Assembly (NCBI RefSeq): GCF_030163795.1
Contig: NZ_JASJOF010000002.1
Coordinates: 62,001 to 126,000 of the forward strand
DNA length: 64,000 bases
Reading direction: 5' to 3'
Source of the DNA: Roseicyclus marinus
GTDB lineage: Bacteria > Pseudomonadota > Alphaproteobacteria > Rhodobacterales > Rhodobacteraceae
The notes beneath the pieces were generated by a model that ran no database searches, had not been told where the DNA came from, and saw only the letters and a list, made by a program, of their open reading frames with translations. Below, in pieces: positions 1 to 64,000 of the stretch. Made by a program: the position numbers and the translations under genes. Each line of letters starts with the position of its first letter. Within the stretch, counting starts at the first letter, position 1.

Positions 1-525
1 CTGATTGGCCACGTTGGAGCGCATGAAGGCCAGTTGCACATCCTTCATTTCTTCCCAATCAACCACATGAGTGACCAGATCAATCCCCAAGCGGCGGGTG
101 ATTTCTTCGATATTCTGGACCGCCAGCTCCGAATTCCAGCCGGCATCCACATGCACTACCAGCGGACGCAAGCCCCATTCGACGACCTTAACCGCAATGT
201 ATGAGCTGTCGATCCCCCCTGACATGCCGATGATGCAGTCATATTCCTTGCCTTTGCCATAGGCTTTGACCTCTGCGAGCATGGCAGCGAGCTTACGAGC
301 GCCTTCCTCATTGGGGAACCAGGCTGGGGTGATGTTGTTCTCGAAATACTTGCAGTGATTGCACACACCGTCTTCGTCAAATTCGATCAGCGGATCGGTG
401 GTATCCATAATACAGCGGGTGCAAACCTGATAAAGACTATCCTTAGACACGAATGCAGCTTCGGTGATTGGTGAGCCATCCAGAGGGGCGCAGGCCGGCA
501 AGGCATTGGTCAAATCAATAGTCAT
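1..525 (-). CDS. N-acetyl sugar amidotransferase (WbpG/PseA-like), 3' end beyond the left edge
   Basis: The visible 175 residues match the N-terminal half of the N-acetyl sugar amidotransferase family, ATP-pyrophosphatases that turn an N-acetyl sugar into an acetamidino sugar with ammonia supplied by HisH/HisF-like partners. Two CxxC pairs (about residues 35/38 in CTRCIMDTTDP and 55/58 in CNHC) probably bind zinc, and the PP-loop SGGIDSSY lies at about 102-109. The start is the ATG at 525; the reading frame is open to the window edge, so the C-terminus and any HisH/HisF partners lie outside. It is the last visible gene of a minus-strand glycan operon (ABC ATPase, asnB, GT4, this gene). The family is clear; the exact sugar substrate is not. 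Confidence 0.85.
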   Translation of the reverse strand, partial: MTIDLTNALPACAPLDGSPITEAAFVSKDSLYQVCTRCIMDTTDPLIEFDEDGVCNHCKYFENNITPAWFPNEEGARKLAAMLAEVKAYGKGKEYDCIIGMSGGIDSSYIAVKVVEWGLRPLVVHVDAGWNSELAVQNIEEITRRLGIDLVTHVVDWEEMKDVQLAFMRSNVANQ

Positions 526-648
526 GTCATCAGTGTCCGAATGTGGCGAGATTGCAAGAAAGATGCTTCAGGTTGGAGTAGGTAGCTTCTTTTGCCTGCC
601 TGCGCAACGATGAGCGTGTTCGAAGCAATGTCGCATAAATGGACCACC

Positions 649-2172
649 TCACAAAAGAGTGTTGTAATGGGCAAGAAGTTTTTCCTTTTCCACATCCCAG
701 TTCAACTCCTTCGCCGCGTTCAGGGCATTGCGCTTGAATCTCATAATTGAAGCTCGGTCAAATGCGTTGATACTCGCAGCAATCTGCTGCTCATCATAAT
801 CAGACACCAGATGACCCATGTCATATTGCCGGGTCAAACTTGCCATCTCTGGCAGGTCGCTGACACATAAAGCAAGGCCCGCTGCAACATATTCGAAGAA
901 TTTATTTGGCAGCACGAAGCGCTTTTGCGGCGAGGCATCGTAATGGACAAAATAGCCGATATCGGCCTCATTGGCACGTGGAATGATCTGATCGAAGGGC
1001 ACTGGACCCTCGATACGCACCCTGTGCCCTAGGCCCAGACCTTCTGCCTGGGTGCGCAGATGTTCGATATAAACGGGATCACCATTACCCCGTAGAAGTA
1101 GATCGAATTCGTCACGCCATAGCGGCATGGATGCGATGGCCATATGCAGTCCACGCACATGGCTGATATCACCGTGATAGAGCACGGTCAGTCGATCTCT
1201 TGGCTCCTGTGCTTCGAATGGGCGGTAGAACGGCGTGGAGCGGATCAGCTGCACGGGTCGCTTGAGCCGTTCTTCGCGGTTCATCAACTTCGCAATTCCG
1301 GCACTGACGGTTGTGACACTGTCAGCGCGCGGCAGATAGTAATCATGCATACCGGAAACATAAGGCAGGGTATATTTCACCCATGCCGGATCATGGGCAT
1401 ACTGCCCACGTGCATATTCGTGACAGTCGACAGAAATCTTGGCTTTGAACTGATCCCGCACAGCAAAGGCAACTTCACAGGAATGAAAGTCATGTGCCAG
1501 AACCAAATCGGCCTTCAGCTCTGGGTGCGCTTTCGCGAAGTCACGGACTGTCTTTGTATGATAGCGCCAGAGCGGAATATGGGCATGATGCATCCGCGCC
1601 ATGCCCATGCGCCAGATGCGGCCAAGGGGTAAACGGCACAACACTTTTGCCGCGCGGCGTAGGAATTCATGGAAGTGGATTTCGTCTGAAGAGTAGGGAT
1701 GGCTCGCGGACATTTTCACAAAATGCCAATTCGGATTTGTCTCTGTATGTCCCTGATAGCCGACCACGACAACGCTCCATCCAGCGTCCATCAAGGCCTG
1801 GCTTTGCCGGAGCACACGAGGTTCGTTGGACACGCCGGTGAACGAGACGATCCATGCGATTTTCTCCTGTAGTGGCGCGCCAACCTGATAGGCAATGCGC
1901 GTCTCATCAGAACGGCGCTGCTCCATGTTCCGAAATTTCTGGAACGGAGGCGCGATCCTAAACGGCATCAGAATGAATCCAGCCAAGCTGGCGCATATTC
2001 GGGCAGGCCATAACAAAAATAGCCTGTAAGCGACGACCAGAACACGCTTTATGTAAATGCGTGCCCAACGGGATGCCGTGATCATCAACCCGACCAAACC
2101 AATGAGCCAAGGTGCATGATTACGGGCCATGCGTTTATAGCTTTCCGGAATCAGGTTCAGTAATCTGCGCAT
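649..2172 (-). CDS. Glycosyltransferase family 4 with hydrophobic N-terminus
   Basis: A 507-residue protein. Residues 1-80 are basic and hydrophobic (two likely membrane or interfacial segments, one starting PWLIGLVGLM), and the rest reads as a GT-B glycosyltransferase. The second Rossmann domain begins near VLYHGDISHVRG, and the nucleotide-sugar region is seen in LPNKFFEYVAAGLALCVSD. It probably transfers a sugar to a lipid-linked glycan at the inner membrane. The ATG start at 2172 follows an AAAGAG ribosome-binding sequence, 61 nt after asnB, within the same minus-strand operon. Donor and acceptor cannot be told from the sequence. Length and domain order fit bacterial GT4 proteins with an added N-terminal anchor. 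Confidence 0.8.
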   Translation of the reverse strand: MRRLLNLIPESYKRMARNHAPWLIGLVGLMITASRWARIYIKRVLVVAYRLFLLWPARICASLAGFILMPFRIAPPFQKFRNMEQRRSDETRIAYQVGAPLQEKIAWIVSFTGVSNEPRVLRQSQALMDAGWSVVVVGYQGHTETNPNWHFVKMSASHPYSSDEIHFHEFLRRAAKVLCRLPLGRIWRMGMARMHHAHIPLWRYHTKTVRDFAKAHPELKADLVLAHDFHSCEVAFAVRDQFKAKISVDCHEYARGQYAHDPAWVKYTLPYVSGMHDYYLPRADSVTTVSAGIAKLMNREERLKRPVQLIRSTPFYRPFEAQEPRDRLTVLYHGDISHVRGLHMAIASMPLWRDEFDLLLRGNGDPVYIEHLRTQAEGLGLGHRVRIEGPVPFDQIIPRANEADIGYFVHYDASPQKRFVLPNKFFEYVAAGLALCVSDLPEMASLTRQYDMGHLVSDYDEQQIAASINAFDRASIMRFKRNALNAAKELNWDVEKEKLLAHYNTLL

Positions 2173-2233
2173 GACTTGCTCTTTTTGTGAAACGTGATGA
2201 TGCGCCTCTTGAGGTTCTTAAGCAGGAGAACTC

Positions 2234-4129
2234 TCATTCGGCACCGCTCCAACACCCGGATCGCTGCATGTCAATCACCTCACCAGCGCTCGCCCAAGCC
2301 CAAAGGAAAGATGAGTAATCGCCTTCGCCGGATTGCTGCTTGGTCCAGTAATCTTCGATACGCGTCATGTCGACATCCTCAAGCTCGGTCAGCAAGCCAG
2401 AGAAAATGCGCTGTTCAACCCAGTCCCGAATTGCGGGCGCATCAATCCAGGTGTCCTGGGGCGCGGCAAATCCGACTTTGTCCACGCGCCACAAAATGGA
2501 CTTGGGCAGGTAGTTTTTCATTGCGTCACGCATGATCTTCTTTTGCCAGCCATCATCGATTAATGCGCTTGCAGGAAGCTGGGTGCAAAAGTCCACAAGC
2601 TGGTAGTCGAGAAATGGATATCGGGCCTCGATACTATGGGCCATTGCGTTACGGTCACCCGAGAAAACGTTGGACGGCAGTGAAGAATACAGCAAATTGA
2701 AAGCAAGTTCTCGGTGCAGCATGCTGCTGCCAATGCCTGGCATCAATTCTTCGGTGTCATACTTGAAATAGTTGTTGAGCAGGCCGAGGGTCGTGGATTC
2801 AACCTTGTCCTCGGGAATACTGTCGCGCGGTGCAAAACGTCTGCATGCTTGATCATAGCGCATTGCCTCACGCATCAACAGCTTGTCACGTTTGCGCGTC
2901 ATCTTGCCGGTCTGATAGCGCCCAAGCTGATAAAGTTGATCAATTTGATGCGCCCAGAAATGGACTTGGTAACCGGCCAAAAGTTCATCTGCCCCTTGGC
3001 CATCTAGCAACACCTTGTAACCCAGCTCTGCTGCCCGCTGCATCACGCACCATTCCAGATACATGGACATGCCCGCAACAACCGTTTCCTGATGCCAATG
3101 CATGGTGCGCAAATCACGCGCCAATTCATCCGCATTTGGTGTTACGCAGCGCCCGGTCAGCCTGACCTTTGCCAGCACCGCATCGATATGCGCTCCCTCC
3201 GAAATGGTTGGATCATCCGGGAAACGGGCCGAAATGGTTTCCTTAATATCTGCCTTGCCTCGGCGGGTCAGATCGGACAGGATCGCAACAATTGAAGATG
3301 AGTCCAGCCCTCCTGACAGGCTTGCTGTCACCGGAACATCTGATCGCGTGCGCATCGACACCGATCGGAAAAGATGGTCCCGAAGCATCTGTTGCAATTC
3401 GCGTTTCGGTCGTCCCGCCAACTCCATACCGTAGTTTGGCACCCAATAGCGCCAACGCCTTTGTATATCACCGTTCAAGGTGATCCGCATTGCATGTGCA
3501 GAGGGAAATTGTTGAACTCCGCTAAATACGGTCTCCGATAGCCCGTAGATCAGATGGCCACCCACCACTTTTGAAAGGGTGCGCAGGTCAAGGGCACTGT
3601 CAATCTCCGGACAGGCCAGCAAGGCCTTGATCTCGGAAGCAAAAGCTAGCCCCCCTGTACGTGTTCGCGCCATGTAGAGCGGCTTTTCCCCGAACCTGTC
3701 ACGCCCCACAAGAGCACTGCCCCGTTCCGCATCCCAAATCACAAATGCGAACATGCCGTTGAGCTTGCTCAATACCTCGTCACCCCAGTGCTCGTAGGCT
3801 TTCAAAAGTACTTCGGTGTCGCCGGTCGTGCGAAAACTGCAGCCCTTGGCCTCCAGCTCGGTTCGCAGCTCCAGATAGTTGTAGATCTCGCCATTATACA
3901 CCATTGCCAGAGCACCATCACGCAGCACCATTGGTTGGTTGGAGGCATCACTGACATCCAAAATGGACAGGCGGCGAAAACCCAGATTGACGGATCCTTG
4001 TTCACCGATCTGTTGCTGCCAAAGGCCTGCATCATCAGGGCCGCGATGCGAGAGCCGATCGCGCATTCGCTCCAGAACCGTTGAATCCAGAACTTTTTGC
4101 CCATGCAAAAGCGCTACAAATCCACACAT
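2234..4129 (-). CDS. asnB: Asparagine synthase (glutamine-hydrolysing)
   Basis: A 631-residue two-domain enzyme. The N-terminal class II glutamine amidotransferase begins with the catalytic Cys2 (MCGFVALLHG), with the glutamine-pocket motif NGEIYNY near 79-85. The C-terminal synthetase domain has the PP-loop SLSGGLDSSS at about 270-279. The family makes asparagine from aspartate, glutamine and ATP, but copies inside glycan clusters often amidate uronic acids or peptides instead, and I favour that here because of the location. The start must be the ATG at 4129 because Cys2 has to become the N-terminal residue; AAGGGG precedes it. Only 15 nt separate it from the ABC ATPase gene upstream, so co-transcription is likely. 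Confidence 0.9.
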   Translation of the reverse strand: MCGFVALLHGQKVLDSTVLERMRDRLSHRGPDDAGLWQQQIGEQGSVNLGFRRLSILDVSDASNQPMVLRDGALAMVYNGEIYNYLELRTELEAKGCSFRTTGDTEVLLKAYEHWGDEVLSKLNGMFAFVIWDAERGSALVGRDRFGEKPLYMARTRTGGLAFASEIKALLACPEIDSALDLRTLSKVVGGHLIYGLSETVFSGVQQFPSAHAMRITLNGDIQRRWRYWVPNYGMELAGRPKRELQQMLRDHLFRSVSMRTRSDVPVTASLSGGLDSSSIVAILSDLTRRGKADIKETISARFPDDPTISEGAHIDAVLAKVRLTGRCVTPNADELARDLRTMHWHQETVVAGMSMYLEWCVMQRAAELGYKVLLDGQGADELLAGYQVHFWAHQIDQLYQLGRYQTGKMTRKRDKLLMREAMRYDQACRRFAPRDSIPEDKVESTTLGLLNNYFKYDTEELMPGIGSSMLHRELAFNLLYSSLPSNVFSGDRNAMAHSIEARYPFLDYQLVDFCTQLPASALIDDGWQKKIMRDAMKNYLPKSILWRVDKVGFAAPQDTWIDAPAIRDWVEQRIFSGLLTELEDVDMTRIEDYWTKQQSGEGDYSSFLWAWASAGEVIDMQRSGCWSGAE

Positions 4130-4144
4130 TGTCGCGCCCCTTGC

Positions 4145-5488
4145 CTAGACCCAGGCATCAATTCGGGCCGGCTCTGGCGGCATGCCCTTATGAACCCACT
4201 CCCCCTCAAGGTGAACATAAGGAGGGTCGCTATAGTTGGTGGGAGGAACCCTTAACTTGCATGTGTCCTCCGCGATGGCCAGAACCGCACCAGTATCAGG
4301 ACAGATCAGACCAAAGAACATCAGGTACTCTCCGATCCCGACATTGAGCTTTGCCTTGGTCAATACCAAGGGTAACCGTTCGTTCCCAGATATGTAGAAT
4401 TCTGGGCCAAGGGCACGAAAAAGATAAGACCCAAGAATTGAAAAACCCCAGGCACAAAGTTGCGCGCGCCTTGCAGGAGCCGCAACGCTCTGTTCAGCCT
4501 CCAAGTCGAGCTGCAATTTTCCGCCCACCTGGCACAAGACATATTGCGCTGTTTTTGAGCGGCGGATGCGCAGACTCAGGCCATCCTGAAGGCTCGACGA
4601 CACGGTCTCAATCATCTGGTGAAATTTATCGATCACTACTTCACTGTTCTGAAAGAGATCTTCCTCCGCATCATCTGCGCCGCGCGCGACAGACAGCTCG
4701 TTTGTTTGTGCAACCGCAACACCACGCGCTGCATTATATTCGGCCATGAAGACCTCATAGCGCTCGATCACTTCTTGTGCCTCGCCATCCGCCATCAAGA
4801 CACCATCATTGATCCAGAGCACGCGATCACAGAACTCATTCACCTGTGCCAGCGAATGCGAGACGAGCAAAAGTGTGGAATTCTCAACCAGATTGCGCAT
4901 ACGCTCTGCGCTTTTGCGTGCGAAATAACCATCACCAGCGCCCATCACTTCATCGACGACAAGAACATCAGGTCGGATCGCGGTCGCGGTCGCAAATTCG
5001 AGCCGGGCGTGCATGCCAAGCGAATATGTTTTAAGCGGATAGTGAATGAATTTGCCCAGCTCGACAAAATCAAGGATGTCCTCAATGAACCGATCATGCT
5101 CTGCGGGATCAAGCCCATTATACAGAAGCGAATTGCGAATATTTTCAAGCCCGGTCAATTCGGGACTGAAGCCAAAACCGGTTTGCATCAGAGCCTGACA
5201 CTGACCATTCAGTGTAATAGTGCCTGAGGAGGGGCTAGTTTGGCCGATCACCAGCCGCAGCAGGGTCGTTTTGCCAGAGCCGTTGCGGCCGATAACTCCA
5301 ATCTTTTCGCTCGGTTGAATTGAAAAGGAGACTTCCTTGAGAGCCGTTTTAACTTCGCGCGGAGCCTGATCCGATTTTCTCAATCGCTTGAACAGCGGCA
5401 AGTTCGCCCAGAAAGCGGCACTAGCATTGTGATGCAGCTCAAATACTTTGGAGACATTTTCAAAGACGACGACAGGCGTATTGCTCAT
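4145..5488 (-). CDS. ABC transporter ATP-binding protein, Wzt/KpsT-type polysaccharide export, with C-terminal extension
   Basis: The N-terminal 250 residues form an ABC ATPase: Walker A GRNGSGKTT (about 68-76), the YSLGM signature typical of Wzt/TagH-type exporters, Walker B VLVVDEVMGAGD, and the switch His in LLVSHS. About 200 further residues form a C-terminal domain which, in Wzt proteins, can recognise the end of the exported glycan; I do not recognise this one and it differs from the other ATPase at 10699. I chose the ATG at 5488 (MSNTPVVVFE, preceded by GAGGAT) over an upstream start at 5521 because the extra residues abut IS debris. No permease lies beside it on this strand. The natural upstream region has been replaced by an IS21 fragment, so its promoter may be lost. 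Confidence 0.85.
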   Translation of the reverse strand: MSNTPVVVFENVSKVFELHHNASAAFWANLPLFKRLRKSDQAPREVKTALKEVSFSIQPSEKIGVIGRNGSGKTTLLRLVIGQTSPSSGTITLNGQCQALMQTGFGFSPELTGLENIRNSLLYNGLDPAEHDRFIEDILDFVELGKFIHYPLKTYSLGMHARLEFATATAIRPDVLVVDEVMGAGDGYFARKSAERMRNLVENSTLLLVSHSLAQVNEFCDRVLWINDGVLMADGEAQEVIERYEVFMAEYNAARGVAVAQTNELSVARGADDAEEDLFQNSEVVIDKFHQMIETVSSSLQDGLSLRIRRSKTAQYVLCQVGGKLQLDLEAEQSVAAPARRAQLCAWGFSILGSYLFRALGPEFYISGNERLPLVLTKAKLNVGIGEYLMFFGLICPDTGAVLAIAEDTCKLRVPPTNYSDPPYVHLEGEWVHKGMPPEPARIDAWV

Positions 5489-5599
5489 CTTGCAATCCTC
5501 GGTCAGGACGAGGCGATCCATAAGTGCTTACCTGGATAGTTGCAACGCGCAATTCGGCGCGGCCAAGCAGTGATACCTCTGGATACGCTGACCTATGAG

Positions 5600-5814
5600 A
5601 GCATACAGTCCTTCTCGACCGTTGAGCTGGTCAACGCGCTGGAACAAGAAAAGGCCCAAGGAAAGGCTGGCAAAATCGCCGAGACGTTGGAAAACCGACC
5701 TAGTGATCTTGGAAGATTCGGGATATCTGCCGTTCAGCACCTCAGGTGGGGCCTTGCTGTTCCACCTGCTGAGCAAGCTCAAAGAGCGCACCAGCATCGT
5801 CATCACAACCAACC
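5600..5814 (+). pseudogene. IS21-family istB fragment
   Basis: A piece of an IstB-type AAA+ helper protein. The words FSTVELVNALEQEKAQGKAG and, in the next frame, [19 protein letters not shown] match the middle of the complete IstB at 12680-13450. One extra base near 5690 breaks the frame, and the fragment stops abruptly at the IS5 end (5815), inside the sequence corresponding to [11 protein letters not shown]. No IstA portion is present. It is not functional. Confidence 0.85.
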
Positions 5815-6934
5815 GGCTCTGTTGCACAAATCGCGTGAGGGATTCATCTCGTGAATCCAGCGTGGTAGCTGGTCTGCATGAGCAGACCCACACGCCCGAC
5901 CTACAGGACCAGGAACTGGCCAGCCTATAACGAAGCGCTCAAGCGCCGGGGCTCGCTGACGATCTGGTTAGACCCCGATATTAGCTGGGATGGCGTGCCG
6001 ACGGGCAGGCGTGGCCGCCAGCAGACCTACAGCGATACTGCCATTCAGACCTGCCTGACGATGAAGGTGCTGTTCGGCATGGCACTCCGGCAGACGACCG
6101 GGTTCGTTGAGAGCCTGCTGCGGCTGGTTGGCCTCGACTGGACGGTGCCCGACTTCAGCACGCTGTCTCGTCGTCAGAAGACCTTGGCTGTCAACATCCC
6201 CTACCCGGGCTCAAATGGGCCGCTGCACCTGCTGATCGACGGCACTGGTATCAAGGTCTAGGGCGAAGGCGAATGGCACGCCCGCAAGCATGGCGGCCCC
6301 AAGCGGCGAGTCTGGCGCAAGATCCATCTCAGGATTGATGAGGAAGCACTGGAGATCCGCGCTGTCGAGATCACCGGGAGCCACGTCGGTGATGCGCCGG
6401 TGCTGCCCGATCTTCTCAGTCAGATCCCAGCGGACCAGGAGATCGGCAGCGTCACGGCCGAGGGCGCCAATGGAGTGCCCCCACTGAGTGGTCCGGTTTC
6501 ATTGTTAGTGCATAGTGGGTCTCCAATCCATCGGGATGATGCTTTCCGGGGCTGGCGGGCGATAGCCGAGGGCGCTGTGCGGACGGACGGTGTTGTAGTG
6601 GACACGCCACTGCTCGATGACGATCCTGGCCTCGCGGACGGAGTAGAAGATCTCGCCGTTGAGCAATTCGTCCCTGAGCCGCGCGTTGAAGCTCTCGACG
6701 TAGCCATTCTCCCAGGGTGAGCCCGGCTCGATGTAGGCTGTCCTGGCGCCGACCGCGGCGATCCAATCCCGGACGGCTGTGGCGACGAACTCAGGACCAT
6801 AGCACGTCGGGAAGAAGCGCTGTCGACAGGTTATGGCCGCGCGCGCAGCCCTCAGTTAGCGCAGCGTGTGGCCATAACCGGGTCTCAGGTCTCAACAGTG
6901 GTTTTGCACAACCACACCGCTGAGGAGACCGGCT

Positions 6935-8191
6935 ATGACCACCACCCATTCTATCGCGCCGACCTTGCTGGTCGCCATCGACATTTCCAAGCATCGCCAT
7001 GAAGTGCTGATCGGCATCCCGGGCAAAACACGCCGCCGACGCTTGACGGTCACGAACACTCTACCAGACTTCGAGCGGCTGTGCTTAGCCCTCGCGAGTT
7101 ACGATCTGCCTGTTCGGATCGGGTTCGAGGCAACCGGCAACTATCACCGGCCGCTCGCCCATCATCTCGGCCGGGCAGGGTTCGAGCTGAAGCTCGTCTC
7201 CTCTGTCGGATTGGCGCGGACACGGGAGGCCCTGCACAATAGCTGGGACAAGAACGACCCGAAGGACGCCCAAGTCATCCTGCACATGCTGGAGATCGGC
7301 GCCGTGCAGTTCTTTCACGATCCGATGGTGGTCGGGACATCCGACATCCAGGAGCTGTCGAAGACCCATGAGATTGTGTCGCGATCGAAGACCGAGCTCT
7401 GGCACCGCATCCTAACCCACTACCTGCCGCTCTACTTTCCCGAGGCTGAGCGGTTTCATCGAAGCTCACGGACGGATTGGTTCCTTGCGTTCCTCGAGAA
7501 GTATCCATCGCCACATATGATCTCCGCCATGGACCGGGACGCCTTCATTGCTGATGCTTGGGATGTCGTCGGCCGGAAGGTCTCTAAAGAACGATTGCTT
7601 TCAGATATTTACGCAACAGCCGTTGGTTCGGTCGGGCTTCCCGTCCACCCGGACTCAGATGCGGTGCGCATGTTCCGCCTCGTTCTCGCAGAGGGCCGCA
7701 GCCTGGTCCGGCAGCGGGATCAGATTGAAGCGCGGGCGGTTGAGTTGCTGTCGGACATACCCGACTACCAGTTGCTGACGACCATCCCAGGCATCGGCCC
7801 GATCAACGCCATGACCATCCTCGCTGAGGCTGGCGATCTGCGCCGTTTCCGCCATCACCGCCAGTTCCTGAAGTTCTGCGGCATGGATCTCGCAACCGTC
7901 CAGTCCGGCATGTTCCGCGGGCAGAGCCGCATCTCGAAGTACGGCAATGCCCGGCTGCGGCGCACGCTCTGGATGGCCGGCCAGACCGCCGTTCTCAAGC
8001 GGACCAATAGCTTCCGCGACAAGTTCGAACGCTACATCTCTAAGGACCGAGACAATGCCCATCTGCGCCGCAAGGCCTATACCGCGATCGCGGCCAAGAT
8101 GGCGCGCACCGTACACGCCGTGGTCAATCATGGCGAACCCTATCGCCCCTTCTTCGAAGGGGTGAGCCCAGGCGGAAGGACCTCTCTCTGA
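6935..8191 (+). CDS. IS110/IS1111-family recombinase (DEDD transposase)
   Basis: A 418-residue intact protein. The N-terminal RuvC-like DEDD domain shows VAIDISK (first Asp), IGFEATGNYH (Glu) and the KNDPKDAQ Asp pair. The C-terminal Tnp_20 region shows LTTIPGIGPINAMTILAE and the serine-bearing stretch QSGMFRGQSRISKYGNARLRR. The family moves its element through a circular form with help from a bridge RNA encoded in the element. The ATG at 6935 follows GAGGAG at a good distance. Length fits the IS1111 subgroup, and there is no frameshift or internal stop. Confidence 0.93.
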   Translation: MTTTHSIAPTLLVAIDISKHRHEVLIGIPGKTRRRRLTVTNTLPDFERLCLALASYDLPVRIGFEATGNYHRPLAHHLGRAGFELKLVSSVGLARTREALHNSWDKNDPKDAQVILHMLEIGAVQFFHDPMVVGTSDIQELSKTHEIVSRSKTELWHRILTHYLPLYFPEAERFHRSSRTDWFLAFLEKYPSPHMISAMDRDAFIADAWDVVGRKVSKERLLSDIYATAVGSVGLPVHPDSDAVRMFRLVLAEGRSLVRQRDQIEARAVELLSDIPDYQLLTTIPGIGPINAMTILAEAGDLRRFRHHRQFLKFCGMDLATVQSGMFRGQSRISKYGNARLRRTLWMAGQTAVLKRTNSFRDKFERYISKDRDNAHLRRKAYTAIAAKMARTVHAVVNHGEPYRPFFEGVSPGGRTSL

Positions 8192-8425
8192 CGAGCCGTG
8201 GAGGCAGCTAACTGACCTCGTAGATAATGTTCGGGCCTTCTGCTTGGGATTTGGGATCTCGTATTAAGGACGGTGACGGCCGCCGCCGCGCGTACCCTGT
8301 GTTTGCTATGGAAGAGACCATTTCTTGACGGCAGAGCCCGTCTGGGCAACCTTAATAGGGCATCCGGGACACCGGATGTCCCATGACCTGCTGACCTAAG
8401 CAGCCAGATCTTCCCGACATAGGAC
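8192..8425 (+). ncRNA. Candidate bridge-RNA region of the IS1111 element (3' non-coding end)
   Basis: This stretch lies between the recombinase stop and the element end and codes for nothing evident. In IS1111-subgroup elements the bridge RNA is expected on the 3' side, and this is the longer non-coding end here. A strong hairpin is visible at 8358-8382 (GGGCATCCGG and CCGGATGTCCC around a GACA loop, one bulge). I did not fold the whole region and cannot prove loops that match donor and target, so the call rests on position, size and family knowledge. Confidence 0.35.
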
Positions 8426-8849
8426 GTTGTCGGACCTGATGTGGTCGGGGACGCCACGCAGGATGAACTGATCCGACAGAACGTCGATCACATCAGTGGA
8501 CCGTAGCCTTCGATCGATCCTGATCGCCAGGCATTCCCGGGTGAACTCGTCGAGTATGACAAGGATGCTATACGGTCGCCCGTCATGGGTTCGGTCCTGA
8601 ACGAAGTCGTAGGACCAGACATGGTTCGGCCGCTCCGGCCTGAGCCGGATGCAGGAGCCATCGTTCAGCCAGAGCCGGCTCCGCTTCTTCTGTTTTGGTG
8701 GGACCTTCAGCCCTTTGCGCTGCCAGATACGCTCGACCCTCTTGTGGTTCACGTGCCAGCCCGCCTGGTTCAGCAGCGCCGTCACCGGCCTGTAGCCGTA
8801 ACGGCCATATTGCGTCGCCAGTTCGATGATGTCTGCCGTCAGACGATCT

Positions 8850-9278
8850 TCATCCGGGCGGCCTCGCGGAACTTTGCGCTGTGTCGAGCGGTGCTGCCCG
8901 AGCGTGCGGCAGGCGCGGCGCTCCGATATGCCAAGCGTCTGCCGCACGCGGTCGATGCACTGCCTGCGGCGCGAAGGGCTCAGAAGTTTCGCTGCGCGGA
9001 CCTGCGGTTCCCCGCGCTGCCTCGGTCAGGATCAGCTTGTCGAGCGTCAGGTCCGAGACGGCACGCCTCAGTCGGGCATTCTCCTTCTCCAGCTCTTTTA
9101 GCCGCTTCAGCTGATCCCGGCTCATGCCGCCGTACTGGCGACGCAACCGATAGTACGTCTGCTGAGTCATACCGACCTGGCGCACCGCCTCCGCAACGCT
9201 CATGCCCTGACCCTGCAGCACTTCAACCTGCCTCAGCTTCATCACAATGTCTTCAGGCTTCTCTCGCTTCCCAGCCAT
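8850..9278 (-). CDS. IS3 orfA (HTH transposase subunit), C-terminus altered by a short insertion
   Basis: The start is ATG at 9278 (MAGKREKPEDIVMKLRQ). Residues 1-60 form the HTH_Tnp_1 helix-turn-helix (GMSVAEAVRQVGMTQQTYYR), followed by a leucine-zipper-like stretch (LKRLKELEKENARLRRAV). Relatives end soon after LTEAARG with a stop that overlaps the orfB frameshift signal. Here a 20-nt insertion at 8989-9008 moves the frame past that stop, so about 50 unrelated residues are added (142 in all). The DNA-binding part is intact, but frameshifting into orfB is probably lost. Confidence 0.75.
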   Translation of the reverse strand: MAGKREKPEDIVMKLRQVEVLQGQGMSVAEAVRQVGMTQQTYYRLRRQYGGMSRDQLKRLKELEKENARLRRAVSDLTLDKLILTEAARGTAGPRSETSEPFAPQAVHRPRAADAWHIGAPRLPHARAAPLDTAQSSARPPG

Positions 9279-9764
9279 CTCCTGGTCCTCCAATCTGAGG
9301 GGCAAATCTACCCCAGTTGGTGGACCACTTCAGTGGGGGCAATCCACCTACGACACTCGCAAATGCTACGATGCCATCGCTGACCGCGGCGCCCATGCCG
9401 TCATCCCGCCCCGCAAAAACGCCAAACCGTGGAAGACTGGCACCGCAGGAGCCATGGCCCGAAACGAGGCCCTGCGCGCAGCGAAATACCTTGGCGAGGC
9501 CCTCTGGCGACGATGGAGCGGATACCACCGCCGAAGCTGCGTCGAGACGAAAATGCACTGCGTGAACCGAAGGTCCGCCAAGCGAAACTTCTGGGCCAGC
9601 AGCTCATGGCGCGAGACTTTGATCGCCAGGTCGCCGAGCTTCATGTCCGTGTCGCCGTACTGAACGGCTACACCGCGCTCGGCATACCTGTCACAGAGGC
9701 CGCAGGATAAGTCTGTCCGGGGAAAGGGTAGCCCCGGCCGTCAGCCGATTTTTGCAACAGAGCC

Positions 9765-9892
9765 CTACGTCACTATCCGATTTTCCGGGAGCAGCTCATA
9801 TTGCTTTGCACAGGGGAGATTAGTCCGTTAGAGCATCGACAACACATAAGGCCGAGCCGGTCGATCCAACACATATTGTGAACGAGCCACCC
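9765..9892 (+). promoter_or_regulatory. Upstream region of the polysaccharide export genes
   Basis: This 128-nt non-coding stretch is all that separates the IS5 right end from the permease gene. It must hold the current promoter unless transcription enters from the IS nest. No convincing -35/-10 pair or strong ribosome-binding site is visible. Confidence 0.3.
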
Positions 9893-10702
9893 ATGAGTGA
9901 TAAAATCAGCCGTGACATTTCCAGCGCCTTGCGGACGATCTGGAGGCAACGACGCCTTTTGATCAACACCACACGTGCAGACATTCAGAACCAGTTTGCA
10001 GGAACAGCGCTGGGATTGCTCTGGGTCGTCCTAGGTCCAATGACGCTGCTGGCGCTTTATACGATTATCTATGCCTTTATCTTCAGAGTGCGGGTACCAG
10101 ACTACACGGTGCAGGAATATATCCTGAACGTTTTCTCCGGCCTTGTTCCATTCCTTGCTTTCAGCCAGGCACTTGCAATGTCCGCGACAGTCATGAGGCG
10201 CGATCAGAAACTGCTCTTCAGCAGCTATCCGAACATTTTTATTCCCATCAAGGCGGTGCTGACCTCTTATGTAATCGTTGGCGTAGGCACGCTGTTGATT
10301 TTTTTGGGCGATCTGGCGGTCTCTGAAGTCACCTGGACCTTGCTCTTGGTTCCGATCGTAATGCTGCTGCAAATGATCTTCTCAATCGGCATCGGGATGA
10401 TCATCGCGCTGTTCTCGGTTGTGCTGAAAGACATCGAAGTGATGATACAGTACATCACCATTGCGTTGCTTGTGATCACGCCAATCGCTTACACGCCGGA
10501 AATGATCCCCAGCGGGTTGAAACCGCTGCTCTATGTCAACCCGCTTTTCTATTTCACCTATTCCAACCAGTATCTGATCTTAGTAAACGAGCTGCCGCCT
10601 ATCCATATCATGGTGATTGCAACCTTCCTTTCCGCATCTGCATTTTTCACCGGATTGTGGTTCTTTACACGAGCGCGGCAGGCGCTCAATGATCTTCTAT
10701 GA
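9893..10702 (+). CDS. ABC-2 type polysaccharide export permease (Wzm/KpsM-like)
   Basis: A 269-residue membrane protein with six hydrophobic segments, including LLWVVLGPMTLLALYTIIYAFIF, SYVIVGVGTLLIFLGDLAV and IMVIATFLSASAFFTGLWFF. The family word IQNQFAGTALGLLWVVLGP near the N-terminus is typical of Wzm/RkpT/KpsM permeases that pass lipid-linked or capsular polysaccharide across the inner membrane. I chose the ATG at 9893; a GTG at 9878 would add MNEPP. Its stop overlaps the start of the ATPase gene by 4 nt (ATGA), so the two are translationally coupled and surely form one exporter. Confidence 0.9.
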   Translation: MSDKISRDISSALRTIWRQRRLLINTTRADIQNQFAGTALGLLWVVLGPMTLLALYTIIYAFIFRVRVPDYTVQEYILNVFSGLVPFLAFSQALAMSATVMRRDQKLLFSSYPNIFIPIKAVLTSYVIVGVGTLLIFLGDLAVSEVTWTLLLVPIVMLLQMIFSIGIGMIIALFSVVLKDIEVMIQYITIALLVITPIAYTPEMIPSGLKPLLYVNPLFYFTYSNQYLILVNELPPIHIMVIATFLSASAFFTGLWFFTRARQALNDLL

Positions 10703-12057
10703 TCAGGACGTGGTCGATGCTGTATGCTCCAGAGCACAATGAACCAAGTGACGACGTCGCAATTCAGATAACCGGCTTGCACAAGTTCTATCCGGTTTTT
10801 CCTTCGGCCAGGCATCGCCTGCGCTATCTGAACTCTGCCATTTTTGGCGGTATGGAGCGTGCCATTGAACATGCTGAGAAGGTGCGGGCCATCAACGGGC
10901 TCTCCCTGACGATCCGGCGCGGCGAACGCGTTGGGATCATCGGGCGCAATGGCGCCGGAAAAAGTACCCTCCTGAAGCTGCTTGCCGGCGGCTTCAAGCC
11001 AAATAAGGGCACAATAGAGATCAATGGTGAAATCTATTCTCTAATGCCCGGAAATGTCTCGTTTTCCGCAGAGATGTCCGCACATGACAATGCCCGCAAC
11101 TATCTGGCGCAATTCGGATTTGATAATGAGACCATCACCGAGAAAACCCGTGAGATCGAGGAATTTGTCGAGCTTGGTAACTATTTCTATCAGCCTTTGA
11201 AGAACTATTCTCTGGGCATGCGCGTGCGCACGGAGTTTGCCGCAGCCACATGTCTGAACGCTGAGATCTTGATTATCGACGAGGTTCTTGGCGCAGGCGA
11301 TGCGTATTGGACCGCAAAATGCGCACGCCGCATGGAAGAGCTGTGCCGACAGGGGCGCACCTTGCTCTTTGTGTCTCACGCGCTCGATCAGGTGATGAAA
11401 TTCTGTGAACGCTGCATTTGGATCGATCAGGGCAATGTGGTCATGGAAGGCTCCAGCTTTGAAGTCAGCCGCCGCTATGAGGGCTTTCTAGAGCGGTTGA
11501 GCTGGCATACAGGCGATGTGGAAGACAAACAGGCTGTCCTAGAAGAGATCGTACCTAATCTGGGCGATGTGACCCTGCCTGCCAGCGGTCAGGACGTAGT
11601 GCGCTGGCCTGGTCTGGGTGAGGTGGAATTCACCGGCATCTGGATCAATGATCAGGGGGTGAGCGCTGCCGAGATGACTGTGAATGACATACTGGAGCTG
11701 CGCCTCGGGCTGGCTGTAAAAACAGAAGCCTCCCGTGTGCTGCGTATCGTGGTGACCTTCTGGGACGGCCATGGCAAGCGGGTGGCTATTTTGGAAAACA
11801 CCGCCCTCACCTTGCAGGGCGCGGGTGAGATCACAGCAAGCCTCAGCCGGGGGCAATTGGGGGCGGGCAGCTATATGCTGACCTTCTCGCTTTTTTCGCT
11901 TGATGCCGGGGGCAGCACGGCAAGAGAAAGCGCATCACGCCAAGATGTGATTTACAAATCTGTCGCCTTGACAGTGCTGCCATCTTCCCGGACGTCTGAA
12001 ACTTGCTTGGACGGCTACAGATTTGGCGTGCATCTGTCCGGCGCGCCTTGCACATGA
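10699..12057 (+). CDS. ABC transporter ATP-binding protein with Wzt-type C-terminal domain
   Basis: A 452-residue protein: ABC ATPase (Walker A GRNGAGKST, signature YSLGMRVR, Walker B ILIIDEVLGAGD, switch His in LLFVSHALDQ), followed by about 190 residues whose beta-rich pattern (GEVEFTGIWINDQG, ILRLGLAVK-like strands, GAGSYMLTFSLFS) fits the Wzt C-terminal carbohydrate-binding domain that recognises the modified end of an O-antigen chain. It pairs with the overlapping permease at 9893. The separate ATPase at 4145-5488 shares the fold but has a different C-terminal domain, so the locus encodes two Wzt-like subunits for one visible permease. Confidence 0.9.
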   Translation: MIRTWSMLYAPEHNEPSDDVAIQITGLHKFYPVFPSARHRLRYLNSAIFGGMERAIEHAEKVRAINGLSLTIRRGERVGIIGRNGAGKSTLLKLLAGGFKPNKGTIEINGEIYSLMPGNVSFSAEMSAHDNARNYLAQFGFDNETITEKTREIEEFVELGNYFYQPLKNYSLGMRVRTEFAAATCLNAEILIIDEVLGAGDAYWTAKCARRMEELCRQGRTLLFVSHALDQVMKFCERCIWIDQGNVVMEGSSFEVSRRYEGFLERLSWHTGDVEDKQAVLEEIVPNLGDVTLPASGQDVVRWPGLGEVEFTGIWINDQGVSAAEMTVNDILELRLGLAVKTEASRVLRIVVTFWDGHGKRVAILENTALTLQGAGEITASLSRGQLGAGSYMLTFSLFSLDAGGSTARESASRQDVIYKSVALTVLPSSRTSETCLDGYRFGVHLSGAPCT

Positions 12058-12087
12058 CAGGGTTTTGAAGAACGTGGCAAGAGATCG

Positions 12088-12534
12088 ATGAAATTTCTGA
12101 AGCGCCGCAAGGCGGACCCCAAGGACAGCGCCGGGCAACGTGCCGAGCCCGCTTTGCCGCTTCTGAACTGCCGAGAAAACTTTGATCCAGAGGCGCTTGC
12201 CGGCAATCTGCCCGCCCTGGCGGGCCAGATCAGCGAGGCAGCGACCGCGCTGCAAGGGCGCGCGCAGAACTAGCTCTACGAGATTGCCTATAAGGCGCAG
12301 ATGCTTGCCACCTATTTTGCCCATATCTCGCTGGGCGCCCGCAACGAAATCTACAGCGACACGATCAGCCATAGTGCGCAGCGCCTGCAGATGTTCACTC
12401 AGATTCATAATCTACTCATGAAGCAACTTGCCTCCGATATCCCCTATGTCTACGAGACCGGCTATCTACATCAGGGAAACGACGGGCTGGTGCTGATGGG
12501 ATCGCGCGATGCCGAGCATCGCTATCATAATTAG
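12088..12534 (+). pseudogene. Unknown glycan-locus gene, broken by a TAG codon and truncated by an IS end
   Basis: An open frame starts at ATG 12088 after AAGAGATCG. It runs 61 codons to a TAG at 12271, then continues in the same frame (LYEIAYKAQMLATYFAHISLG, later VYETGYLHQGNDG) to a stop at 12532-12534. That final stop lies at the border of a sequence resembling the IS1182-type left end, so the true 3' part is gone. The position 30 nt after the Wzt gene suggests it once belonged to the export operon. I do not recognise the family. A genuine upstream gene of 61 codons is possible, but the unbroken frame after the TAG argues for a nonsense mutation. Confidence 0.6.
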
Positions 12535-12583
12535 CCCGGCCTGAAGAAGTCACAACGCATTGATTTTGTTTTATGATGTGCAG
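12533..12583 (+). mobile_element. IS1182-type left-end remnant
   Basis: The stretch starting CCGGCCTGAAGAAGTC resembles the left end of the intact IS1182-type element at 30439 (CCGGTCTGAACAAGTC), with the following CGCAACGC/TGATTTT similarity. It is about 50 nt long and is cut off by the IS21 element. Confidence 0.55.
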
Positions 12584-12679
12584 TGTTGATTTCCACGCAG
12601 AACTGAGCCGGGTTTTCCGTCGAGAAGTGAGCCACCTCTGATTATGGATTTTGGGTCAGTCGTGGGTCAAGGACGGGTT

Positions 12680-13450
12680 TCACTCCTTCTTTTTGGTGGC
12701 TGCGGCGGCTGAGCTTGCCTTGAACCGGAAGCTGTCGTTTCCGGTTTCAAGGATGTGACAGCGGTGGGTGAGGCGGTCGAGCAGCGCGGTGGTCATCTTG
12801 GCATCGCCGAAGACTGTGGCCCATTCGCTGAAGCTCAGGTTCGTCGTGATGACGACGCTGGTTCGCTCGTAGAGTTTGCTGAGCAGATGGAACAGCAGCG
12901 CCCCGCCTGATGCACTGAACGGCAGGTATCCGAGCTCGTCCAGGATGACGAGGTCGAGCTTGGTCAGGCTCTCGGCGATATGCCCGGCCTTTCCTTTGGC
13001 CTTTTCCTGCTCGAGGGTATTGACCAACTCGATGGTCGAGAAGAAGCGCACCTTGCGACGATGGTGCTCCACGGCCTGGATGCCAAGGGCGGTTGCGACG
13101 TGCGTCTTGCCGGTGCCCGGGCCTCCGATCAGGACGATGTTCTGGGCAGCATCCATGAACTCGCAGCGATGGAGGGTTCGTACGGTGGCCTCGTTGATCT
13201 CGCTGGCCGCAAAGTCAAAGCCGGATAGGTCTTTGTAGGCCGGGAAGCGTGCCGCCTTCATGTGATACGCGATGGAACGGACCTCGCGTTCGGCCAGTTC
13301 GGCCTTCAGCAGTTGCGACAGGATCGGTATGGCCGCCTCGAAGGCAGGGGCCCCCTGTTCGATGAGATCCTCAACGGCTTGGGCCATGCCATACATCTTC
13401 AAGCTACGCAGCATGATGACGATGGCTGCGGCGGCAGGGTCATGACGCAT
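12680..13450 (-). CDS. istB: IS21 helper ATPase IstB
   Basis: A 256-residue AAA+ protein that assists the IstA transposase in target choice. Walker [10 protein letters not shown] and Walker [18 protein letters not shown] are clear, and the C-terminal words [18 protein letters not shown] and [16 protein letters not shown] are family landmarks. The start is ATG 13450 (MRHDPAAAA), which overlaps the istA stop by 11 nt; starts further upstream would run deep into istA. The gene is intact. The istB fragment at 5600-5814 comes from a different IS21 copy, since it is diverged. Confidence 0.92.
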
Positions 13451-14975
13451 GGTGACCTCCCGCAGCGATCTGGCTGCGCAGGACATCATAGCGCTCGACA
13501 TTGGCCTTGGGCTCACGCCGTAGGGTCAGCGCTTGTGGGGTATCCAGCGGTGGGCCATCGATGACCTTGGCGTCGACCAGGCGGTGCAGGATGTTCAGCA
13601 CATGCGTCTTGGTCGGCACGCCCTCGGCCAAGGCCAATTCCACGGCAGTCAGCACGGCCTGCTCATCGTGGTGCAGCACCAAGGCAAGGATGTCGACCAT
13701 CTCGCGATCGCCGCCGGGCTTGCGGAGCATTTGGTCCTGCAACTGCCTGAAGGCCGCCGGCAACTCCAGGAATGGCGCCCCATTCCGAAGTGCCCCAGGC
13801 TTGCGCTGCACCACTGCCAGGTAATGTCGCCAGTCGTAGATTGTCTTCGCAGGGTGCTTGTGACTGCGCTCGATCACCCGCGTATGTTCGCACAGGACAT
13901 TGCCCTCGGCCGCCACGATCAGCCGGTCGGGATAGACCCGAAGACTGACGGGCCGGTTCGCAAAAGATGCCGGAACGCTGTAACGGTTACGCTCGAAGCT
14001 GATCAGACAGGTGGGCGAGACGCGCTTGCTTACCTCGACGAAGCCGTCAAAGGCGACCGGCAGGGGCATCAGGGCGGCCCGTTCCTCAGCCCAGACATCC
14101 GCGATTGTTCCGGGCAATGTGCCATGGGCAGTCTCGCGCCAGAGCGCGATGCACCGCTGTTCGAGCCACATGTTCAATGCAGTCAGGTCGGGGAAGTCCG
14201 GCATGGATTGAAGCATTTGATGACGAGAGTCGCGGACGTTCTTCTCGACCTGCCCCTTCTCCCACCCCGCCGCTGGATTGCAAAACTCGGGCTCGAAGAC
14301 GTAGTGGTTCGCCATCGCCAAGAAGCGGATGTTGACCTTCCGCTCCTTGCCGCGACCGACACGATCCACCGCCGTCCGCATGTTGTCGTAAATGCCGCGC
14401 TCAGGCACACCGCCAAAGACCCTGAACGCGTGCCAGTGGGCATCAAACAGCATCTCGTGGGTCTGCAAGGGATAGGCCCGCACAAGGAAGGCCCGGCTGT
14501 GCGACAGCTTGATGTGGGCGACCTGGAGCTTCATGCGATCGCCGCCGACAACCGCATGGTCCTCACTCCAGTCAAACTGGAACGCCTCGCCAGGGCGGAA
14601 AGCCAAGGGCACGAAGGTCCCACGGCCCGTGGTTTGTTGCTCGCGATGCCGCTCGGCGCGCCATTGCCGCGCAAAGGCCGCTACACGATTGTAGGAGCCC
14701 GTGAAGCCCAGTGTCACCAAATCGGCATGCATATTCTTCAGCGTCTGCCGTTCCTTGCGTGGCCTGCCGGCATTGGTCTTCAGCCAGCCCGCAAGCTTTT
14801 CGGCAAAGGGATCAAGCTTGCTCGGCCGATCCGGCGTCGCAAACTTGGGCTCGATCGTATCCGCCGCCAGGTGTTTGGCCACGGTGTTGCGCGACAGGCC
14901 CGTGCGGCGCGAAATCTCCCGGATCGAAAGCTTCTGCCGCAAGTGCATCCGGCGGATGATGTTCAAAAGTCCCAT
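13440..14975 (-). CDS. istA: IS21 transposase IstA
   Basis: A 511-residue transposase. An N-terminal helix-turn-helix ([22 protein letters not shown]) is followed by a DDE integrase core ([12 protein letters not shown] for the first Asp, [13 protein letters not shown] for the second, [13 protein letters not shown] for the Glu) and a C-terminal domain with [23 protein letters not shown]. The start is ATG 14975 ([10 protein letters not shown]); the longer frame reaching 15035 runs into the terminal repeats. Intact and coupled to istB. Confidence 0.92.
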
Positions 14976-15159
14976 GTGGATCACTCCGTTGCCCCCGATG
15001 CTCGTCGCGTTCGGGGGAAGGTTCACATGGCTCAATTCTCAGTGGAAATTATGCGCCTACCCGGCTCAGTTCTGGGTGGAAATCAACACCACGGTGGCTG
15101 GGTTCGTGGGAATGCTCCTTCTGCAAACTAGGACCAGTATACGGTCCCTTCTCAGGAGC

Positions 15160-15372
15160 GGGGCCGTCTTCCCCATCAACGCACGGCTCCGTAACGAATG
15201 CCTGAACGAGCACCTCTTCGTCGGGCTGCGCCATGCCCGCCAATTGATTGCGGCATGGCGCAACGACTACAATCACCACCGCCCGCACACGAGCCTCGAT
15301 GGGCTCACGCAACGGGAATAATTCAACCGGTCAGAGAAGGACCAAACACGGAACCGACTTAACTTCTGATCG
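15160..15372 (+). pseudogene. IS3-family (IS407-like) orfB C-terminal fragment
   Basis: The frame reads NARLRNECLNEHLFVGLRHA then RNDYNHHRPHTSLDGLT, the very end of an IS3-family integrase including the region just after its catalytic Glu. A TAA interrupts it at the GLTQRE(stop)FNRSEKDQ point. The 5' part is missing and the left border is the IS21 element region (15089-15159 holds nothing I recognise). Confidence 0.8.
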
Positions 15373-15403
15373 AGGACAATCCGGGGATCAGGTCAGCTTC
15401 TCC

Positions 15404-15485
15404 AGCTTCCCAGCCATCTCCTGGTCCTCCAATTTGAGGAGCAAATCTACCCCGGTTGGTGGACCACTTCAGTGGGGGCACTCCA
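15404..15485 (-). repeat. Solo right end of the IS3 element seen at 6471-9346
   Basis: This 82-nt piece repeats the right terminus of that element, from the orfA start region (CTTCCCAGCCATCTCCTGG) through GGACCACTTCAGTGGGGG and the terminal repeat. The rest of the element is absent. It directly abuts the sulfotransferase gene end. Confidence 0.85.
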
Positions 15486-15509
15486 GTCAATCCATTTTTT
15501 ATCTTAACA

Positions 15510-16319
15510 TTATTCATCCAGTCCAGATAGCTTAAATAGGCGATGCCGATAATCGGCGACGATTGCCTCAGATAGATCAAGCGGATAACCCCATCTTTCT
15601 AAATAACCTGAAAACCGCCTATTAACATCTGCCAAGATGTGACTGGGCATCTCTTCAAGGAAATTTCCCCAGCCGCCTGTTCTAAAATGAGACGTTTCAA
15701 CTCTGTACCGGATATCCAGTCCCTCCTTTTTGAGTTTACTTAATTGATGTTGCTCAACACAGTAGTGTAAATGTTTGTGATCAACATCATACCCCAAACG
15801 CCGCAATAATCGGCTGAACTCATGCTGTGGGCTGGCGTTCAAACGCTCATAGCGAACAATTGGAACACCACGTGCTGCAAATTCCTCTGCGAATGTATGA
15901 AGGCGATGGGCCGGTACACAGCGTGACAAAAACCACTCATAGTAAAACGCATCAAAGTCATCGTAATAGCTTCGCGTCATCGAGCGCCGCCACTGATCCG
16001 TGTTGGCATAGTGAAAATAAGACACGATTATGTCCCGAATATCACGAATCAAGCAAATACCGCTTACGAAATCAGTTCGCTCTCTCATATATGATTCGAA
16101 GGGGTCATGAATTGACAGGACGCCACCGATATTGAACTCATCAACTGTCAATACAGGACTTACATCAAAATATTTGCAAAGAAGGGATTGCACCCAAGTA
16201 TTACCGCACTTAGGGATGCCAAAAATAACGAGCTTCCCGTTTTGTACTTCACGAAAATCAGGAGGAAATACATCATAGTTAATTGATTGCGGATCAAGCA
16301 TCATTTCATTTACAGTCAT
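15510..16319 (-). CDS. PAPS-dependent sulfotransferase
   Basis: A 269-residue protein with both PAPS-binding signatures of cytosolic-type sulfotransferases: the 5'-phosphosulfate loop GIPKCGNTWVQSLL (about residues 34-47) and the 3'-phosphate site RDIRDIIVSYFHY (about 93-105). The family moves sulfate from PAPS to a hydroxyl or amino group. In this neighbourhood a carbohydrate acceptor is likely, but unproven. ATG 16319 is preceded by GGGGGGTG. The gene is clearly AT-richer than the high-GC genes of the window and is walled in by IS pieces on the right-to-left side, suggesting separate acquisition together with the methyltransferase upstream. Confidence 0.85.
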   Translation of the reverse strand: MTVNEMMLDPQSINYDVFPPDFREVQNGKLVIFGIPKCGNTWVQSLLCKYFDVSPVLTVDEFNIGGVLSIHDPFESYMRERTDFVSGICLIRDIRDIIVSYFHYANTDQWRRSMTRSYYDDFDAFYYEWFLSRCVPAHRLHTFAEEFAARGVPIVRYERLNASPQHEFSRLLRRLGYDVDHKHLHYCVEQHQLSKLKKEGLDIRYRVETSHFRTGGWGNFLEEMPSHILADVNRRFSGYLERWGYPLDLSEAIVADYRHRLFKLSGLDE

Positions 16320-16385
16320 CTAACACCCCCCATCGGTATCGATTAAAAAATATGTAACCCCAACGCAGATCATTACACTAAATTC

Positions 16386-17420
16386 TCAAATTGGCGCACG
16401 AAAGAAAAACGTCGTTCGGCGCCTATCGCGTGCAGGAAGGTTAAAGACACGCCGCCCATCCAATGCCTGCAACCCTTTGATCTCGTAAATATAGTGGATC
16501 CACTTCCAATGCGGCAATAGATCATGGTCGTATACGTAAAGGCTTGGATCCGTTTCATCATGTCGAGCCATGACATCAAAGCCGGCATCTCTGAAAGCCT
16601 GCTCAACAGTATTCGGCTGCCGCAAGATATGATAGCTAAACTCATCAAGCTGAACACGCACAAGCGTTCCTAGCGTTGGCTCCGTTGACCTGTCAATTAT
16701 TACTAAACCACCAGGATTTGTTATCTCGAGGAGCTGACGTGCGAAAGCACTTAACTCGTCGCAAAACATGATACACGCTCTCCCCATGACAACGTCGAAT
16801 TTTCGTCCAACTTTGTCAAACAAATTGTCTTTGTTTAAGTCATAGTGTTCTACACGATCAAATCCATGATGTTTGCGCGCATAGTCCAACGCAGATTGAT
16901 TGATTTCGGTGAACGAAGTTGACATCGAAAAAGAGTCGGCATACCATTTTGCAAAATGCCCATTGCCACCCGAGATGTCTAGCAAACTCTTACCTTTTAA
17001 CGGCAAACCCTTTGGAGAAACGAAGCGCTCGTGGAACTCTTGCGCCTCCTCAATGGCCAATTTGACATGTATGTCCGTTGTGAAGTAATCATACATCTTG
17101 GCTTCATCGAGGTGGATCTGCTTTTTTAGGTCGTCGTATGGCAACCAACGTAGGGGATATCGCTCTCTTTGAATTGGCCTTGCATCACCACATGCGATAC
17201 AGACATGCCAAAAACGTTTGTAAGTGGAGATTGAGATAAAAGATTGCCCATCGCAATTTTTACATGAATTGTACTTCGCAAGCCCTGCTTTATTATTTCG
17301 CATGCGTGGAACCCTTTGCGAGCGGTTGTCCAATATGCCCAACCTCCGAAATAAGATCGAGCATAGCGCTATGCTATGCCCTGCTGGACTTGCAAGGTCA
17401 AGGACATGCACGCTACTCAT
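16386..17420 (-). CDS. Class I SAM-dependent methyltransferase with N-terminal zinc-ribbon-like motif
   Basis: The catalytic part has the SAM-binding motif I LLDISGGNGHFAKWY, an acidic loop YDLNKDNLFD, motif KFDVVMGRACIMF and the post-motif NPGGLVIIDRST. Ahead of it a CKNCDG...CIACGD double CxxC resembles the zinc-binding segment seen in sugar C-methyltransferase-like proteins. The start is uncertain: ATG 17420 (344 residues), ATG 17303 (305 residues, with AAAGGG upstream, starting just before the zinc motif), or an upstream ATG at 17498. It lies 66 nt before the sulfotransferase on the same strand, and the two are similarly AT-rich. The substrate is probably a sugar or small molecule; not identified. 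Confidence 0.7.
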   Translation of the reverse strand: MSSVHVLDLASPAGHSIALCSILFRRLGILDNRSQRVPRMRNNKAGLAKYNSCKNCDGQSFISISTYKRFWHVCIACGDARPIQRERYPLRWLPYDDLKKQIHLDEAKMYDYFTTDIHVKLAIEEAQEFHERFVSPKGLPLKGKSLLDISGGNGHFAKWYADSFSMSTSFTEINQSALDYARKHHGFDRVEHYDLNKDNLFDKVGRKFDVVMGRACIMFCDELSAFARQLLEITNPGGLVIIDRSTEPTLGTLVRVQLDEFSYHILRQPNTVEQAFRDAGFDVMARHDETDPSLYVYDHDLLPHWKWIHYIYEIKGLQALDGRRVFNLPARDRRRTTFFFRAPI

Positions 17421-17499
17421 AAGTCGATCTGCGGCGTTCGTTCGCATTTTTTGGCATTTATCGATATCTCTAAGTAGGCCCTTCTTCCGCATGAGCACA

Positions 17500-17766
17500 A
17501 TTCAGTGGACAGCTTGCCATGGGAAATGTCCCAGTCGATGTCGAACTTCTCAGATTGAAGGGTGGCGTTACTGTCCCTGAGCCGTAGGCTCGGGGTGTTC
17601 AATCCAACGGAGAGATGCAGTAACAGGGTGCGTCCAAGGAATTACCGTAGCGCATTAATCGAGCAGGTTTGGTGAGGTGTCGTTGCCCTTGGCACGCTGT
17701 TCGACCTGTCGCGGGGTCGTGCGATGAGGCGCGTCAAACGATTTATGGAAACGAAAGGGCAACAAT
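17500..17766. other. Non-coding stretch upstream of the methyltransferase
   Basis: No gene is supported here. A short minus frame (17417-17602) has no recognisable similarity. The right part leads into an IS110 fragment. It may contain the promoter of the methyltransferase-sulfotransferase pair, but no clear elements are visible. Confidence 0.4.
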
Positions 17767-18060
17767 GTGGATGTGTATATCGGACTAGACGTCTCGCTGG
17801 CAACCACGGCGATCTGCGCGGTGTCTGCGCAGGGCAGGATCGTCAGGGATATGACAGCGGCGAGCGAAACGCAGCTGCTGGTGGCGGCATTGAAGCAGAT
17901 GCCTCGGGTGAAGTGGTCGCTGTGACCCTCGAGGCCGGCCCTTTGTCTCAGTGGCTTTTCAAATTCCTGACTGAGGCCGGCTTTGCAGCCGATGTGATGG
18001 AAACGCGTCACGAGGTTGTGTCTCGAAAGCTGTGGAGCTTCCCCGTGGCACGCTCCGGAC
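17767..18060 (+). pseudogene. IS110-family transposase N-terminal fragment
   Basis: It starts at a GTG with VDVYIGLDVSLATTAICAV, the first-Asp region of a DEDD recombinase. A stop follows KQMPRVKWSL, and the next frame continues VTLEAGPLSQWLF and ADVMETRHEV, the usual second part of the domain. It breaks off at about 18060. It differs from the IS1111 recombinase at 6935 and belongs to the classic IS110 subgroup. Confidence 0.8.
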
Positions 18061-18078
18061 ACATGATGGATCGGTGTT

Positions 18079-18281
18079 TCAGGCTGCGAGGTCAAGGGGC
18101 ATGGGTTCGAGGGGCTGAGATAGGGTTTCCCAGCCGTCGACCTTGCGCATCTGGATTTCGCCGGATGCGAGCAGCGCCCAGAGGAGCATCGGCACGGTCT
18201 CGGCGCAGGGCAGTACGGTCTGGCTCTTGATGCGGCGGCGGAACTCCTCATTAATGCGCTCGCTTCCGTTGGTGGTCCGGG
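18079..18281 (-). pseudogene. IS256-family transposase C-terminal fragment
   Basis: The minus strand reads KSTRTTNGSERINEEFRRR then TVLPCAETVPMLLWALLASG, ending at a stop at 18079. RTTN(x)xER(x)N is the C-terminal landmark of IS256 (mutator-type) transposases. All upstream parts are missing because the IS3 element begins at 18282. Confidence 0.75.
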
Positions 18282-18310
18282 TGGACTTGCCCGACTTTTG
18301 TGGAGAGCGT

Positions 18311-19177
18311 TTAGCTCACTTCCCTTGCCTTTCGCTCGAAGGCGATGGGGCTCTGGAAGCCGAGCGATGAATGTCGCCTGACGGGGTTATAGAACCCGTC
18401 GATGTATCTGGCGACGGCGTTTTCGGCCTGCTGACGGGATTGCCATGCTACAGGCCAGATTAGCTCCGACTTGATGGTCTTGAAGAAGGTTTCGACCATC
18501 GAGTTGTCGTAGCAGTTTCCGCGCCCGCTCATTGAGATCAGGATACCGCGTTTGCGGAGCAGCGCCTGATAGTCGACCGAGCAGTATTGCGATCCGCGGT
18601 CGGAATGGTGAACCAGCCCCGGCGCGGGGTTGCGAGCCACGAGAGCACGACGCAGGGCTTCGACGGCGAGGTCGCGCTTCAGGCGGTCACTCGTGGCCCA
18701 GCCGACGACGCGGCGCGAGAAGAGGTCCAGCACGACGGCGAGGTAGAGCCAGCCTTCTGCCGTCCAGATGTAGGAGATGTCCGCCCCCCACTTCCTGTCC
18801 GGGCCGTCCGTTGTGAAGTTCTGCGCCAAAAGATTGGGCGCAACGGGCCAGGCATGTTCGCTGTCCGTCGTACGCTTGAACCGTCGCTTTTGCCGCGCGA
18901 TCAACTGGTTCTCGCGCATCAGTCGTGCCGCGCGATGCCGTCCGATCTCATGGCCCTCGTCGACGAGATCGCGGTGCATGCGCGGGCTACCGTAGGTGCC
19001 GTTCGATAGCGCGAAGGCCGTACGGATATGCGCCAGATAGACCATGTCCTGCTGCTGGCGGCGACAAGCCGGGCGGTCCTGCCAGGCGAAGAAGCCGCTC
19101 TGGCTGACGCCCAGGACACGGCACATCCGGCTGATCGGGAAGCTAGCCTTCTCCGCCTCGATGAAGCCGAAGGTCAT
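18311..19177 (-). CDS. IS3 orfB, DDE integrase
   Basis: A 288-residue integrase with the HTH_21 part (GTYGSPRMHRDLVDEG) and the catalytic core: RKWGADISYIWTAEGWLYLAVVLD for the first Asp, LVHHSDRGSQYCS for the second, and SMSGRGNCYDNSMVETFFKT for the Glu. It ends GFQSPIAFERKAREVS. The ATG at 19177 overlaps orfA by 4 nt, but translation usually comes from a -1 frameshift in orfA giving an OrfAB fusion. Intact. Confidence 0.92.
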   Translation of the reverse strand: MTFGFIEAEKASFPISRMCRVLGVSQSGFFAWQDRPACRRQQQDMVYLAHIRTAFALSNGTYGSPRMHRDLVDEGHEIGRHRAARLMRENQLIARQKRRFKRTTDSEHAWPVAPNLLAQNFTTDGPDRKWGADISYIWTAEGWLYLAVVLDLFSRRVVGWATSDRLKRDLAVEALRRALVARNPAPGLVHHSDRGSQYCSVDYQALLRKRGILISMSGRGNCYDNSMVETFFKTIKSELIWPVAWQSRQQAENAVARYIDGFYNPVRRHSSLGFQSPIAFERKAREVS

Positions 19178-19458
19178 CGACTTCCCTCTTTCGCGAAAAG
19201 GGCCACGGCTTTTTTTAGGATGTCGCGCGCCTGCTTCAGGACCGCATTCTCCCGCCGCAGCCGCTTCAGCTCGGCATGCACATCAACCGGCGCCTCGCTC
19301 GGCTCGCTGGCGTCGCGCTCCAAGCTCAGCCACCGCGTCAACGTCGACAGGCCAATGCCGAGATCCTCTGCGATCTCCCGACGCGTCCGGCCGCTGGTCA
19401 GTGCCAGACGCACCGCTTCACGCCGAAACTCCGGCGTCGGTCTGTTCCCGTTTCCCAT
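19174..19458 (-). CDS. IS3 orfA, DNA-binding subunit
   Basis: A 94-residue protein with a helix-turn-helix (RREIAEDLGIGLSTLTRWLS) and a heptad-repeat leucine zipper (LKRLRRENAVLKQARDILKK). The run of A residues in the mRNA near its end (AAAAAAAGCC around 19209-19215) is a good slippery site for the OrfAB frameshift. ATG 19458 follows AGGAGG. Confidence 0.92.
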   Translation of the reverse strand: MGNGNRPTPEFRREAVRLALTSGRTRREIAEDLGIGLSTLTRWLSLERDASEPSEAPVDVHAELKRLRRENAVLKQARDILKKAVALFAKEGSR

Positions 19459-19512
19459 AGAACACCTCCTGGTTCCTCAGTTGGTGCTCTCCACTTTTTC
19501 CGGGCAAGTCCA

Positions 19513-20460
19513 CGCTGGCGCAAGCGGATCGGCGAGGAGTGTGTGGAATGGCTGCTGACTAAGACGATCGAGGCAGGCCGCGACGCCGGGGTGATCTCGG
19601 AGCAGAGCGTCGAGGCGGTGATCGTGGACACCACGGTGATGGAAAAGGCGATTGCCCACCCGACGGACGCGCGGCTTTACGAGAAGGCGCGTACGCGCCT
19701 AGTGGCGCTCGTGCAGAAGGCCGGGCTGTCCTTGCGGCAGAGCTATGCGCGGCTCGCGCCGCGGCTGTCGGGCCAGGTCGGACGCTATGCCCATGACCGC
19801 CAGCTCAAGCGGATGCGCAAGGCGCTGCGGCGACTGAAGGGCTATACCGGCCGTGTCATGCGGGACATCCAGCGCCAGCTGGACGGCATCGCGGACGTGG
19901 CCCTGCGGCAATGGCTTGAGGCGGAGATCGCCCTCGTGGACCGGCTGCTGCGGCAGAAACCGAAGGACAGCGGCAAACTCTATGCACCGCACGAGCCGGA
20001 GGTCGACTGCGTCTTCAAGGGCAAGGCGCGGGTGCGCTAAGAGTTCGGGACCTAGGTATCGGTTGCGACGACGGACAAGGAGGGGTTGATCGTTGGGATG
20101 GGCTCGATGCTGGGTAACCCCTATGACGGGCATACGCTGCGAGAGGCGCTGGAGCAGGTGGAGATTCTGACCGAAACACGCACCCAAGCAGGCCTTCGTG
20201 GATCGCGGCTATCCGAGCCACGGCGTACAGGCCATGGCGGTCTACATCGCAGGGCAGAAACACGGGATGATCCCGGCGCTCAGGCGCGACCTGCGTCGAC
20301 GCAACGCCATCGAACCAGCTATTGGGCACATGAAGACGGATGGCCGCCTCTCCCGCTGTGCCCTGAAGGGCACGCTCGGTGACGCGCTCCAAGCGGTCCT
20401 GTGAGGCTTTTACCATATCATACGCATGATACTGGCCCACCTCAAGGCTCTTTAGGCCGA
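19513..20460 (+). pseudogene. IS1182-type (IS5 superfamily) transposase fragment
   Basis: Starting at RWRKRIGEECVEWLL, it parallels residues from about 113 onward of the intact transposase at 30558-31919. The catalytic-region words AVIVDTTVMEKAIAHPTDARLYEKA are kept, but stops appear after KGKARVR and EFGT, a frameshift follows ILTETRT, and another stop comes after GDALQAVL. The first quarter is missing, cut by the IS3 element. The similarity to 30558-31919 is close enough that both could recombine. Confidence 0.85.
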
Positions 20461-20713
20461 ATTCCTAGCGTTGCTGATGGCGATCTTCTCCGCGACCGGC
20501 GCGCCAGCGGTGCGAAATCTGGCTTCAGGGCGTTCGCGACGTGATGTTCAGCGTCGACTAAACTAAATTACCCGAAAAGCTGTCCAAGAGTTGGGGAGTA
20601 GCTCAACGAAACCGGCAGCAAGCCACCTGACCCTAGGTATAATCGAGATTGTACTCACCCCGATCTATAGAATATGAGAGCGTCGACCATCAGAGTTTTA
20701 TTGGGATGTCTGG
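20461..20713 (+). promoter_or_regulatory. IS1182 right-end debris and upstream region of the wbpA operon
   Basis: The first 100 nt look like the decayed right end of the IS1182-type copy (GTTCAG near 20550, compare 31921). The remaining 140 nt carry no gene and must hold the promoter of the sugar operon. A GGTATAAT (20636-20643) is a plausible -10 hexamer, with no clear -35 partner. Confidence 0.4.
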
Positions 20714-22009
20714 ATGAATTTTCCTGAAAAAGTCTCCGCGAAAACCGCCAAAATCGGTGTCCTCGGTCTAGGGTACGTAGGCATTCCCCTTGCAATGCGT
20801 GTCCATGAAGTAGGTCTACCCGTGCTCGGCTTTGACATCGACACTCGCCGTGTTGATCAGCTCAACTCCGGTCAATCCCCGATCAAGCATCTGTCTGGCG
20901 ACGACATTAAAGCCATGGTCGACGGCCGCTTCGAAGCAACCACAGACTTCTCGCGCGCCGCTGAATGCGATGCGCTGCTGATCTGCGTGCCGACACCGCT
21001 CGACAAGACCCGCGAACCGGATCTAAGCTTTGTCACCGCCACGATGGATATGATCGCGCCGTACTTGCGCAAAGGTCAGATGATCTCGCTGGAGAGCACA
21101 ACATGGCCCGGCACCACGCGCGAAGTGCTGCTGCCCTATCTGGAAAAGGCCGGCCTGACCGCTGGCACAGACGCTTATCTCGTTTACTCGCCCGAACGCG
21201 AAGACCCCGGCAACCCGAATTTCAACACCCAGACCATCCCGAAGGTCGTTGGCGGTCATACGCCTGCCTGTCTTGAGGCTGGCACCGCGCTTTATGGCGC
21301 ATTTATCGACCATGTGGTGCCTGTGTCCTCGACCGCTGCTGCCGAGATGGTCAAGCTGCTGGAAAACATCCACCGCTCAATCAATATTGGCCTCGTAAAT
21401 GAGCTGAAGATCGTCACGGACGCGATGGGTCTCGATATTTTCGAGATCGTGGATGCCGCCAAGACCAAGCCCTTCGGCTTTACCGCCTATTACCCCGGCC
21501 CGGGCATTGGCGGGCACTGTATCCCGATCGATCCGTTCTATCTGACATGGAAAGCGCGCGAATTTGGCCTGCATACCCGCTTCATCGAGCTGGCAGGCGA
21601 GATAAACGCCTCCATGCCGCAATACGTAGTCGACAAGACCGTTCGTGCACTCAACGAGGCGGGCAAATCGCTAAAGGGCGCAAAGATCTTGGCACTTGGT
21701 ATAGCCTATAAGCGCGACGTAGATGACATGCGTGAAAGCCCCAGCGTTTTCGTGATGGAGCTGCTGCGCGACTGGGGTGCGGATGTGGCATATTCGGACC
21801 CGAATGTACCGGTTTTCCCGGAGATGCGTGAGCATGATTTCGATTTGTCCTCCGTGGACCTGACGCCCGAAAGCCTTTCCAGTTATGACGCTGTGATCCT
21901 CCTCACTGACCACACGGATTTCGACTACGACATGATCCGCGAACATGCGCCCATTCTTGTCGATACACGTGGCAAGTTCCGCAGCGATACTCGCGTTGTG
22001 CGCGCGTGA
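20714..22009 (+). CDS. wbpA: UDP-N-acetyl-D-glucosamine 6-dehydrogenase
   Basis: A 431-residue nucleotide-sugar dehydrogenase that oxidises UDP-GlcNAc twice with NAD+ to UDP-GlcNAcA, the first step towards 2,3-diacetamido hexuronic acids. The N-terminal Rossmann motif [13 protein letters not shown] is at about 13-25, the central domain carries [10 protein letters not shown], and the catalytic Cys is in [13 protein letters not shown]. The C-terminal UDP-binding domain includes [18 protein letters not shown]. Length fits the WbpA/VipA type, and the following wbpB-, wbpD- and wbpE-like genes confirm the pathway. ATG 20714 opens the operon. Confidence 0.92.
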
Positions 22010-22024
22010 AGAAAAGAGACCGAC

Positions 22025-22972
22025 ATGACCAATTATGCTCTGATCGGCGCAGCCGGTTACATCGCTCCGCGCCACCTGAAAGCGATGAAGGAAACCGGCG
22101 GCATCCTGCAGGCGGCCTATGACATCAATGACAGCGTCGGCATCATGGACAGCCATTTCCCCGATGCCGCCTTCTTCACCGAGTTCGAACGCTTCGACGC
22201 CCATGTGCATGATCTGAAGACACGCGGCACGGGCATCGACTATGTTGGCATCTGTAGCCCCAACTACCTCCACAAATCACATATAGGTTTCGCCCTGCGC
22301 GCGGGCGCGGATGCGATCTGCGAAAAGCCGCTGGTACTGAATCCGTCTGATATCGACGATCTGGAAAAGCTGGAGACCGAGACCGGGCAGCGCATTAACT
22401 CGATCCTTCAACTTCGTCTGCACCACGCGATCATCGCGCTGAAAGAGAAAATCGCCAATGGCCCAAAGGACAAGATCTACGATGTGGATCTGGGCTACTT
22501 CACCTCGCGCGGCGCGTGGTATCACGCCTCCTGGAAGGGCTTCGATCAAAAGTCCGGCGGCATCGCCACGAATATCGGCGTGCATTTCTACGACATGCTG
22601 AGCTTTGTCTTCGGCCCGATCAAAGAAAATATCGTGCATCACCGCGGCGCGGATGCGGCGGCGGGCTATCTGGAGTTCGCGCACGCACGCGTGCGCTGGG
22701 TGTTATCCATTAACCGTGATCACCTGCCTGCGCATACACCTGCGGGCCAGACGACGCATCGCTCCATCACTGTCGAGGGCGAAGAGATGGAATTCTCCGG
22801 CGGCTTCACCGATTTGCATACGGCGTCCTACCAGAACGTGCTTGACGGCAATGGCTACGGTTTGGATGTGGTGCGCCCCTCCATCGAGATAGTCTCCCAT
22901 ATCCGTACAGCGCCCATCGAGCCCTCCAGAGGCGAGCAGCACCCAGACATCAAGAAGGTTCTCGCCGGATGA
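22025..22972 (+). CDS. wbpB: UDP-GlcNAcA 3-dehydrogenase, Gfo/Idh/MocA family
   Basis: A 315-residue oxidoreductase. The N-terminal Rossmann fold begins YALIGAAGYIAPRHLKAMKE, the family motif CEKPLVLNPSDI (EKP with the catalytic Lys) is at about 99-110, and the C-terminal half has GGIATNIGVHFYDMLSFVFG. In the Pseudomonas pathway WbpB oxidises C3 of UDP-GlcNAcA, with NAD+ recycled by 2-oxoglutarate, so that WbpE can aminate it. It starts 15 nt after wbpA and overlaps the next gene by 4 nt. Confidence 0.9.
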   Translation: MTNYALIGAAGYIAPRHLKAMKETGGILQAAYDINDSVGIMDSHFPDAAFFTEFERFDAHVHDLKTRGTGIDYVGICSPNYLHKSHIGFALRAGADAICEKPLVLNPSDIDDLEKLETETGQRINSILQLRLHHAIIALKEKIANGPKDKIYDVDLGYFTSRGAWYHASWKGFDQKSGGIATNIGVHFYDMLSFVFGPIKENIVHHRGADAAAGYLEFAHARVRWVLSINRDHLPAHTPAGQTTHRSITVEGEEMEFSGGFTDLHTASYQNVLDGNGYGLDVVRPSIEIVSHIRTAPIEPSRGEQHPDIKKVLAG

Positions 22973-23559
22973 TTGCGGACGGCGCAAAGGTTCACGCAGA
23001 CGCCTTCGTCCACGAAAGCGCCTATGTGGATGCGCCCTCCTATATCGGTGCAGGCAGCAAGCTTTGGCATTTCGTCCATGTGCTGGGCCACACCCATATC
23101 GGAGCCAATTGCTCGCTCGGGCAAAATGTTATGGCAGGTCCACATGTAACCATCGGCAATGGGTGTAAAATCCAGAACAACGTCGCGCTCTATAAAGGTG
23201 TGACATTGGAGGATGACGTCTTTTGCGGGCCGTCTTGCGTCTTCACCAATGTGCTGACCCCTCGCGCTCATGTGCAGCGTAAGGACGAGTTTGGCGAAAC
23301 GCTGGTCAAACGTGGGGCGACGATCGGTGCCAATGCCACCATCGTTTGCGGTAATACGCTGGGTGCATATTGCATGATCGCGGCTGGCGCGGTTGTGACA
23401 AAGGATGTTCCCGATCATGCGCTGATGGCAGGTGTTCCGGCCAAGCGCATCGGCTGGGTCAGCCGTACGGGCGAGCGTCTGGGCGATGACTTGACCTGCC
23501 CGCGCACCGGCGAACGCTATGCCGAAGAAAACGGCACACTCATGCTCATCTCGGAGTAA
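22969..23559 (+). CDS. wbpD: UDP-2-acetamido-3-amino-hexuronate N-acetyltransferase (left-handed beta-helix)
   Basis: A 196-residue hexapeptide-repeat acetyltransferase. Repeats begin after the first 20 residues (YIGAGSKLWHFVHVLGHTHIG, GANCSLGQNVMAG, IGNGCKIQNNVALYKGV) and end with AAGAVVTKDVPDHALMAGVP. The family adds the 3-N-acetyl group to give UDP-2,3-diacetamido uronic acid with acetyl-CoA. The last 25 residues (CPRTGERYAEENGTLMLISE) are a tail also found in WbpD-type proteins. ATGA overlap with wbpB indicates coupling. Confidence 0.9.
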   Translation: MIADGAKVHADAFVHESAYVDAPSYIGAGSKLWHFVHVLGHTHIGANCSLGQNVMAGPHVTIGNGCKIQNNVALYKGVTLEDDVFCGPSCVFTNVLTPRAHVQRKDEFGETLVKRGATIGANATIVCGNTLGAYCMIAAGAVVTKDVPDHALMAGVPAKRIGWVSRTGERLGDDLTCPRTGERYAEENGTLMLISE

Positions 23560-23563
23560 TCCC

Positions 23564-24685
23564 ATGCAGTTCATCGATCTTGCCGCCCAGCAGGCCCGTA
23601 TCCGCGAAAAAATCGACACGCGCATTGCAGCTGTGCTGGATCACGGCGCCTACATCCTCGGCCCGGAAGTGGATGAGCTGGAGGAAAAGCTGGCGGCGTT
23701 CTGTGGTGCGAAACATGCGATCACCTGCGCCAATGGCACCGATGCACTGCAACTCGCGCTGATGGCGCTGGGTGTGCGGACAGGGGATGCGGTGTTTGTG
23801 CCGTCCTTCACTTTTGCCGCCACCGCCGAAGTGGTGCCGTGCATGGGTGCGACGCCCGTTTTCGTCGAGGTCGATCCGGTCTCTTTCAACATGGACGCAG
23901 GCAGCCTCAAACGCTGTATCACCCATGCCAAAGAGCAGGGTCTGACGCCCAAACTGGTAATCCCCGTCGATCTCTTCGGTCTGCCTGCCGATTACGACGC
24001 GCTAACCGAGCTCGCTGAGGCCGAAGGTCTCAAGATGATCGGCGACAGCGCGCAGGGTTGGGGTGGCACCTATCGTGGCCGCATGACGGGCACGTTCGGC
24101 GATCTGACGACCACATCCTTTTTTCCGGCCAAACCACTGGGCTGCTATGGCGATGGCGGCGCGATGTTCACCAATGATGATGATCTGGCAGAACTGCTGG
24201 TCTCGCTGCGCTTTCATGGCAAGGGCGACTATAAATACAACAATGTGCGCATCGGCATGAACTCGCGCCTCGACACGATTCAGGCGGCGATCCTGCTCGA
24301 AAAACTGGCGATCTACGCCGATGAGCTAGACGCGCGCCAGCGCATTGCTGACCGGTACACGGATGCGCTTCAGGATGTAATCGACACGCCTGTGGTGGGC
24401 AATGAATGCCGTTCGATCTGGGCACAATACACGCTGAAGACCCGCGATGGTCAGGACCGTGAGGCGATCATGGAGCGTCTTAAGGAGGCGGGTATTCCGA
24501 GCACCGTCTACTACCCGATGCCGCTCCATATGCAGAAGGCCTATGATCGCTTTCCGACCGATCCCGAGGGCTTGGCCACATCCGAAGCCATTGCCAAACA
24601 GGTCTTCTCCCTGCCCATGCATCCCTATTTAGAGCCTGATGCGCAGGAACAGGTCATCTCCGCACTGCGCGACGCGCTGGGATAA
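23564..24685 (+). CDS. wbpE: UDP-3-keto-GlcNAcA aminotransferase, DegT/DnrJ/EryC1 family
   Basis: A 373-residue PLP enzyme. It begins MQFIDLAAQQARI, with the phosphate-binding ANGTDALQLALMALG, the aspartate region MIGDSAQGWGGTYRG and the PLP lysine in TTSFFPAKPLGCYGDGGA. It transfers an amino group from glutamate to C3 of the 3-keto intermediate. I took the ATG at 23564, 4 nt after the wbpD stop, rather than an upstream start inside wbpD. It completes the A-B-D-E set; an epimerase (WbpI) is not in the window. Confidence 0.9.
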   Translation: MQFIDLAAQQARIREKIDTRIAAVLDHGAYILGPEVDELEEKLAAFCGAKHAITCANGTDALQLALMALGVRTGDAVFVPSFTFAATAEVVPCMGATPVFVEVDPVSFNMDAGSLKRCITHAKEQGLTPKLVIPVDLFGLPADYDALTELAEAEGLKMIGDSAQGWGGTYRGRMTGTFGDLTTTSFFPAKPLGCYGDGGAMFTNDDDLAELLVSLRFHGKGDYKYNNVRIGMNSRLDTIQAAILLEKLAIYADELDARQRIADRYTDALQDVIDTPVVGNECRSIWAQYTLKTRDGQDREAIMERLKEAGIPSTVYYPMPLHMQKAYDRFPTDPEGLATSEAIAKQVFSLPMHPYLEPDAQEQVISALRDALG

Positions 24686-24688
24686 CGC

Positions 24689-25951
24689 ATGCGGGCATGG
24701 GTGATCAAAACAGGCGAGCCTGTTCCCTACCTGCCCGCAGAGTCCGGCGACCGTCTGTTTCGCACAGGTCTGATGGCGCAAACGCTTATGGATGCAGGCC
24801 ATGAGGTGACGTGGTGGACTGGGCAGTTCCACCATCAGCTCAAGCATCACCGCGATGTGCAGCCCGATCGCGTGCTCAGACCATCGGAGGCAGGCCCTGA
24901 CATGGTCTTTCTGTCCTCGCGCGGATACCGCTCGCATATCACGCCTGCGCGGTTTCTGGACCATGCGCAGGTACGGCGAGGTTTTCTGCGCCTTGCCTCG
25001 GACTTGCCTCGCCCGGATGTGATGATCTGTGCATGGCCGACGATTGATCTGGCCTATGCCGCCACCACGTTCGGCCGGGCGCATGGCATTCCGGTCGTGC
25101 TCGATATCCGCGATCTGTGGCCGGATATTTTCTACGAGCGCATCACTGCAAAAACAGGCCTGCCCTTTAAAGGGTATTTCTGGCCGTGGGAGCGGATGGG
25201 CAAGCGGGCCATGCAAAATGCCAATGCGGTGATTTCGATCACGCAAGGCATGCTGGACTGGGCGCACACACGTTTCGCGCGCGAAACAACGAACCTCGAC
25301 AGGGTGTTCTACCAAAGCCAGAGCGCCACGCCAGCCGTGCCCGATGCTGAGTTCTGGCAAGCGCGCGGTGTCGATCTGGCCGCGCCCAAGACACGGTTGG
25401 TCTGGTCCGGCACGCTGATATCGCATCTCGATATCCAGACATTGCTCGCCGCCATCGAAACCCTGCCCCAGAGCGCCGCGGACAAGCTGGAATTCGTCTT
25501 TTGCGGCTCAGGCGACCTGACCCCGCGTATCGAAGAGATGGCCGCGCGCCTGCCACATGTGATCTACGGTGGATGGGTCAGCCAAAACGCGCTGAGCGCC
25601 CTTTACGAGGCCAGTCACATCGGCATGATCTGTTATCTCGACCGGTTCGATTTCCAACTGTCCATTCCCAACAAGGTGGCCGATTTCACTCGGTCGGGCC
25701 TGCGCACACTGACCAATCTCGATGGCGAATTGGACCGTGTGCTTGGACCCCATGATCTTCTGATCCGGTACAAAACCGGCGATGCGGATGATCTTGGGGC
25801 CGTGTTGCGCCGGATCGCGGACGAGCCGGAGCGGTATCGGGGAAAGACGGATGCGGGTCCCAGGCTCTTTTCCGAGTTGTTTGACGCCAAGGTCGTGATG
25901 GCCGAATTTGTGCGCTATGTGGAAGGCATTGCCGATCAGGGGGCCACATGA
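24689..25951 (+). CDS. Glycosyltransferase family 4 (WbuB-like)
   Basis: A 420-residue GT-B enzyme. The N-terminal acceptor domain has GDRLFRTGLMAQTLMDAGHEV, and the middle has VVLDIRDLWPDIFYERI, a signature of the WbuB/FnlC group acting on lipid-linked N-acetyl-amino sugars. The donor domain begins RLVWSGTLISHLDIQTLL and continues with VFCGSGDL. It lies 3 nt after wbpE and overlaps the next gene by 4 nt. It probably adds the second sugar to the lipid-linked sugar made by the PglC-type enzyme. Confidence 0.85.
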   Translation: MRAWVIKTGEPVPYLPAESGDRLFRTGLMAQTLMDAGHEVTWWTGQFHHQLKHHRDVQPDRVLRPSEAGPDMVFLSSRGYRSHITPARFLDHAQVRRGFLRLASDLPRPDVMICAWPTIDLAYAATTFGRAHGIPVVLDIRDLWPDIFYERITAKTGLPFKGYFWPWERMGKRAMQNANAVISITQGMLDWAHTRFARETTNLDRVFYQSQSATPAVPDAEFWQARGVDLAAPKTRLVWSGTLISHLDIQTLLAAIETLPQSAADKLEFVFCGSGDLTPRIEEMAARLPHVIYGGWVSQNALSALYEASHIGMICYLDRFDFQLSIPNKVADFTRSGLRTLTNLDGELDRVLGPHDLLIRYKTGDADDLGAVLRRIADEPERYRGKTDAGPRLFSELFDAKVVMAEFVRYVEGIADQGAT

Positions 25952-26538
25952 AGCGCGTCATTGACATTGCCGGGGCGGGGATAGGGCTGATCCTGTTTGC
26001 GCCTGTGCTCATTTTGCTCGCCGTGATGATCCGGCGCAATCTGGGATGGCCGGTGCTTTTTAGTCAGACGCGTCTGGGCCTGCATGGCAAACCCTTCGAG
26101 ATGATCAAATTCCGCACCATGCGCGATGCCCTGAGCGCCGATGGCAGCCCATTACCCGATGCCGAGCGGATGACGCCTTTGGGGGCCAAGCTGCGCGCCT
26201 ATTCGCTTGATGAACTGCCCGAGCTTTGGAATGTACTGAAAGGCGAGATGAGCCTTGTGGGTCCGCGGCCTTTGCTGATGGAATACCTCCCGCTCTATTC
26301 GCCGCGTCAGATGCGCCGTCATGAGGTCCGCCCCGGCGTGACCGGCTGGGCGCAGATCAACGGGCGCAATGCGGTCAGCTGGCCGGAGAAATTAGAAATG
26401 GATGTGTGGTATGTGGAAAACCGCTCGCTCTGGCTCGATCTGAAAATCATCGCGCTCACAATCCGCAAAGTGATAAAGCAGGACGGGATTTCCGCAGATG
26501 GCGAGGCGACCATGCCAAAGTTCAAGGGTGAGAGATGA
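25948..26538 (+). CDS. Initiating phosphoglycosyl transferase, PglC-type
   Basis: A 196-residue monotopic phosphoglycosyl transferase. It has an N-terminal re-entrant hydrophobic helix (MKRVIDIAGAGIGLILFAPVLILLAVMI), the motif FEMIKFRTM, the conserved SLDELPELWNVLKGEMSLVGPRP and RHEVRPGVTGWAQINGRNA. The family moves a sugar-1-phosphate from a UDP-sugar to undecaprenyl phosphate at the cytoplasmic face, starting a glycan. Size and motifs fit the small PglC class rather than the larger WbaP class. The neighbouring PglD- and PglE-like genes suggest a diacetamido-bacillosamine-type donor. Confidence 0.9.
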   Translation: MKRVIDIAGAGIGLILFAPVLILLAVMIRRNLGWPVLFSQTRLGLHGKPFEMIKFRTMRDALSADGSPLPDAERMTPLGAKLRAYSLDELPELWNVLKGEMSLVGPRPLLMEYLPLYSPRQMRRHEVRPGVTGWAQINGRNAVSWPEKLEMDVWYVENRSLWLDLKIIALTIRKVIKQDGISADGEATMPKFKGER

Positions 26539-27128
26539 ACGCCCTGCGCATCATAGGTGCCGGCGGCCATGGACGGGTACTGGCCGATATCGCCGAAGGG
26601 ATGGGCTATCGGGAAATCAGCTTTCTGGATGCCGGATATCCAAAGCTGCACGAAAGTGGCGCGTGGCCCGTCACTGGCAGACCAGAGGCACAGGACGAAG
26701 CCGATGTCGCGCTGGGGATCGGAGATAACGCGACGAGGCTGTCTTTTTTTGAGACCCTAACCCAGACGCCTGTGACGCTGATTCACCCTTCCGCAGTGGT
26801 GTCGCCTCATGCCGAGATCGGGGCGGGCAGTGTCATTTGTGCCGGCGCGGTCGTTGCCCCTTTCGCCAAACTGGGACAGGGATGTATCATCAACACCTGC
26901 GCCAGCGTCGATCATGATTGTGTGCTCAGCGACGGGGTGCATATCTCGCCTGGCGCGCGGCTTGGCGGCGGCGTGTTTGTTGGCGCGCGTACGTGGATCG
27001 GAATTGGCGCCGTGGTGCGCGAGTATAAATCCATCGGGAGTGATGTTATGGTCGGTGCGGGTGCGGCGGTGACACGCAATGTAGGGGATGGCGCGCGCAT
27101 TGGCGGTGTGCCCGCCAAGGAATTTTAA
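26535..27128 (+). CDS. PglD/NeuD-type sugar O/N-acetyltransferase
   Basis: A 197-residue protein with the PglD architecture: an N-terminal nucleotide-sugar domain (LRIIGAGGHGRVLADIAEGMGY) and a C-terminal left-handed beta-helix (IHPSAVVSPHAEIGAGS, VICAGAVVAPFAKLG, CIINTCASVDHDCVL), with the catalytic His in SVDHDC. PglD acetylates the 4-amino group of a UDP-4-amino-6-deoxy sugar. ATGA overlap with the PglC-type gene and the PglE-type gene downstream support this role. Confidence 0.9.
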   Translation: MNALRIIGAGGHGRVLADIAEGMGYREISFLDAGYPKLHESGAWPVTGRPEAQDEADVALGIGDNATRLSFFETLTQTPVTLIHPSAVVSPHAEIGAGSVICAGAVVAPFAKLGQGCIINTCASVDHDCVLSDGVHISPGARLGGGVFVGARTWIGIGAVVREYKSIGSDVMVGAGAAVTRNVGDGARIGGVPAKEF

Positions 27129-27208
27129 CGCATGGGCGACGAAATCCGTGACGGATTTCAGACAGCTTTCACCTGGTGAAAGCGCTCGGCCGAACGAAAG
27201 GACCAAGA

Positions 27209-28363
27209 ATGCTCAACGGACCCTTCTCTCCCTGGCCTTCCTTCACCGAGGAAGAAGCCGATGCCGTCCGTGACGTGATCCTCTCGGGCAAGGTCAATTA
27301 CTGGACCGGCACGATCGGGCGAGATTTTGAAAAGGACTTTGCCGCCTTCGTCGGCGCGTCCCATGCCATCGCGCTGGCCAACGGCACGGTTGCGCTGGAT
27401 CTGGCGCTGCAGGGGCTAGGAATCGGGCACGCCTTTGGCGGCGGCGAGCGGGACGAAGTGATCGTCACCCCGCGCAGCTTCATCGCGTCAGCTTCTGCCG
27501 TGGTCAACGCAGGCGCACGCGCCGTCTTTGCCGATGTGGATCGCGACAGCCAGACCATCACGCCTGCCACTGTGGAGCCGCTGATCACCCGAAATACCCG
27601 CGCGATCATCTGCGTGCATCTCGCGGGCTGGCCTTGCGATATGGACGGGCTGCGCGCGCTGGCAGAGCCGCGCGGCATCAAGCTGATCGAGGATTGCGCG
27701 CAGGCCCATGGCGCGGCGCTGAATGGCAGGCCAGTGGGCGGATTGGGCGATGTAGCCGCGTGGTCTTTTTGTCAGGACAAGATCATGACCACGGGCGGTG
27801 AAGGCGGGATGGTCACCTGCAATGACGAGACGCTCTGGCGGCGCATGTGGGCCTACAAGGATCACGGCAAAAACTGGGAGGCGGTTTATGAGCGCGACCA
27901 CGCGCCGGGCTTTCGCTGGCTGCATGAGAGCATCGGCACCAACTGGCGCCTGACCGAGGCGCAATCGGTGATTGGCCGCATTCAGCTCAGGCGCATGGAC
28001 GAATGGCAATCCGCCCGTAGCCGCAACGCGGAGGCAATCATGGAGGCTGCGCGCGCCAACCCGCTGTTCCGCGTACCGGATATCCCCGAGAGCGTGACCC
28101 ATGCCTGGTACAAAGCCTATATCTTTGTGAGGGGCGACGCCGCACTGCGCGACCGCATTATGAACCAGATCACCGCGCAGGGAGTGCCTTGCTTTTCCGG
28201 CTCATGTTCGGAGATATACCGCGAGAAGGCCTTTGGCGGCCTGCCAGAGCGCCTACCCGTCGCGCAAGAACTGGGTGAGACGAGCCTAATGTTTCTGGTG
28301 CATCCGACGCTGACGGAGGCGGAAATGGACAAGACCGCCGAGGTTATCCGAGCAATTCGCTAG
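27209..28363 (+). CDS. PglE-type UDP-4-keto sugar aminotransferase, DegT/DnrJ/EryC1 family
   Basis: A 384-residue PLP aminotransferase. Landmarks are ALANGTVALDLALQGLGIG, the aspartate motif LIEDCAQAHGAALNGRPVGG, the PLP lysine in AAWSFCQDKIMTTGGEGGM (in the S-F-x-x-x-K position), and ENWRLTEAQ-like GTNWRLTEAQSVIG. I prefer ATG 27209 (MLNGPFSPWPSF, preceded by AAAGGA) to the GTG at 27176. It would aminate C4 of a UDP-4-keto-6-deoxy-GlcNAc. The 4,6-dehydratase that makes that substrate (PglF) is not found in the window. Confidence 0.88.
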   Translation: MLNGPFSPWPSFTEEEADAVRDVILSGKVNYWTGTIGRDFEKDFAAFVGASHAIALANGTVALDLALQGLGIGHAFGGGERDEVIVTPRSFIASASAVVNAGARAVFADVDRDSQTITPATVEPLITRNTRAIICVHLAGWPCDMDGLRALAEPRGIKLIEDCAQAHGAALNGRPVGGLGDVAAWSFCQDKIMTTGGEGGMVTCNDETLWRRMWAYKDHGKNWEAVYERDHAPGFRWLHESIGTNWRLTEAQSVIGRIQLRRMDEWQSARSRNAEAIMEAARANPLFRVPDIPESVTHAWYKAYIFVRGDAALRDRIMNQITAQGVPCFSGSCSEIYREKAFGGLPERLPVAQELGETSLMFLVHPTLTEAEMDKTAEVIRAIR

Positions 28364-28371
28364 ACAGGCGC

Positions 28372-28572
28372 ATGGCGCACAGAGAGCCACGTCTGTCTGA
28401 CATCAGACGCCGATCGCGGCGGAAAACGTTTGATCAGCTGGAGCAGTTAGTCGATCTTGACGTCGAAAGGCAGGCTGCTTGGGGAATGTCGGTTGAGATG
28501 ATCAAATTAGAAATGTTGGAGTTTAAACGCATGAAGATTTTTACCCTGTCGCCTCGTAGAGTATGGCATTGA
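28372..28572 (+). CDS. Small unknown protein (doubtful)
   Basis: A 66-codon frame starts 8 nt after the aminotransferase stop and overlaps the start of the next gene by 10 nt. The product is basic (REPRLSDIRRRSRRKTFDQL) and helical (VDLDVERQAAWGMSVEMIKLE), without a signal peptide or a known motif. Tight spacing on both sides is the only support; it could equally be a non-coding linker. Confidence 0.3.
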   Translation: MAHREPRLSDIRRRSRRKTFDQLEQLVDLDVERQAAWGMSVEMIKLEMLEFKRMKIFTLSPRRVWH

Positions 28573-30224
28573 AAACTTTCTTTTTTTGCCTCTTTGTCGC
28601 CCTTATAGGTTTTGTTGCCTTCAAAGGCGCCAAAGATGTTTTGTTATCTGATGCGGACAGCAATGTGGTCTTAGACCTTTTGGTAGAGATTAATGGAATT
28701 CCGCCATCAAATCCAGCGCTTGGGTCAATTTTTTCCATTGATTTTAGCGACGTTGATTTAGCGTGTGGCGCTGGTTTCGTCTCAAGTGTTGGCACTAGAA
28801 TTTATCAAAACCAAAATGATATTGAATTTTGGTGTAGGCGTCCAGATGATACTCTCATCGACTGGCAATCTCTGGGCCGCCCGCTGCAAGATTTTCCATC
28901 TTCAATGGTTGGAAATGTGGGTGGCGATCTTTACGAATATATTGCTCGAACAATGTATGATTTTGAAGCGCAACAATGGATACCACTCATTGATCTTGGG
29001 GGAATAGACACTGCCGGAATGGGCTCGTACGTGTTTCGCACTGCAGATGTTCCATGGTCAATTGTTTATAATTACCAGAATTGTCAGGGTTTGTCTGCTG
29101 TGAGTGCAGACGGTTATTTTGGCACGCTACCATTGGAATCTGGCGAAAGTTTTTCAGCGGCGACGATTTGGCGTGGATATTTTTATGCAAATATTGGAAA
29201 TGAAGTTGTACGTGCACCACTTAACGAAGTGCGAGAAGCCTGTTTTTATTTGGCTGAGCAGGCCATCATTCCAGATAATAACTATATTTACGCGATGTAC
29301 CCAATTGCGGACCGTCTTTTAATAGGTGGCGGTGGCTGGCCATTTTTAGAGAGCTCGCAGCAAAACTGCCCACTGATCTACAGCGTCGACCCCAATGGCT
29401 CAGTGGATCAAATTTCACTGCGGAATTGCGAGCGCGATCATATCACGGAGATTTATGGGTTTTCTTTAGCTGATGATGCAGTCGTGGCGGGCACTTATCC
29501 AATGGGCGAACTATACGCGGTGGAAAGTGGCTCTTCGTTTGCCAACCGTACAGGCTTACCTAGATTTCAAGTAGAGCCTTGGGAAAGAGATGATGGTACA
29601 CGTAACTTAGAATCCCAGGCTCTAGTGTCATCCTACGGGATGCTATTTGTAGGCATGTTTCCATGGGGCGAGCTTTATTATTCTGATGCGATTTGGATGA
29701 CTAATGGAGGCTCACATCGCGTATTTTCATATCCAACAAGATCTAGCAGCAAGGAGCCATACTTTGTGCCGGCGTTGCGCGCTTATTGCCCAGGCGATCT
29801 TGTCGAGGTGCCAAATTGTATCGAAGGCGCACGTCTAGACCTTTGGGGCCAACGCGTCACTTCCATTGCGGTGTTGGATGGAAAAATATGCGTTGGCACA
29901 GGCAACACCTTTGCTACGGTATTTGATGAAGATGAGCATACCTTTGTGCCGCCGCATTCTGAATCCGAATACGGCGCGGTTCATTGCGCACTATTAAAAA
30001 ATCAAACACTAGCACCGTTTGTTCCGGAGGAAGAAGTGGTTCTTAATTTCCGCATTACCGTCGCGGAGTTAATTGTTGAACGAGATGGTGAAATTCTTGC
30101 TCGGCAGCCGCATGATCTAGACGAAGTGGAATTAGCAGCTTTGACCGGGGGCAGGTACTCAATCGATTTGGGAGTGGGCGCATATGGCGAAACGCCTGCA
30201 GATGTATCGATATTAACAGATTGA
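28563..30224 (+). CDS. Secreted or membrane-anchored protein of unknown function, AT-rich
   Basis: A 553-residue protein. Residues 1-25 (MALKTFFFCLFVALIGFVAF) form a signal peptide or N-terminal anchor. The remainder has repeated short strands with GDLYEYIARTMYD, GELYAVESG and GELYYSDAIW, spaced through the chain as in a beta-propeller; several Cys pairs (for example CRRP, NCERD, CPGDLVEVPNCIEG) suggest disulfides in the periplasm or outside the cell. I do not recognise a family. The gene is visibly richer in A and T than the sugar genes before it and stands between that operon and an IS element, which suggests later acquisition. The start ATG 28563 has no strong ribosome-binding site. Confidence 0.7.
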   Translation: MALKTFFFCLFVALIGFVAFKGAKDVLLSDADSNVVLDLLVEINGIPPSNPALGSIFSIDFSDVDLACGAGFVSSVGTRIYQNQNDIEFWCRRPDDTLIDWQSLGRPLQDFPSSMVGNVGGDLYEYIARTMYDFEAQQWIPLIDLGGIDTAGMGSYVFRTADVPWSIVYNYQNCQGLSAVSADGYFGTLPLESGESFSAATIWRGYFYANIGNEVVRAPLNEVREACFYLAEQAIIPDNNYIYAMYPIADRLLIGGGGWPFLESSQQNCPLIYSVDPNGSVDQISLRNCERDHITEIYGFSLADDAVVAGTYPMGELYAVESGSSFANRTGLPRFQVEPWERDDGTRNLESQALVSSYGMLFVGMFPWGELYYSDAIWMTNGGSHRVFSYPTRSSSKEPYFVPALRAYCPGDLVEVPNCIEGARLDLWGQRVTSIAVLDGKICVGTGNTFATVFDEDEHTFVPPHSESEYGAVHCALLKNQTLAPFVPEEEVVLNFRITVAELIVERDGEILARQPHDLDEVELAALTGGRYSIDLGVGAYGETPADVSILTD

Positions 30225-30438
30225 TGTGAGGCGGATATCTTTCAGGATGCCGTTATAGTTAAGTTGGCTCCACACTCGTTGATTATCAGAGCCAGAAGAT
30301 GACGGTGCGGGGTGAAATCGGGTCGGGTGTCTCCAAGTGGCAAAGTCAGCAAGCGTTATCTCGACGATCTCCCTGCGAGCTATTTATCAAACCTTTGGAT
30401 AGACACCGCGACCGGTAGCGGCATGGGTAAAGTCTAAC
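30225..30438. other. Non-coding stretch before the IS1182-type element
   Basis: I see no open frame, terminator or IS end of note in these 214 nt. The sequence changes from AT-rich to mixed composition around 30300, which may mark an old recombination point. Confidence 0.4.
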
Positions 30439-31935
30439 TAATCCGGTCTGAACAAGTCGCAACGCTATGATTTTTTTGTGAAGTTATGTTTTCTGTGTCT
30501 TCGAGTTGCAGGATTTGGTCGGTTTTGGACCAGAACCCTGCAATTTCGGATTGAGCGATGAAGCCTAAATCCCGTGGCCTCGAACAGGATGATCTCTTGC
30601 GTCCGCGCCTGACCAATATGATCGACATGCGTCACGCGCTGGTGAAGTTGGCTGCGCTGATCGACTGGGATTTCTTTGAGACCGAATGGGCCGGGTTCTT
30701 CCCGTCGCATATGGGACGCCCTGCGACGTCGCCGCGTCTGGTGGCGGGGCTGCTTTACCTGCAGCACACCTACCGGCTGTCGGACGAGGCCGTGGTCGCG
30801 CGTTGGGTGGAGAACCCATACTACCAGCACTTTTGTGGCGAGACGTTCTTTCAGCACCGCTTCCCGCTCGACCCCTCGTCGCTAACGCAGTGGCGTAGAG
30901 GGATTGGTGAGGAGGGCGTCGAGTGGCTGCTAACCGAGACGATCGAGGCGGGTCGCGGGGCCGGGGTGATTTCGGAACGCAGCGTCGAGGCAGTGATCGT
31001 GGACACCAAGGTAATGGAAAAGGCAATCGCCCATCCCACGGATGCGCGGCTTTACGAGAAAGCCCGTCGGCGTCTGGTGGTGCTCGCTCAAGAAGCAGAC
31101 CTGTCTGTTCGCCAGAGTTACAAGCGGCTCGCGCCGCGTCTGTCGGGCCAGGTCGGGCGCTATGCCCATGCGCGGCAGTTCAAGCGGATGCGCAAGGCGC
31201 TGCGGCGACTGGAGGGCTATACTGGCAGCGTGATGCGGGACATCCAGCGCCAACTGGGCCGAGTGACCGACAACAGCCTTCGGCAGCGGATCGAGGTGGA
31301 GGTCGCGCTTGTGGACCGGCGGCTGCGCCAGAAGCCGAAGGACAATGGCAAGCTCTACGCGCTGCATGAGCCGAAGGTGGATTGCATCTCCAAGGGCATG
31401 GCGCGGGTGCACTACGAGTTCGGAACGAAGGTGTTGGTGACGACAACCCACAAGGAGGGCTTTGTTGTCGGCATTCGATCGATGCCCGGGAACCCTTATG
31501 ATGGGCACACGCTGCGCGAGGCGCTGGAGCAGTTGGAAATCCTGACGGACACCCGCCCGAAGCGGGCCTTCGTGGATCGCGGCTATCGCGGCCACGGGGT
31601 CCAGACCACGGCGGTTTACATCGCCGGCTCGAGACGCGGGATGACCCCGGCGCTTCAGCGAGACCTTCGCCGACGCAGCGCGATCGAGCCAACGATCGGA
31701 CACATGAAAACGGATGGGCGTCTCGCGCGCTGCGCTCTCACGGGCACGCTTGGTGACGCGCTTCATGCCGTCCTGTGCGGGTGCGGGCACAACATACGCA
31801 TGATCCTGGCCCACCTCAGGGCTCTTTGGGTCCAAATCCTGGCGGCGCTGCTCGACGCATTCGGGGCAAGGGGCAGCGCTGAACGATCTGATTGCGGTCT
31901 GAAGGGGCTCGCCGCATGATGTTCAGGGCGGACTA
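30439..31935 (+). mobile_element. IS1182-type (IS5 superfamily) element, intact
   Basis: The left end TAATCCGGTCTGAACA (30439) and the right end, inverted as TAGTCCGCCCTGAACA (to 31935), form imperfect terminal repeats. One complete transposase gene lies between them. Relatives in this window are the fragment at 19513-20460 and the left-end scrap at 12533. Its right flank is a decayed IS3 gene, so it inserted next to or into other mobile DNA. Confidence 0.8.
30558..31919 (+). CDS. IS1182-type transposase
   Basis: A 453-residue DDE transposase. The N-terminal DUF772-like domain includes MGRPATSPRLVAGLLYLQHT and YYQHFCGETFFQHRFPLDPSS; the catalytic region has VEAVIVDTKVMEKAIAHPTDA (first Asp), RAFVDRGYRGHG (second Asp) and RRRSAIEPTIGHMKTDGRL (Glu). 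It ends in a basic tail with CGCGHNIRMILAHLRAL. No frameshifts; ATG 30558. Probably active. Confidence 0.9.
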   Translation: MKPKSRGLEQDDLLRPRLTNMIDMRHALVKLAALIDWDFFETEWAGFFPSHMGRPATSPRLVAGLLYLQHTYRLSDEAVVARWVENPYYQHFCGETFFQHRFPLDPSSLTQWRRGIGEEGVEWLLTETIEAGRGAGVISERSVEAVIVDTKVMEKAIAHPTDARLYEKARRRLVVLAQEADLSVRQSYKRLAPRLSGQVGRYAHARQFKRMRKALRRLEGYTGSVMRDIQRQLGRVTDNSLRQRIEVEVALVDRRLRQKPKDNGKLYALHEPKVDCISKGMARVHYEFGTKVLVTTTHKEGFVVGIRSMPGNPYDGHTLREALEQLEILTDTRPKRAFVDRGYRGHGVQTTAVYIAGSRRGMTPALQRDLRRRSAIEPTIGHMKTDGRLARCALTGTLGDALHAVLCGCGHNIRMILAHLRALWVQILAALLDAFGARGSAERSDCGLKGLAA

Positions 31936-32415
31936 CATCATCGCCTGGAAGCTTTGCACGACGATGAAGGCCGAGGACGTGACCGCTACGCTTGATCTGG
32001 CGCAGGAAGCCTCCGGCTGCGACCGCGCAGCCGTGGTCGCCAAGCCTGGACTGCTCAGTGACAACGGCTCGTCTTACATTGCAGGTGACCTGGCGGATTA
32101 CATCGACGACAAGGGATGCAGCATGTCCGCGGCGCGCCCTACCACCCCCAGACCCAGGGCAAGATCGAGCGATGGCATCAGACCATGAAGAACCGCGTTC
32201 TGCTTGAGCATTAGTTCCTACCCAGTGACCTGAAGCTGCAGATTGCGGCCTCCGTCGACTACTACAACAACGAGCGCTGCCACGAGAGCCTCGGCAACCT
32301 GACACCCGCCGATGTGTAATTCGGGCGCGCCGAGCAGATCCTGAAACAGCGAGAGGAGATCAAACGCAAAACCATGCTCAAGCGGCGCTTGCGCCACCAA
32401 ACTGAAAACGCATAA
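31936..32415 (+). pseudogene. IS3-family orfB C-terminal remnant
   Basis: The first frame reads EASGCDRAAVVAKPGLLSDNG and SSYIAGDLADYIDDKG (second Asp region). After a frameshift near 32120 it continues VRGAPYHPQTQGKIERWHQT (Glu), then DYYNNERCHESLGNLTPADV. Stops TAG (in EH-stop-FLP) and TAA (in ADV-stop-FG) interrupt it. The N-terminal two thirds and orfA are absent, cut by the IS1182-type element. Confidence 0.8.
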
Positions 32416-32603
32416 CCTCAATCAAGGATGAGCCAGAGCCTCCAAACGAAAGCTCGCTCAACTGTCCCAAATTATCTGACGACGGACAGCAGCTACCGCA
32501 CACGGCCTCAAAGCGCAGAGCCGATTTTGAAGTCAGGTAGAGGAGACACCAGTACTGTGGGCGAATGATCACACGTGAGCAGCACTCACCGAGCCAGTCA
32601 CGT

Positions 32604-33536
32604 TCAAGGCCTCATTGAGAGCCTAGGCGGATAAGCCTCATGCTCCCAGACATTGTGCTCCGCGTATTCCAAGTATCTTGCCAAGGTTGCAACAGACTTC
32701 CAACCCCCAGCGCGCATGATCGCAACTGTGTCATGGCCCGCACACAGCAGCTCCTGAGCAGCGCCTACTCTTAGCGAGTGCCCCCTGAACTCGCCGCTAA
32801 ACTCAAGGCCTGCCCTTGCCGCGCCCTTTTGGATAGCGCGGCGAACGGTGACTGAATTCAAGTCACGACGGACTGCTTGTCCCTGATAGATCGGGCAGAA
32901 GAGGAACTCGAAGTCCGCCCCCCTCCAATCAACCCAACAACGCACAACGCGCGCTGTATCCCTTGATGTGAAGACGTAACGACCCAGACCGGCCTGATCC
33001 GTCTTGCTACGACGGATCGTTAAGCGCAGCGTACCGTCCGGTCGCCAGTCCAAGTCGTCGTCCCGCAAGGCCACCAACTCCGACCTCCTCGCAAGCATCT
33101 CGAAACCCAGCGCGAGGATGGCGCTGTCACGGATGCCCCAAGGCGTGTCGGGCTGCGCAGCTAGAACGTCGCGCAACTGCGCCCGCGAAATCCCTCTCGC
33201 CTGCTGAGGTGGCTTCTTTCGAGACCGAATGACCCGGCGCAAGGATAGCCTCACCTCCTCGTCGCGCGTCGGATCAAACATGCCCATGAGGCGGTGCACC
33301 TTGCCGATGGCAACAAGGCGGCGGCGCACTGTCGTTGGAACGAGGCGGAGCCCTTGCTCCTCGACGAACCGGCAGACTGTTTCGACTTTGGATGGAAAGC
33401 TCTCAAGACCTTGGGCGGCACACCAATCGACAAAACACTTCACATCGTCATAATACCCTCGGATCGTCGATGGGGCGTAGGCACCTTCGAGGCGGAGAAG
33501 GTGGACTTTCCAAGGGTGATCAATTTCACATCTCAT
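32604..33536 (-). CDS. Tyrosine recombinase/integrase
   Basis: A 310-residue site-specific recombinase. The N-terminal SAM-like core-binding domain covers about 1-105 (APSTIRGYYDDVKCFVDWC). The catalytic domain shows the first Arg in LARRSELVALRDDDL, the Lys in IRRSKTDQ, the HxLR box HSLRVGAAQELLCAG, the GGWKSVATLARYLEY stretch with Trp in the second His position, and the Tyr nucleophile. ATG 33536 is preferred; a TTG at 33545 would add three residues. The gene starts 20 bp from the divergent XRE gene. It may be an island or plasmid-type integrase; no tRNA or att repeat is visible next to it. Confidence 0.9.
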   Translation of the reverse strand: MRCEIDHPWKVHLLRLEGAYAPSTIRGYYDDVKCFVDWCAAQGLESFPSKVETVCRFVEEQGLRLVPTTVRRRLVAIGKVHRLMGMFDPTRDEEVRLSLRRVIRSRKKPPQQARGISRAQLRDVLAAQPDTPWGIRDSAILALGFEMLARRSELVALRDDDLDWRPDGTLRLTIRRSKTDQAGLGRYVFTSRDTARVVRCWVDWRGADFEFLFCPIYQGQAVRRDLNSVTVRRAIQKGAARAGLEFSGEFRGHSLRVGAAQELLCAGHDTVAIMRAGGWKSVATLARYLEYAEHNVWEHEAYPPRLSMRP

Positions 33537-33556
33537 GTGACACAAATTATGACACT

Positions 33557-33817
33557 ATGACAAAGATTGCAACCTCTTCTCAACTGCGCGCAGCGCGTAA
33601 TGCGATCGGATGGTCGTTGGAAAAACTTGCTCAAGAAAGTGGCATCTCACTTCGGACCCTCATTCGATATGAAGATCAAATAGGTGTGCCTGCGAGCCGC
33701 AGCGGGAATTTGGAGTGCGTGATTGTAACGCTCGAGACCGCTGGCATTGAGTTCATCGGCTCGCCCGACGACCGGCCAGGCATTCGCATCGGCCCACCCA
33801 AATCGCCGACAGTCTGA
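33557..33817 (+). CDS. XRE-family helix-turn-helix protein
   Basis: An 86-residue protein with an HTH_3 domain: SQLRAARNAIGWSLEKLAQ, ESGISLRTLIRYE. The C-terminal IEFIGSPDDRPGIRIG is a tail common in short roseobacter and rhizobial XRE regulators. It is divergent from the integrase with 20 bp between the start codons, so it may regulate both genes. Three TGACA words (in the stretch 33537-33566) lie across the start region and could be part of its operator or promoter. Confidence 0.85.
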   Translation: MTKIATSSQLRAARNAIGWSLEKLAQESGISLRTLIRYEDQIGVPASRSGNLECVIVTLETAGIEFIGSPDDRPGIRIGPPKSPTV

Positions 33818-34120
33818 CCGTGGGTCAAACCGCGGCAGCCACCCCTCCGCCCAAAGTCCTGCAAACTGGTCCGGCGCCACAAATTCACGCGACGACTGCC
33901 CTTAACGATAGGCCGCCCGACATCCCGCCCTGTGACGGCATGCGAGAACGGCCCATTGCCATCATGACATAGGCAAAACCCGAGCGGCGCCCCAGCTTCC
34001 GCGCTCCAGGTATGATTTGGAGAACTGCCCGCCGATGGTGTACACATAACAGAGGCGCAATGAATCCGAACGACCAGAGCTGCCTCTACATGTTGTCATC
34101 TTACGTGCGGAGGCCACACG
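33818..34120. other. Intergenic region, no gene recognised
   Basis: Three hundred nucleotides without a convincing frame. The last 20 nt hold GCGGAGG, the ribosome-binding site of the next gene. No tRNA, attachment repeat or terminator was seen. Confidence 0.5.
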
Positions 34121-34621
34121 ATGTCGGAAAAATTGCCTAAGCCGAACTTCAGATCCTTTATCGCCCCCGACGAAGACCTGGCGCATGTAAAGTCGATCTA
34201 CGCGGCCCTCGTCGCAGAGCTGAAGCCGTCGACTTATCTAGAGGCGCGGCAGATCGAGCTGATCGTGCTTTGCGATTTGGAAATGTCCCGCCACAGGCGG
34301 CTGAGCGTCAGCCACCTCGCATCGTCCTCCCGCACCTTCGAAGAGAGGGCAGTGCAAAAAAGGTTGCAAGCCCAAGAGGAGGACGCAGACGGCCAGGACC
34401 TCCCGCCAATCGACCCCCAGGAGATGCACCAGATCGTCGCAAGGGCGTATGCCCTCAACATCGAAACGCACGCCTACCACGACGCGAGTGTCGCAAAACT
34501 GGAGGCGCGGCGGCGATCTCTTCTGCGCGACTATGACGCCCTGAAACAGCGCGCCGCGCGCCGCCCCATCGAGGATGCGGAAGTCATCGATGCTGCCTCC
34601 GTCGATCTTGGGGAGGCATAG
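34121..34621 (+). CDS. Unknown protein, charged and helical
   Basis: A 166-residue soluble protein without signal peptide or membrane segment. It is rich in Arg, Glu and Ala, with helical heptad-like segments (YLEARQIELIVLCDLEMSRHRR, ASVAKLEARRRSLLRDYDALKQRA). I do not recognise a catalytic motif. ATG 34121 has GCGGAGG at a good distance. Its stop is 1 nt from the GTG start of the next gene, so the two form an operon. The pair might belong to the same island as the integrase. Confidence 0.7.
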   Translation: MSEKLPKPNFRSFIAPDEDLAHVKSIYAALVAELKPSTYLEARQIELIVLCDLEMSRHRRLSVSHLASSSRTFEERAVQKRLQAQEEDADGQDLPPIDPQEMHQIVARAYALNIETHAYHDASVAKLEARRRSLLRDYDALKQRAARRPIEDAEVIDAASVDLGEA

Positions 34622-34622
34622 T

Positions 34623-35177
34623 GTGCCATCCCTTCAGCCTCGGGCGCCGACATCGTCAAGGAAAGCGATTTCCAACCTGAAAAATGCGCAGAAAAGCACT
34701 GGCCCAAAGACGGCAGCAGGCAAGCGCCGTTCGAGGGACAACGCACTGCGTCACGGCTACAACACGGCCCCTTGCCCATCCGCGACGCTGGAACACCTCA
34801 GGCGCATCCTCTCTGATCCCGATGCAGACGTCGTATCATCACTGCAAACGGAAGTCGGGAGGGCGGCAGTTGCCTTGGCTGTCGCTGAGGCACGGCTAGA
34901 CCGGATCCTTGAGGATCGGTCGACGCTTCAGGTCATCGACAGGGACCACGCATCGGAAGCTGAACGCATGGCCGAAGCGATGCCGCGACACCGCAGCAGA
35001 AACAAGGAGGAGGCCTGGATGAAGGAGGCCCTAACCTTCCTTCTGAAATGCAACCATCGATCCAGACGGATGTTCAAACTACAATTCAACCAGCAGACGC
35101 GGTACCTTGCTCAGGCACATGCAACCAGACGCAAGGCTCTCCTTCACTTCCTGGCTGCGTCAGATCAAAAATTTTAG
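34623..35177 (+). CDS. Unknown protein with NAQKSTGPKT...NALRHG motif
   Basis: A 184-residue protein from GTG 34623; GGGGAGG sits 6 nt upstream and decides this start over earlier in-frame codons. Near the N-terminus it carries the motif SNLKNAQKSTGPKTAAGKRR followed by SRDNALRHGY, a conserved sequence in many uncharacterised proteins of alphaproteobacteria and planctomycetes often found in mobile or accessory DNA. The rest is helical and basic, ending HATRRKALLHFLAASDQKF. The function is unknown; nucleic-acid binding is a guess from the charge. Confidence 0.75.
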   Translation: MPSLQPRAPTSSRKAISNLKNAQKSTGPKTAAGKRRSRDNALRHGYNTAPCPSATLEHLRRILSDPDADVVSSLQTEVGRAAVALAVAEARLDRILEDRSTLQVIDRDHASEAERMAEAMPRHRSRNKEEAWMKEALTFLLKCNHRSRRMFKLQFNQQTRYLAQAHATRRKALLHFLAASDQKF

Positions 35178-35461
35178 AACGAAGCCAATTTATAAATTCA
35201 AATCATATATTTAAGCTTTTACACATCGAGTTTCTGCCTAAATTTTCAGATGTAGCGGCCCCATTCCACCAAACTGTTTCCCCTTCCGCCCACCTGCGCG
35301 ACAAACCGAAGACGTTCAGCAAACATCAGTAGTTTGCTGAACAATCCGCGCCGCTTTTGGCAAATGTCCAGAAGCACCAGCTATCCACCCACCCCCACAT
35401 CGACAAAACCGCCAACCCAAGACATACCCCCCTAGACGCCCCCTCCCCCGGACCCCCGCCC
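35178..35461. other. AT-rich intergenic region with a perfect inverted repeat
   Basis: The left half is strongly AT-rich. It holds one notable site, the inverted repeat at 35314-35342 (listed separately). The right half is C-rich and leads to the YdcF-like gene. No gene seen. Confidence 0.5.
35314..35342. promoter_or_regulatory. Perfect 11-bp inverted repeat (operator or terminator)
   Basis: GTTCAGCAAAC and GTTTGCTGAAC are exact inverted copies separated by 7 nt. There is no T-run on either side, so a dimeric-repressor operator is at least as likely as a terminator. It stands 137 nt after the unknown gene pair and 120 nt before the YdcF-like gene. Confidence 0.55.
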
Positions 35462-36199
35462 ATGATCTACCTGCACAAACTCCTACCCGCGCTCGCCAGC
35501 CCGATCATGGCGCTCATGCTCCTCACACTTCTCTCCCTCCTCACCCGCTCCCGCGCGGTGAAACTTCTCACCTTCTTCCTCTTCCTCATGACGACGAACC
35601 CCATCCTCGCCAACCGAGCGATCGCCTATCTCGAACGCGATTTTCCGCCGAAACCGCTCGCCACAATCGAACCTCTCGATCATGTGGTCGTGCTCAGCGG
35701 GATGATCCGCGCAGTCGTGACCGAGGATGGCACCCTGATCTATGAATTCGGCGAGGCCGTGGACCGGTTCGCGGCCGGGCTAAACCTGCTCGCATCAGGC
35801 CAAGCAGACACCCTCATCCTCACCCGTGGCCAGCTTCCTTGGTCCACCGGCCGCCCCGAGGGGGAGGTACTGCGCGACATCGCCCTTGCCCACGGCATCG
35901 ACCCCGAAAACATCCTCCTCACCACCCCGGCCCAAAACACGGCCGAGGAGGCGCAGGCCATCGCCGAAATGCTACACAACGGCGCGCGGATCGGCCTTGT
36001 GACCTCGGCCTTCCACATGCCCCGCGCGCTGCAGGTTTTTCGCAGCCAAGGCCTTGATCCCCGCCCCATCGCCGTCGACTACCGACAAGACTATGACGCC
36101 ATGACTTTCATGGATGTCATCCCCAGCGCTGCGGCCCTTGACGACATCTCCCTCTTCACCCGGGAAATGATCGGCCGCGCCTATTACGCGATCCGCTGA
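35462..36199 (+). CDS. YdcF/ElyC-like DUF218 protein
   Basis: A 245-residue inner-membrane protein. Two N-terminal hydrophobic segments (LPALASPIMALMLLTLLSLL and KLLTFFLFLMTTNPILANRA) are followed by a periplasmic DUF218 domain: HVVVLSGMIRA, DTLILTRGQ, a conserved acidic EGEVLRDIALAHGI, TTPAQNTAEEA and VTSAFHMPRALQVFRSQGL. Relatives (ElyC, SanA, YdcF) act in envelope or peptidoglycan and lipid-carrier homeostasis. I chose ATG 35462, where the membrane segment begins, rather than an upstream start in C-rich sequence. It converges on the NusG-like gene with 9 nt between stops. Confidence 0.85.
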   Translation: MIYLHKLLPALASPIMALMLLTLLSLLTRSRAVKLLTFFLFLMTTNPILANRAIAYLERDFPPKPLATIEPLDHVVVLSGMIRAVVTEDGTLIYEFGEAVDRFAAGLNLLASGQADTLILTRGQLPWSTGRPEGEVLRDIALAHGIDPENILLTTPAQNTAEEAQAIAEMLHNGARIGLVTSAFHMPRALQVFRSQGLDPRPIAVDYRQDYDAMTFMDVIPSAAALDDISLFTREMIGRAYYAIR

Positions 36200-36208
36200 A
36201 CTTCGCCC

Positions 36209-36721
36209 TCAGCCCTTGGCAAGCTTCTCTGCACTCACCTCGATGCGCGACTGGCGGCCCATGAAATCGATCAACAGATGCACCCGGTGCTGCGGATCGA
36301 CCGCCTCCACCTTGGCCAGGAAATCGACGAAAGGCCCCTCGCGCAGGATCACCTCCTCGCCCACGTCAAAGGGTGGCGGGGCCTCGCCCGTCAGGGCGTA
36401 GCGCTTGGCCATTTCCTCGACCAAACCCTTGGGCAAGGGCACGGGCCGCCCCCCGAAACTGACGATCCTTGCCACGCCATAGGTCGAATTGATCACCCGC
36501 CAGCCGCGATCCTCTGGGTTAAGCGCGGCAAAGACATAACCGGGAAAAACCGGCGCATCGACGGTCACGAACTTGCCTGCCCGCCGCACCGACCGCCGCT
36601 CGCGGGGGACAAAGGGCATAAAACCCTGCCGCTCCAGATTGATCACCGCCCGGTTCAAGCCGTTGGGCTTGAGCTGAACGAGATACCAATCCGCCGTTAT
36701 GCTGTCTTGCCTGTCGGACAA
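36209..36721 (-). CDS. NusG paralogue / RfaH-like transcription antitermination protein
   Basis: A 170-residue NusG-type protein. The NGN domain begins DWYLVQLKPNGLNRAVINLERQGF, with FPGYVFAALNPEDRGWRVINSTYGVARIVSFGG; the C-terminal KOW domain has FDVGEEVILREGPFVDFLAKVEAVDP. RfaH-like paralogues bind RNA polymerase at ops-like pauses and help long surface-polysaccharide operons to be transcribed. No ATG is in frame at the N-terminus: the TTG at 36721, with GCGGAG upstream, is the only reasonable start. It is the last gene of the minus-strand glycosyltransferase run, so it probably acts on that run or on the clusters at 1-28 kb. Confidence 0.88.
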   Translation of the reverse strand: MSDRQDSITADWYLVQLKPNGLNRAVINLERQGFMPFVPRERRSVRRAGKFVTVDAPVFPGYVFAALNPEDRGWRVINSTYGVARIVSFGGRPVPLPKGLVEEMAKRYALTGEAPPPFDVGEEVILREGPFVDFLAKVEAVDPQHRVHLLIDFMGRQSRIEVSAEKLAKG

Positions 36722-36776
36722 GATGCCAGTCTCCGCTTTCCGTCGCGCATCCCCGGCATGGCGAACCCGTTAGCTA

Positions 36777-37589
36777 CTAGCCACGCCCCACAGCTTCAAG
36801 CCCACGGGGCTCGACCCAAGCCTCGGCCACACCAACAGACCGCCGCTCGGCTACGAGCGCGAACTGGATCTGCCGCCACCCCATGCGCAGCTGCGCCATG
36901 ACCCGCCGCGCCCGGTAGCCAAACCGCGCGCCTGCCGATCGCGCCGCAAGGGGCGGCTTTTTCACCACGTCGATCAGGGATTTCGTCGGGATCGCCTGCG
37001 GCACGCCATAAACCTCGCAGTGATCCAGCTGCACCGACAACGCCGGATCGGCCTGCCAGCTCGCCATCCCATAGGTCGAGGAGATCAGCGCATCCGACGG
37101 TGCCCCCGCACGGCGTGCATGCTCCAATAGCTTCGCCGCCCCCGCGGGCCAGACCACATAGGCCGCCGATCCCGTCCGATCCTGGTAAAGCCTCCGGATC
37201 GGTGCCCCATCATGCAGCCGCCGTCCCATCAACTTCTTGCGCCCCCGCGCCTCGAGGCTGATGTGCTCGACCCCTGCCAATCCCACCACCGCCTCCAGAA
37301 AGGCCGGTAAGCTCGCTGCCAGAACCGCATCATCCTCCAGCACCAGACAGGGCGCGCCCAAGGACGCGACCCGCTCCCATGCCACCATATGCGAGGCGCA
37401 GAGCGCCATTTCCGTCACCCGCATCGGCCGCTGCCAACGGTGCCAGACCGGATCACCCTCGGACGGTTGCAAGGTGGCAGGCGTCACCGCCTCGACCCGC
37501 TCCCACTCCATGCCCAGCGCCGCCATCTGCGCTTCCATGAACCCCATCCGCTCCGTGGCAGAGGCCATGTTGATGATCAGCGCCCGCAT
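36777..37589 (-). CDS. Glycosyltransferase family 25
   Basis: A 270-residue LPS-type glycosyltransferase. It begins MRALIINMASATERMGFME, has the acceptor words MALCASHMVAWERV, the DxD-like metal site VLEDDAVLAASLPAF and the AAYVVWPAGAAKLLEHA region. The ATG at 37589 follows GAGGGCGGG, better than the ATG at 37610, which would overlap the preceding gene. GT25 enzymes add galactose or other hexoses to the LPS core or related glycans. It is one of three GT25 genes here. Confidence 0.85.
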   Translation of the reverse strand: MRALIINMASATERMGFMEAQMAALGMEWERVEAVTPATLQPSEGDPVWHRWQRPMRVTEMALCASHMVAWERVASLGAPCLVLEDDAVLAASLPAFLEAVVGLAGVEHISLEARGRKKLMGRRLHDGAPIRRLYQDRTGSAAYVVWPAGAAKLLEHARRAGAPSDALISSTYGMASWQADPALSVQLDHCEVYGVPQAIPTKSLIDVVKKPPLAARSAGARFGYRARRVMAQLRMGWRQIQFALVAERRSVGVAEAWVEPRGLEAVGRG

Positions 37590-37596
37590 CCCGCCC

Positions 37597-38628
37597 TCAG
37601 AATTCGCCATCGAAAATCCGCATGTATTGCGCGAGCACCTGCGGTTTGGTGAATTTCGCCTCCAGCGTCTCGGCCCCGCCCGCGACCAGCAGTTCCGCCA
37701 ATCCCGCCTCCTCGCGCACCCGCGTGATCGCCGCAGCCATTCCCGCCGCATCGTCGATCTCGACCAAAAGCGCGTCCTGCCCCTCGGTCGCGAACCAGCT
37801 CGGCCCCTCCGACCGGGTCGAGACGACCGGCACCCGCGCGTGCCACGCCTCCAAGATCACGTTGCCCAAAGGCTCATGGCGCGACGGCATGACATAGACA
37901 TCGGCCGAGGCCACGATATGCGTCGGCTCCTCCACCCAGCCGAAAAACCTCGTCCGCTCGGCGATCCCCAATTCTGCGGCCAGCGCGCGCAATTCCGCCT
38001 CCCGCTCGCCCGCACCGGCAAGCCAGAGCCAGGCACCGGGCACCAGGGCCGCGGCCCGGATCAACGTGTCAAAGCCCTTGCGCCCCACGAACCGCCCCGA
38101 TCCCGCGATGACAAAGGCATCCTCCGGCGTGCCGTGATCGGCGCGGCGCACGGGCTCGATCTCCACCTGGCGGGCGAAATTCGACACGACCGGCACGGGC
38201 TTTTGCCATCCCAGATCACGGCACGCCTGCGCGATGCCCGGCGTATTGGCCACGATCAGGTCGTTGTTGCGGAAATTCTTCAGATGGCGGGGATAATCCC
38301 CCAGCCGCGTCAGCTTCACCGCCCCCGGCGCATCGGGAACAAGGCGCGATGACCGCGACATCCACGCCATGATCACATCGGGTTTCCAGTCGCGCACCAT
38401 CCGCCGCACCCGCCACGTCAACAGGAGGCTCATGGGCGAAATGCGCCGGTAATTGCTTTCAAGGATCGGGCCCAGCTCCGCGATCTCGGCATGCCACATC
38501 CGCCCGGGTCGCGTGACGAACCGCTGCTCCATCCCCGCCTCGCCAAAGGCCTGGACAAGGTTGACGAAAAACCGCTCGGCCCCGCCATCCTTGCCGAAAT
38601 GCATGTGCAAGATGCGTTTCGCGCTCAT
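37597..38628 (-). CDS. Glycosyltransferase family 4
   Basis: A 343-residue GT-B enzyme. N-terminal HMHFGKDGGAERFFVNLVQAFGE, central DVIMAWMSRSSRLVP, donor domain AGSGRFVGRKGFDTLIRAAALV, and the nucleotide-sugar site YVMPSRHEPLGNVILEAWHARVPVVSTRSEG. It overlaps the paralogue upstream by 4 nt (ATGA), and the two are clearly related throughout, so they look like an ancient tandem duplication. It probably acts in LPS core assembly. Confidence 0.88.
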   Translation of the reverse strand: MSAKRILHMHFGKDGGAERFFVNLVQAFGEAGMEQRFVTRPGRMWHAEIAELGPILESNYRRISPMSLLLTWRVRRMVRDWKPDVIMAWMSRSSRLVPDAPGAVKLTRLGDYPRHLKNFRNNDLIVANTPGIAQACRDLGWQKPVPVVSNFARQVEIEPVRRADHGTPEDAFVIAGSGRFVGRKGFDTLIRAAALVPGAWLWLAGAGEREAELRALAAELGIAERTRFFGWVEEPTHIVASADVYVMPSRHEPLGNVILEAWHARVPVVSTRSEGPSWFATEGQDALLVEIDDAAGMAAAITRVREEAGLAELLVAGGAETLEAKFTKPQVLAQYMRIFDGEF

Positions 38629-39680
38629 CCCCTGCCCCCGCTCTTGTCCTTGGCGATCTCGTCGAAAAGGCTCAGGTAACGCGCCAATACCGCCTCCTTG
38701 GAAAACCGCTCCGTCAACGTCCGCGCCCCGGCCTCGGCCAGCCGCGCGCGCAATCCCGGATCAGCCCCCAGCCGCGCGATGGCTGCCCCCATGGCGGGCG
38801 CATCCTCGATATCGACAAGCATCATGTTGCCCCCGTCCACGCCATACCACATCGGCCCCTGGCTCCGCGTGGCGACAACTGGCAACCCCGCCGCCCAGGC
38901 CTCGAGTATGACATTGCCCAGCGCCTCGTCCCGGCTCGGCATCGCCAGCATGTCACAGGCCTGCAAGACGGGGATGATATCGGTCTGCCATCCGGCAAAG
39001 ACGACACGCCCGGCCACGCCCAGATCCTCGGCCAACTGGCGCAACTCCGCCTCTTTCGGCCCATCCCCGATGAGCCACAATTCGGCCTCCGGCGCATCGA
39101 CCATGGCGCGGATCAGCGTGTCGAACCCCTTGATCCAGACGAACCGCCCCACGGCGGCAACGCGCCCGCCCTTAGGCCTCGGCCTGTCGCGGATCGCGGG
39201 CGGCGCTTGCCCGCCGGTCTTGGGCGGCGGCGGAAAATTCGAAATCACCTCCGCCCGCCCCTGCCAGCCCTGGCCCCGGATGTGATCGACGATATCGGGC
39301 GTATTGGCCACCACCGTGTCCAGATGCCCGAAATGCCGGACGTGAAACGGGAAATCCCCCAGCCGCACCAATTTGACCCGCCCCCATGCGGGGATCAGCC
39401 GTGCGGTCGGCCCGCGCCAGCCCATGATCACATCGGGATCGAACTGCGCCATCCGCCGCCGCAGCGCCCAAAGCCGGATCAACGACACCGGATCGCGCCG
39501 CAGATAGGTGCCCTGATGCACCCTGCCCCGCTGCTCCAGTTCCGGCAACCAGACCTGCCCGGGTCTCACCGCGAATTCCTGCGCAATTCCCGCCTCGTGA
39601 AACCCTTGGGTGAGCCGCAGGAAAAACCGCTCCGTGCCACCGTCGCGTCCCATCATGACGTGAAAGATGCGGCTCACCAT
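38625..39680 (-). CDS. Glycosyltransferase family 4, paralogue of the neighbour
   Basis: A 351-residue GT-B enzyme parallel to 37597-38628: HVMMGRDGGTERFFLRLTQGF at the N-terminus, VGRFVWIKGFDTLIRAMVDA in the donor domain, and MPSRDEALGNVILEAWAAGLPVVATRSQGP at the sugar-nucleotide site. It carries a proline- and glycine-rich insert (PPPPKTGGQAPP) between the two domains that the neighbour lacks. It begins 6 nt after the GT25 gene upstream. Confidence 0.88.
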   Translation of the reverse strand: MVSRIFHVMMGRDGGTERFFLRLTQGFHEAGIAQEFAVRPGQVWLPELEQRGRVHQGTYLRRDPVSLIRLWALRRRMAQFDPDVIMGWRGPTARLIPAWGRVKLVRLGDFPFHVRHFGHLDTVVANTPDIVDHIRGQGWQGRAEVISNFPPPPKTGGQAPPAIRDRPRPKGGRVAAVGRFVWIKGFDTLIRAMVDAPEAELWLIGDGPKEAELRQLAEDLGVAGRVVFAGWQTDIIPVLQACDMLAMPSRDEALGNVILEAWAAGLPVVATRSQGPMWYGVDGGNMMLVDIEDAPAMGAAIARLGADPGLRARLAEAGARTLTERFSKEAVLARYLSLFDEIAKDKSGGRG

Positions 39681-39686
39681 CCCCGA

Positions 39687-40445
39687 TCACCGCCCCCTCG
39701 ACAGCGCCAGCCGCAGCCGGTAATTCGCCTGATAGCGTATCGTCCGCCAGACACGGCGCAGCGCCCCGTCGCGCTTGCCCATCTTCTTCCGGCTCTCGCC
39801 CACCGTGCCCTCGGGCGTTTCCTGTTCGCCAATGGCTATGGGCTGGGGCGCGATCATCGCGACCTTCAGACCAAATTCCCAGAAATGCTTGTGATCCTCG
39901 TCCACGGGCCGAAAGATCGGCGGCACGCGCGCCAATATCTTCTCCGCCCCCGCTCGCGTCAGCACATAGCCCAGCGTCGTCGACGGCACCCGGTCGGGCC
40001 GCCCCACCGATACCCCCAGCCCGATCTCATGCACAGCACTCAAGGCCACGGGCTTGAAGGAGAAAAGCTTCACCAGATCCCACGCCCCCGGCCGCGCCGC
40101 CAGATCGGCTTGCAACCCCGCGATCACGCCGGCCAGATCGCCCGTGACCCGCATGTCATCCTCAAGGATCACCGCCGCCTCGGCCCCGCCATCGCGCAGC
40201 CATTCCGCCGCCCGCACATGGCTCAGGTAACACCCGATCTCGGGCGCAACCAGATCATGCCGCGCGCGCCGCGCATTGGCCGCCGCGTCGTAAACCCGCG
40301 CGGTTTCCTCGGCACTCAGGGCCCGGCCATTCACCGCTGGCAACCGTTCCCACGCGACGCCCGCGCGGCCCAGTTCCTCGGCCACGCGCGCCAACCGGGT
40401 CTGGTTGGCATCCATGTTGATCACGTAGACAGGCCAGTCCGCCAA
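39687..40445 (-). CDS. Glycosyltransferase family 25, TTG start
   Basis: A 252-residue GT25 enzyme: WPVYVINMDANQTRLARVAE at the N-terminus, EIGCYLSHVRAAEWLRDGG, the metal site VILEDDMRVTGDLAG, and TLGYVLTRAGAEKILARVP. No ATG or GTG is in frame between the preceding sequence and the conserved YVINMD strand. The TTG at 40445, with GGGAG upstream, gives a protein of the usual length and is my choice. First gene of the minus-strand run; divergent from the GT25 gene at 40539 with 93 nt between them. Confidence 0.82.
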   Translation of the reverse strand: MADWPVYVINMDANQTRLARVAEELGRAGVAWERLPAVNGRALSAEETARVYDAAANARRARHDLVAPEIGCYLSHVRAAEWLRDGGAEAAVILEDDMRVTGDLAGVIAGLQADLAARPGAWDLVKLFSFKPVALSAVHEIGLGVSVGRPDRVPSTTLGYVLTRAGAEKILARVPPIFRPVDEDHKHFWEFGLKVAMIAPQPIAIGEQETPEGTVGESRKKMGKRDGALRRVWRTIRYQANYRLRLALSRGR

Positions 40446-40538
40446 TTCGCCCGCTCCCTTGCTTCCCTGTCCGGCTACCTCGTGCCTTGTGGCGCTGCAA
40501 GCTTTCGTGACAAGTATCCCGGACCCGGCACCTTGGCG

Positions 40539-41369
40539 ATGGCTGACCCGCGCATGACCGCACAGATCCCCGTTTACGTGATCAACCTCGACCGCCGCCC
40601 CGACCGGCTGGCGCGGATCGCGGCACATCTGGCGGATCGCGGCGTCAACTTCATTCGCCAATCCGCCTGTGACGCCGCCTCCGTCCCCGAGGCCGAGATC
40701 GCACGAGTTATCCACGCCCACGGTCCGCTCGGCCAACTGGGCCTTGGCGACCGCGCCTGCACGATCAGCCATACGATGGCTTGGGCCACCTTCCTCGGCA
40801 CCGATGCCTGCCACGCCCTGTTTCTGGAAGACGACATCTTTCTGTCGCAAGATATCGCTGCAACGCTGGCCTCGGACGACTGGATCCCGCCCAACTGCAA
40901 CGCCGTCAAGCTCGAGAAATTCAACGCAGGCACCTCGCGCCTCCTGCTCGCCCCCGAAATCGGCCAGACGCCGTCGGGCCGCGCGCTCCACCCGATGCGC
41001 TCGCGCCATGTCGGCGGCGGCGCCTACATCCTCAGCCGGGAGGGCGCGCGGCTCGCCCTGTCGCACCGGGGCCGCTACCGCGTGCCGATCGACCATTTCC
41101 TCTTCAACGACACGGTCTCCCCCATCCGCCGCGCGCTGGCGCCCGCCATCGTGGTGCCCGCCATGGCCACCCAACGCGCCTATGCCTACGAGAGCGACAT
41201 CGCCCCGCTGGGCAAGGCGATCCGCCCCAAGGGTTGGAAAAAACGCCTCCGCACGCTCCGGCGCGGGTTGAACGAGGTGAACCAGGCCCCCCGCCAGCTC
41301 TGGCAATGGGCGACGGGTCAGGCGCGCATCGTCGATGTCGCCTTCGCGGAAGACCCGCCGCAGCCCTGA
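40539..41369 (+). CDS. Glycosyltransferase family 25
   Basis: A 276-residue GT25 enzyme: IPVYVINLDRRPDRLARIAA, ACTISHTMAWATFLG, the metal site FLEDDIFLSQDIAATLASDD, and GGGAYILSREGARLALSH. The start is ATG 40539 (or ATG 40554); the much longer open frame upstream on this strand is an antisense shadow of the GT4 genes. It ends 4 nt from the Hint gene, tail to tail. Relation to the other two GT25 genes is evident but distant. Confidence 0.86.
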   Translation: MADPRMTAQIPVYVINLDRRPDRLARIAAHLADRGVNFIRQSACDAASVPEAEIARVIHAHGPLGQLGLGDRACTISHTMAWATFLGTDACHALFLEDDIFLSQDIAATLASDDWIPPNCNAVKLEKFNAGTSRLLLAPEIGQTPSGRALHPMRSRHVGGGAYILSREGARLALSHRGRYRVPIDHFLFNDTVSPIRRALAPAIVVPAMATQRAYAYESDIAPLGKAIRPKGWKKRLRTLRRGLNEVNQAPRQLWQWATGQARIVDVAFAEDPPQP

Positions 41370-41373
41370 GCGA

Positions 41374-42309
41374 TCACGCTGCCCGCACGATCCCCAACCG
41401 CGCCCGGATCGCAGGCGGCAACATCCTGGCCGAGGTCACGCGGGGCGCGGGATTCTCGATGATCTCCCGCTCCTCCCCCAAAAGCGCGACATATTCCGCG
41501 TAATTGTCGAACACCCGCCGCCCGGCATAATCGATATAGGTCTCGGCCGGCACGCCCTCGGCGAGGATGATGTCATGGCCCTCGGTCTCGATGTGATGCA
41601 CGACATAGGTCGCGCCCAGTTCGGCCACGGGAACCCGGTCGATCCCTGCCCCGTTCACCAGCGCACCGGCATTCACCAAAACGCCCGCGACCATCAGCGC
41701 ATGATCGGCCGTCACCACCAGATCGCGGTCAGGCACCCCCTGACCCAACGCGCCTGCGCGCACCCTGATCGGGCTGACACGTTCCGCCGGACCGAACAGG
41801 GTGGATACGATCTGGCGCAAATTGAAGCGCACGGCGACGACACGGCCATCCGCTGTCAGGACGGGGTCGCCCGGCCTCAGGCTTTCAACCGCCCGCACTC
41901 CGCCGGGCACGCCAATCGCTGTCCCCGACAGAAAACAGGCCGGAGCGTCTGACAAAGTTCGCGAATCCGTGTCATTTGCGAACGCCTTCAGTTCTCGTTC
42001 CGCCGTGGAATAGCTCACGTCATTGGCCAAGCCGAGGAGCGTATCGGGATTGGTCAAAAGCCCGTCCACCGTGAAAATGTAACAGGGCAAGCCCGCAAAG
42101 GTTGTCATGCCGACGTAGGTGGCCGTTCCCCCGTTCGGAATGCCGCTGACAGAACTCACGTTCGAGTTCAATCCGCTGATCGTGACCTGATCACCCGGCG
42201 AAATCGTGACGTCATCCACCACGGCCGTTATGGTCAAACTGCTTAATGCGCCTGCCGAGGTTTCACCGGAAGCACCGACTTGGACGTTGAAACGATAGGT
42301 CGTGGGCAT
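41374..42309 (-). CDS. Hint-domain (Hedgehog/intein) protein
   Basis: A 311-residue protein. Residues about 1-120 are strand-rich (TITAVVDDVTISPGDQVTIS, YVGMTTFAGLPCYIFTVDG). A Hint module begins at CFLSGTAIGVPGGVRAVESL with the nucleophile Cys, and continues with LRPGDPVLTADGRVVAVRF, the TADHALMV block (the TxxH motif) and YVHHIETEGHDIILAEGVPAETYID-like sequence. Rhodobacterales carry many such proteins; self-cleavage with release or linkage of the N-terminal part is suspected from the fold. No signal peptide. It stands alone, convergent with a GT25 gene. Confidence 0.85.
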   Translation of the reverse strand: MPTTYRFNVQVGASGETSAGALSSLTITAVVDDVTISPGDQVTISGLNSNVSSVSGIPNGGTATYVGMTTFAGLPCYIFTVDGLLTNPDTLLGLANDVSYSTAERELKAFANDTDSRTLSDAPACFLSGTAIGVPGGVRAVESLRPGDPVLTADGRVVAVRFNLRQIVSTLFGPAERVSPIRVRAGALGQGVPDRDLVVTADHALMVAGVLVNAGALVNGAGIDRVPVAELGATYVVHHIETEGHDIILAEGVPAETYIDYAGRRVFDNYAEYVALLGEEREIIENPAPRVTSARMLPPAIRARLGIVRAA

Positions 42310-42450
42310 GGTAACTCATCACTCGTTAATCTTGGGAACGGAAACCTTAGACAAGGACCGCCGCACCTGCAAACCCTGATCCCCTCGGGCGTGGGCGATC
42401 ATGGGATACCGGGCGTCGGCGCGACCACCACGGAGCAAGCCCCCAAATGA

Positions 42451-42474
42451 AAAGGGCGCCCGAAGGCGCCCTTT
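42451..42474 (-). terminator. Rho-independent terminator of the aconitase gene
   Basis: A 10-bp GC-rich stem AAAGGGCGCC/GGCGCCCTTT with a 4-nt TTCG-type loop on the minus strand, followed in that direction by TTCATTTG. It sits 22 nt after the acnA stop. Confidence 0.8.
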
Positions 42475-42495
42475 CCCATCCCAATCGTCTCGGCC

Positions 42496-45195
<2,700 letters not shown>

Positions 45196-45299
45196 GGAAG
45201 CCTCCCTTCATCCGGACATGTGGGGGTCGTCTGTCTGGCGTGGCGATGCCACCGGATCGCCTGTCGATCAAGGGCAAAGCAGCTGGCTGCGACATTATT

Positions 45300-45315
45300 G
45301 TATGCGATTGCATAC
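45300..45315. promoter_or_regulatory. Palindrome in the acnA promoter region
   Basis: GTATGC-GATT-GCATAC is a perfect 6-bp inverted repeat. On the minus strand it falls between a TTGCGG and an AATAAT hexamer, about 105 nt before the acnA start, the position of a repressor site over a promoter. The form resembles GntR-family operators; the regulator is unknown. Confidence 0.5.
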
Positions 45316-45452
45316 CGCAAGGGGGCAGATGGGGACTTTCGGGCAGAGCCGCGCAGACAACCCGACAGTCTCCGTCCTCGCCGGAAAGATCAACAAGGCA
45401 AGCATGGACAGATCATCGCGGCGGCACGCAGAGCACCACGCGCCTTGCCTGC

Positions 45453-45479
45453 GTCTTCAATTTTCCTTATCTTGAAGAC
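45453..45479. promoter_or_regulatory. Inverted repeat upstream of the toxin-antitoxin pair
   Basis: GTCTTCAA and TTGAAGAC are exact inverted copies separated by 11 nt, ending 17 nt before the antitoxin start. This is where a ParD-type antitoxin would autoregulate. CGGAGGT (45486-45492) is the following ribosome-binding site. Confidence 0.65.
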
Positions 45480-45496
45480 ATCCATCGGAGGTCCCC

Positions 45497-45751
45497 ATGT
45501 CCCAGACCACCACCATGACCGTGCGCATCAGCGGCGCGCTCAGCGATTTCGTCGCCTCGAACGTGGGCGAGAACGGGTCTTACGAGAATATCAGCGAATA
45601 CATCCGCGACCTGATCCGCCGCGACAAGGAACGCGTGGAGCAAGAAGCCTTCGACCGCCTAAAGGCCGAACTCACCCGCGCCTTCGCGGCCCCCGAGGAC
45701 AGCTATCGCCCCCTTACCGCCGCCGAGGTGATCGCGCGCAACCGCGGCTGA
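45497..45751 (+). CDS. ParD-like antitoxin (ribbon-helix-helix)
   Basis: An 84-residue protein with an N-terminal ribbon-helix-helix DNA-binding domain (TMTVRISGALSDFVASNVG, YENISEYIRDLIRRDKERVE) and a disordered C-terminal half that would wrap the toxin. It overlaps no gene; the toxin starts 4 nt after its stop. The inverted repeat at 45453-45479 is its probable operator. Confidence 0.88.
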   Translation: MSQTTTMTVRISGALSDFVASNVGENGSYENISEYIRDLIRRDKERVEQEAFDRLKAELTRAFAAPEDSYRPLTAAEVIARNRG

Positions 45752-45755
45752 CGCC

Positions 45756-46067
45756 ATGGCCATCCGCATCCAGGAGGCTGCCTCGCTCCGCCTCGACGAG
45801 ATCTACCGCTACACGCGCGACCGCTGGGGCGTCGAACAGGCTGACCGCTACATCACCGATCTTTTCGCCGCTTTCGACCGCATCGAAACCAGCTCGATCC
45901 TGTCACGACCCATCCCTGCCGATTTCGGGGTCACGGGTTTCTATGTCCGCCACGCACAGCATGTCATCTATTGGCGGCGGCTTGCGAATGGCGACATCGG
46001 GATCTTCACGATCCTGCACGCGCGGATGCACCAGATGGACCGCTTCCGCGACGACTTGGGTGCGTGA
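45756..46067 (+). CDS. ParE/RelE-superfamily toxin
   Basis: A 103-residue toxin of the ParE type: ASLRLDEIYRYTRDRWGVEQADRYITDLF, then the hallmark VRHAQHVIYWRRLANGDIGIFTILHARM. ParE toxins block gyrase; a RelE-like ribonuclease activity cannot be ruled out by sequence. Coupled to the antitoxin gene before it. Confidence 0.88.
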   Translation: MAIRIQEAASLRLDEIYRYTRDRWGVEQADRYITDLFAAFDRIETSSILSRPIPADFGVTGFYVRHAQHVIYWRRLANGDIGIFTILHARMHQMDRFRDDLGA

Positions 46068-46156
46068 GACATCGGGGCGATACCGTTAACACTCCGCCAA
46101 CATACACCCTCGCCCCGGAAAGCTTTCGTCAACAAACCTCAACACGCCACGCCCGT

Positions 46157-46229
46157 GTAGGATGCGCCTTCAGGCGCAATACCCCCGCACCCTCCAGCCC
46201 CATATGTCGGATGCGCCCGTCACGGCGCA
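46157..46229. repeat. Two copies of a short hairpin repeat
   Basis: GTAGGATGCGCC-TTCA-GGCGCA (46157-46178) and GTCGGATGCGCC-CGTCAC-GGCGCA (46206-46229) are direct copies of a REP-like hairpin, each with a perfect GCGCC/GGCGC stem. They lie between the convergent toxin and YebC genes and could also help to end transcription. Confidence 0.6.
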
Positions 46230-46240
46230 CCAAGCACCCC

Positions 46241-47002
46241 TCAGAGCTGCGCCATCACCTCGTCGGAGATCTCGAAATTCGCCGTGACATTCTGCACGTC
46301 ATCGTCGTCTTCCAGCGCCTCGATCAGCTTCATCAGCTTTTGCGCATCCTCCAGCCCCAGATCGGTCGTGGTGCTGGGCCGCCAGACGAACTTGGCCGAA
46401 AGGCTCTCGCCCAGCGCCTCTTCCAGCGCGTTGGACACCTCGCTCAGATCGGTATCGGCGCACCAGATGATGTGGGAACCGGGATCTTCGTCGCCATCCC
46501 CTTGATTTGTCTCGACATCTTCAGCGCCCGCCTCGATGGCAGCCATCATGATGGTGTCGGCATCACCGGCCGACAACGGATAGCTCACCTGGCCCTTGCG
46601 CTCGAACATGAAGGCGACCGATCCGGTCTCGCCCAAATTCCCGCCATGCTTGGCAAAGAGCGACCGCACGCTCGATGCGGTGCGGTTGCGGTTGTCGGTC
46701 ATCGCTTCCACGATCACCGCCACGCCGTTCGGGCCATAGCCCTCGTAGCGGATTTCTTCATAGTTTTCGGCGTCCCCGCCGACCGCCTTCTTGATCGCGC
46801 GCTCGATCACGTCCTTGGGAACCGAGTTCGATTTCGCTTCCTTCACGGCCAGACGCAGGCGCGGGTTCTTGTCGGGATCGGGGTCGCCCATCTTGGCCGC
46901 GACCGTGATTTCCTTGGACAATTTGGAGAAAACCTTGGCGCGGATCTTGTCCTGCTTGCCCTTGCGGTGCTGGATATTCGCCCATTTGGAATGGCCTGCC
47001 AT
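46241..47002 (-). CDS. YebC/PmpR-family regulator
   Basis: A 253-residue protein with the invariant start [19 protein letters not shown], then [20 protein letters not shown], the three-domain core words [20 protein letters not shown] and [18 protein letters not shown]. Members are DNA-binding regulators or translation factors that ease ribosome stalling; the precise role here is unknown. ATG 47002; divergent from ccmA with 150 nt between starts. Confidence 0.95.
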
Positions 47003-47152
47003 GGCGTCCTCTAGATGCTTTGTGATGCTGATCGCGCGCTCCTTACTCCATCGCGCGCGTCATGGGCAATGCCCCGCCGCGCGCGTTCCTGCCGCCGCAT
47101 CCGTCCCGACACCGCTTCCCCTTGCGCCACCAATCCTTTACCGCTGCTGGCC

Positions 47153-47776
47153 ATGATCACCCTGCGCGTCACCGACCTTGCCTGCGCCCGTGGCCCCGCC
47201 CAGATCCTCGCGGGCGTCACCTTCGCGGTGGCTTCTGGGCAGGCGCTGATCCTGCGCGGCCCGAATGGGGCTGGGAAAACCACGCTATTGCGCACACTTG
47301 CGGGCCTCACCCCGCCCTTGGTCGGACGGATCGACGCCGACCCCGACGCCATCGCCTATGCCTCCCACGCCGATGGGCTCAAGGCGCAAATGACAGTCCT
47401 TGAGAACCTGCAATTCTGGGCTTCCGTCTTCGGCACGAACGACCCCGCACCGGCCATCGCGGCCTTTCACCTCGGCCCCCTGCTCGACCGCCGCGCGGGC
47501 GAAATGTCGGCGGGTCAGAAACGCCGCCTGTCTCTCGCCCGCCTTCTGGTCACGGGCCGCCCGGTCTGGTGCCTGGACGAGCCAACCGTTTCGCTCGATG
47601 CCGAGAACGTCGCCCGTTTCGCCACAGCCGTCACAGCCCATCTGGAACAGGGCGGCAGCGCGATCATCGCCACCCATATCGACCTTGGCCTGCCACAGGC
47701 CGAAACGCTCGACATCACGCCCTTCGTAGCCAAACGCATCCGCACCGACGACCCGTTTGCGGAGCGTCTGGCATGA
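47153..47776 (+). CDS. ccmA: Haem exporter ATP-binding protein CcmA
   Basis: A 207-residue ABC ATPase. Walker [10 protein letters not shown], signature [15 protein letters not shown], Walker [18 protein letters not shown]. With CcmB it powers release of holo-CcmE from CcmC during cytochrome c maturation (system I). ATG 47153 gives the standard length; the longer frame from 47015 is not supported. ATGA overlap with ccmB. Confidence 0.95.
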
Positions 47777-48429
47777 TCGGCCTTCTGAAACGCGACCTCG
47801 CCCTGGCGATCCGTGCCGGCGGCGGCTTCGGCCTGTCCTTGGCGTTTTTCCTGATCTTCACGACACTTGTCCCCTTCGGCGTCGGGCCGCAGACGCAAGT
47901 GCTGGCCGAGATCGCGCCGGGCATCCTCTGGCTCGGCGCGCTTTTGGCCTGCCTCCTGTCGCTCGACCGCATCTTTCAACTCGATTGGGAGGACGGCACC
48001 CTCGACCTCATCGCCACCAGCCCGGTGCCACTCGAGGGGCTGGCCGCGATGAAGGCGCTGGCGCATTGGATCACGACCGGCCTTCCCCTCGTCGCCGCCG
48101 CCCCCATGCTCGGCCTTTTGCTCAATCTGCCCGGCCCCGCCTATCCGTGGCTTGTCGCGGCGCTGGCGCTCGGCACACCCGCGCTCTCGGCCATCGGCAC
48201 ATTCGGCGCGGCGCTGACCGTGGGGATCAAGCGCGGCGGACTTCTCCTCTCGCTCCTCGTCTTGCCGCTCTATATGCCCACGCTGATCTTCGGCGCGCTT
48301 TGCGTGACGCGCGGGGCCGATGGGCTCGACGCGCTCACGCCGCTGATCTTGATGGGCGGCATCACCTTGGGCAGCCTTGCCATTCTGCCCTTTGCCGCTG
48401 CCGCAGCCCTCCGCGTCAATCTGCGCTAG
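47773..48429 (+). CDS. ccmB: Haem exporter permease CcmB
   Basis: A 218-residue inner-membrane protein with six hydrophobic segments; [20 protein letters not shown] and LFFLIFTT-like [15 protein letters not shown] near the start and [12 protein letters not shown]-type [16 protein letters not shown] are CcmB landmarks. Partner of CcmA, with which it overlaps. It ends in TAG, a normal gene stop in this genome. Confidence 0.95.
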
Positions 48430-48485
48430 GCCCGCGCGATGTTGCCCCATTGTGAGCGCAACCAGCCCTGACTAAGTTCCGCGCC

Positions 48486-49217
48486 ATGGCATCGATCTGG
48501 GAATACGCGAACCCGCGCAAGTTCATGGCGACCTCCGCCGCTCTCCTGCCGTGGACGGCGGGCGTCGCGGCGCTTTGCCTTGTCACGGGCCTTGTCTGGG
48601 GCTTTTTCTTCACCCCCGACGACTTCCGGCAGGGATCGACGGTCAAGATCATCTATGTCCACGTCCCCTCTGCCATCATGGCTATCAATGCGTGGCTGAT
48701 GATGTTGGTCGCCTCGCTCATCTGGGTCATCCGCCGCCATCACGTCAGCGCGCTCGCGGCCAAGGCCGCAGCTCCCGTGGGCATGGTCTTCACCCTGATC
48801 GCGCTAGCCACCGGCGCGCTCTGGGGGCAGCCGATGTGGGGCACGTGGTGGGAATGGGACCCGCGCCTGACCTCCTTCCTGATCCTGTTCCTCTTCTACC
48901 TCGGCTACATGGCTCTTTGGGAAGCCATCGACAATCCCGACAGCGCGGCGGACCTGACCGCTGTCCTCTGCCTCGTGGGCTCGGTCTTCGCCGTGATCTC
49001 GCGCTATGCGCTCCTGTTCTGGAACCAGGGCCTGCACCAGGGCGCGACGCTCTCGCTCGACCGGGAACAGAACATCGCCAACGTCTTCTGGTATCCGCTG
49101 GTCATCACGCTCGCGGGCTTCGGCTTTCTCTTCATCGCGCTCGTGCTCTACCGCACCCAGACAGAGATTCGCGCCCGCCGCCTCAAGGCGCTGATCGCGC
49201 AGGAAAGGATGGCCTGA
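48486..49217 (+). CDS. ccmC: Haem lyase component CcmC
   Basis: A 243-residue membrane protein with six segments and the tryptophan-rich WWD motif GTWWEWDPRLTSFLILF, flanked by the haem-ligand histidines in VHVPSAIMAI and NQGLHQGATL. It loads haem onto CcmE in the periplasm. It starts 56 nt after ccmB and precedes ccmD by 2 nt. Confidence 0.95.
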   Translation: MASIWEYANPRKFMATSAALLPWTAGVAALCLVTGLVWGFFFTPDDFRQGSTVKIIYVHVPSAIMAINAWLMMLVASLIWVIRRHHVSALAAKAAAPVGMVFTLIALATGALWGQPMWGTWWEWDPRLTSFLILFLFYLGYMALWEAIDNPDSAADLTAVLCLVGSVFAVISRYALLFWNQGLHQGATLSLDREQNIANVFWYPLVITLAGFGFLFIALVLYRTQTEIRARRLKALIAQERMA

Positions 49218-49219
49218 AA

Positions 49220-49375
49220 ATGCCCGATCTCGGCACCTACGCACTGCCCGTCCTGTCCTCCTATGCCGTGTCGCTGGGCCTTCTGATCGCCGTCATCATC
49301 GCCTCGGTGTGGAAGGCGCGGCGGGTGCGCGCCCAGCTTGAAAACGTCGAAAACCGCCGGGGCCGCAGCGCATGA
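49220..49375 (+). CDS. ccmD: Haem exporter protein CcmD
   Basis: A 51-residue single-span protein, MPDLGTYALPVLSSYAVSLG, with a transmembrane helix (LLIAVIIASVWKARRVRAQ) and a charged C-terminus. It stabilises the CcmABC complex and helps release holo-CcmE. Its size and place between ccmC and ccmG are diagnostic. ATGA overlap with ccmG. Confidence 0.93.
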   Translation: MPDLGTYALPVLSSYAVSLGLLIAVIIASVWKARRVRAQLENVENRRGRSA

Positions 49376-49968
49376 AACTGAATTGGCTGATGGTCTTGCC
49401 CGTGGTGCTGACCATGGGGTTCTTCGGCGTCGCGGGCTACCAGCTGATGAACAACCAAAACGCCCTGCAACAAGGCGTCGACACGCAGGCCCTGCCTTCG
49501 GCACAACAGGGCCGCGCAGCCCCCGGCCTGAACCTCCAGCCACTGGGCCAGACGCCGCTCCTCACGCGCGACGCGCTCGAGGGCAATGGCCTTGTCATGG
49601 TGAATTTCTTCGCTTCATGGTGCCCGCCCTGCCGGGCCGAGCATCCCGTTCTGACCGCGCTGGCCGAGGCGGGCGTGCCGCTTTACGGTGTGAATTACCG
49701 CGACCGGATCGACCAGGCGCTCGGGTTCCTCGACGAGCTGGGCAATCCCTATGACGCGATCGGCCGCGACGATCAGGCCCGCAACGGCGCCGATTGGGGT
49801 GTTGTCGCCATGCCCGAAACCTTCTTCATCGACGACACGGGCACGGTCGTCCTGCATTTCCGCGGCCCCGTCACAGAACGCGCGATCCGCACCCAGATCC
49901 GCCCCGCGCTCGAGGCGGCGGGCCACGACCTGCCGCGCCTGCCCGGCGAGGATGCGGCCGAAGGCTGA
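49372..49968 (+). CDS. ccmG: Thiol:disulfide interchange protein CcmG/DsbE
   Basis: A 198-residue periplasmic thioredoxin tethered by an N-terminal helix (LNWLMVLPVVLTMGFFGVAGYQL). The active site is FFASWCPPCRAEHP (WCxxC), and the cis-Pro region is AMPETFFIDDTG. It keeps apocytochrome c or CcmH reduced for haem ligation. ccmE, ccmF and ccmH are not in the window. Confidence 0.95.
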   Translation: MKLNWLMVLPVVLTMGFFGVAGYQLMNNQNALQQGVDTQALPSAQQGRAAPGLNLQPLGQTPLLTRDALEGNGLVMVNFFASWCPPCRAEHPVLTALAEAGVPLYGVNYRDRIDQALGFLDELGNPYDAIGRDDQARNGADWGVVAMPETFFIDDTGTVVLHFRGPVTERAIRTQIRPALEAAGHDLPRLPGEDAAEG

Positions 49969-50127
49969 GGCCCGGGCCGCCGCCCCAAAGATCATGCAAC
50001 ACCCTGCACCCGCGCGGACCTTGGCACTGGCCAAGCCACGGAATATTCCCTAGGCTCCCCCCGTGGTCGCGAGACCACCCGCAAGCCGTCTTGGGGAAGT
50101 CGGCGGCGGACGAATAAAGAGCTGCCA

Positions 50128-52524
50128 GTGCTGGATTTCAGACGGTCTTCAAAACAGGTGCGCGACCGCCGTCGCAGGCGGGCCATCGGCCTCGCCAAAT
50201 CGACCGTTTGGGCGGCCGCATTGGGCGTTTGCGTCGCCAGTTCGACCGGCATCGCCGAAACCCCGACCGAGTTTCAGGGCAGCTTCATGGTTGCCGACGA
50301 GATGCAATACGACCCCGCGACCGAAACCTTGGAAGCGCGCGGCAACATCGAAATCTACAACGAAGGGCGGCGTCTTACGGCCTCCTCCGTCGTCTATCAG
50401 GGGGCAGAAGGCCGGGTGTCTGTGGTCGGTCCGCTGACCATTCAGGACACGACCAACGGCACACGCACCTTCGCCGATTTCGCCGATCTGTCCACCGACA
50501 TGCAGGATTTCGTCCTGATCTCGGCACGTCACCTGATGCAGGACCAGCTGCAACTCGCCTCAGCCGAGATGGAGCGGACCGAGGGCCGCTTTACCGAATG
50601 GCGTCTGGTCACCGCCTCCTATTGCCAGGTCTGCGAGAATCGCCCGACGCCGCTGTGGGAAATCCGCGCCCAGCGCGCGACCCATGACCAGCAGGAGCGG
50701 ATGATCTACCTGCGCAACGCGCAATTCCGCGTCGCGGGCGTACCCGTGGGCTACCTCCCCTACCTGCGGATGCCTGACCCGACGGTGGAACGCGCGAACG
50801 GCTTTTTGCGCGCCTCGATCCGGTCCAGCAGCGTCTCGGGCACGACGCTCCGCCTGCCCTATTTCATCACGCTTGGCGATCATGCCGATGTGACGCTGGC
50901 CCCCAACATCTCGCTTGGCGGCAGCACCAGCACGCTCAACACGCTCGAAGCGCGCTACCGCCAGTCCTTTGCCTATGGCGATATCGAGTTCAACGGCGCC
51001 ATCAGCCGGCAGGGGCTGAATTCGCGCGGGGCGCAGGCCTATGTCTTCGGCAACGGCGCCTTTTCGTTCCCCTCGGGGTTCGACGTCTCCTTTCAGGTGC
51101 AGGATTCCAGTCACCGCACTTATCTGGCCGATCAGAATTTCCTCGGCGGCAGAACCGAGACTTTCACTGGCATTCCGCTCAGTTTCGACGTGTCGACCTT
51201 GATCTCGTCGCTGTCTGTCAACCGGTCGCGACCGGGCGAAATCGTCTCATTCAACGGTCGTATCCTCGAAAGCCTGCAACCATCCGACGTGACGACCGAC
51301 CATCCTTCGTCCGATCTGAACGCGGAATATTCGCGCTGGTTCGAGATTGACGGATTGCCGGGCGAATTCCTGTTCAGCACGGTGGCGCAGGCGGAATACA
51401 ACGAATTCGCCCCCGCCAGCACGCGCCGGCGCGACATCGAACGCGTCTTCGCAGGCCTGCGCTGGCGCGAAAGCTGGGACATCGGCGCAGGCTTCGTCCT
51501 CGACGGGGAACTCGCCACGTTTTCCGACAATTACGACATCAGCGACGATCCCGCCGCCATAGCCCGGCAACGCACCACCCAGAATCTGGCCGTTGTGGCA
51601 CTCCGCTGGCCGTGGGAGCGCACCTTGGCGAATGGCACCCGCCACAGTTTCGAACCCTTCCTGCGCCAGATCGCCTTTCGTGGTACTGCACCCGTCGTGC
51701 CCAGCATCGATGGCACGATCGACGACTTCGACCCCTACAACCGCTTTGCGCTCGACCGTTTCCGACGGCTTGACCGTCCGAGGGATGTCGATTCAACCGA
51801 GATCGGCTTCGACTACGATGTCTTCCTGAGCAGTGGCTGGTCCTTCGGCACACGGATCGAGCGGGATTTCCTGTGGAACATTCCTGCCGGGGGCTATGAT
51901 GGCGGTCCGCTTTACACCGCACGGCTTGGTTACAGCGCCGCAGGCCTGACCGTGACGGGCAGCCAAGTCCACAATGGCGATTTTGACCCGGTGCGCCGGA
52001 CGGCAGCCTTGTCCTATGCGTGGGACCGCGGGCAACTTGGGGCGGCCTATGCACGGTCCGAGATCGATCAGAATCTCGGCACCAGCGCCATTACCGAGCT
52101 TGTGTCCGCCAACCTGTCTTGGACGGTTCTCGACGGGCTGACGCTCCTGTCCAACCTCACCCGCGACCGGAGCAGCACCGACACCTCCTTCGCCGCCGGG
52201 GGCTTCACCTTCGACGATGGGGAGCTCTGGTCCTCCAGCCTACTCACGAATTACAGCATCGACGATGCCGAGGTCGACACCCACGCCTTTTCGCTCGCGC
52301 GCGAACTGGATTGGGGCGGCACGGCGCGCGTCACCTATGATTTCGACCGCGACACACAACGCGCGATCGGGCTCGGCCTCGATTACGTCAATGAATGCGT
52401 CAGCCTGCAAAGCGAGCTGTTGCGCCGGCAATCGGTGATCGCCGATGCGCAACCGGCCCTGGAACTGACGATCTCGGTCGAATTCGGCGGCTTCTCCCCC
52501 AGACAGGGTCGCCGCTGCGGCTGA
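50128..52524 (+). CDS. lptD: LPS-assembly outer-membrane protein LptD
   Basis: A 798-residue protein with a signal peptide (basic start, then VWAAALGVCVASSTGIAET), an N-terminal LptA/OstA-type beta-jellyroll (VADEMQYDPATETLEARGNIEIYN), the conserved SYCQVCENRPTPLWEIRAQR segment and a long C-terminal beta-barrel ending ISVEFGGFSPRQGRRCG. LptD inserts LPS into the outer leaflet. The start is GTG 50128. In related genomes lptD is usually followed by surA, pdxA and rsmA; here it stands alone after ccmG and before a MarR gene, so it could be a relocated or second copy. Confidence 0.85.
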   Translation: MLDFRRSSKQVRDRRRRRAIGLAKSTVWAAALGVCVASSTGIAETPTEFQGSFMVADEMQYDPATETLEARGNIEIYNEGRRLTASSVVYQGAEGRVSVVGPLTIQDTTNGTRTFADFADLSTDMQDFVLISARHLMQDQLQLASAEMERTEGRFTEWRLVTASYCQVCENRPTPLWEIRAQRATHDQQERMIYLRNAQFRVAGVPVGYLPYLRMPDPTVERANGFLRASIRSSSVSGTTLRLPYFITLGDHADVTLAPNISLGGSTSTLNTLEARYRQSFAYGDIEFNGAISRQGLNSRGAQAYVFGNGAFSFPSGFDVSFQVQDSSHRTYLADQNFLGGRTETFTGIPLSFDVSTLISSLSVNRSRPGEIVSFNGRILESLQPSDVTTDHPSSDLNAEYSRWFEIDGLPGEFLFSTVAQAEYNEFAPASTRRRDIERVFAGLRWRESWDIGAGFVLDGELATFSDNYDISDDPAAIARQRTTQNLAVVALRWPWERTLANGTRHSFEPFLRQIAFRGTAPVVPSIDGTIDDFDPYNRFALDRFRRLDRPRDVDSTEIGFDYDVFLSSGWSFGTRIERDFLWNIPAGGYDGGPLYTARLGYSAAGLTVTGSQVHNGDFDPVRRTAALSYAWDRGQLGAAYARSEIDQNLGTSAITELVSANLSWTVLDGLTLLSNLTRDRSSTDTSFAAGGFTFDDGELWSSSLLTNYSIDDAEVDTHAFSLARELDWGGTARVTYDFDRDTQRAIGLGLDYVNECVSLQSELLRRQSVIADAQPALELTISVEFGGFSPRQGRRCG

Positions 52525-52611
52525 AACGGGTCTCCGCACTGACCAAAGCTTTACCCGTCTTGGTCCCCTGAATATCCCTCTGCCTTGCCTGCCCGATCCT
52601 GTCCCCAGACC

Positions 52612-53109
52612 CTAATAAATATACCGGATCTGGTCCGTCCAATACCGCTCGATCCGTTTCAGCGAATGGTTCACCCGGTCGATCCCGTCAGTCGCCAGAA
52701 CGCCATGGCGTTCCAGCCCATCGGCATGGCGCGCGAACAAAAGCGCCACCACCTCCCGGACATGGCGCCCCCGATCCGTCAGCCGCACCCGCACCGACCT
52801 TCGGTCGATCTCGCAGCGCTGGCGGTGCATGTAACCCATGTCGACCAGCTTCTTCAGGTTGTAGCTGACGTTCGAGCCTTGGTAATAGCCGCGGCTTTTC
52901 AATTCCCCCGCTGTCACCTCGTGTTCACCAATGTTGAACAAGAGCAGGGCTTGCACCGCATTGATGTCCACAATGCCAAGCCGCTCGAACTCATCCTTGA
53001 TGACATCGAGCAAAAGCCGGTGCAGCCGTTCGACCATCGCCAGCGACTCGAGATAAGCGGACATGAAACCTGTCCGGGTCACCGCGGGGGGGGCATGCAT
53101 GCTCATCAT
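52612..53109 (-). CDS. MarR-family winged-helix regulator, LdtR-like
   Basis: A 165-residue regulator. The helical N-terminal half contains YLESLAMVERLHRLLLDVIKDEF and INAVQALLLFNIGEHEVTAG, followed by the winged helix ELKSRGYYQGSNVSYNLKKLVDMGY, HRQRCEIDRRSVRVRLTDRG. This pattern matches the alphaproteobacterial LdtR group, known in Liberibacter to control an L,D-transpeptidase and stress tolerance; I transfer the name only as a likeness. Several ATGs (53109, 53106, 53064) are possible starts. Confidence 0.85.
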   Translation of the reverse strand: MMSMHAPPAVTRTGFMSAYLESLAMVERLHRLLLDVIKDEFERLGIVDINAVQALLLFNIGEHEVTAGELKSRGYYQGSNVSYNLKKLVDMGYMHRQRCEIDRRSVRVRLTDRGRHVREVVALLFARHADGLERHGVLATDGIDRVNHSLKRIERYWTDQIRYIY

Positions 53110-53180
53110 GGGCCTCGCATCATCTGCTTCGACCCCAGACCTCGCATGAGATTCGGAAAGATCGGGTTAACACCCCCGCC

Positions 53181-53444
53181 TCAGCGCGCCGCGCCGACCT
53201 CGGCAGCCAAGCGGTCTAGGAACGGCCTGAGCGCCACCGGCGCCTCCGCCTGGCCCGACACCCATTGGTATAGGTCGTGATCGGCCTCGGACATCACCGC
53301 CTCGAACGCATCAAGCGTCGCATCATCCGCCCCCGACAGGTTGCGGTCCGCCCAACCGCCCAAGATCAGGTCCATCTCCTTGATCCCGCGATGCCAGGCC
53401 CGCATCCGCAGCCGCTTGATCCGGATTTCGCGCGTCTCGTCCAT
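53181..53444 (-). CDS. sdhE: Succinate dehydrogenase assembly factor SdhE
   Basis: An 87-residue protein of the SdhE/Sdh5 (DUF339) family, which promotes FAD attachment to SdhA. Family landmarks are the RGIKEMDLILGGWAD segment with the RGxxE motif and the C-terminal FEAVMSEADHDLYQWVSG. It starts 3 nt after the upstream HTH gene stop. Confidence 0.92.
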   Translation of the reverse strand: MDETREIRIKRLRMRAWHRGIKEMDLILGGWADRNLSGADDATLDAFEAVMSEADHDLYQWVSGQAEAPVALRPFLDRLAAEVGAAR

Positions 53445-53447
53445 CGC

Positions 53448-53852
53448 TCACACCCTGTTCGACATTGCCAGCCGCAGCCGCTTTTCCAACCGCCCCATCC
53501 GTTCGGCCAACCGCGCCTGCTCCACCTTCATCGACCGCAATTCGCCCAGAATCGCAAGCAGGTCGTCGGACAAGGGCTCGGGCGTCTCCGGGCCGTCCAG
53601 CCCGTCGCCCTGCCCCGTCAACAGCCACATGATCGACACGCCCAACATGCCCGCCAGCATCTGCAACTTGTTGGCCCGCGGTTCGGACTGGTCGTTTTCC
53701 CAGGCCCGCACCGTCTTGACCTTCACGCCCATGCGCCGCGCCAGTTCCGTCTGGCTCAAGCCCGCGGCCTCGCGCGCCCCGGTCATCCGGTCGCCGAAGG
53801 TCGCGGTGTCGCCGTCATACCAGCCCGGACCTTCCTGTATTTCCCTTGTCAT
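53448..53852 (-). CDS. XRE-family transcriptional regulator
   Basis: A 134-residue protein with an HTH domain (FGDRMTGAREAAGLSQTELARRMGVKVKTVRAWEND, LQMLAGMLGVSIMWLLTG) and a C-terminal coiled coil (LGELRSMKVEQARLAERMGRLEKRL). ATG 53852 gives the natural N-terminus; the frame open to 54233 is a shadow of the aminotransferase. It is coupled to sdhE and divergent from the aspartate aminotransferase with 127 nt between starts. Confidence 0.9.
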   Translation of the reverse strand: MTREIQEGPGWYDGDTATFGDRMTGAREAAGLSQTELARRMGVKVKTVRAWENDQSEPRANKLQMLAGMLGVSIMWLLTGQGDGLDGPETPEPLSDDLLAILGELRSMKVEQARLAERMGRLEKRLRLAMSNRV

Positions 53853-53895
53853 CGCTGACCCCTTTCCCGATTGGCCCTTCCCGGCTTGATCGTGA

Positions 53896-55182
<1,287 letters not shown>

Positions 55183-55195
55183 CCCTAGCGGGATC

Positions 55196-55232
55196 GGGGG
55201 CGCCTCAGGCCTAGCTCAGGCTCAGCGCCCCC
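55196..55232. terminator. Possible bidirectional terminator
   Basis: GGGGGCGC (55196-55203) and GCGCCCCC (55225-55232) are inverted copies between the aminotransferase and the tail of the small membrane protein gene. The loop is long (21 nt) but contains a further CCTCAGG/CTCAGG pairing. No clear T-run; modest support. Confidence 0.35.
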
Positions 55233-55510
55233 ATCCAGACCAGCACCGCGATCCGGGCAAGATCCGCCTGGATCCGCGGTCCGTCATGGCGCGCCGCCGC
55301 ACGCCAGACGCCCATCGTGGCCACCAGATTGAAGGGCAGCGACAGCCCGTAGCCCACCACCAGCGCCAACAGCGGCTGGTCGATGGTGATCAGCCACAAA
55401 AAACCAAGGCTCGTCGACACATTGACCACGAGCCCGCCCAGAACCGCCCAGTTCCAGAAGGCATCGCCCAAAGGCAGGTTCCCCCGCCAAAGATCTCCGA
55501 TGACGCGCAT
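55211..55510 (-). CDS. Small membrane protein of unknown function
   Basis: A 99-residue protein from ATG 55510 (MRVIGDLWRGNLPLGDAFWN). It has two or three hydrophobic segments (WAVLGGLVVNVSTSLGFLWLI, LLALVVGYGLSLPFNLVATMG, ADLARIAVLVWMGALSLS). The frame stays open upstream to 55726, but the extra part looks like a different protein piece (next entry). I recall such short proteins from roseobacter genomes without a known role. Confidence 0.65.
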   Translation of the reverse strand: MRVIGDLWRGNLPLGDAFWNWAVLGGLVVNVSTSLGFLWLITIDQPLLALVVGYGLSLPFNLVATMGVWRAAARHDGPRIQADLARIAVLVWMGALSLS

Positions 55511-55726
55511 GACGTTACGATCGCAGAGCCTATGGTCACACGCCAGCCCCGCTTGCATTACCGACGCCGCGTTCGACCCACCTTTGCCACCTGCGCCTCG
55601 TCTCGGATCGACTTGCCCGACGACGCGGTTGAGCACGTCCTTGGCCAATCGGTTAAAGCTCTCGCCGGCCAATTCCGCTGCCATCACCGCCTTGCGGTAA
55701 ACTTCGGGACTGTCCCGGAACATCAC
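55511..55726 (-). pseudogene. Possible HicB-like/ribbon-helix-helix C-terminal remnant
   Basis: The minus strand reads MFRDSPEVYRKAVMAAELAG then ESFNRLAKDVLNRVVGQ, which resembles the C-terminal DNA-binding segment of HicB-type antitoxins (xPELHRRAxxAAExxGxSLNxxxxxxL). An in-frame TGA lies just upstream, no HicA-like partner is seen, and the frame runs on into the membrane protein gene. A decayed antitoxin is the best guess. Confidence 0.3.
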
Positions 55727-56527
55727 TTGGTCGGAGAAGGCGTTTTGCGGGCCCTTACCGATGCAAGCTCAGGTCTCGCTGAAACCCTCGCCTGCCTCAT
55801 GAAACGCCGCGCGTTAACCTTCCACGGGCTCGGTATGGAACCCAACCCTATCTTAGATCCCAGCAATCAGAACTGTGAAAACGCGATCGTCGTTGTCATG
55901 CCCGACCCGAGCGGCATAGCCCATTTGGGCCATCGCATAAGTCATGGTCGCACTCCGATCCTGATCAGGAAATCGCATACATTTCGGGCCTGATATCTTT
56001 TTGCTTCCGCGACAGGGTGGAGCTGCTGAAACGTCACCACCTCCCCATCCTTGTCAAACCGTTCCCACGAAACCCGGCCCTAGATGAGCTGCGCGCCCGC
56101 GACCAGCTGCCTCCGCTCGATGGCCGCCCATTAGACCGTCCCGGAGACCAGGTCGGCAACGACACCGGCAAGCTTCTGAATTCATAAAAATAAGAAACCT
56201 CACCGATCTTATTCAAATGCGCCGTTTATCCCAATGCGCTCTCAGCCGCTTCTGCGACTTGTCGTACCTCGCTCAGTAGAAATCAATCCGACAATACCCC
56301 GACATCTCCATACTGGCCCTATGGGCGCTAGCGACCGAGCCGCCGATGATCGGCCTTGACGCAAGCGGACCGGGGCGCCATGCTCGCTGCATGGTTAAGC
56401 AGCGCACCATTACCATACGGATCTGACCCGGCTTCTCCGCCGGGATCGGTCCACGCGTATCTGACCCGTTTTCCCAAACACACTCGCGTCCGATCCCCTA
56501 CGACCTCTGTATGTTCGGATCGTGCGC
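55727..56527. other. Long gene-free stretch
   Basis: About 800 nt in which I can support no gene. It includes an AT-rich patch with a 6-bp inverted repeat AATAAG/CTTATT (56189-56213) and two copies of ATCTGACCCG about 37 nt apart (near 56420 and 56458). It separates core genes from the accessory operon starting at 56528 and may be an island border. Confidence 0.5.
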
Positions 56528-57703
56528 ATGTCCCGTACTTCATCTACCCTCTACCCGTTCCTGCTCGTCCCACCCCAGCCCAAGGTCCACAATGCGAACA
56601 AGCTTGTGGAGCGCTTCAAGGCGCATCTGCGCGACCTGCGATATGATCCACCCACGACGGAGCGGATCGCCGAGGTCGTTGCCAAACGGCAGGCCATCAT
56701 GGCGGAGGCCCAAGACCCCGCCATGGGCGAGTGGCAGGCTGACACCTTCTATCCTTGGCCGCCGCTCCACCCGGACGGGGTCATGCTCAGTGCTGAGGAT
56801 CATGCGAAGATCCAGCGTCGCGCGCGCTGTCTTGCCGGTGATGGGAAGACCGCTGCCAATCCCTACGCTGCGCTGAAGAAGGAAGAAATCGACCGCATCA
56901 AACCCGTAGAAGCCGGCGTGCCCGCTGTTATGACCGGCAGCCTCGACTGGGCCGACCAGATCGCAGCTGATCTGCACGACCGGATGCCTTGGATGGCCCC
57001 CGCCACCACGCATGCGTGGCATGCCCTGCGGGCTGCTGCGCGGGACGGCGGGCCGATCGTTTTGCGCCCCTTCCTCCTGAACGGGCCCTGGGGCATCGGC
57101 AAGTCAGTCTGGGCACGGGCGCTTGCCGATCACCTCGCGCTGCCCTGGGCCGAGCTGGATGCGTCGAAGGGCGGCGTCGGTTTCGCCTTGGCGGGTCTCG
57201 AGCGCGGTTGGAGCGGCCAGCAGCCCGGCAAGCCGGTTGAGACGATCCTCGAGCGACGGATCATCAACCCGGTGATCATCGTCGACGAGCTTTGCAAGGC
57301 CAAGAATGCGACGAGCAGCAAGGGCAGCCATTTCAGCTTCTTCGACGCGCTCCTAGGGCTTTTGGAACCTGCTACGGCGGCGCGGTGGGAATGCCATGCG
57401 CTGCGTTTGCCCTTCGACATGTCGCGCATCTCTTGGGTCATGACCTCGAACACGACCCAGACGATCCCGCAGGCGGTTCTGAGCCGCTGCGCGATCATCG
57501 ATCTACCCGACGTCACGCTGGAGCAGCTGGTCACCTTTGCCCGGCGTGAGGCGGAGGAGAAGGGTCTGTCCGAAGCGTCTGTGGACGCCCTGCTTATGAC
57601 CATCGAGGAAGCCTATCGGCTGCATGGTCGCGTCAGCCTGCGCGACGTCAACCGGATGCTCGAACGGGCCCAGGTGCTCGAGAACCGCCCCACCCTGCAT
57701 TGA
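56528..57703 (+). CDS. AAA+ ATPase of an accessory operon
   Basis: A 391-residue protein. Residues 1-150 are an uncharacterised helical region (NANKLVERFKAHLRDLRYDP, PYAALKKEEIDRIKPVEAG). An AAA+ module follows: Walker A FLLNGPWGIGKS (about 186-193), Walker B NPVIIVDELCKA (about 248-258), sensor 1 SWVMTSNTTQTIPQAVLSRC, and a lid domain ending LHGRVSLRDVNRMLERA. The order resembles Lon or MoxR-like ATPases without a protease part. ATG 56528 is preferred to GTG 56522. The promoter must lie in the gap before it. The function is unknown; the partners downstream are the best clue. Confidence 0.8.
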   Translation: MSRTSSTLYPFLLVPPQPKVHNANKLVERFKAHLRDLRYDPPTTERIAEVVAKRQAIMAEAQDPAMGEWQADTFYPWPPLHPDGVMLSAEDHAKIQRRARCLAGDGKTAANPYAALKKEEIDRIKPVEAGVPAVMTGSLDWADQIAADLHDRMPWMAPATTHAWHALRAAARDGGPIVLRPFLLNGPWGIGKSVWARALADHLALPWAELDASKGGVGFALAGLERGWSGQQPGKPVETILERRIINPVIIVDELCKAKNATSSKGSHFSFFDALLGLLEPATAARWECHALRLPFDMSRISWVMTSNTTQTIPQAVLSRCAIIDLPDVTLEQLVTFARREAEEKGLSEASVDALLMTIEEAYRLHGRVSLRDVNRMLERAQVLENRPTLH

Positions 57704-57713
57704 GGAGACCAAC

Positions 57714-58127
57714 ATGCCCCACAATTTCCAGCTCCCGCCCGAACAGATGGACATTCTCGAGCGCTATCCGGCCCTGTTTGGGCTGGCCCCGGGAGGCAAG
57801 GGCCTGACCCTGCTCGGCGACGGCTTTGCCTGCGGTGCGGGCTGGTATCCGATCCTCGACCGCCTTTTCGCGGATCTCGCCGTGATCCGGCGGGAAGATG
57901 TCCTGACCCGGCTTCGGGTCGTGCAGGTCAAGGAGAAGTTCGGTGGCCTCCGGGTCTATGTCGACGGCGGCAACGAGCGCATCCAGGCGCGGATCGCCGA
58001 TGCCGAGACCGAGGCTGCGGCGACCTGCGAGCATTGCGGCGGCCCCAGCCCCGGGCGGCGCAGCCACGACGGTTGGTACGGGAATATCTGCGACAGCTGC
58101 GCTCAAAAGAGGAGATCGGAACCATGA
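57714..58127 (+). CDS. Zinc-finger-like protein of the accessory operon
   Basis: A 137-residue protein from ATG 57714 after GGAGACC. Its middle carries GWYPILDRLFADLAVIRREDVLTRLRVVQVKEKFGGLRVYV; near the C-terminus CEHCGG and CDSCAQ form a four-cysteine zinc site (about 105-130). It reads like a small adaptor or nucleic-acid-binding protein. No family recognised with confidence. ATGA overlap with the next gene. Confidence 0.75.
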   Translation: MPHNFQLPPEQMDILERYPALFGLAPGGKGLTLLGDGFACGAGWYPILDRLFADLAVIRREDVLTRLRVVQVKEKFGGLRVYVDGGNERIQARIADAETEAAATCEHCGGPSPGRRSHDGWYGNICDSCAQKRRSEP

Positions 58128-58507
58128 CCTTCAACAAGAAGATGTCCGATGCCGCTGCTGCCGTGCTGGCGGGACCGTCGGCCGACGAGGTCGCAGCCAG
58201 CCCAATCCTCCTGAACTGGTCCTTCACGATCCAGTGGAGCGGTAGCCTCGCCTTGGCGGGTCGGGTGCAAGACAGCCCCGACTTCGCCGACAATGAGGCA
58301 ATCGTGACGAGCCCGCTTGTCTTCCTCGATCAGCAGCGTGGCATCGCTCGTACCCGGTCCCGCTGGTATCGCCTTGGCGCGATGCAGCCTGACCCGGAGC
58401 GCATGCGCGGTGCCTTCAGGCCCGACCCGGCTGCGGTCGATGCCTTCCTGCGAGCGCAACTCGTGTTGCTGATCGAAGCACAGCACCTGTTCGAGGGGAC
58501 CTGGTGA
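58124..58507 (+). CDS. Unknown protein of the accessory operon
   Basis: A 127-residue soluble protein. The central part (ILLNWSFTIQWSGSLALAGRV, EAIVTSPLVFLDQQRGIARTRSRWYRLG) has the look of a small beta-domain with a promoter-proximal fold, and the C-terminus is a helix (VDAFLRAQLVLLIEAQHLF). I recognise no known function; similar sequences with TSPLV...ARTRSRxYRLG occur as DUF proteins of Rhodobacterales. It overlaps the genes on both sides by a few bases. Confidence 0.7.
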   Translation: MTFNKKMSDAAAAVLAGPSADEVAASPILLNWSFTIQWSGSLALAGRVQDSPDFADNEAIVTSPLVFLDQQRGIARTRSRWYRLGAMQPDPERMRGAFRPDPAAVDAFLRAQLVLLIEAQHLFEGTW

Positions 58508-59064
58508 TGGCCCATCTCTTCACCGCCGACCTGCATTTCGGGCACCGGCGCATCATCGACTTCTGCCACCGTCCCTTCGCGTCGGCTGCGGAGATGGACA
58601 GCCAAATCCTCACCCGAATGCAGACCGCCATGTCGTCGGAAGATGATCTGTGGGTCGTGGGTGACTTTGCCTTCGGTGGGTCGGATCAGGCGAGGAAGCT
58701 TGAAGCCTATCTGGCGTCCATCCCGGGCCGCAAGCATCTGGTCCGCGGCAACCACGACAAGTCATGGATGACGAAACTGGCGGGATGGACCAGCGTCCAC
58801 GACCTCGTGGAGCTCGTGATCGAAGAGACGCGGCTGACCTTGTGTCACTACCCGATGATCACCTTTCCCGGCGCGCGGCACGGAGCGCTGCAGCTGTTCG
58901 GTCATGTCCATGACAACTGGCGTGGCAGCCGTAACAGCGTGAACGTCGGGGTCGATGTCTGGGACTTTCGGCCTGTCGGCCTCGCCGAGATCAAGCGCCG
59001 CGCAGCGACCCTGCCGGTCAATCCGTTCTGGTCAGAGGTCGAACCAAGGAGTATCCTGCAATGA
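58507..59064 (+). CDS. Calcineurin-like metallophosphoesterase
   Basis: A 185-residue phosphoesterase with the full metal-site series: TADLHFGHRRII (D and H), LWVVGDFAFGG (GD), LVRGNHDKSW (GNHD), LCHYPMITF (H) and LFGHVHDN (GHxH). Small proteins of this sort occur in phages and genomic islands and may cleave phosphodiesters or cyclic nucleotides. ATG 58507 overlaps the previous stop; a GTG at 58504 is possible. The last codons overlap the next gene. Confidence 0.88.
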   Translation: MAHLFTADLHFGHRRIIDFCHRPFASAAEMDSQILTRMQTAMSSEDDLWVVGDFAFGGSDQARKLEAYLASIPGRKHLVRGNHDKSWMTKLAGWTSVHDLVELVIEETRLTLCHYPMITFPGARHGALQLFGHVHDNWRGSRNSVNVGVDVWDFRPVGLAEIKRRAATLPVNPFWSEVEPRSILQ

Positions 59065-59603
59065 CCAATCAGGTCGCGGGCCGCCAGCCCCGTATCCTTG
59101 TTCTTGGCGACCTGCATGCCGACAGCTGGTGGCATGTCGGCGACCGAGTGCTGCAGGTGACTGGCCTCGGGCGGTGGATTCTCGACAGCGCGCCGGATCT
59201 TCTGATCGTTGCAGGCGACATCGCCGATAACCCGAGGCAAAACTGGATCGGAGCCCTGCGGGAGATCGAGGAGTATATCTTGCCGCAAGATGTCATCATC
59301 TTGCCCGGCAACCATGATTATTATCGTTTCAGCCTCGACGGAGACGACGAGCTGCGCCGTCTCGCGGAGCGGGCTGGGATGCGCTTTGCGCAAAAGGAGG
59401 AGATCCGCATCGGCACGGTCCGGATCCTCTGCTGCACGCTCTGGACGGATTTCGCGTTCAACGGCGATGCCGAATGGGGAGCGCTCGCCGCGCGGCCCAG
59501 GCTCAACGATTACCACCAGATCACGACAGATCCGTCCATTGGCACGATCGCAAGCCACATCCGGTCTGCCGCGATAGAGTTCACCTATGACCGCACGACA
59601 TAG
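59061..59603 (+). CDS. Second metallophosphoesterase, C-terminally truncated
   Basis: A 180-residue protein with the early metal motifs ILVLGDLHADSWWHV, LLIVAGDIADNP and VIILPGNHDYYRF, then an insert with GTVRILCCTLWTDFAFNGDAEW. The C-terminal histidine motifs (LTHH- and GHxH-type) required in this family are absent: the frame ends at TAG 59601-59603 soon after HIRSAAIEFTYDRTT. The product is therefore probably inactive. The DNA beyond changes within about 100 nt to the AT-rich block described next, so the 3' part seems to have been lost or replaced. Confidence 0.75.
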   Translation: MTNQVAGRQPRILVLGDLHADSWWHVGDRVLQVTGLGRWILDSAPDLLIVAGDIADNPRQNWIGALREIEEYILPQDVIILPGNHDYYRFSLDGDDELRRLAERAGMRFAQKEEIRIGTVRILCCTLWTDFAFNGDAEWGALAARPRLNDYHQITTDPSIGTIASHIRSAAIEFTYDRTT

Positions 59604-59689
59604 GAAAGTCCGAAGATCGATCCCTTGTGGTCCGAACTGGACGACAGACGGCCTGAACCTCGGTCAGCATGGTGGGGTGCTCCTTCGCT

Positions 59690-60110
59690 GCTTAGCGTTA
59701 TAACTGCACAGTGGGATTTAGCACTCCATACGGCTCTGATTGCTCTGCTGCATAAAGCCGAATTTCCAGGTAGATGTTTTATCCTAGGACAAGTTCCTCT
59801 CAGCCATTTATTTCTCTCTCCTTCTCCCTCTTTCTCTTTCTCTTTCTCTTTCTCTTTCTCTTTCTCTTTCTCTTTCTCTTTCTCTTTCTCTTTCGAGAAG
59901 AACTTGAAAAATCCCTTATCTCCCATTTCTTACTTTTTAAAGTGATAAGTTCCAAGGTCTCCCAATTCTTAGAATTATTGAATTCACAAAAAGGGGTATA
60001 ATCTTTCCTCTTCACCTTCTACATTAATTGCCGAGTGAAGGCCCTTCCATAAGCTGCTTTCAGAGATGCTCAGTGACTTTGGCTTAAATGGTTTTTCCAG
60101 AGGCTATCGT
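59690..60110. other. AT-rich block with microsatellite, foreign-looking
   Basis: About 420 nt of sequence unlike anything else in the window: AT-rich, without bacterial genes, and containing a perfect hexanucleotide tract. The frames through it give only low-complexity products (alternating Leu-Phe, Ser-Phe or Lys-Glu). It may be eukaryotic DNA joined by misassembly or insertion. Borders are judged by eye. Confidence 0.5.
59828..59894 (+). repeat. (CTCTTT)n microsatellite, about 11 units
   Basis: A tandem run of the hexamer CTCTTT spanning about 67 nt, read as GAAAGA on the other strand. It is uninterrupted. Such tracts are frequent in eukaryotic genomes and rare in high-GC alphaproteobacteria. 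Confidence 0.9.
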
Positions 60111-60320
60111 GCTCCCATTTAACCACCTCTCAACCCATCCGCCCACCCTCACGCTTGCTCGTCGGCCGAAAAGCCTGATCCCCTTCATCTTGGCGGAAAA
60201 ACGCCAAGAGAGTCGCCAAAGGCGGCGGGAGCAGAGCCCCCTACTTTGGTCTCGTCGTCTCTGGCGACCGGGGCAGAGCCCCCACCTTGCGCCGCCCTCA
60301 CAGGCCGCTACCTTCCCACC

Positions 60321-61334
60321 ATGGTCCTGACCTTCACCGAAGCCGGCATCTATTGCCCGGCGGCAGATGCCCATATCGACCCTTGGCGCCCCGTGGACCG
60401 GGCGCTGATCACCCATGGCCATTCGGACCACGCCCGCTGGGGCCACCGCCGCTACCTCGCGACCGAGGCGGCGGCGCCGGTGATCCGCCACCGCTTGGGC
60501 GACATCACGCTCCAGACCATTCGCTACGGCGAGCGTCTCAAGATGGGTGACGCCACGATCAGCTACCACCCCGCAGGCCATGTGCCGGGCTCGGCCCAGA
60601 TTCGGGTCGAGGTGGGCGGCGAGGTCTGGGTGGTGTCGGGCGATTACAAGACAACACCCGACGGGCTTTCCGAACCTTTCGAGCCTCTCCGCTGCCACGC
60701 CTTCATCTCCGAATGCACCTTCGGCCTGCCGATCTACCGCTGGCCCGACGAGGCGACACTGGCGCGCGAGATCAACGGCTGGTGGCTCGAGACGCGCGCC
60801 AAGGGCCAGACGGCCATCCTCGGCGTCTATGCGCTGGGCAAGGCGCAGCGCGTGCTGCGCCTTCTCGACCCCTCGATCGGCCCGATCCTGACCCATGGCG
60901 CGGTCGAGGCCACGACCGAGGTCCTGCGCGCCCAGGGCATCGCGCTTCCCGCGACGATCCCCGTTACCCAGGCTCTCGACCTCAAGACGCATCGCGGGGC
61001 GATGGTGCTGGCCCCACCCTCCGCGCTCGGCTCGGCCTGGATGCGGAAATTCGGGCCCGTCTCGACCGGCTTTGCCTCGGGCTGGATGCGGCTTCGCGGC
61101 GTGCGCCGCAGACGCGCGGCCGACCGGGGGTTCGTCGTCTCCGACCATGCCGATTGGGCGGGCCTGAACAGCGCCATCGCCGAAACCGGCGCCGAAAAGA
61201 TCTTCGTCACCCATGGCTACACCGCCCAATTCGCCCAGTGGCTCCGCGCGCAGGGCTATGACGCAGGCATTGTGCAGACCGAGTTTGGCGGCGAGACGCT
61301 CGACGATACGCCGGAAACCGAGGTGCCGGAATGA
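60321..61334 (+). CDS. Ligase-associated DNA-damage-response exonuclease (metallo-beta-lactamase fold)
   Basis: A 337-residue MBL-fold nuclease. The metal motif HGHSDHARWG (HxHxDH) is at about 32-41, with further ligands in HPAGHVPGSAQI, VVSGDYK and SDHADWAG, as in SNM1/beta-CASP-like nucleases. The family occurs beside an ATP-dependent DNA ligase and a DEXH helicase as a presumed repair set. ATG 60321 is the start; the frame open from 60246 is not needed. It overlaps the next gene by 4 nt. Confidence 0.9.
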   Translation: MVLTFTEAGIYCPAADAHIDPWRPVDRALITHGHSDHARWGHRRYLATEAAAPVIRHRLGDITLQTIRYGERLKMGDATISYHPAGHVPGSAQIRVEVGGEVWVVSGDYKTTPDGLSEPFEPLRCHAFISECTFGLPIYRWPDEATLAREINGWWLETRAKGQTAILGVYALGKAQRVLRLLDPSIGPILTHGAVEATTEVLRAQGIALPATIPVTQALDLKTHRGAMVLAPPSALGSAWMRKFGPVSTGFASGWMRLRGVRRRRAADRGFVVSDHADWAGLNSAIAETGAEKIFVTHGYTAQFAQWLRAQGYDAGIVQTEFGGETLDDTPETEVPE

Positions 61335-62218
61335 CCGACCTCACCGCCCTTGACCGGTTCTGGCGCGGCACCGCGCGCTGGCTCGATCGCCCGGTCCTGA
61401 CCGCGCTCCCCTCCCAACGGCTCCTGCGCGGCCTCTTCGCGCTGTCGTCCCGCTTGGGCAGCGCGCTCCCCCCGGGCACCGCGCAACGGCAAGACGCCAC
61501 AGGCGCGCTCTGGCTGACGCCGCCCGGTGTCGCCCCAGACGCGCCCCTCCTGATGTACCTGCACGGCGGCGGCTTCACCATCGGCAGCCCGCGCACCCAC
61601 GCGGCCCTTGCCGCCCATCTCGCCGCCCATGCGGGCCTGCGCGTGGTCATGCCCCGCTACAGGCTCGCCCCCGAACATCCCGCGCCCGCCGCCCGCGAGG
61701 ATGCCATCGCCGCCTACCGCCACCTGGTCGAGGCCGGAACGCCCCCCGCGGCGCTGGCGGGCGACAGCGCGGGCGGCAACCTTGCGCTCCTCATCGCGCA
61801 GCACGCCCGCGATACGGGCCTCCCCCTGCCGCGCGCCATGGCGCTCATCGCGCCTGCCGCCGACCTCAGTGGCGACATCGCCGCCCGCTTCGCCGCCGCC
61901 CCGGGCGAGATCCTCATCCCGCCCGCTTGGGCGCGCCGCATCCGCCGTGCCTACCTGCCCGGCGTAGATCCGACCGATCCTGCTATATCCCCCCTCCACG
62001 GCGACCTGACTGGCCTGCCCCCTACGCGCCTGCACGCCGGGGCCGAAGAGGCCTTGGCCGATGAGGCGCGCCGCCTTGCCGCCGCCATGGATCACGCCGA
62101 GCTGTCGCTCTGGCCGGTCCTGCCCCATGTCTGGCACCTCCACGCTGGCCGCGCCCCCGCCGCCGACCGCGCGCTGGCCGACCTTGGCACTTTCCTCGCC
62201 GCCCATATCCCCCGATGA
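61331..62218 (+). CDS. Alpha/beta hydrolase, HSL-like esterase
   Basis: A 295-residue esterase of the hormone-sensitive lipase class: oxyanion motif LMYLHGGGFTIGSP, nucleophile elbow AGDSAGGNLAL, and the late Asp and His regions (HAGAEEALADEA, PHVWHLH). It probably hydrolyses short acyl esters. It is translationally coupled on both sides (ATGA overlaps) to the exonuclease and ligase genes, an unusual third member for a repair operon. Confidence 0.9.
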   Translation: MTDLTALDRFWRGTARWLDRPVLTALPSQRLLRGLFALSSRLGSALPPGTAQRQDATGALWLTPPGVAPDAPLLMYLHGGGFTIGSPRTHAALAAHLAAHAGLRVVMPRYRLAPEHPAPAAREDAIAAYRHLVEAGTPPAALAGDSAGGNLALLIAQHARDTGLPLPRAMALIAPAADLSGDIAARFAAAPGEILIPPAWARRIRRAYLPGVDPTDPAISPLHGDLTGLPPTRLHAGAEEALADEARRLAAAMDHAELSLWPVLPHVWHLHAGRAPAADRALADLGTFLAAHIPR

Positions 62219-63813
62219 AGGATTTCGCCGCCCTTTTCACCACGCTGGACCAGACCACCAAGACCAGCGTCAAGACCGCAGCGCTGGCGGAATATTTCCG
62301 CACCGCCCCCGAGGATGACCGCCTCTGGACCGTGGCGCTTCTCTCGGGGCGCCGCCCGCGCCGCTCCATCACCTCGACACGCCTGCGCGAATGGGCGGCC
62401 GAACGGGCAGGCATCTCCCTGTGGCTGTTCGAGGCCTGCTACCCGGTCGTGGGCGACCTCTCGGAAACCATCGCCCTCGTCCTGCCCCCGCCCGCCACGC
62501 AGATCGAGAAATCCCTCACCGGCTGGATCACCGCCCTGCGTGCGCTGGACAAGGCCGACGACCCCACCCGCAAGGACTTCGTCTTCACCGCTTGGGACGG
62601 GCTCGCCCCCACCGAACGCTTCGTCTTCAACAAGCTCATCACCGGCGGCTGGCGCATGGGCGTGAGCCAGAAATTGATGACCCGCGCGCTCGCCCAGGCA
62701 ACCGGCATCGACGAGGCCGAACTGACCCACCGCCTGATGGGCGATTGGTCCCCCGACCGCATCACCTGGGATGGCCTTATCACCGCCCCCGATCCCGCCG
62801 CCGACCTCTCCCGCCCCTATCCCTTCAGCCTCGCCCATCCGCTGGAGGACGCGCCCGAAACGCTCGGGCCTGTCACCGACTGGATCGCCGAACACAAATG
62901 GGACGGCATCCGTGGCCAGCTGATCTTGCGCGGCGGCGACCACCACCTGTGGTCCCGCGGCGAAGAGTTGATGACCGACCGCTTTCCCGAACTGGCGCAA
63001 CTGACCGATTTCCTGCCCCACGGCACCGTCATCGACGGCGAGGTTCTCGCCTGGAACAATGCCGCCGATACGCCCCTCGGTTTCTCCAGCCTGCAACCCC
63101 GGATCGGCCGCAAGACCGTGCCGAAAAAACTCCTGACCGACGCCCCGGTCATCGTGATGGCCTATGACCTCCTCGAATGGCAGGGCGCCGATATCCGCGA
63201 CTGGCCGCTGTCGCGCCGCCGCGCCACCTTGGCCACGGCGCTCTTTGACCTCCCCCTCGGCCTGCCGCTGCGCCTCTCCCCGCCCGTGCCCGCGCAGGAC
63301 TGGACCGACCTCGCCCAAGCCCGCGCGACAGCACGCGACATCGGGGCCGAGGGGCTGATGCTCAAACGCGCCGCCTCCCCCTACCTGCCGGGCCGCCGCC
63401 GCGGCGATTGGTGGAAATGGAAACTCGATCCCCTGACCATCGACGCCGTGATGATCTATGCGCAGGCAGGCTCCGGGCGGCGCGCCACGCTCTACACCGA
63501 TTTCACCTTCGCCGTGCGCGACGGCGAGGCGCTCGTCCCCTTCACCAAGGCCTATTCGGGTCTCACCGACGCGGAATTCCGCGAAATCACCGCTTGGGTG
63601 CGCAAGAACACCACCGACCGTTTCGGCCCGGTGCGCGCCGTCAGGCCCGAACATGTCTTCGAAATCGCCTTCGAAGGGATACAGGCCAGCCCCCGCCACA
63701 AATCCGGCGTGGCGCTCCGCTTTCCCCGGATGGCGCGCTGGCGGCGCGACAAACCCGTGGCCGAGGCCAATACGCTCGACGATCTCAAGGCAATGCTGGC
63801 GCAATACGGCTGA
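62215..63813 (+). CDS. ATP-dependent DNA ligase
   Basis: A 532-residue ligase. The N-terminal DNA-binding domain covers about 1-200 (FVFNKLITGGWRMGVSQKLM), and the nucleotidyltransferase core carries the adenylation Lys in AEHKWDGIRGQ, plus VIDGEVLAW, ADIRDWPLSRRR and AEGLMLKRAASPYLPGRR. The C-terminal OB-fold ends RFPRMARWRRDKP. It seals nicks in a repair pathway separate from LigA. With the exonuclease it forms the known ligase-associated set; the helicase of that set is not seen before the right edge. Confidence 0.93.
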   Translation: MKDFAALFTTLDQTTKTSVKTAALAEYFRTAPEDDRLWTVALLSGRRPRRSITSTRLREWAAERAGISLWLFEACYPVVGDLSETIALVLPPPATQIEKSLTGWITALRALDKADDPTRKDFVFTAWDGLAPTERFVFNKLITGGWRMGVSQKLMTRALAQATGIDEAELTHRLMGDWSPDRITWDGLITAPDPAADLSRPYPFSLAHPLEDAPETLGPVTDWIAEHKWDGIRGQLILRGGDHHLWSRGEELMTDRFPELAQLTDFLPHGTVIDGEVLAWNNAADTPLGFSSLQPRIGRKTVPKKLLTDAPVIVMAYDLLEWQGADIRDWPLSRRRATLATALFDLPLGLPLRLSPPVPAQDWTDLAQARATARDIGAEGLMLKRAASPYLPGRRRGDWWKWKLDPLTIDAVMIYAQAGSGRRATLYTDFTFAVRDGEALVPFTKAYSGLTDAEFREITAWVRKNTTDRFGPVRAVRPEHVFEIAFEGIQASPRHKSGVALRFPRMARWRRDKPVAEANTLDDLKAMLAQYG

Positions 63814-63816
63814 CAC

Positions 63817-63845
63817 GCCGCCCATGCGCCCATTCCTTGGGCGGC
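63817..63845 (+). terminator. Possible hairpin terminator after the ligase gene
   Basis: GCCGCCCA and TGGGCGGC are perfect inverted copies 4 nt after the ligase stop, with a 13-nt loop. A second hairpin GCCCGG-TTT-CCGGGC follows at about 63847-63861. There is no T-run, so termination would be weak or factor-dependent. Confidence 0.35.
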
Positions 63846-63965
63846 CGCCCGGTTTCCGGGCAGAACACGGGATAGACCGGTGCCCCCCTTCCGCGCTATC
63901 CTGCCCCTCCACCGGAACCGGGCCCGCGCCCGCGCGTCGGCCCCCAAGGAACGGGAGATCGACCG

Positions 63966-64000
63966 ATGGACCACAAGGATCTCGTGCAATACGCGCGCAG
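63966..64000 (+). CDS. Start of a gene cut by the right edge
   Basis: ATG 63966 with CGGGAG 8-13 nt upstream opens MDHKDLVQYAR before the window ends. Eleven codons are too few to identify it. Confidence 0.4.
   Translation, partial: MDHKDLVQYAR

Follow-up and report, generated by a model that had tools for sequence, protein, structure and literature searches.

When the window, a stretch of 64,000 nucleotides from the draft genome of Roseicyclus marinus, was analysed, a decayed IS3-family element was found to end at approximately position 9346, where it adjoins the remnant of an IS5-family transposase gene (boundary read from the sequence). An open 418-aa frame beside this IS3/IS5 nest (6935-8191) presumably encodes an IS110-type transposase. 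Each of the two host elements contains a 20-nt insert (Table 1). Both inserts named in the original prediction were present, although copy 1 lies one position lower than first given. They share 17 of 20 bases, as had been claimed, and in both copies GAA stands before the insert, GAA forms its end and ACTTCTG follows. With up to 3 mismatches allowed, the window gave these two matches and no third, while dinucleotide shuffles of the window gave a mean of 0.12 matches, with two or more in 1 of 100 shuffles. The 22-nt word GGTCCGCNNAGCGAAACTTCTG had no further place in the 3.6-Mb draft genome of the same organism at 3 mismatches. That genome contained one full match only for each host IS, and the IS3 query gave an additional 90-nt match elsewhere on the contig with 93% identity.

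Table 1. Positions of the two 20-nt copies, their left triplets, potential hairpins and host elements in the window
Feature	Position	Strand	Location or basis
20-nt element copy 1, CCGCAGGTCCGCGCAGCGAA	8988..9007	-	IS3 orfA/orfB junction; absent from two IS3 relatives
20-nt element copy 2, CCGAAGGTCCGCCAAGCGAA	9567..9586	+	3' part of IS5 (ISPko1-like) transposase gene; absent from five IS5 relatives
Left target triplet GAA, copy 1 (GGGAA^AC)	9008..9010	-	Read from sequence
Left target triplet GAA, copy 2 (TGAA^AC)	9564..9566	+	Read from sequence
Potential mini-hairpin 1, copy 2: ACC-GAA-GGT	9566..9574	+	DNA fold, no better than shuffles
Potential mini-hairpin 2, copy 2: CGC-CAA-GCG	9576..9584	+	DNA fold, no better than shuffles
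Copy 1 host: decayed IS3-family element	8396..9346	-	ORFs, relatives
Copy 2 host: 3' part of IS5-family (ISPko1-like) transposase gene	9347..9710	+	ORFs, relatives

The IS5 fragment was approximately 80-82% identical to ISPko1-like plasmid copies, and at the insert point it was exactly 20 nt longer than all five that were aligned. Three of these five read GTGAAACTG at the empty site, and the other two have CAA instead of GAA. The window IS3 copy was likewise 20 nt longer than two plasmid copies, from Rhodobacter xanthinilyticus and Ruegeria; in both of them GGGAAACTTCTGA continues uninterrupted. Since the IS5 and IS3 relatives lack exactly these 20 nt, as the original prediction had anticipated, both window inserts are true insertions. 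The best tree did not group the insert-bearing IS5 copies in a single clade (5 changes; AU p 0.033; 6 versus 15 rows, four rows dropped); its support is weak, and its starred branches alone are compatible with one origin.

A different insert was observed in two of the five IS5 relatives, both from Phaeobacter, 15 nt upstream of the 20-nt site. This second insert, approximately 41 nt long with the core GGCAGGGTYATGCGNAGCATGATCCCGAGAGG and likewise a GCGNAGC hairpin, was found in Phaeobacter and Pseudorhodobacter turbinis copies of IS5 (L273, L274, L290, L291) and at other sites (L294-L300, L302-L309, L311, L312). Its core was present within 2 mismatches in 18/394 family genomes compared to 2/394 for the backward pattern; the matches at L301 and L310 look like chance. 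In the same gene region, the IS5 copy of Sulfitobacter alexandrii (L289, within 101-483) carries tandem CGAGA pentamers.

Recurrence and insertion contexts of the 20-nt unit

GTDB species genomes were scanned with the exact pattern GAACCGNAGGTCNGCNNNGCGAA, whose middle triplet was left free (NNN) and served as an internal control. At least 118 stretches carried the pattern. Among the matches listed from species genomes, the free triplet was GNA in 95 of 123, against an expectation of 1 in 16. Of the 95, 89 came from Hyphomicrobiales (50) or Rhodobacterales (39). The 28 listed matches with other triplets were scattered as chance matches would be, 23 of them lying outside both orders or in unplaced genomes (Actinomycetes, Bacteroidia, Planctomycetes and others). 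With five matches in viral contigs, the matches listed came to 128, of which 100 had a GNA triplet. Within Mesorhizobium, exact copies were found in 33 of 61 genomes, with up to 14 per genome and 119 in total (table sum), compared to 0 of 61 for the backward pattern. When 2 mismatches were allowed in 20 carrier genomes, 118 matches were found compared to 23 for the backward pattern.

In the broad samples, loose matches gave no excess over the control. At 3 mismatches, 12/394 genomes of the family matched, compared to 21/394 for the backward pattern; five of the 12 were judged real from their flanks (G000, G306, G309, G325 and G386) and the other seven were judged to be chance. At 1 mismatch, 5/385 genomes of the class matched, compared to 11/385 backward, and a GAA-preceded unit was present only in the window's own genome. 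The signal is in the exact matches, and loose patterns are inseparable from chance in the broad family and class samples. G386 held 29 copies (L010 and 28 further places), and there a multicopy IS5-like element carries the unit; in L010 it lies 3' of the transposase stop codon. The same flanks were seen in L060, L067, L071, L114, L117, L130 and L131. This element has apparently been able to spread despite the insert.

Chosen non-palindrome contexts were translated after their flanks had been joined and were assessed by eye; a good part matched no recognised family. Others gave interrupted transposases that we assign, from motifs which we recognise in the joined flanks, to IS3-like (WSLD^FVHD, WVSD^FTYVATW, SRAIL^KWAD, L^KYECVYL), IS5-like (HCV^KLLGQ) and IS6-like (RRMR^ILQKF, HNQ^FNQERH) families. 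Inserts were present in both orientations relative to the interrupted genes (by eye), and the contexts share little beyond YGAA. Two or three units were seen in IS6-like genes of Methylobacterium and of Beijerinckiaceae MAGs (L051, L092, L158, L210, L212, L214), and in two L051 derivatives a single unit joins two sites, with the intervening DNA missing. A stop-free stretch of at least 150 codons was found at 88 of 106 sites with joined flanks versus 91 of 106 with unjoined flanks, and no coding effect was supported. The best codon-usage frames of the two sides shared a strand in 65 of 97 cases, and after removal of the unit 23 were in phase, with 17 and 25 in the other phases. The lack of a coding signal in both frame tests was put down to the GC-rich, decayed nature of the DNA.

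In Mesorhizobium, an intergenic palindrome, GATCCCGAA^AAGT..., was found with units in its arms, and both arms can carry one; the inner length is 29 when empty and 49 when occupied. One locus (L362; G809:C1:394052-394228) has three units in a row, 77 nt apart, apparently as repeated palindromes. Another Mesorhizobium palindrome, with a GCGNAGC apex (AAAAGTGCGNAGCGGTTTT and similar), was observed in G398 (L230, L246, L250, L265, L266). The word GCGNAGC itself was not over-represented in Mesorhizobium (1117 versus 2194 for the reversed word), and its clustering was mostly chained coding sequence.

Orthologous loci were found both occupied and empty. At a 611-nt Mesorhizobium locus, L313, L314 and L315 carried the unit and L316 lacked it, and the pair L314/L316, which was 97.3% identical over 591 aligned nt, differed by exactly 20 nt. 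The more distant L313 and L315 hold a unit with an identical loop base. A precise loss from L316 is therefore no less likely than gains, and the L314/L316 difference may be a precise loss, not a gain. The occupied arm of L359 and L366, compared to the empty arm of L357, also differed by exactly 20 nt, with 89% identity over 2.5 kb, at a locus that we take to lie between ribosomal-protein genes. In a third comparison (L371 versus L368; 86% over 2.8 kb), one arm was occupied in one and empty in the other, with a gap of 21 nt in a diverged stretch.

These findings show that the unit has been gained or lost whole at unrelated sites. They agree with the suggestion, made from the window alone, of a very small target-specific mobile sequence: the unit recurs after GAA in unrelated sequences of Rhodobacterales and Hyphomicrobiales, and empty sites exist both in IS relatives and at orthologous loci. 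Both window inserts are, with a probability of roughly two in three, copies of a mobile DNA element that is very small (20 nt) and non-autonomous. Spread by recombination alone, that is, gene conversion of a unit of single origin among IS copies and palindromes combined with IS transfer, would account for same-site copies in related IS and for the fact that unit-bearing palindromes are repeated, but it has little probability given units in unrelated sequences that share scarcely more than the target, in both palindrome arms and at several sites of one IS6-like gene. Part of the spread within Mesorhizobium may nevertheless be that of palindromes already bearing the unit, as in the L362 array.

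Target, ends and fold of the unit

The consensus of the copies and their sites was YGAA^CCGNAGGTC(C/A)GCGNAGC(G/A)AA^WW. The left triplet, on which the pattern itself placed no demand, was GAA in 25 of 26 exact copies and 28 of 32 copies with up to 2 mismatches at program-chosen loci, in 13 of 15 copies from 798 kb of G398, and in 45 of 47 copies from 40 stretches chosen by hand out of the 118 matches. For the target tally GAA was required, which kept 88 of 106 copies in 45 context clusters. Over these clusters, position -4 was T in 22, C in 17, A in 4 and G in 2, position +1 was A in 30, T in 12, C in 3 and G in none, and position +2 was T in 24. The target YGAA^WW fits better than GAA/ACTTCTG, the target first proposed. 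Because other copies run into AAGT, ATCC, ATGG, ATAC, TTCG and other bases at this point, the ACTTCTG that follows both window copies is a coincidence. Location of the target within DNA hairpins was not supported, as the fold energy of 41 sites did not differ from that of nearby GAAW sites (p 0.57).

An element subtype ends in GCAAA after CCGAA at many sites, and by eye only about nine Mesorhizobium rows of the genus sample do not belong to it. Since the right end of this CAAA subtype seems to be part of the unit, a 3-nt target duplication is unlikely, and the original division of each insert into a 17-nt unit and a 3-nt duplication is not supported. A 2-nt AA duplication is possible. Terminal inverted repeats were not present in CCGNAGG...GCGAA (by reading), and, as target duplications of at least 3 nt are unsupported, the unit does not have the features of a MITE or of an IS remnant with inverted ends.

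The unit could fold as GA[ACC GNA GGT]C[CGC GNA GCG]AA, in which the second loop is CAA in window copy 2 and GNA in most copies. By nearest-neighbour energies this fold was no better than that of shuffles, the stems being only 3 bp. Among 70 copies from 20 genomes, found by a search in which the two loop bases were left free and up to 2 mismatches were allowed elsewhere, a base other than the commonest stood at the two loop middles in 17% and 44% of copies, and at the 18 other positions in 17 of 1260 cells (1.3%). This contrast between loop and stem is exaggerated, since the search freed the loop bases and limited mismatches elsewhere. The stems were nearly fixed and no compensatory pair was seen in the 70 copies; positions 10 and 18 covary as C/G or A/A, of which A/A is no standard pair. 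Loop-size variants (GTTA, GTCG) were also present.

A larger element at a YGAA site would be expected to carry CCGNAGG and GCGNAGCGAA at its opposite ends. A search of 798 kb of the Mesorhizobium tianshanense genome gave no half-units, with 1 and 0 matches for the reversed-word controls, and no full-length parent was found in this part of one genome. All 15 occurrences of GAACCGNAGGTC in the 798 kb of Mesorhizobium opened whole units, 12 of 20 nt, two of 21 nt and one longer variant, which speaks against the earlier idea that the inserts are footprints of a larger element. An excision scar of a larger transposon would suit the uniform length and the GAA on both sides; given that every left end in this one Mesorhizobium genome segment opens a whole unit, and that variable loop middles in a near-fixed remainder suit a replicating unit better, such an origin is very improbable.

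Possible routes of movement

Two candidate mobiliser families were searched for. Of 22 carrier genomes, only 3 had Y1_Tnp and only 7 had RVT_1, with none of the latter in the window's own genome; several of the carriers are drafts or MAGs. In nine loci and a 1.5-kb stretch of the window, no Rfam family of structured RNA matched across the inserts.

We infer that the unit moves as a folded DNA single strand with the help of a dedicated factor. The element would take a single-stranded form with two GNA mini-hairpins, and a trans-acting factor would recognise this form and join the 5' CCG of the element to a site ...YGAA, and the 3' end, ...CGAA or CAAA, to the next AT-rich base. Such joining would resemble left and right cleavage sites, with no target duplication of more than 2 nt. 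The element may persist where insertion has a low cost to the host, as in IS genes and intergenic palindromes, and the window IS3 and IS5 copies would be separate events, either here or before these IS copies arrived. A fuller version can be put forward tentatively, in which the unit consists of little more than two GNA mini-hairpins and, folded as single-stranded DNA, is moved to YGAA^WW sites by an uncharacterised alphaproteobacterial enzyme, the 41-nt element of Phaeobacter being a second family with related machinery.

The main rival is template switching at YGAA during replication, with no dedicated enzyme. A nascent strand at YGAA would jump to the YGAA left of another copy, copy the 20 nt ending in CGAA and jump back, and loss would occur by slippage between two GAA. 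The left GAA, the terminal GAA, the lack of duplication and the precise loss would all follow, as would the absence of a common transposase or reverse transcriptase in the two families tried. We regard this route as rather unlikely, since it leaves unexplained why this sequence is used and not any segment between GAA triplets, and why A or T is preferred after the target, and since the CAAA subtype, which has no right-hand match, is yet predominant among the Mesorhizobium rows. Movement through an RNA copy with a reverse transcriptase acting in trans, as proposed for the small dispersed repeats (SDRs) of cyanobacteria, which are similar in size and dispersal, appears unlikely: few carriers have RVT_1 and the window's genome has none, inserts occur in both orientations relative to the interrupted genes, and Rfam gave no match over the inserts in the sequences searched.

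Comparison with known systems

Mobile bypassing elements (byps) of Magnusiomyces mitochondria are tiny inserts in genes, with matched take-off and landing codons and a preserved gene product. The 20-nt unit differs in that it is also intergenic and shifts the reading frame, and identity with byps was rejected because the codons 20 nt apart are mismatched in the window (GUG versus GCG in IS5 and GGA versus CGA in IS3). REP/REPIN sequences mobilised by RAYT are, like the unit, short, dispersed and non-autonomous. Their tags are GTAG/CGTC, as named in the title of PMC3733652. The unit consensus has no such tag, the unit is found in genes as well as in intergenic DNA, and no Y1 protein was found in 19 of 22 carriers; a REP/REPIN assignment was therefore rejected.

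Elements of the IS200/IS605 family and their non-autonomous derivatives have a fixed short left target, a right end borne by the element and no target duplication. The unit resembles them in its fixed short left target, its right end within the element, its possible hairpins at both ends and its lack of a target duplication (2 nt still being possible). It differs in size, since their end hairpins are approximately 20-25 nt each according to the excerpts of PMC6006769, whereas the entire element here is 20 nt. A Y1 transposase was present in only the 3 of 22 carriers noted above (several being drafts or MAGs), in agreement with the excerpted statement that Y1 genes are few in Rhizobiales (PMC6006769). 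In the open-licence papers searched, the sequence words of the unit and of the palindromes were absent, and no alphaproteobacterial case of small dispersed repeats or kindred elements was found.

The SDRs of Nostoc described by Elhai and colleagues are reportedly 21-27 nt long and hairpin-forming. Our unit of 20 nt is likewise dispersed over many unrelated contexts, both inside single genomes and across genomes, with both occupied and empty orthologous sites. The Nostoc SDRs (Elhai et al. 2008, Genome Res. 18:1484) are cited in PMC4390886 and PMC3116915, and an excerpt of the former places SDR5 precisely between the third and fourth nucleotides of HIP1. Both are very small and dispersed over unrelated contexts, and the position of SDR5 within HIP1 is comparable to that of the unit after YGAA. 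Compared by description only, the unit differs in being a 20-nt sequence of Hyphomicrobiales and Rhodobacterales with another target and two potential GNA mini-hairpins.

The 20-nt unit would rank among the smallest known sequences that are mobile. Mobile elements of very small size, as described for cyanobacteria, are now extended to two large alphaproteobacterial orders, and the sharp target rule (YGAA^WW) together with the minimal unit makes the mobility of a 20-nt sequence testable. Because the unit interrupts transposase genes and sits between putative ribosomal-protein genes of Mesorhizobium, it is also relevant to annotation and to the decay of insertion sequences. In kind, the unit is near the cyanobacterial SDRs, from which it differs in host, target and structure.
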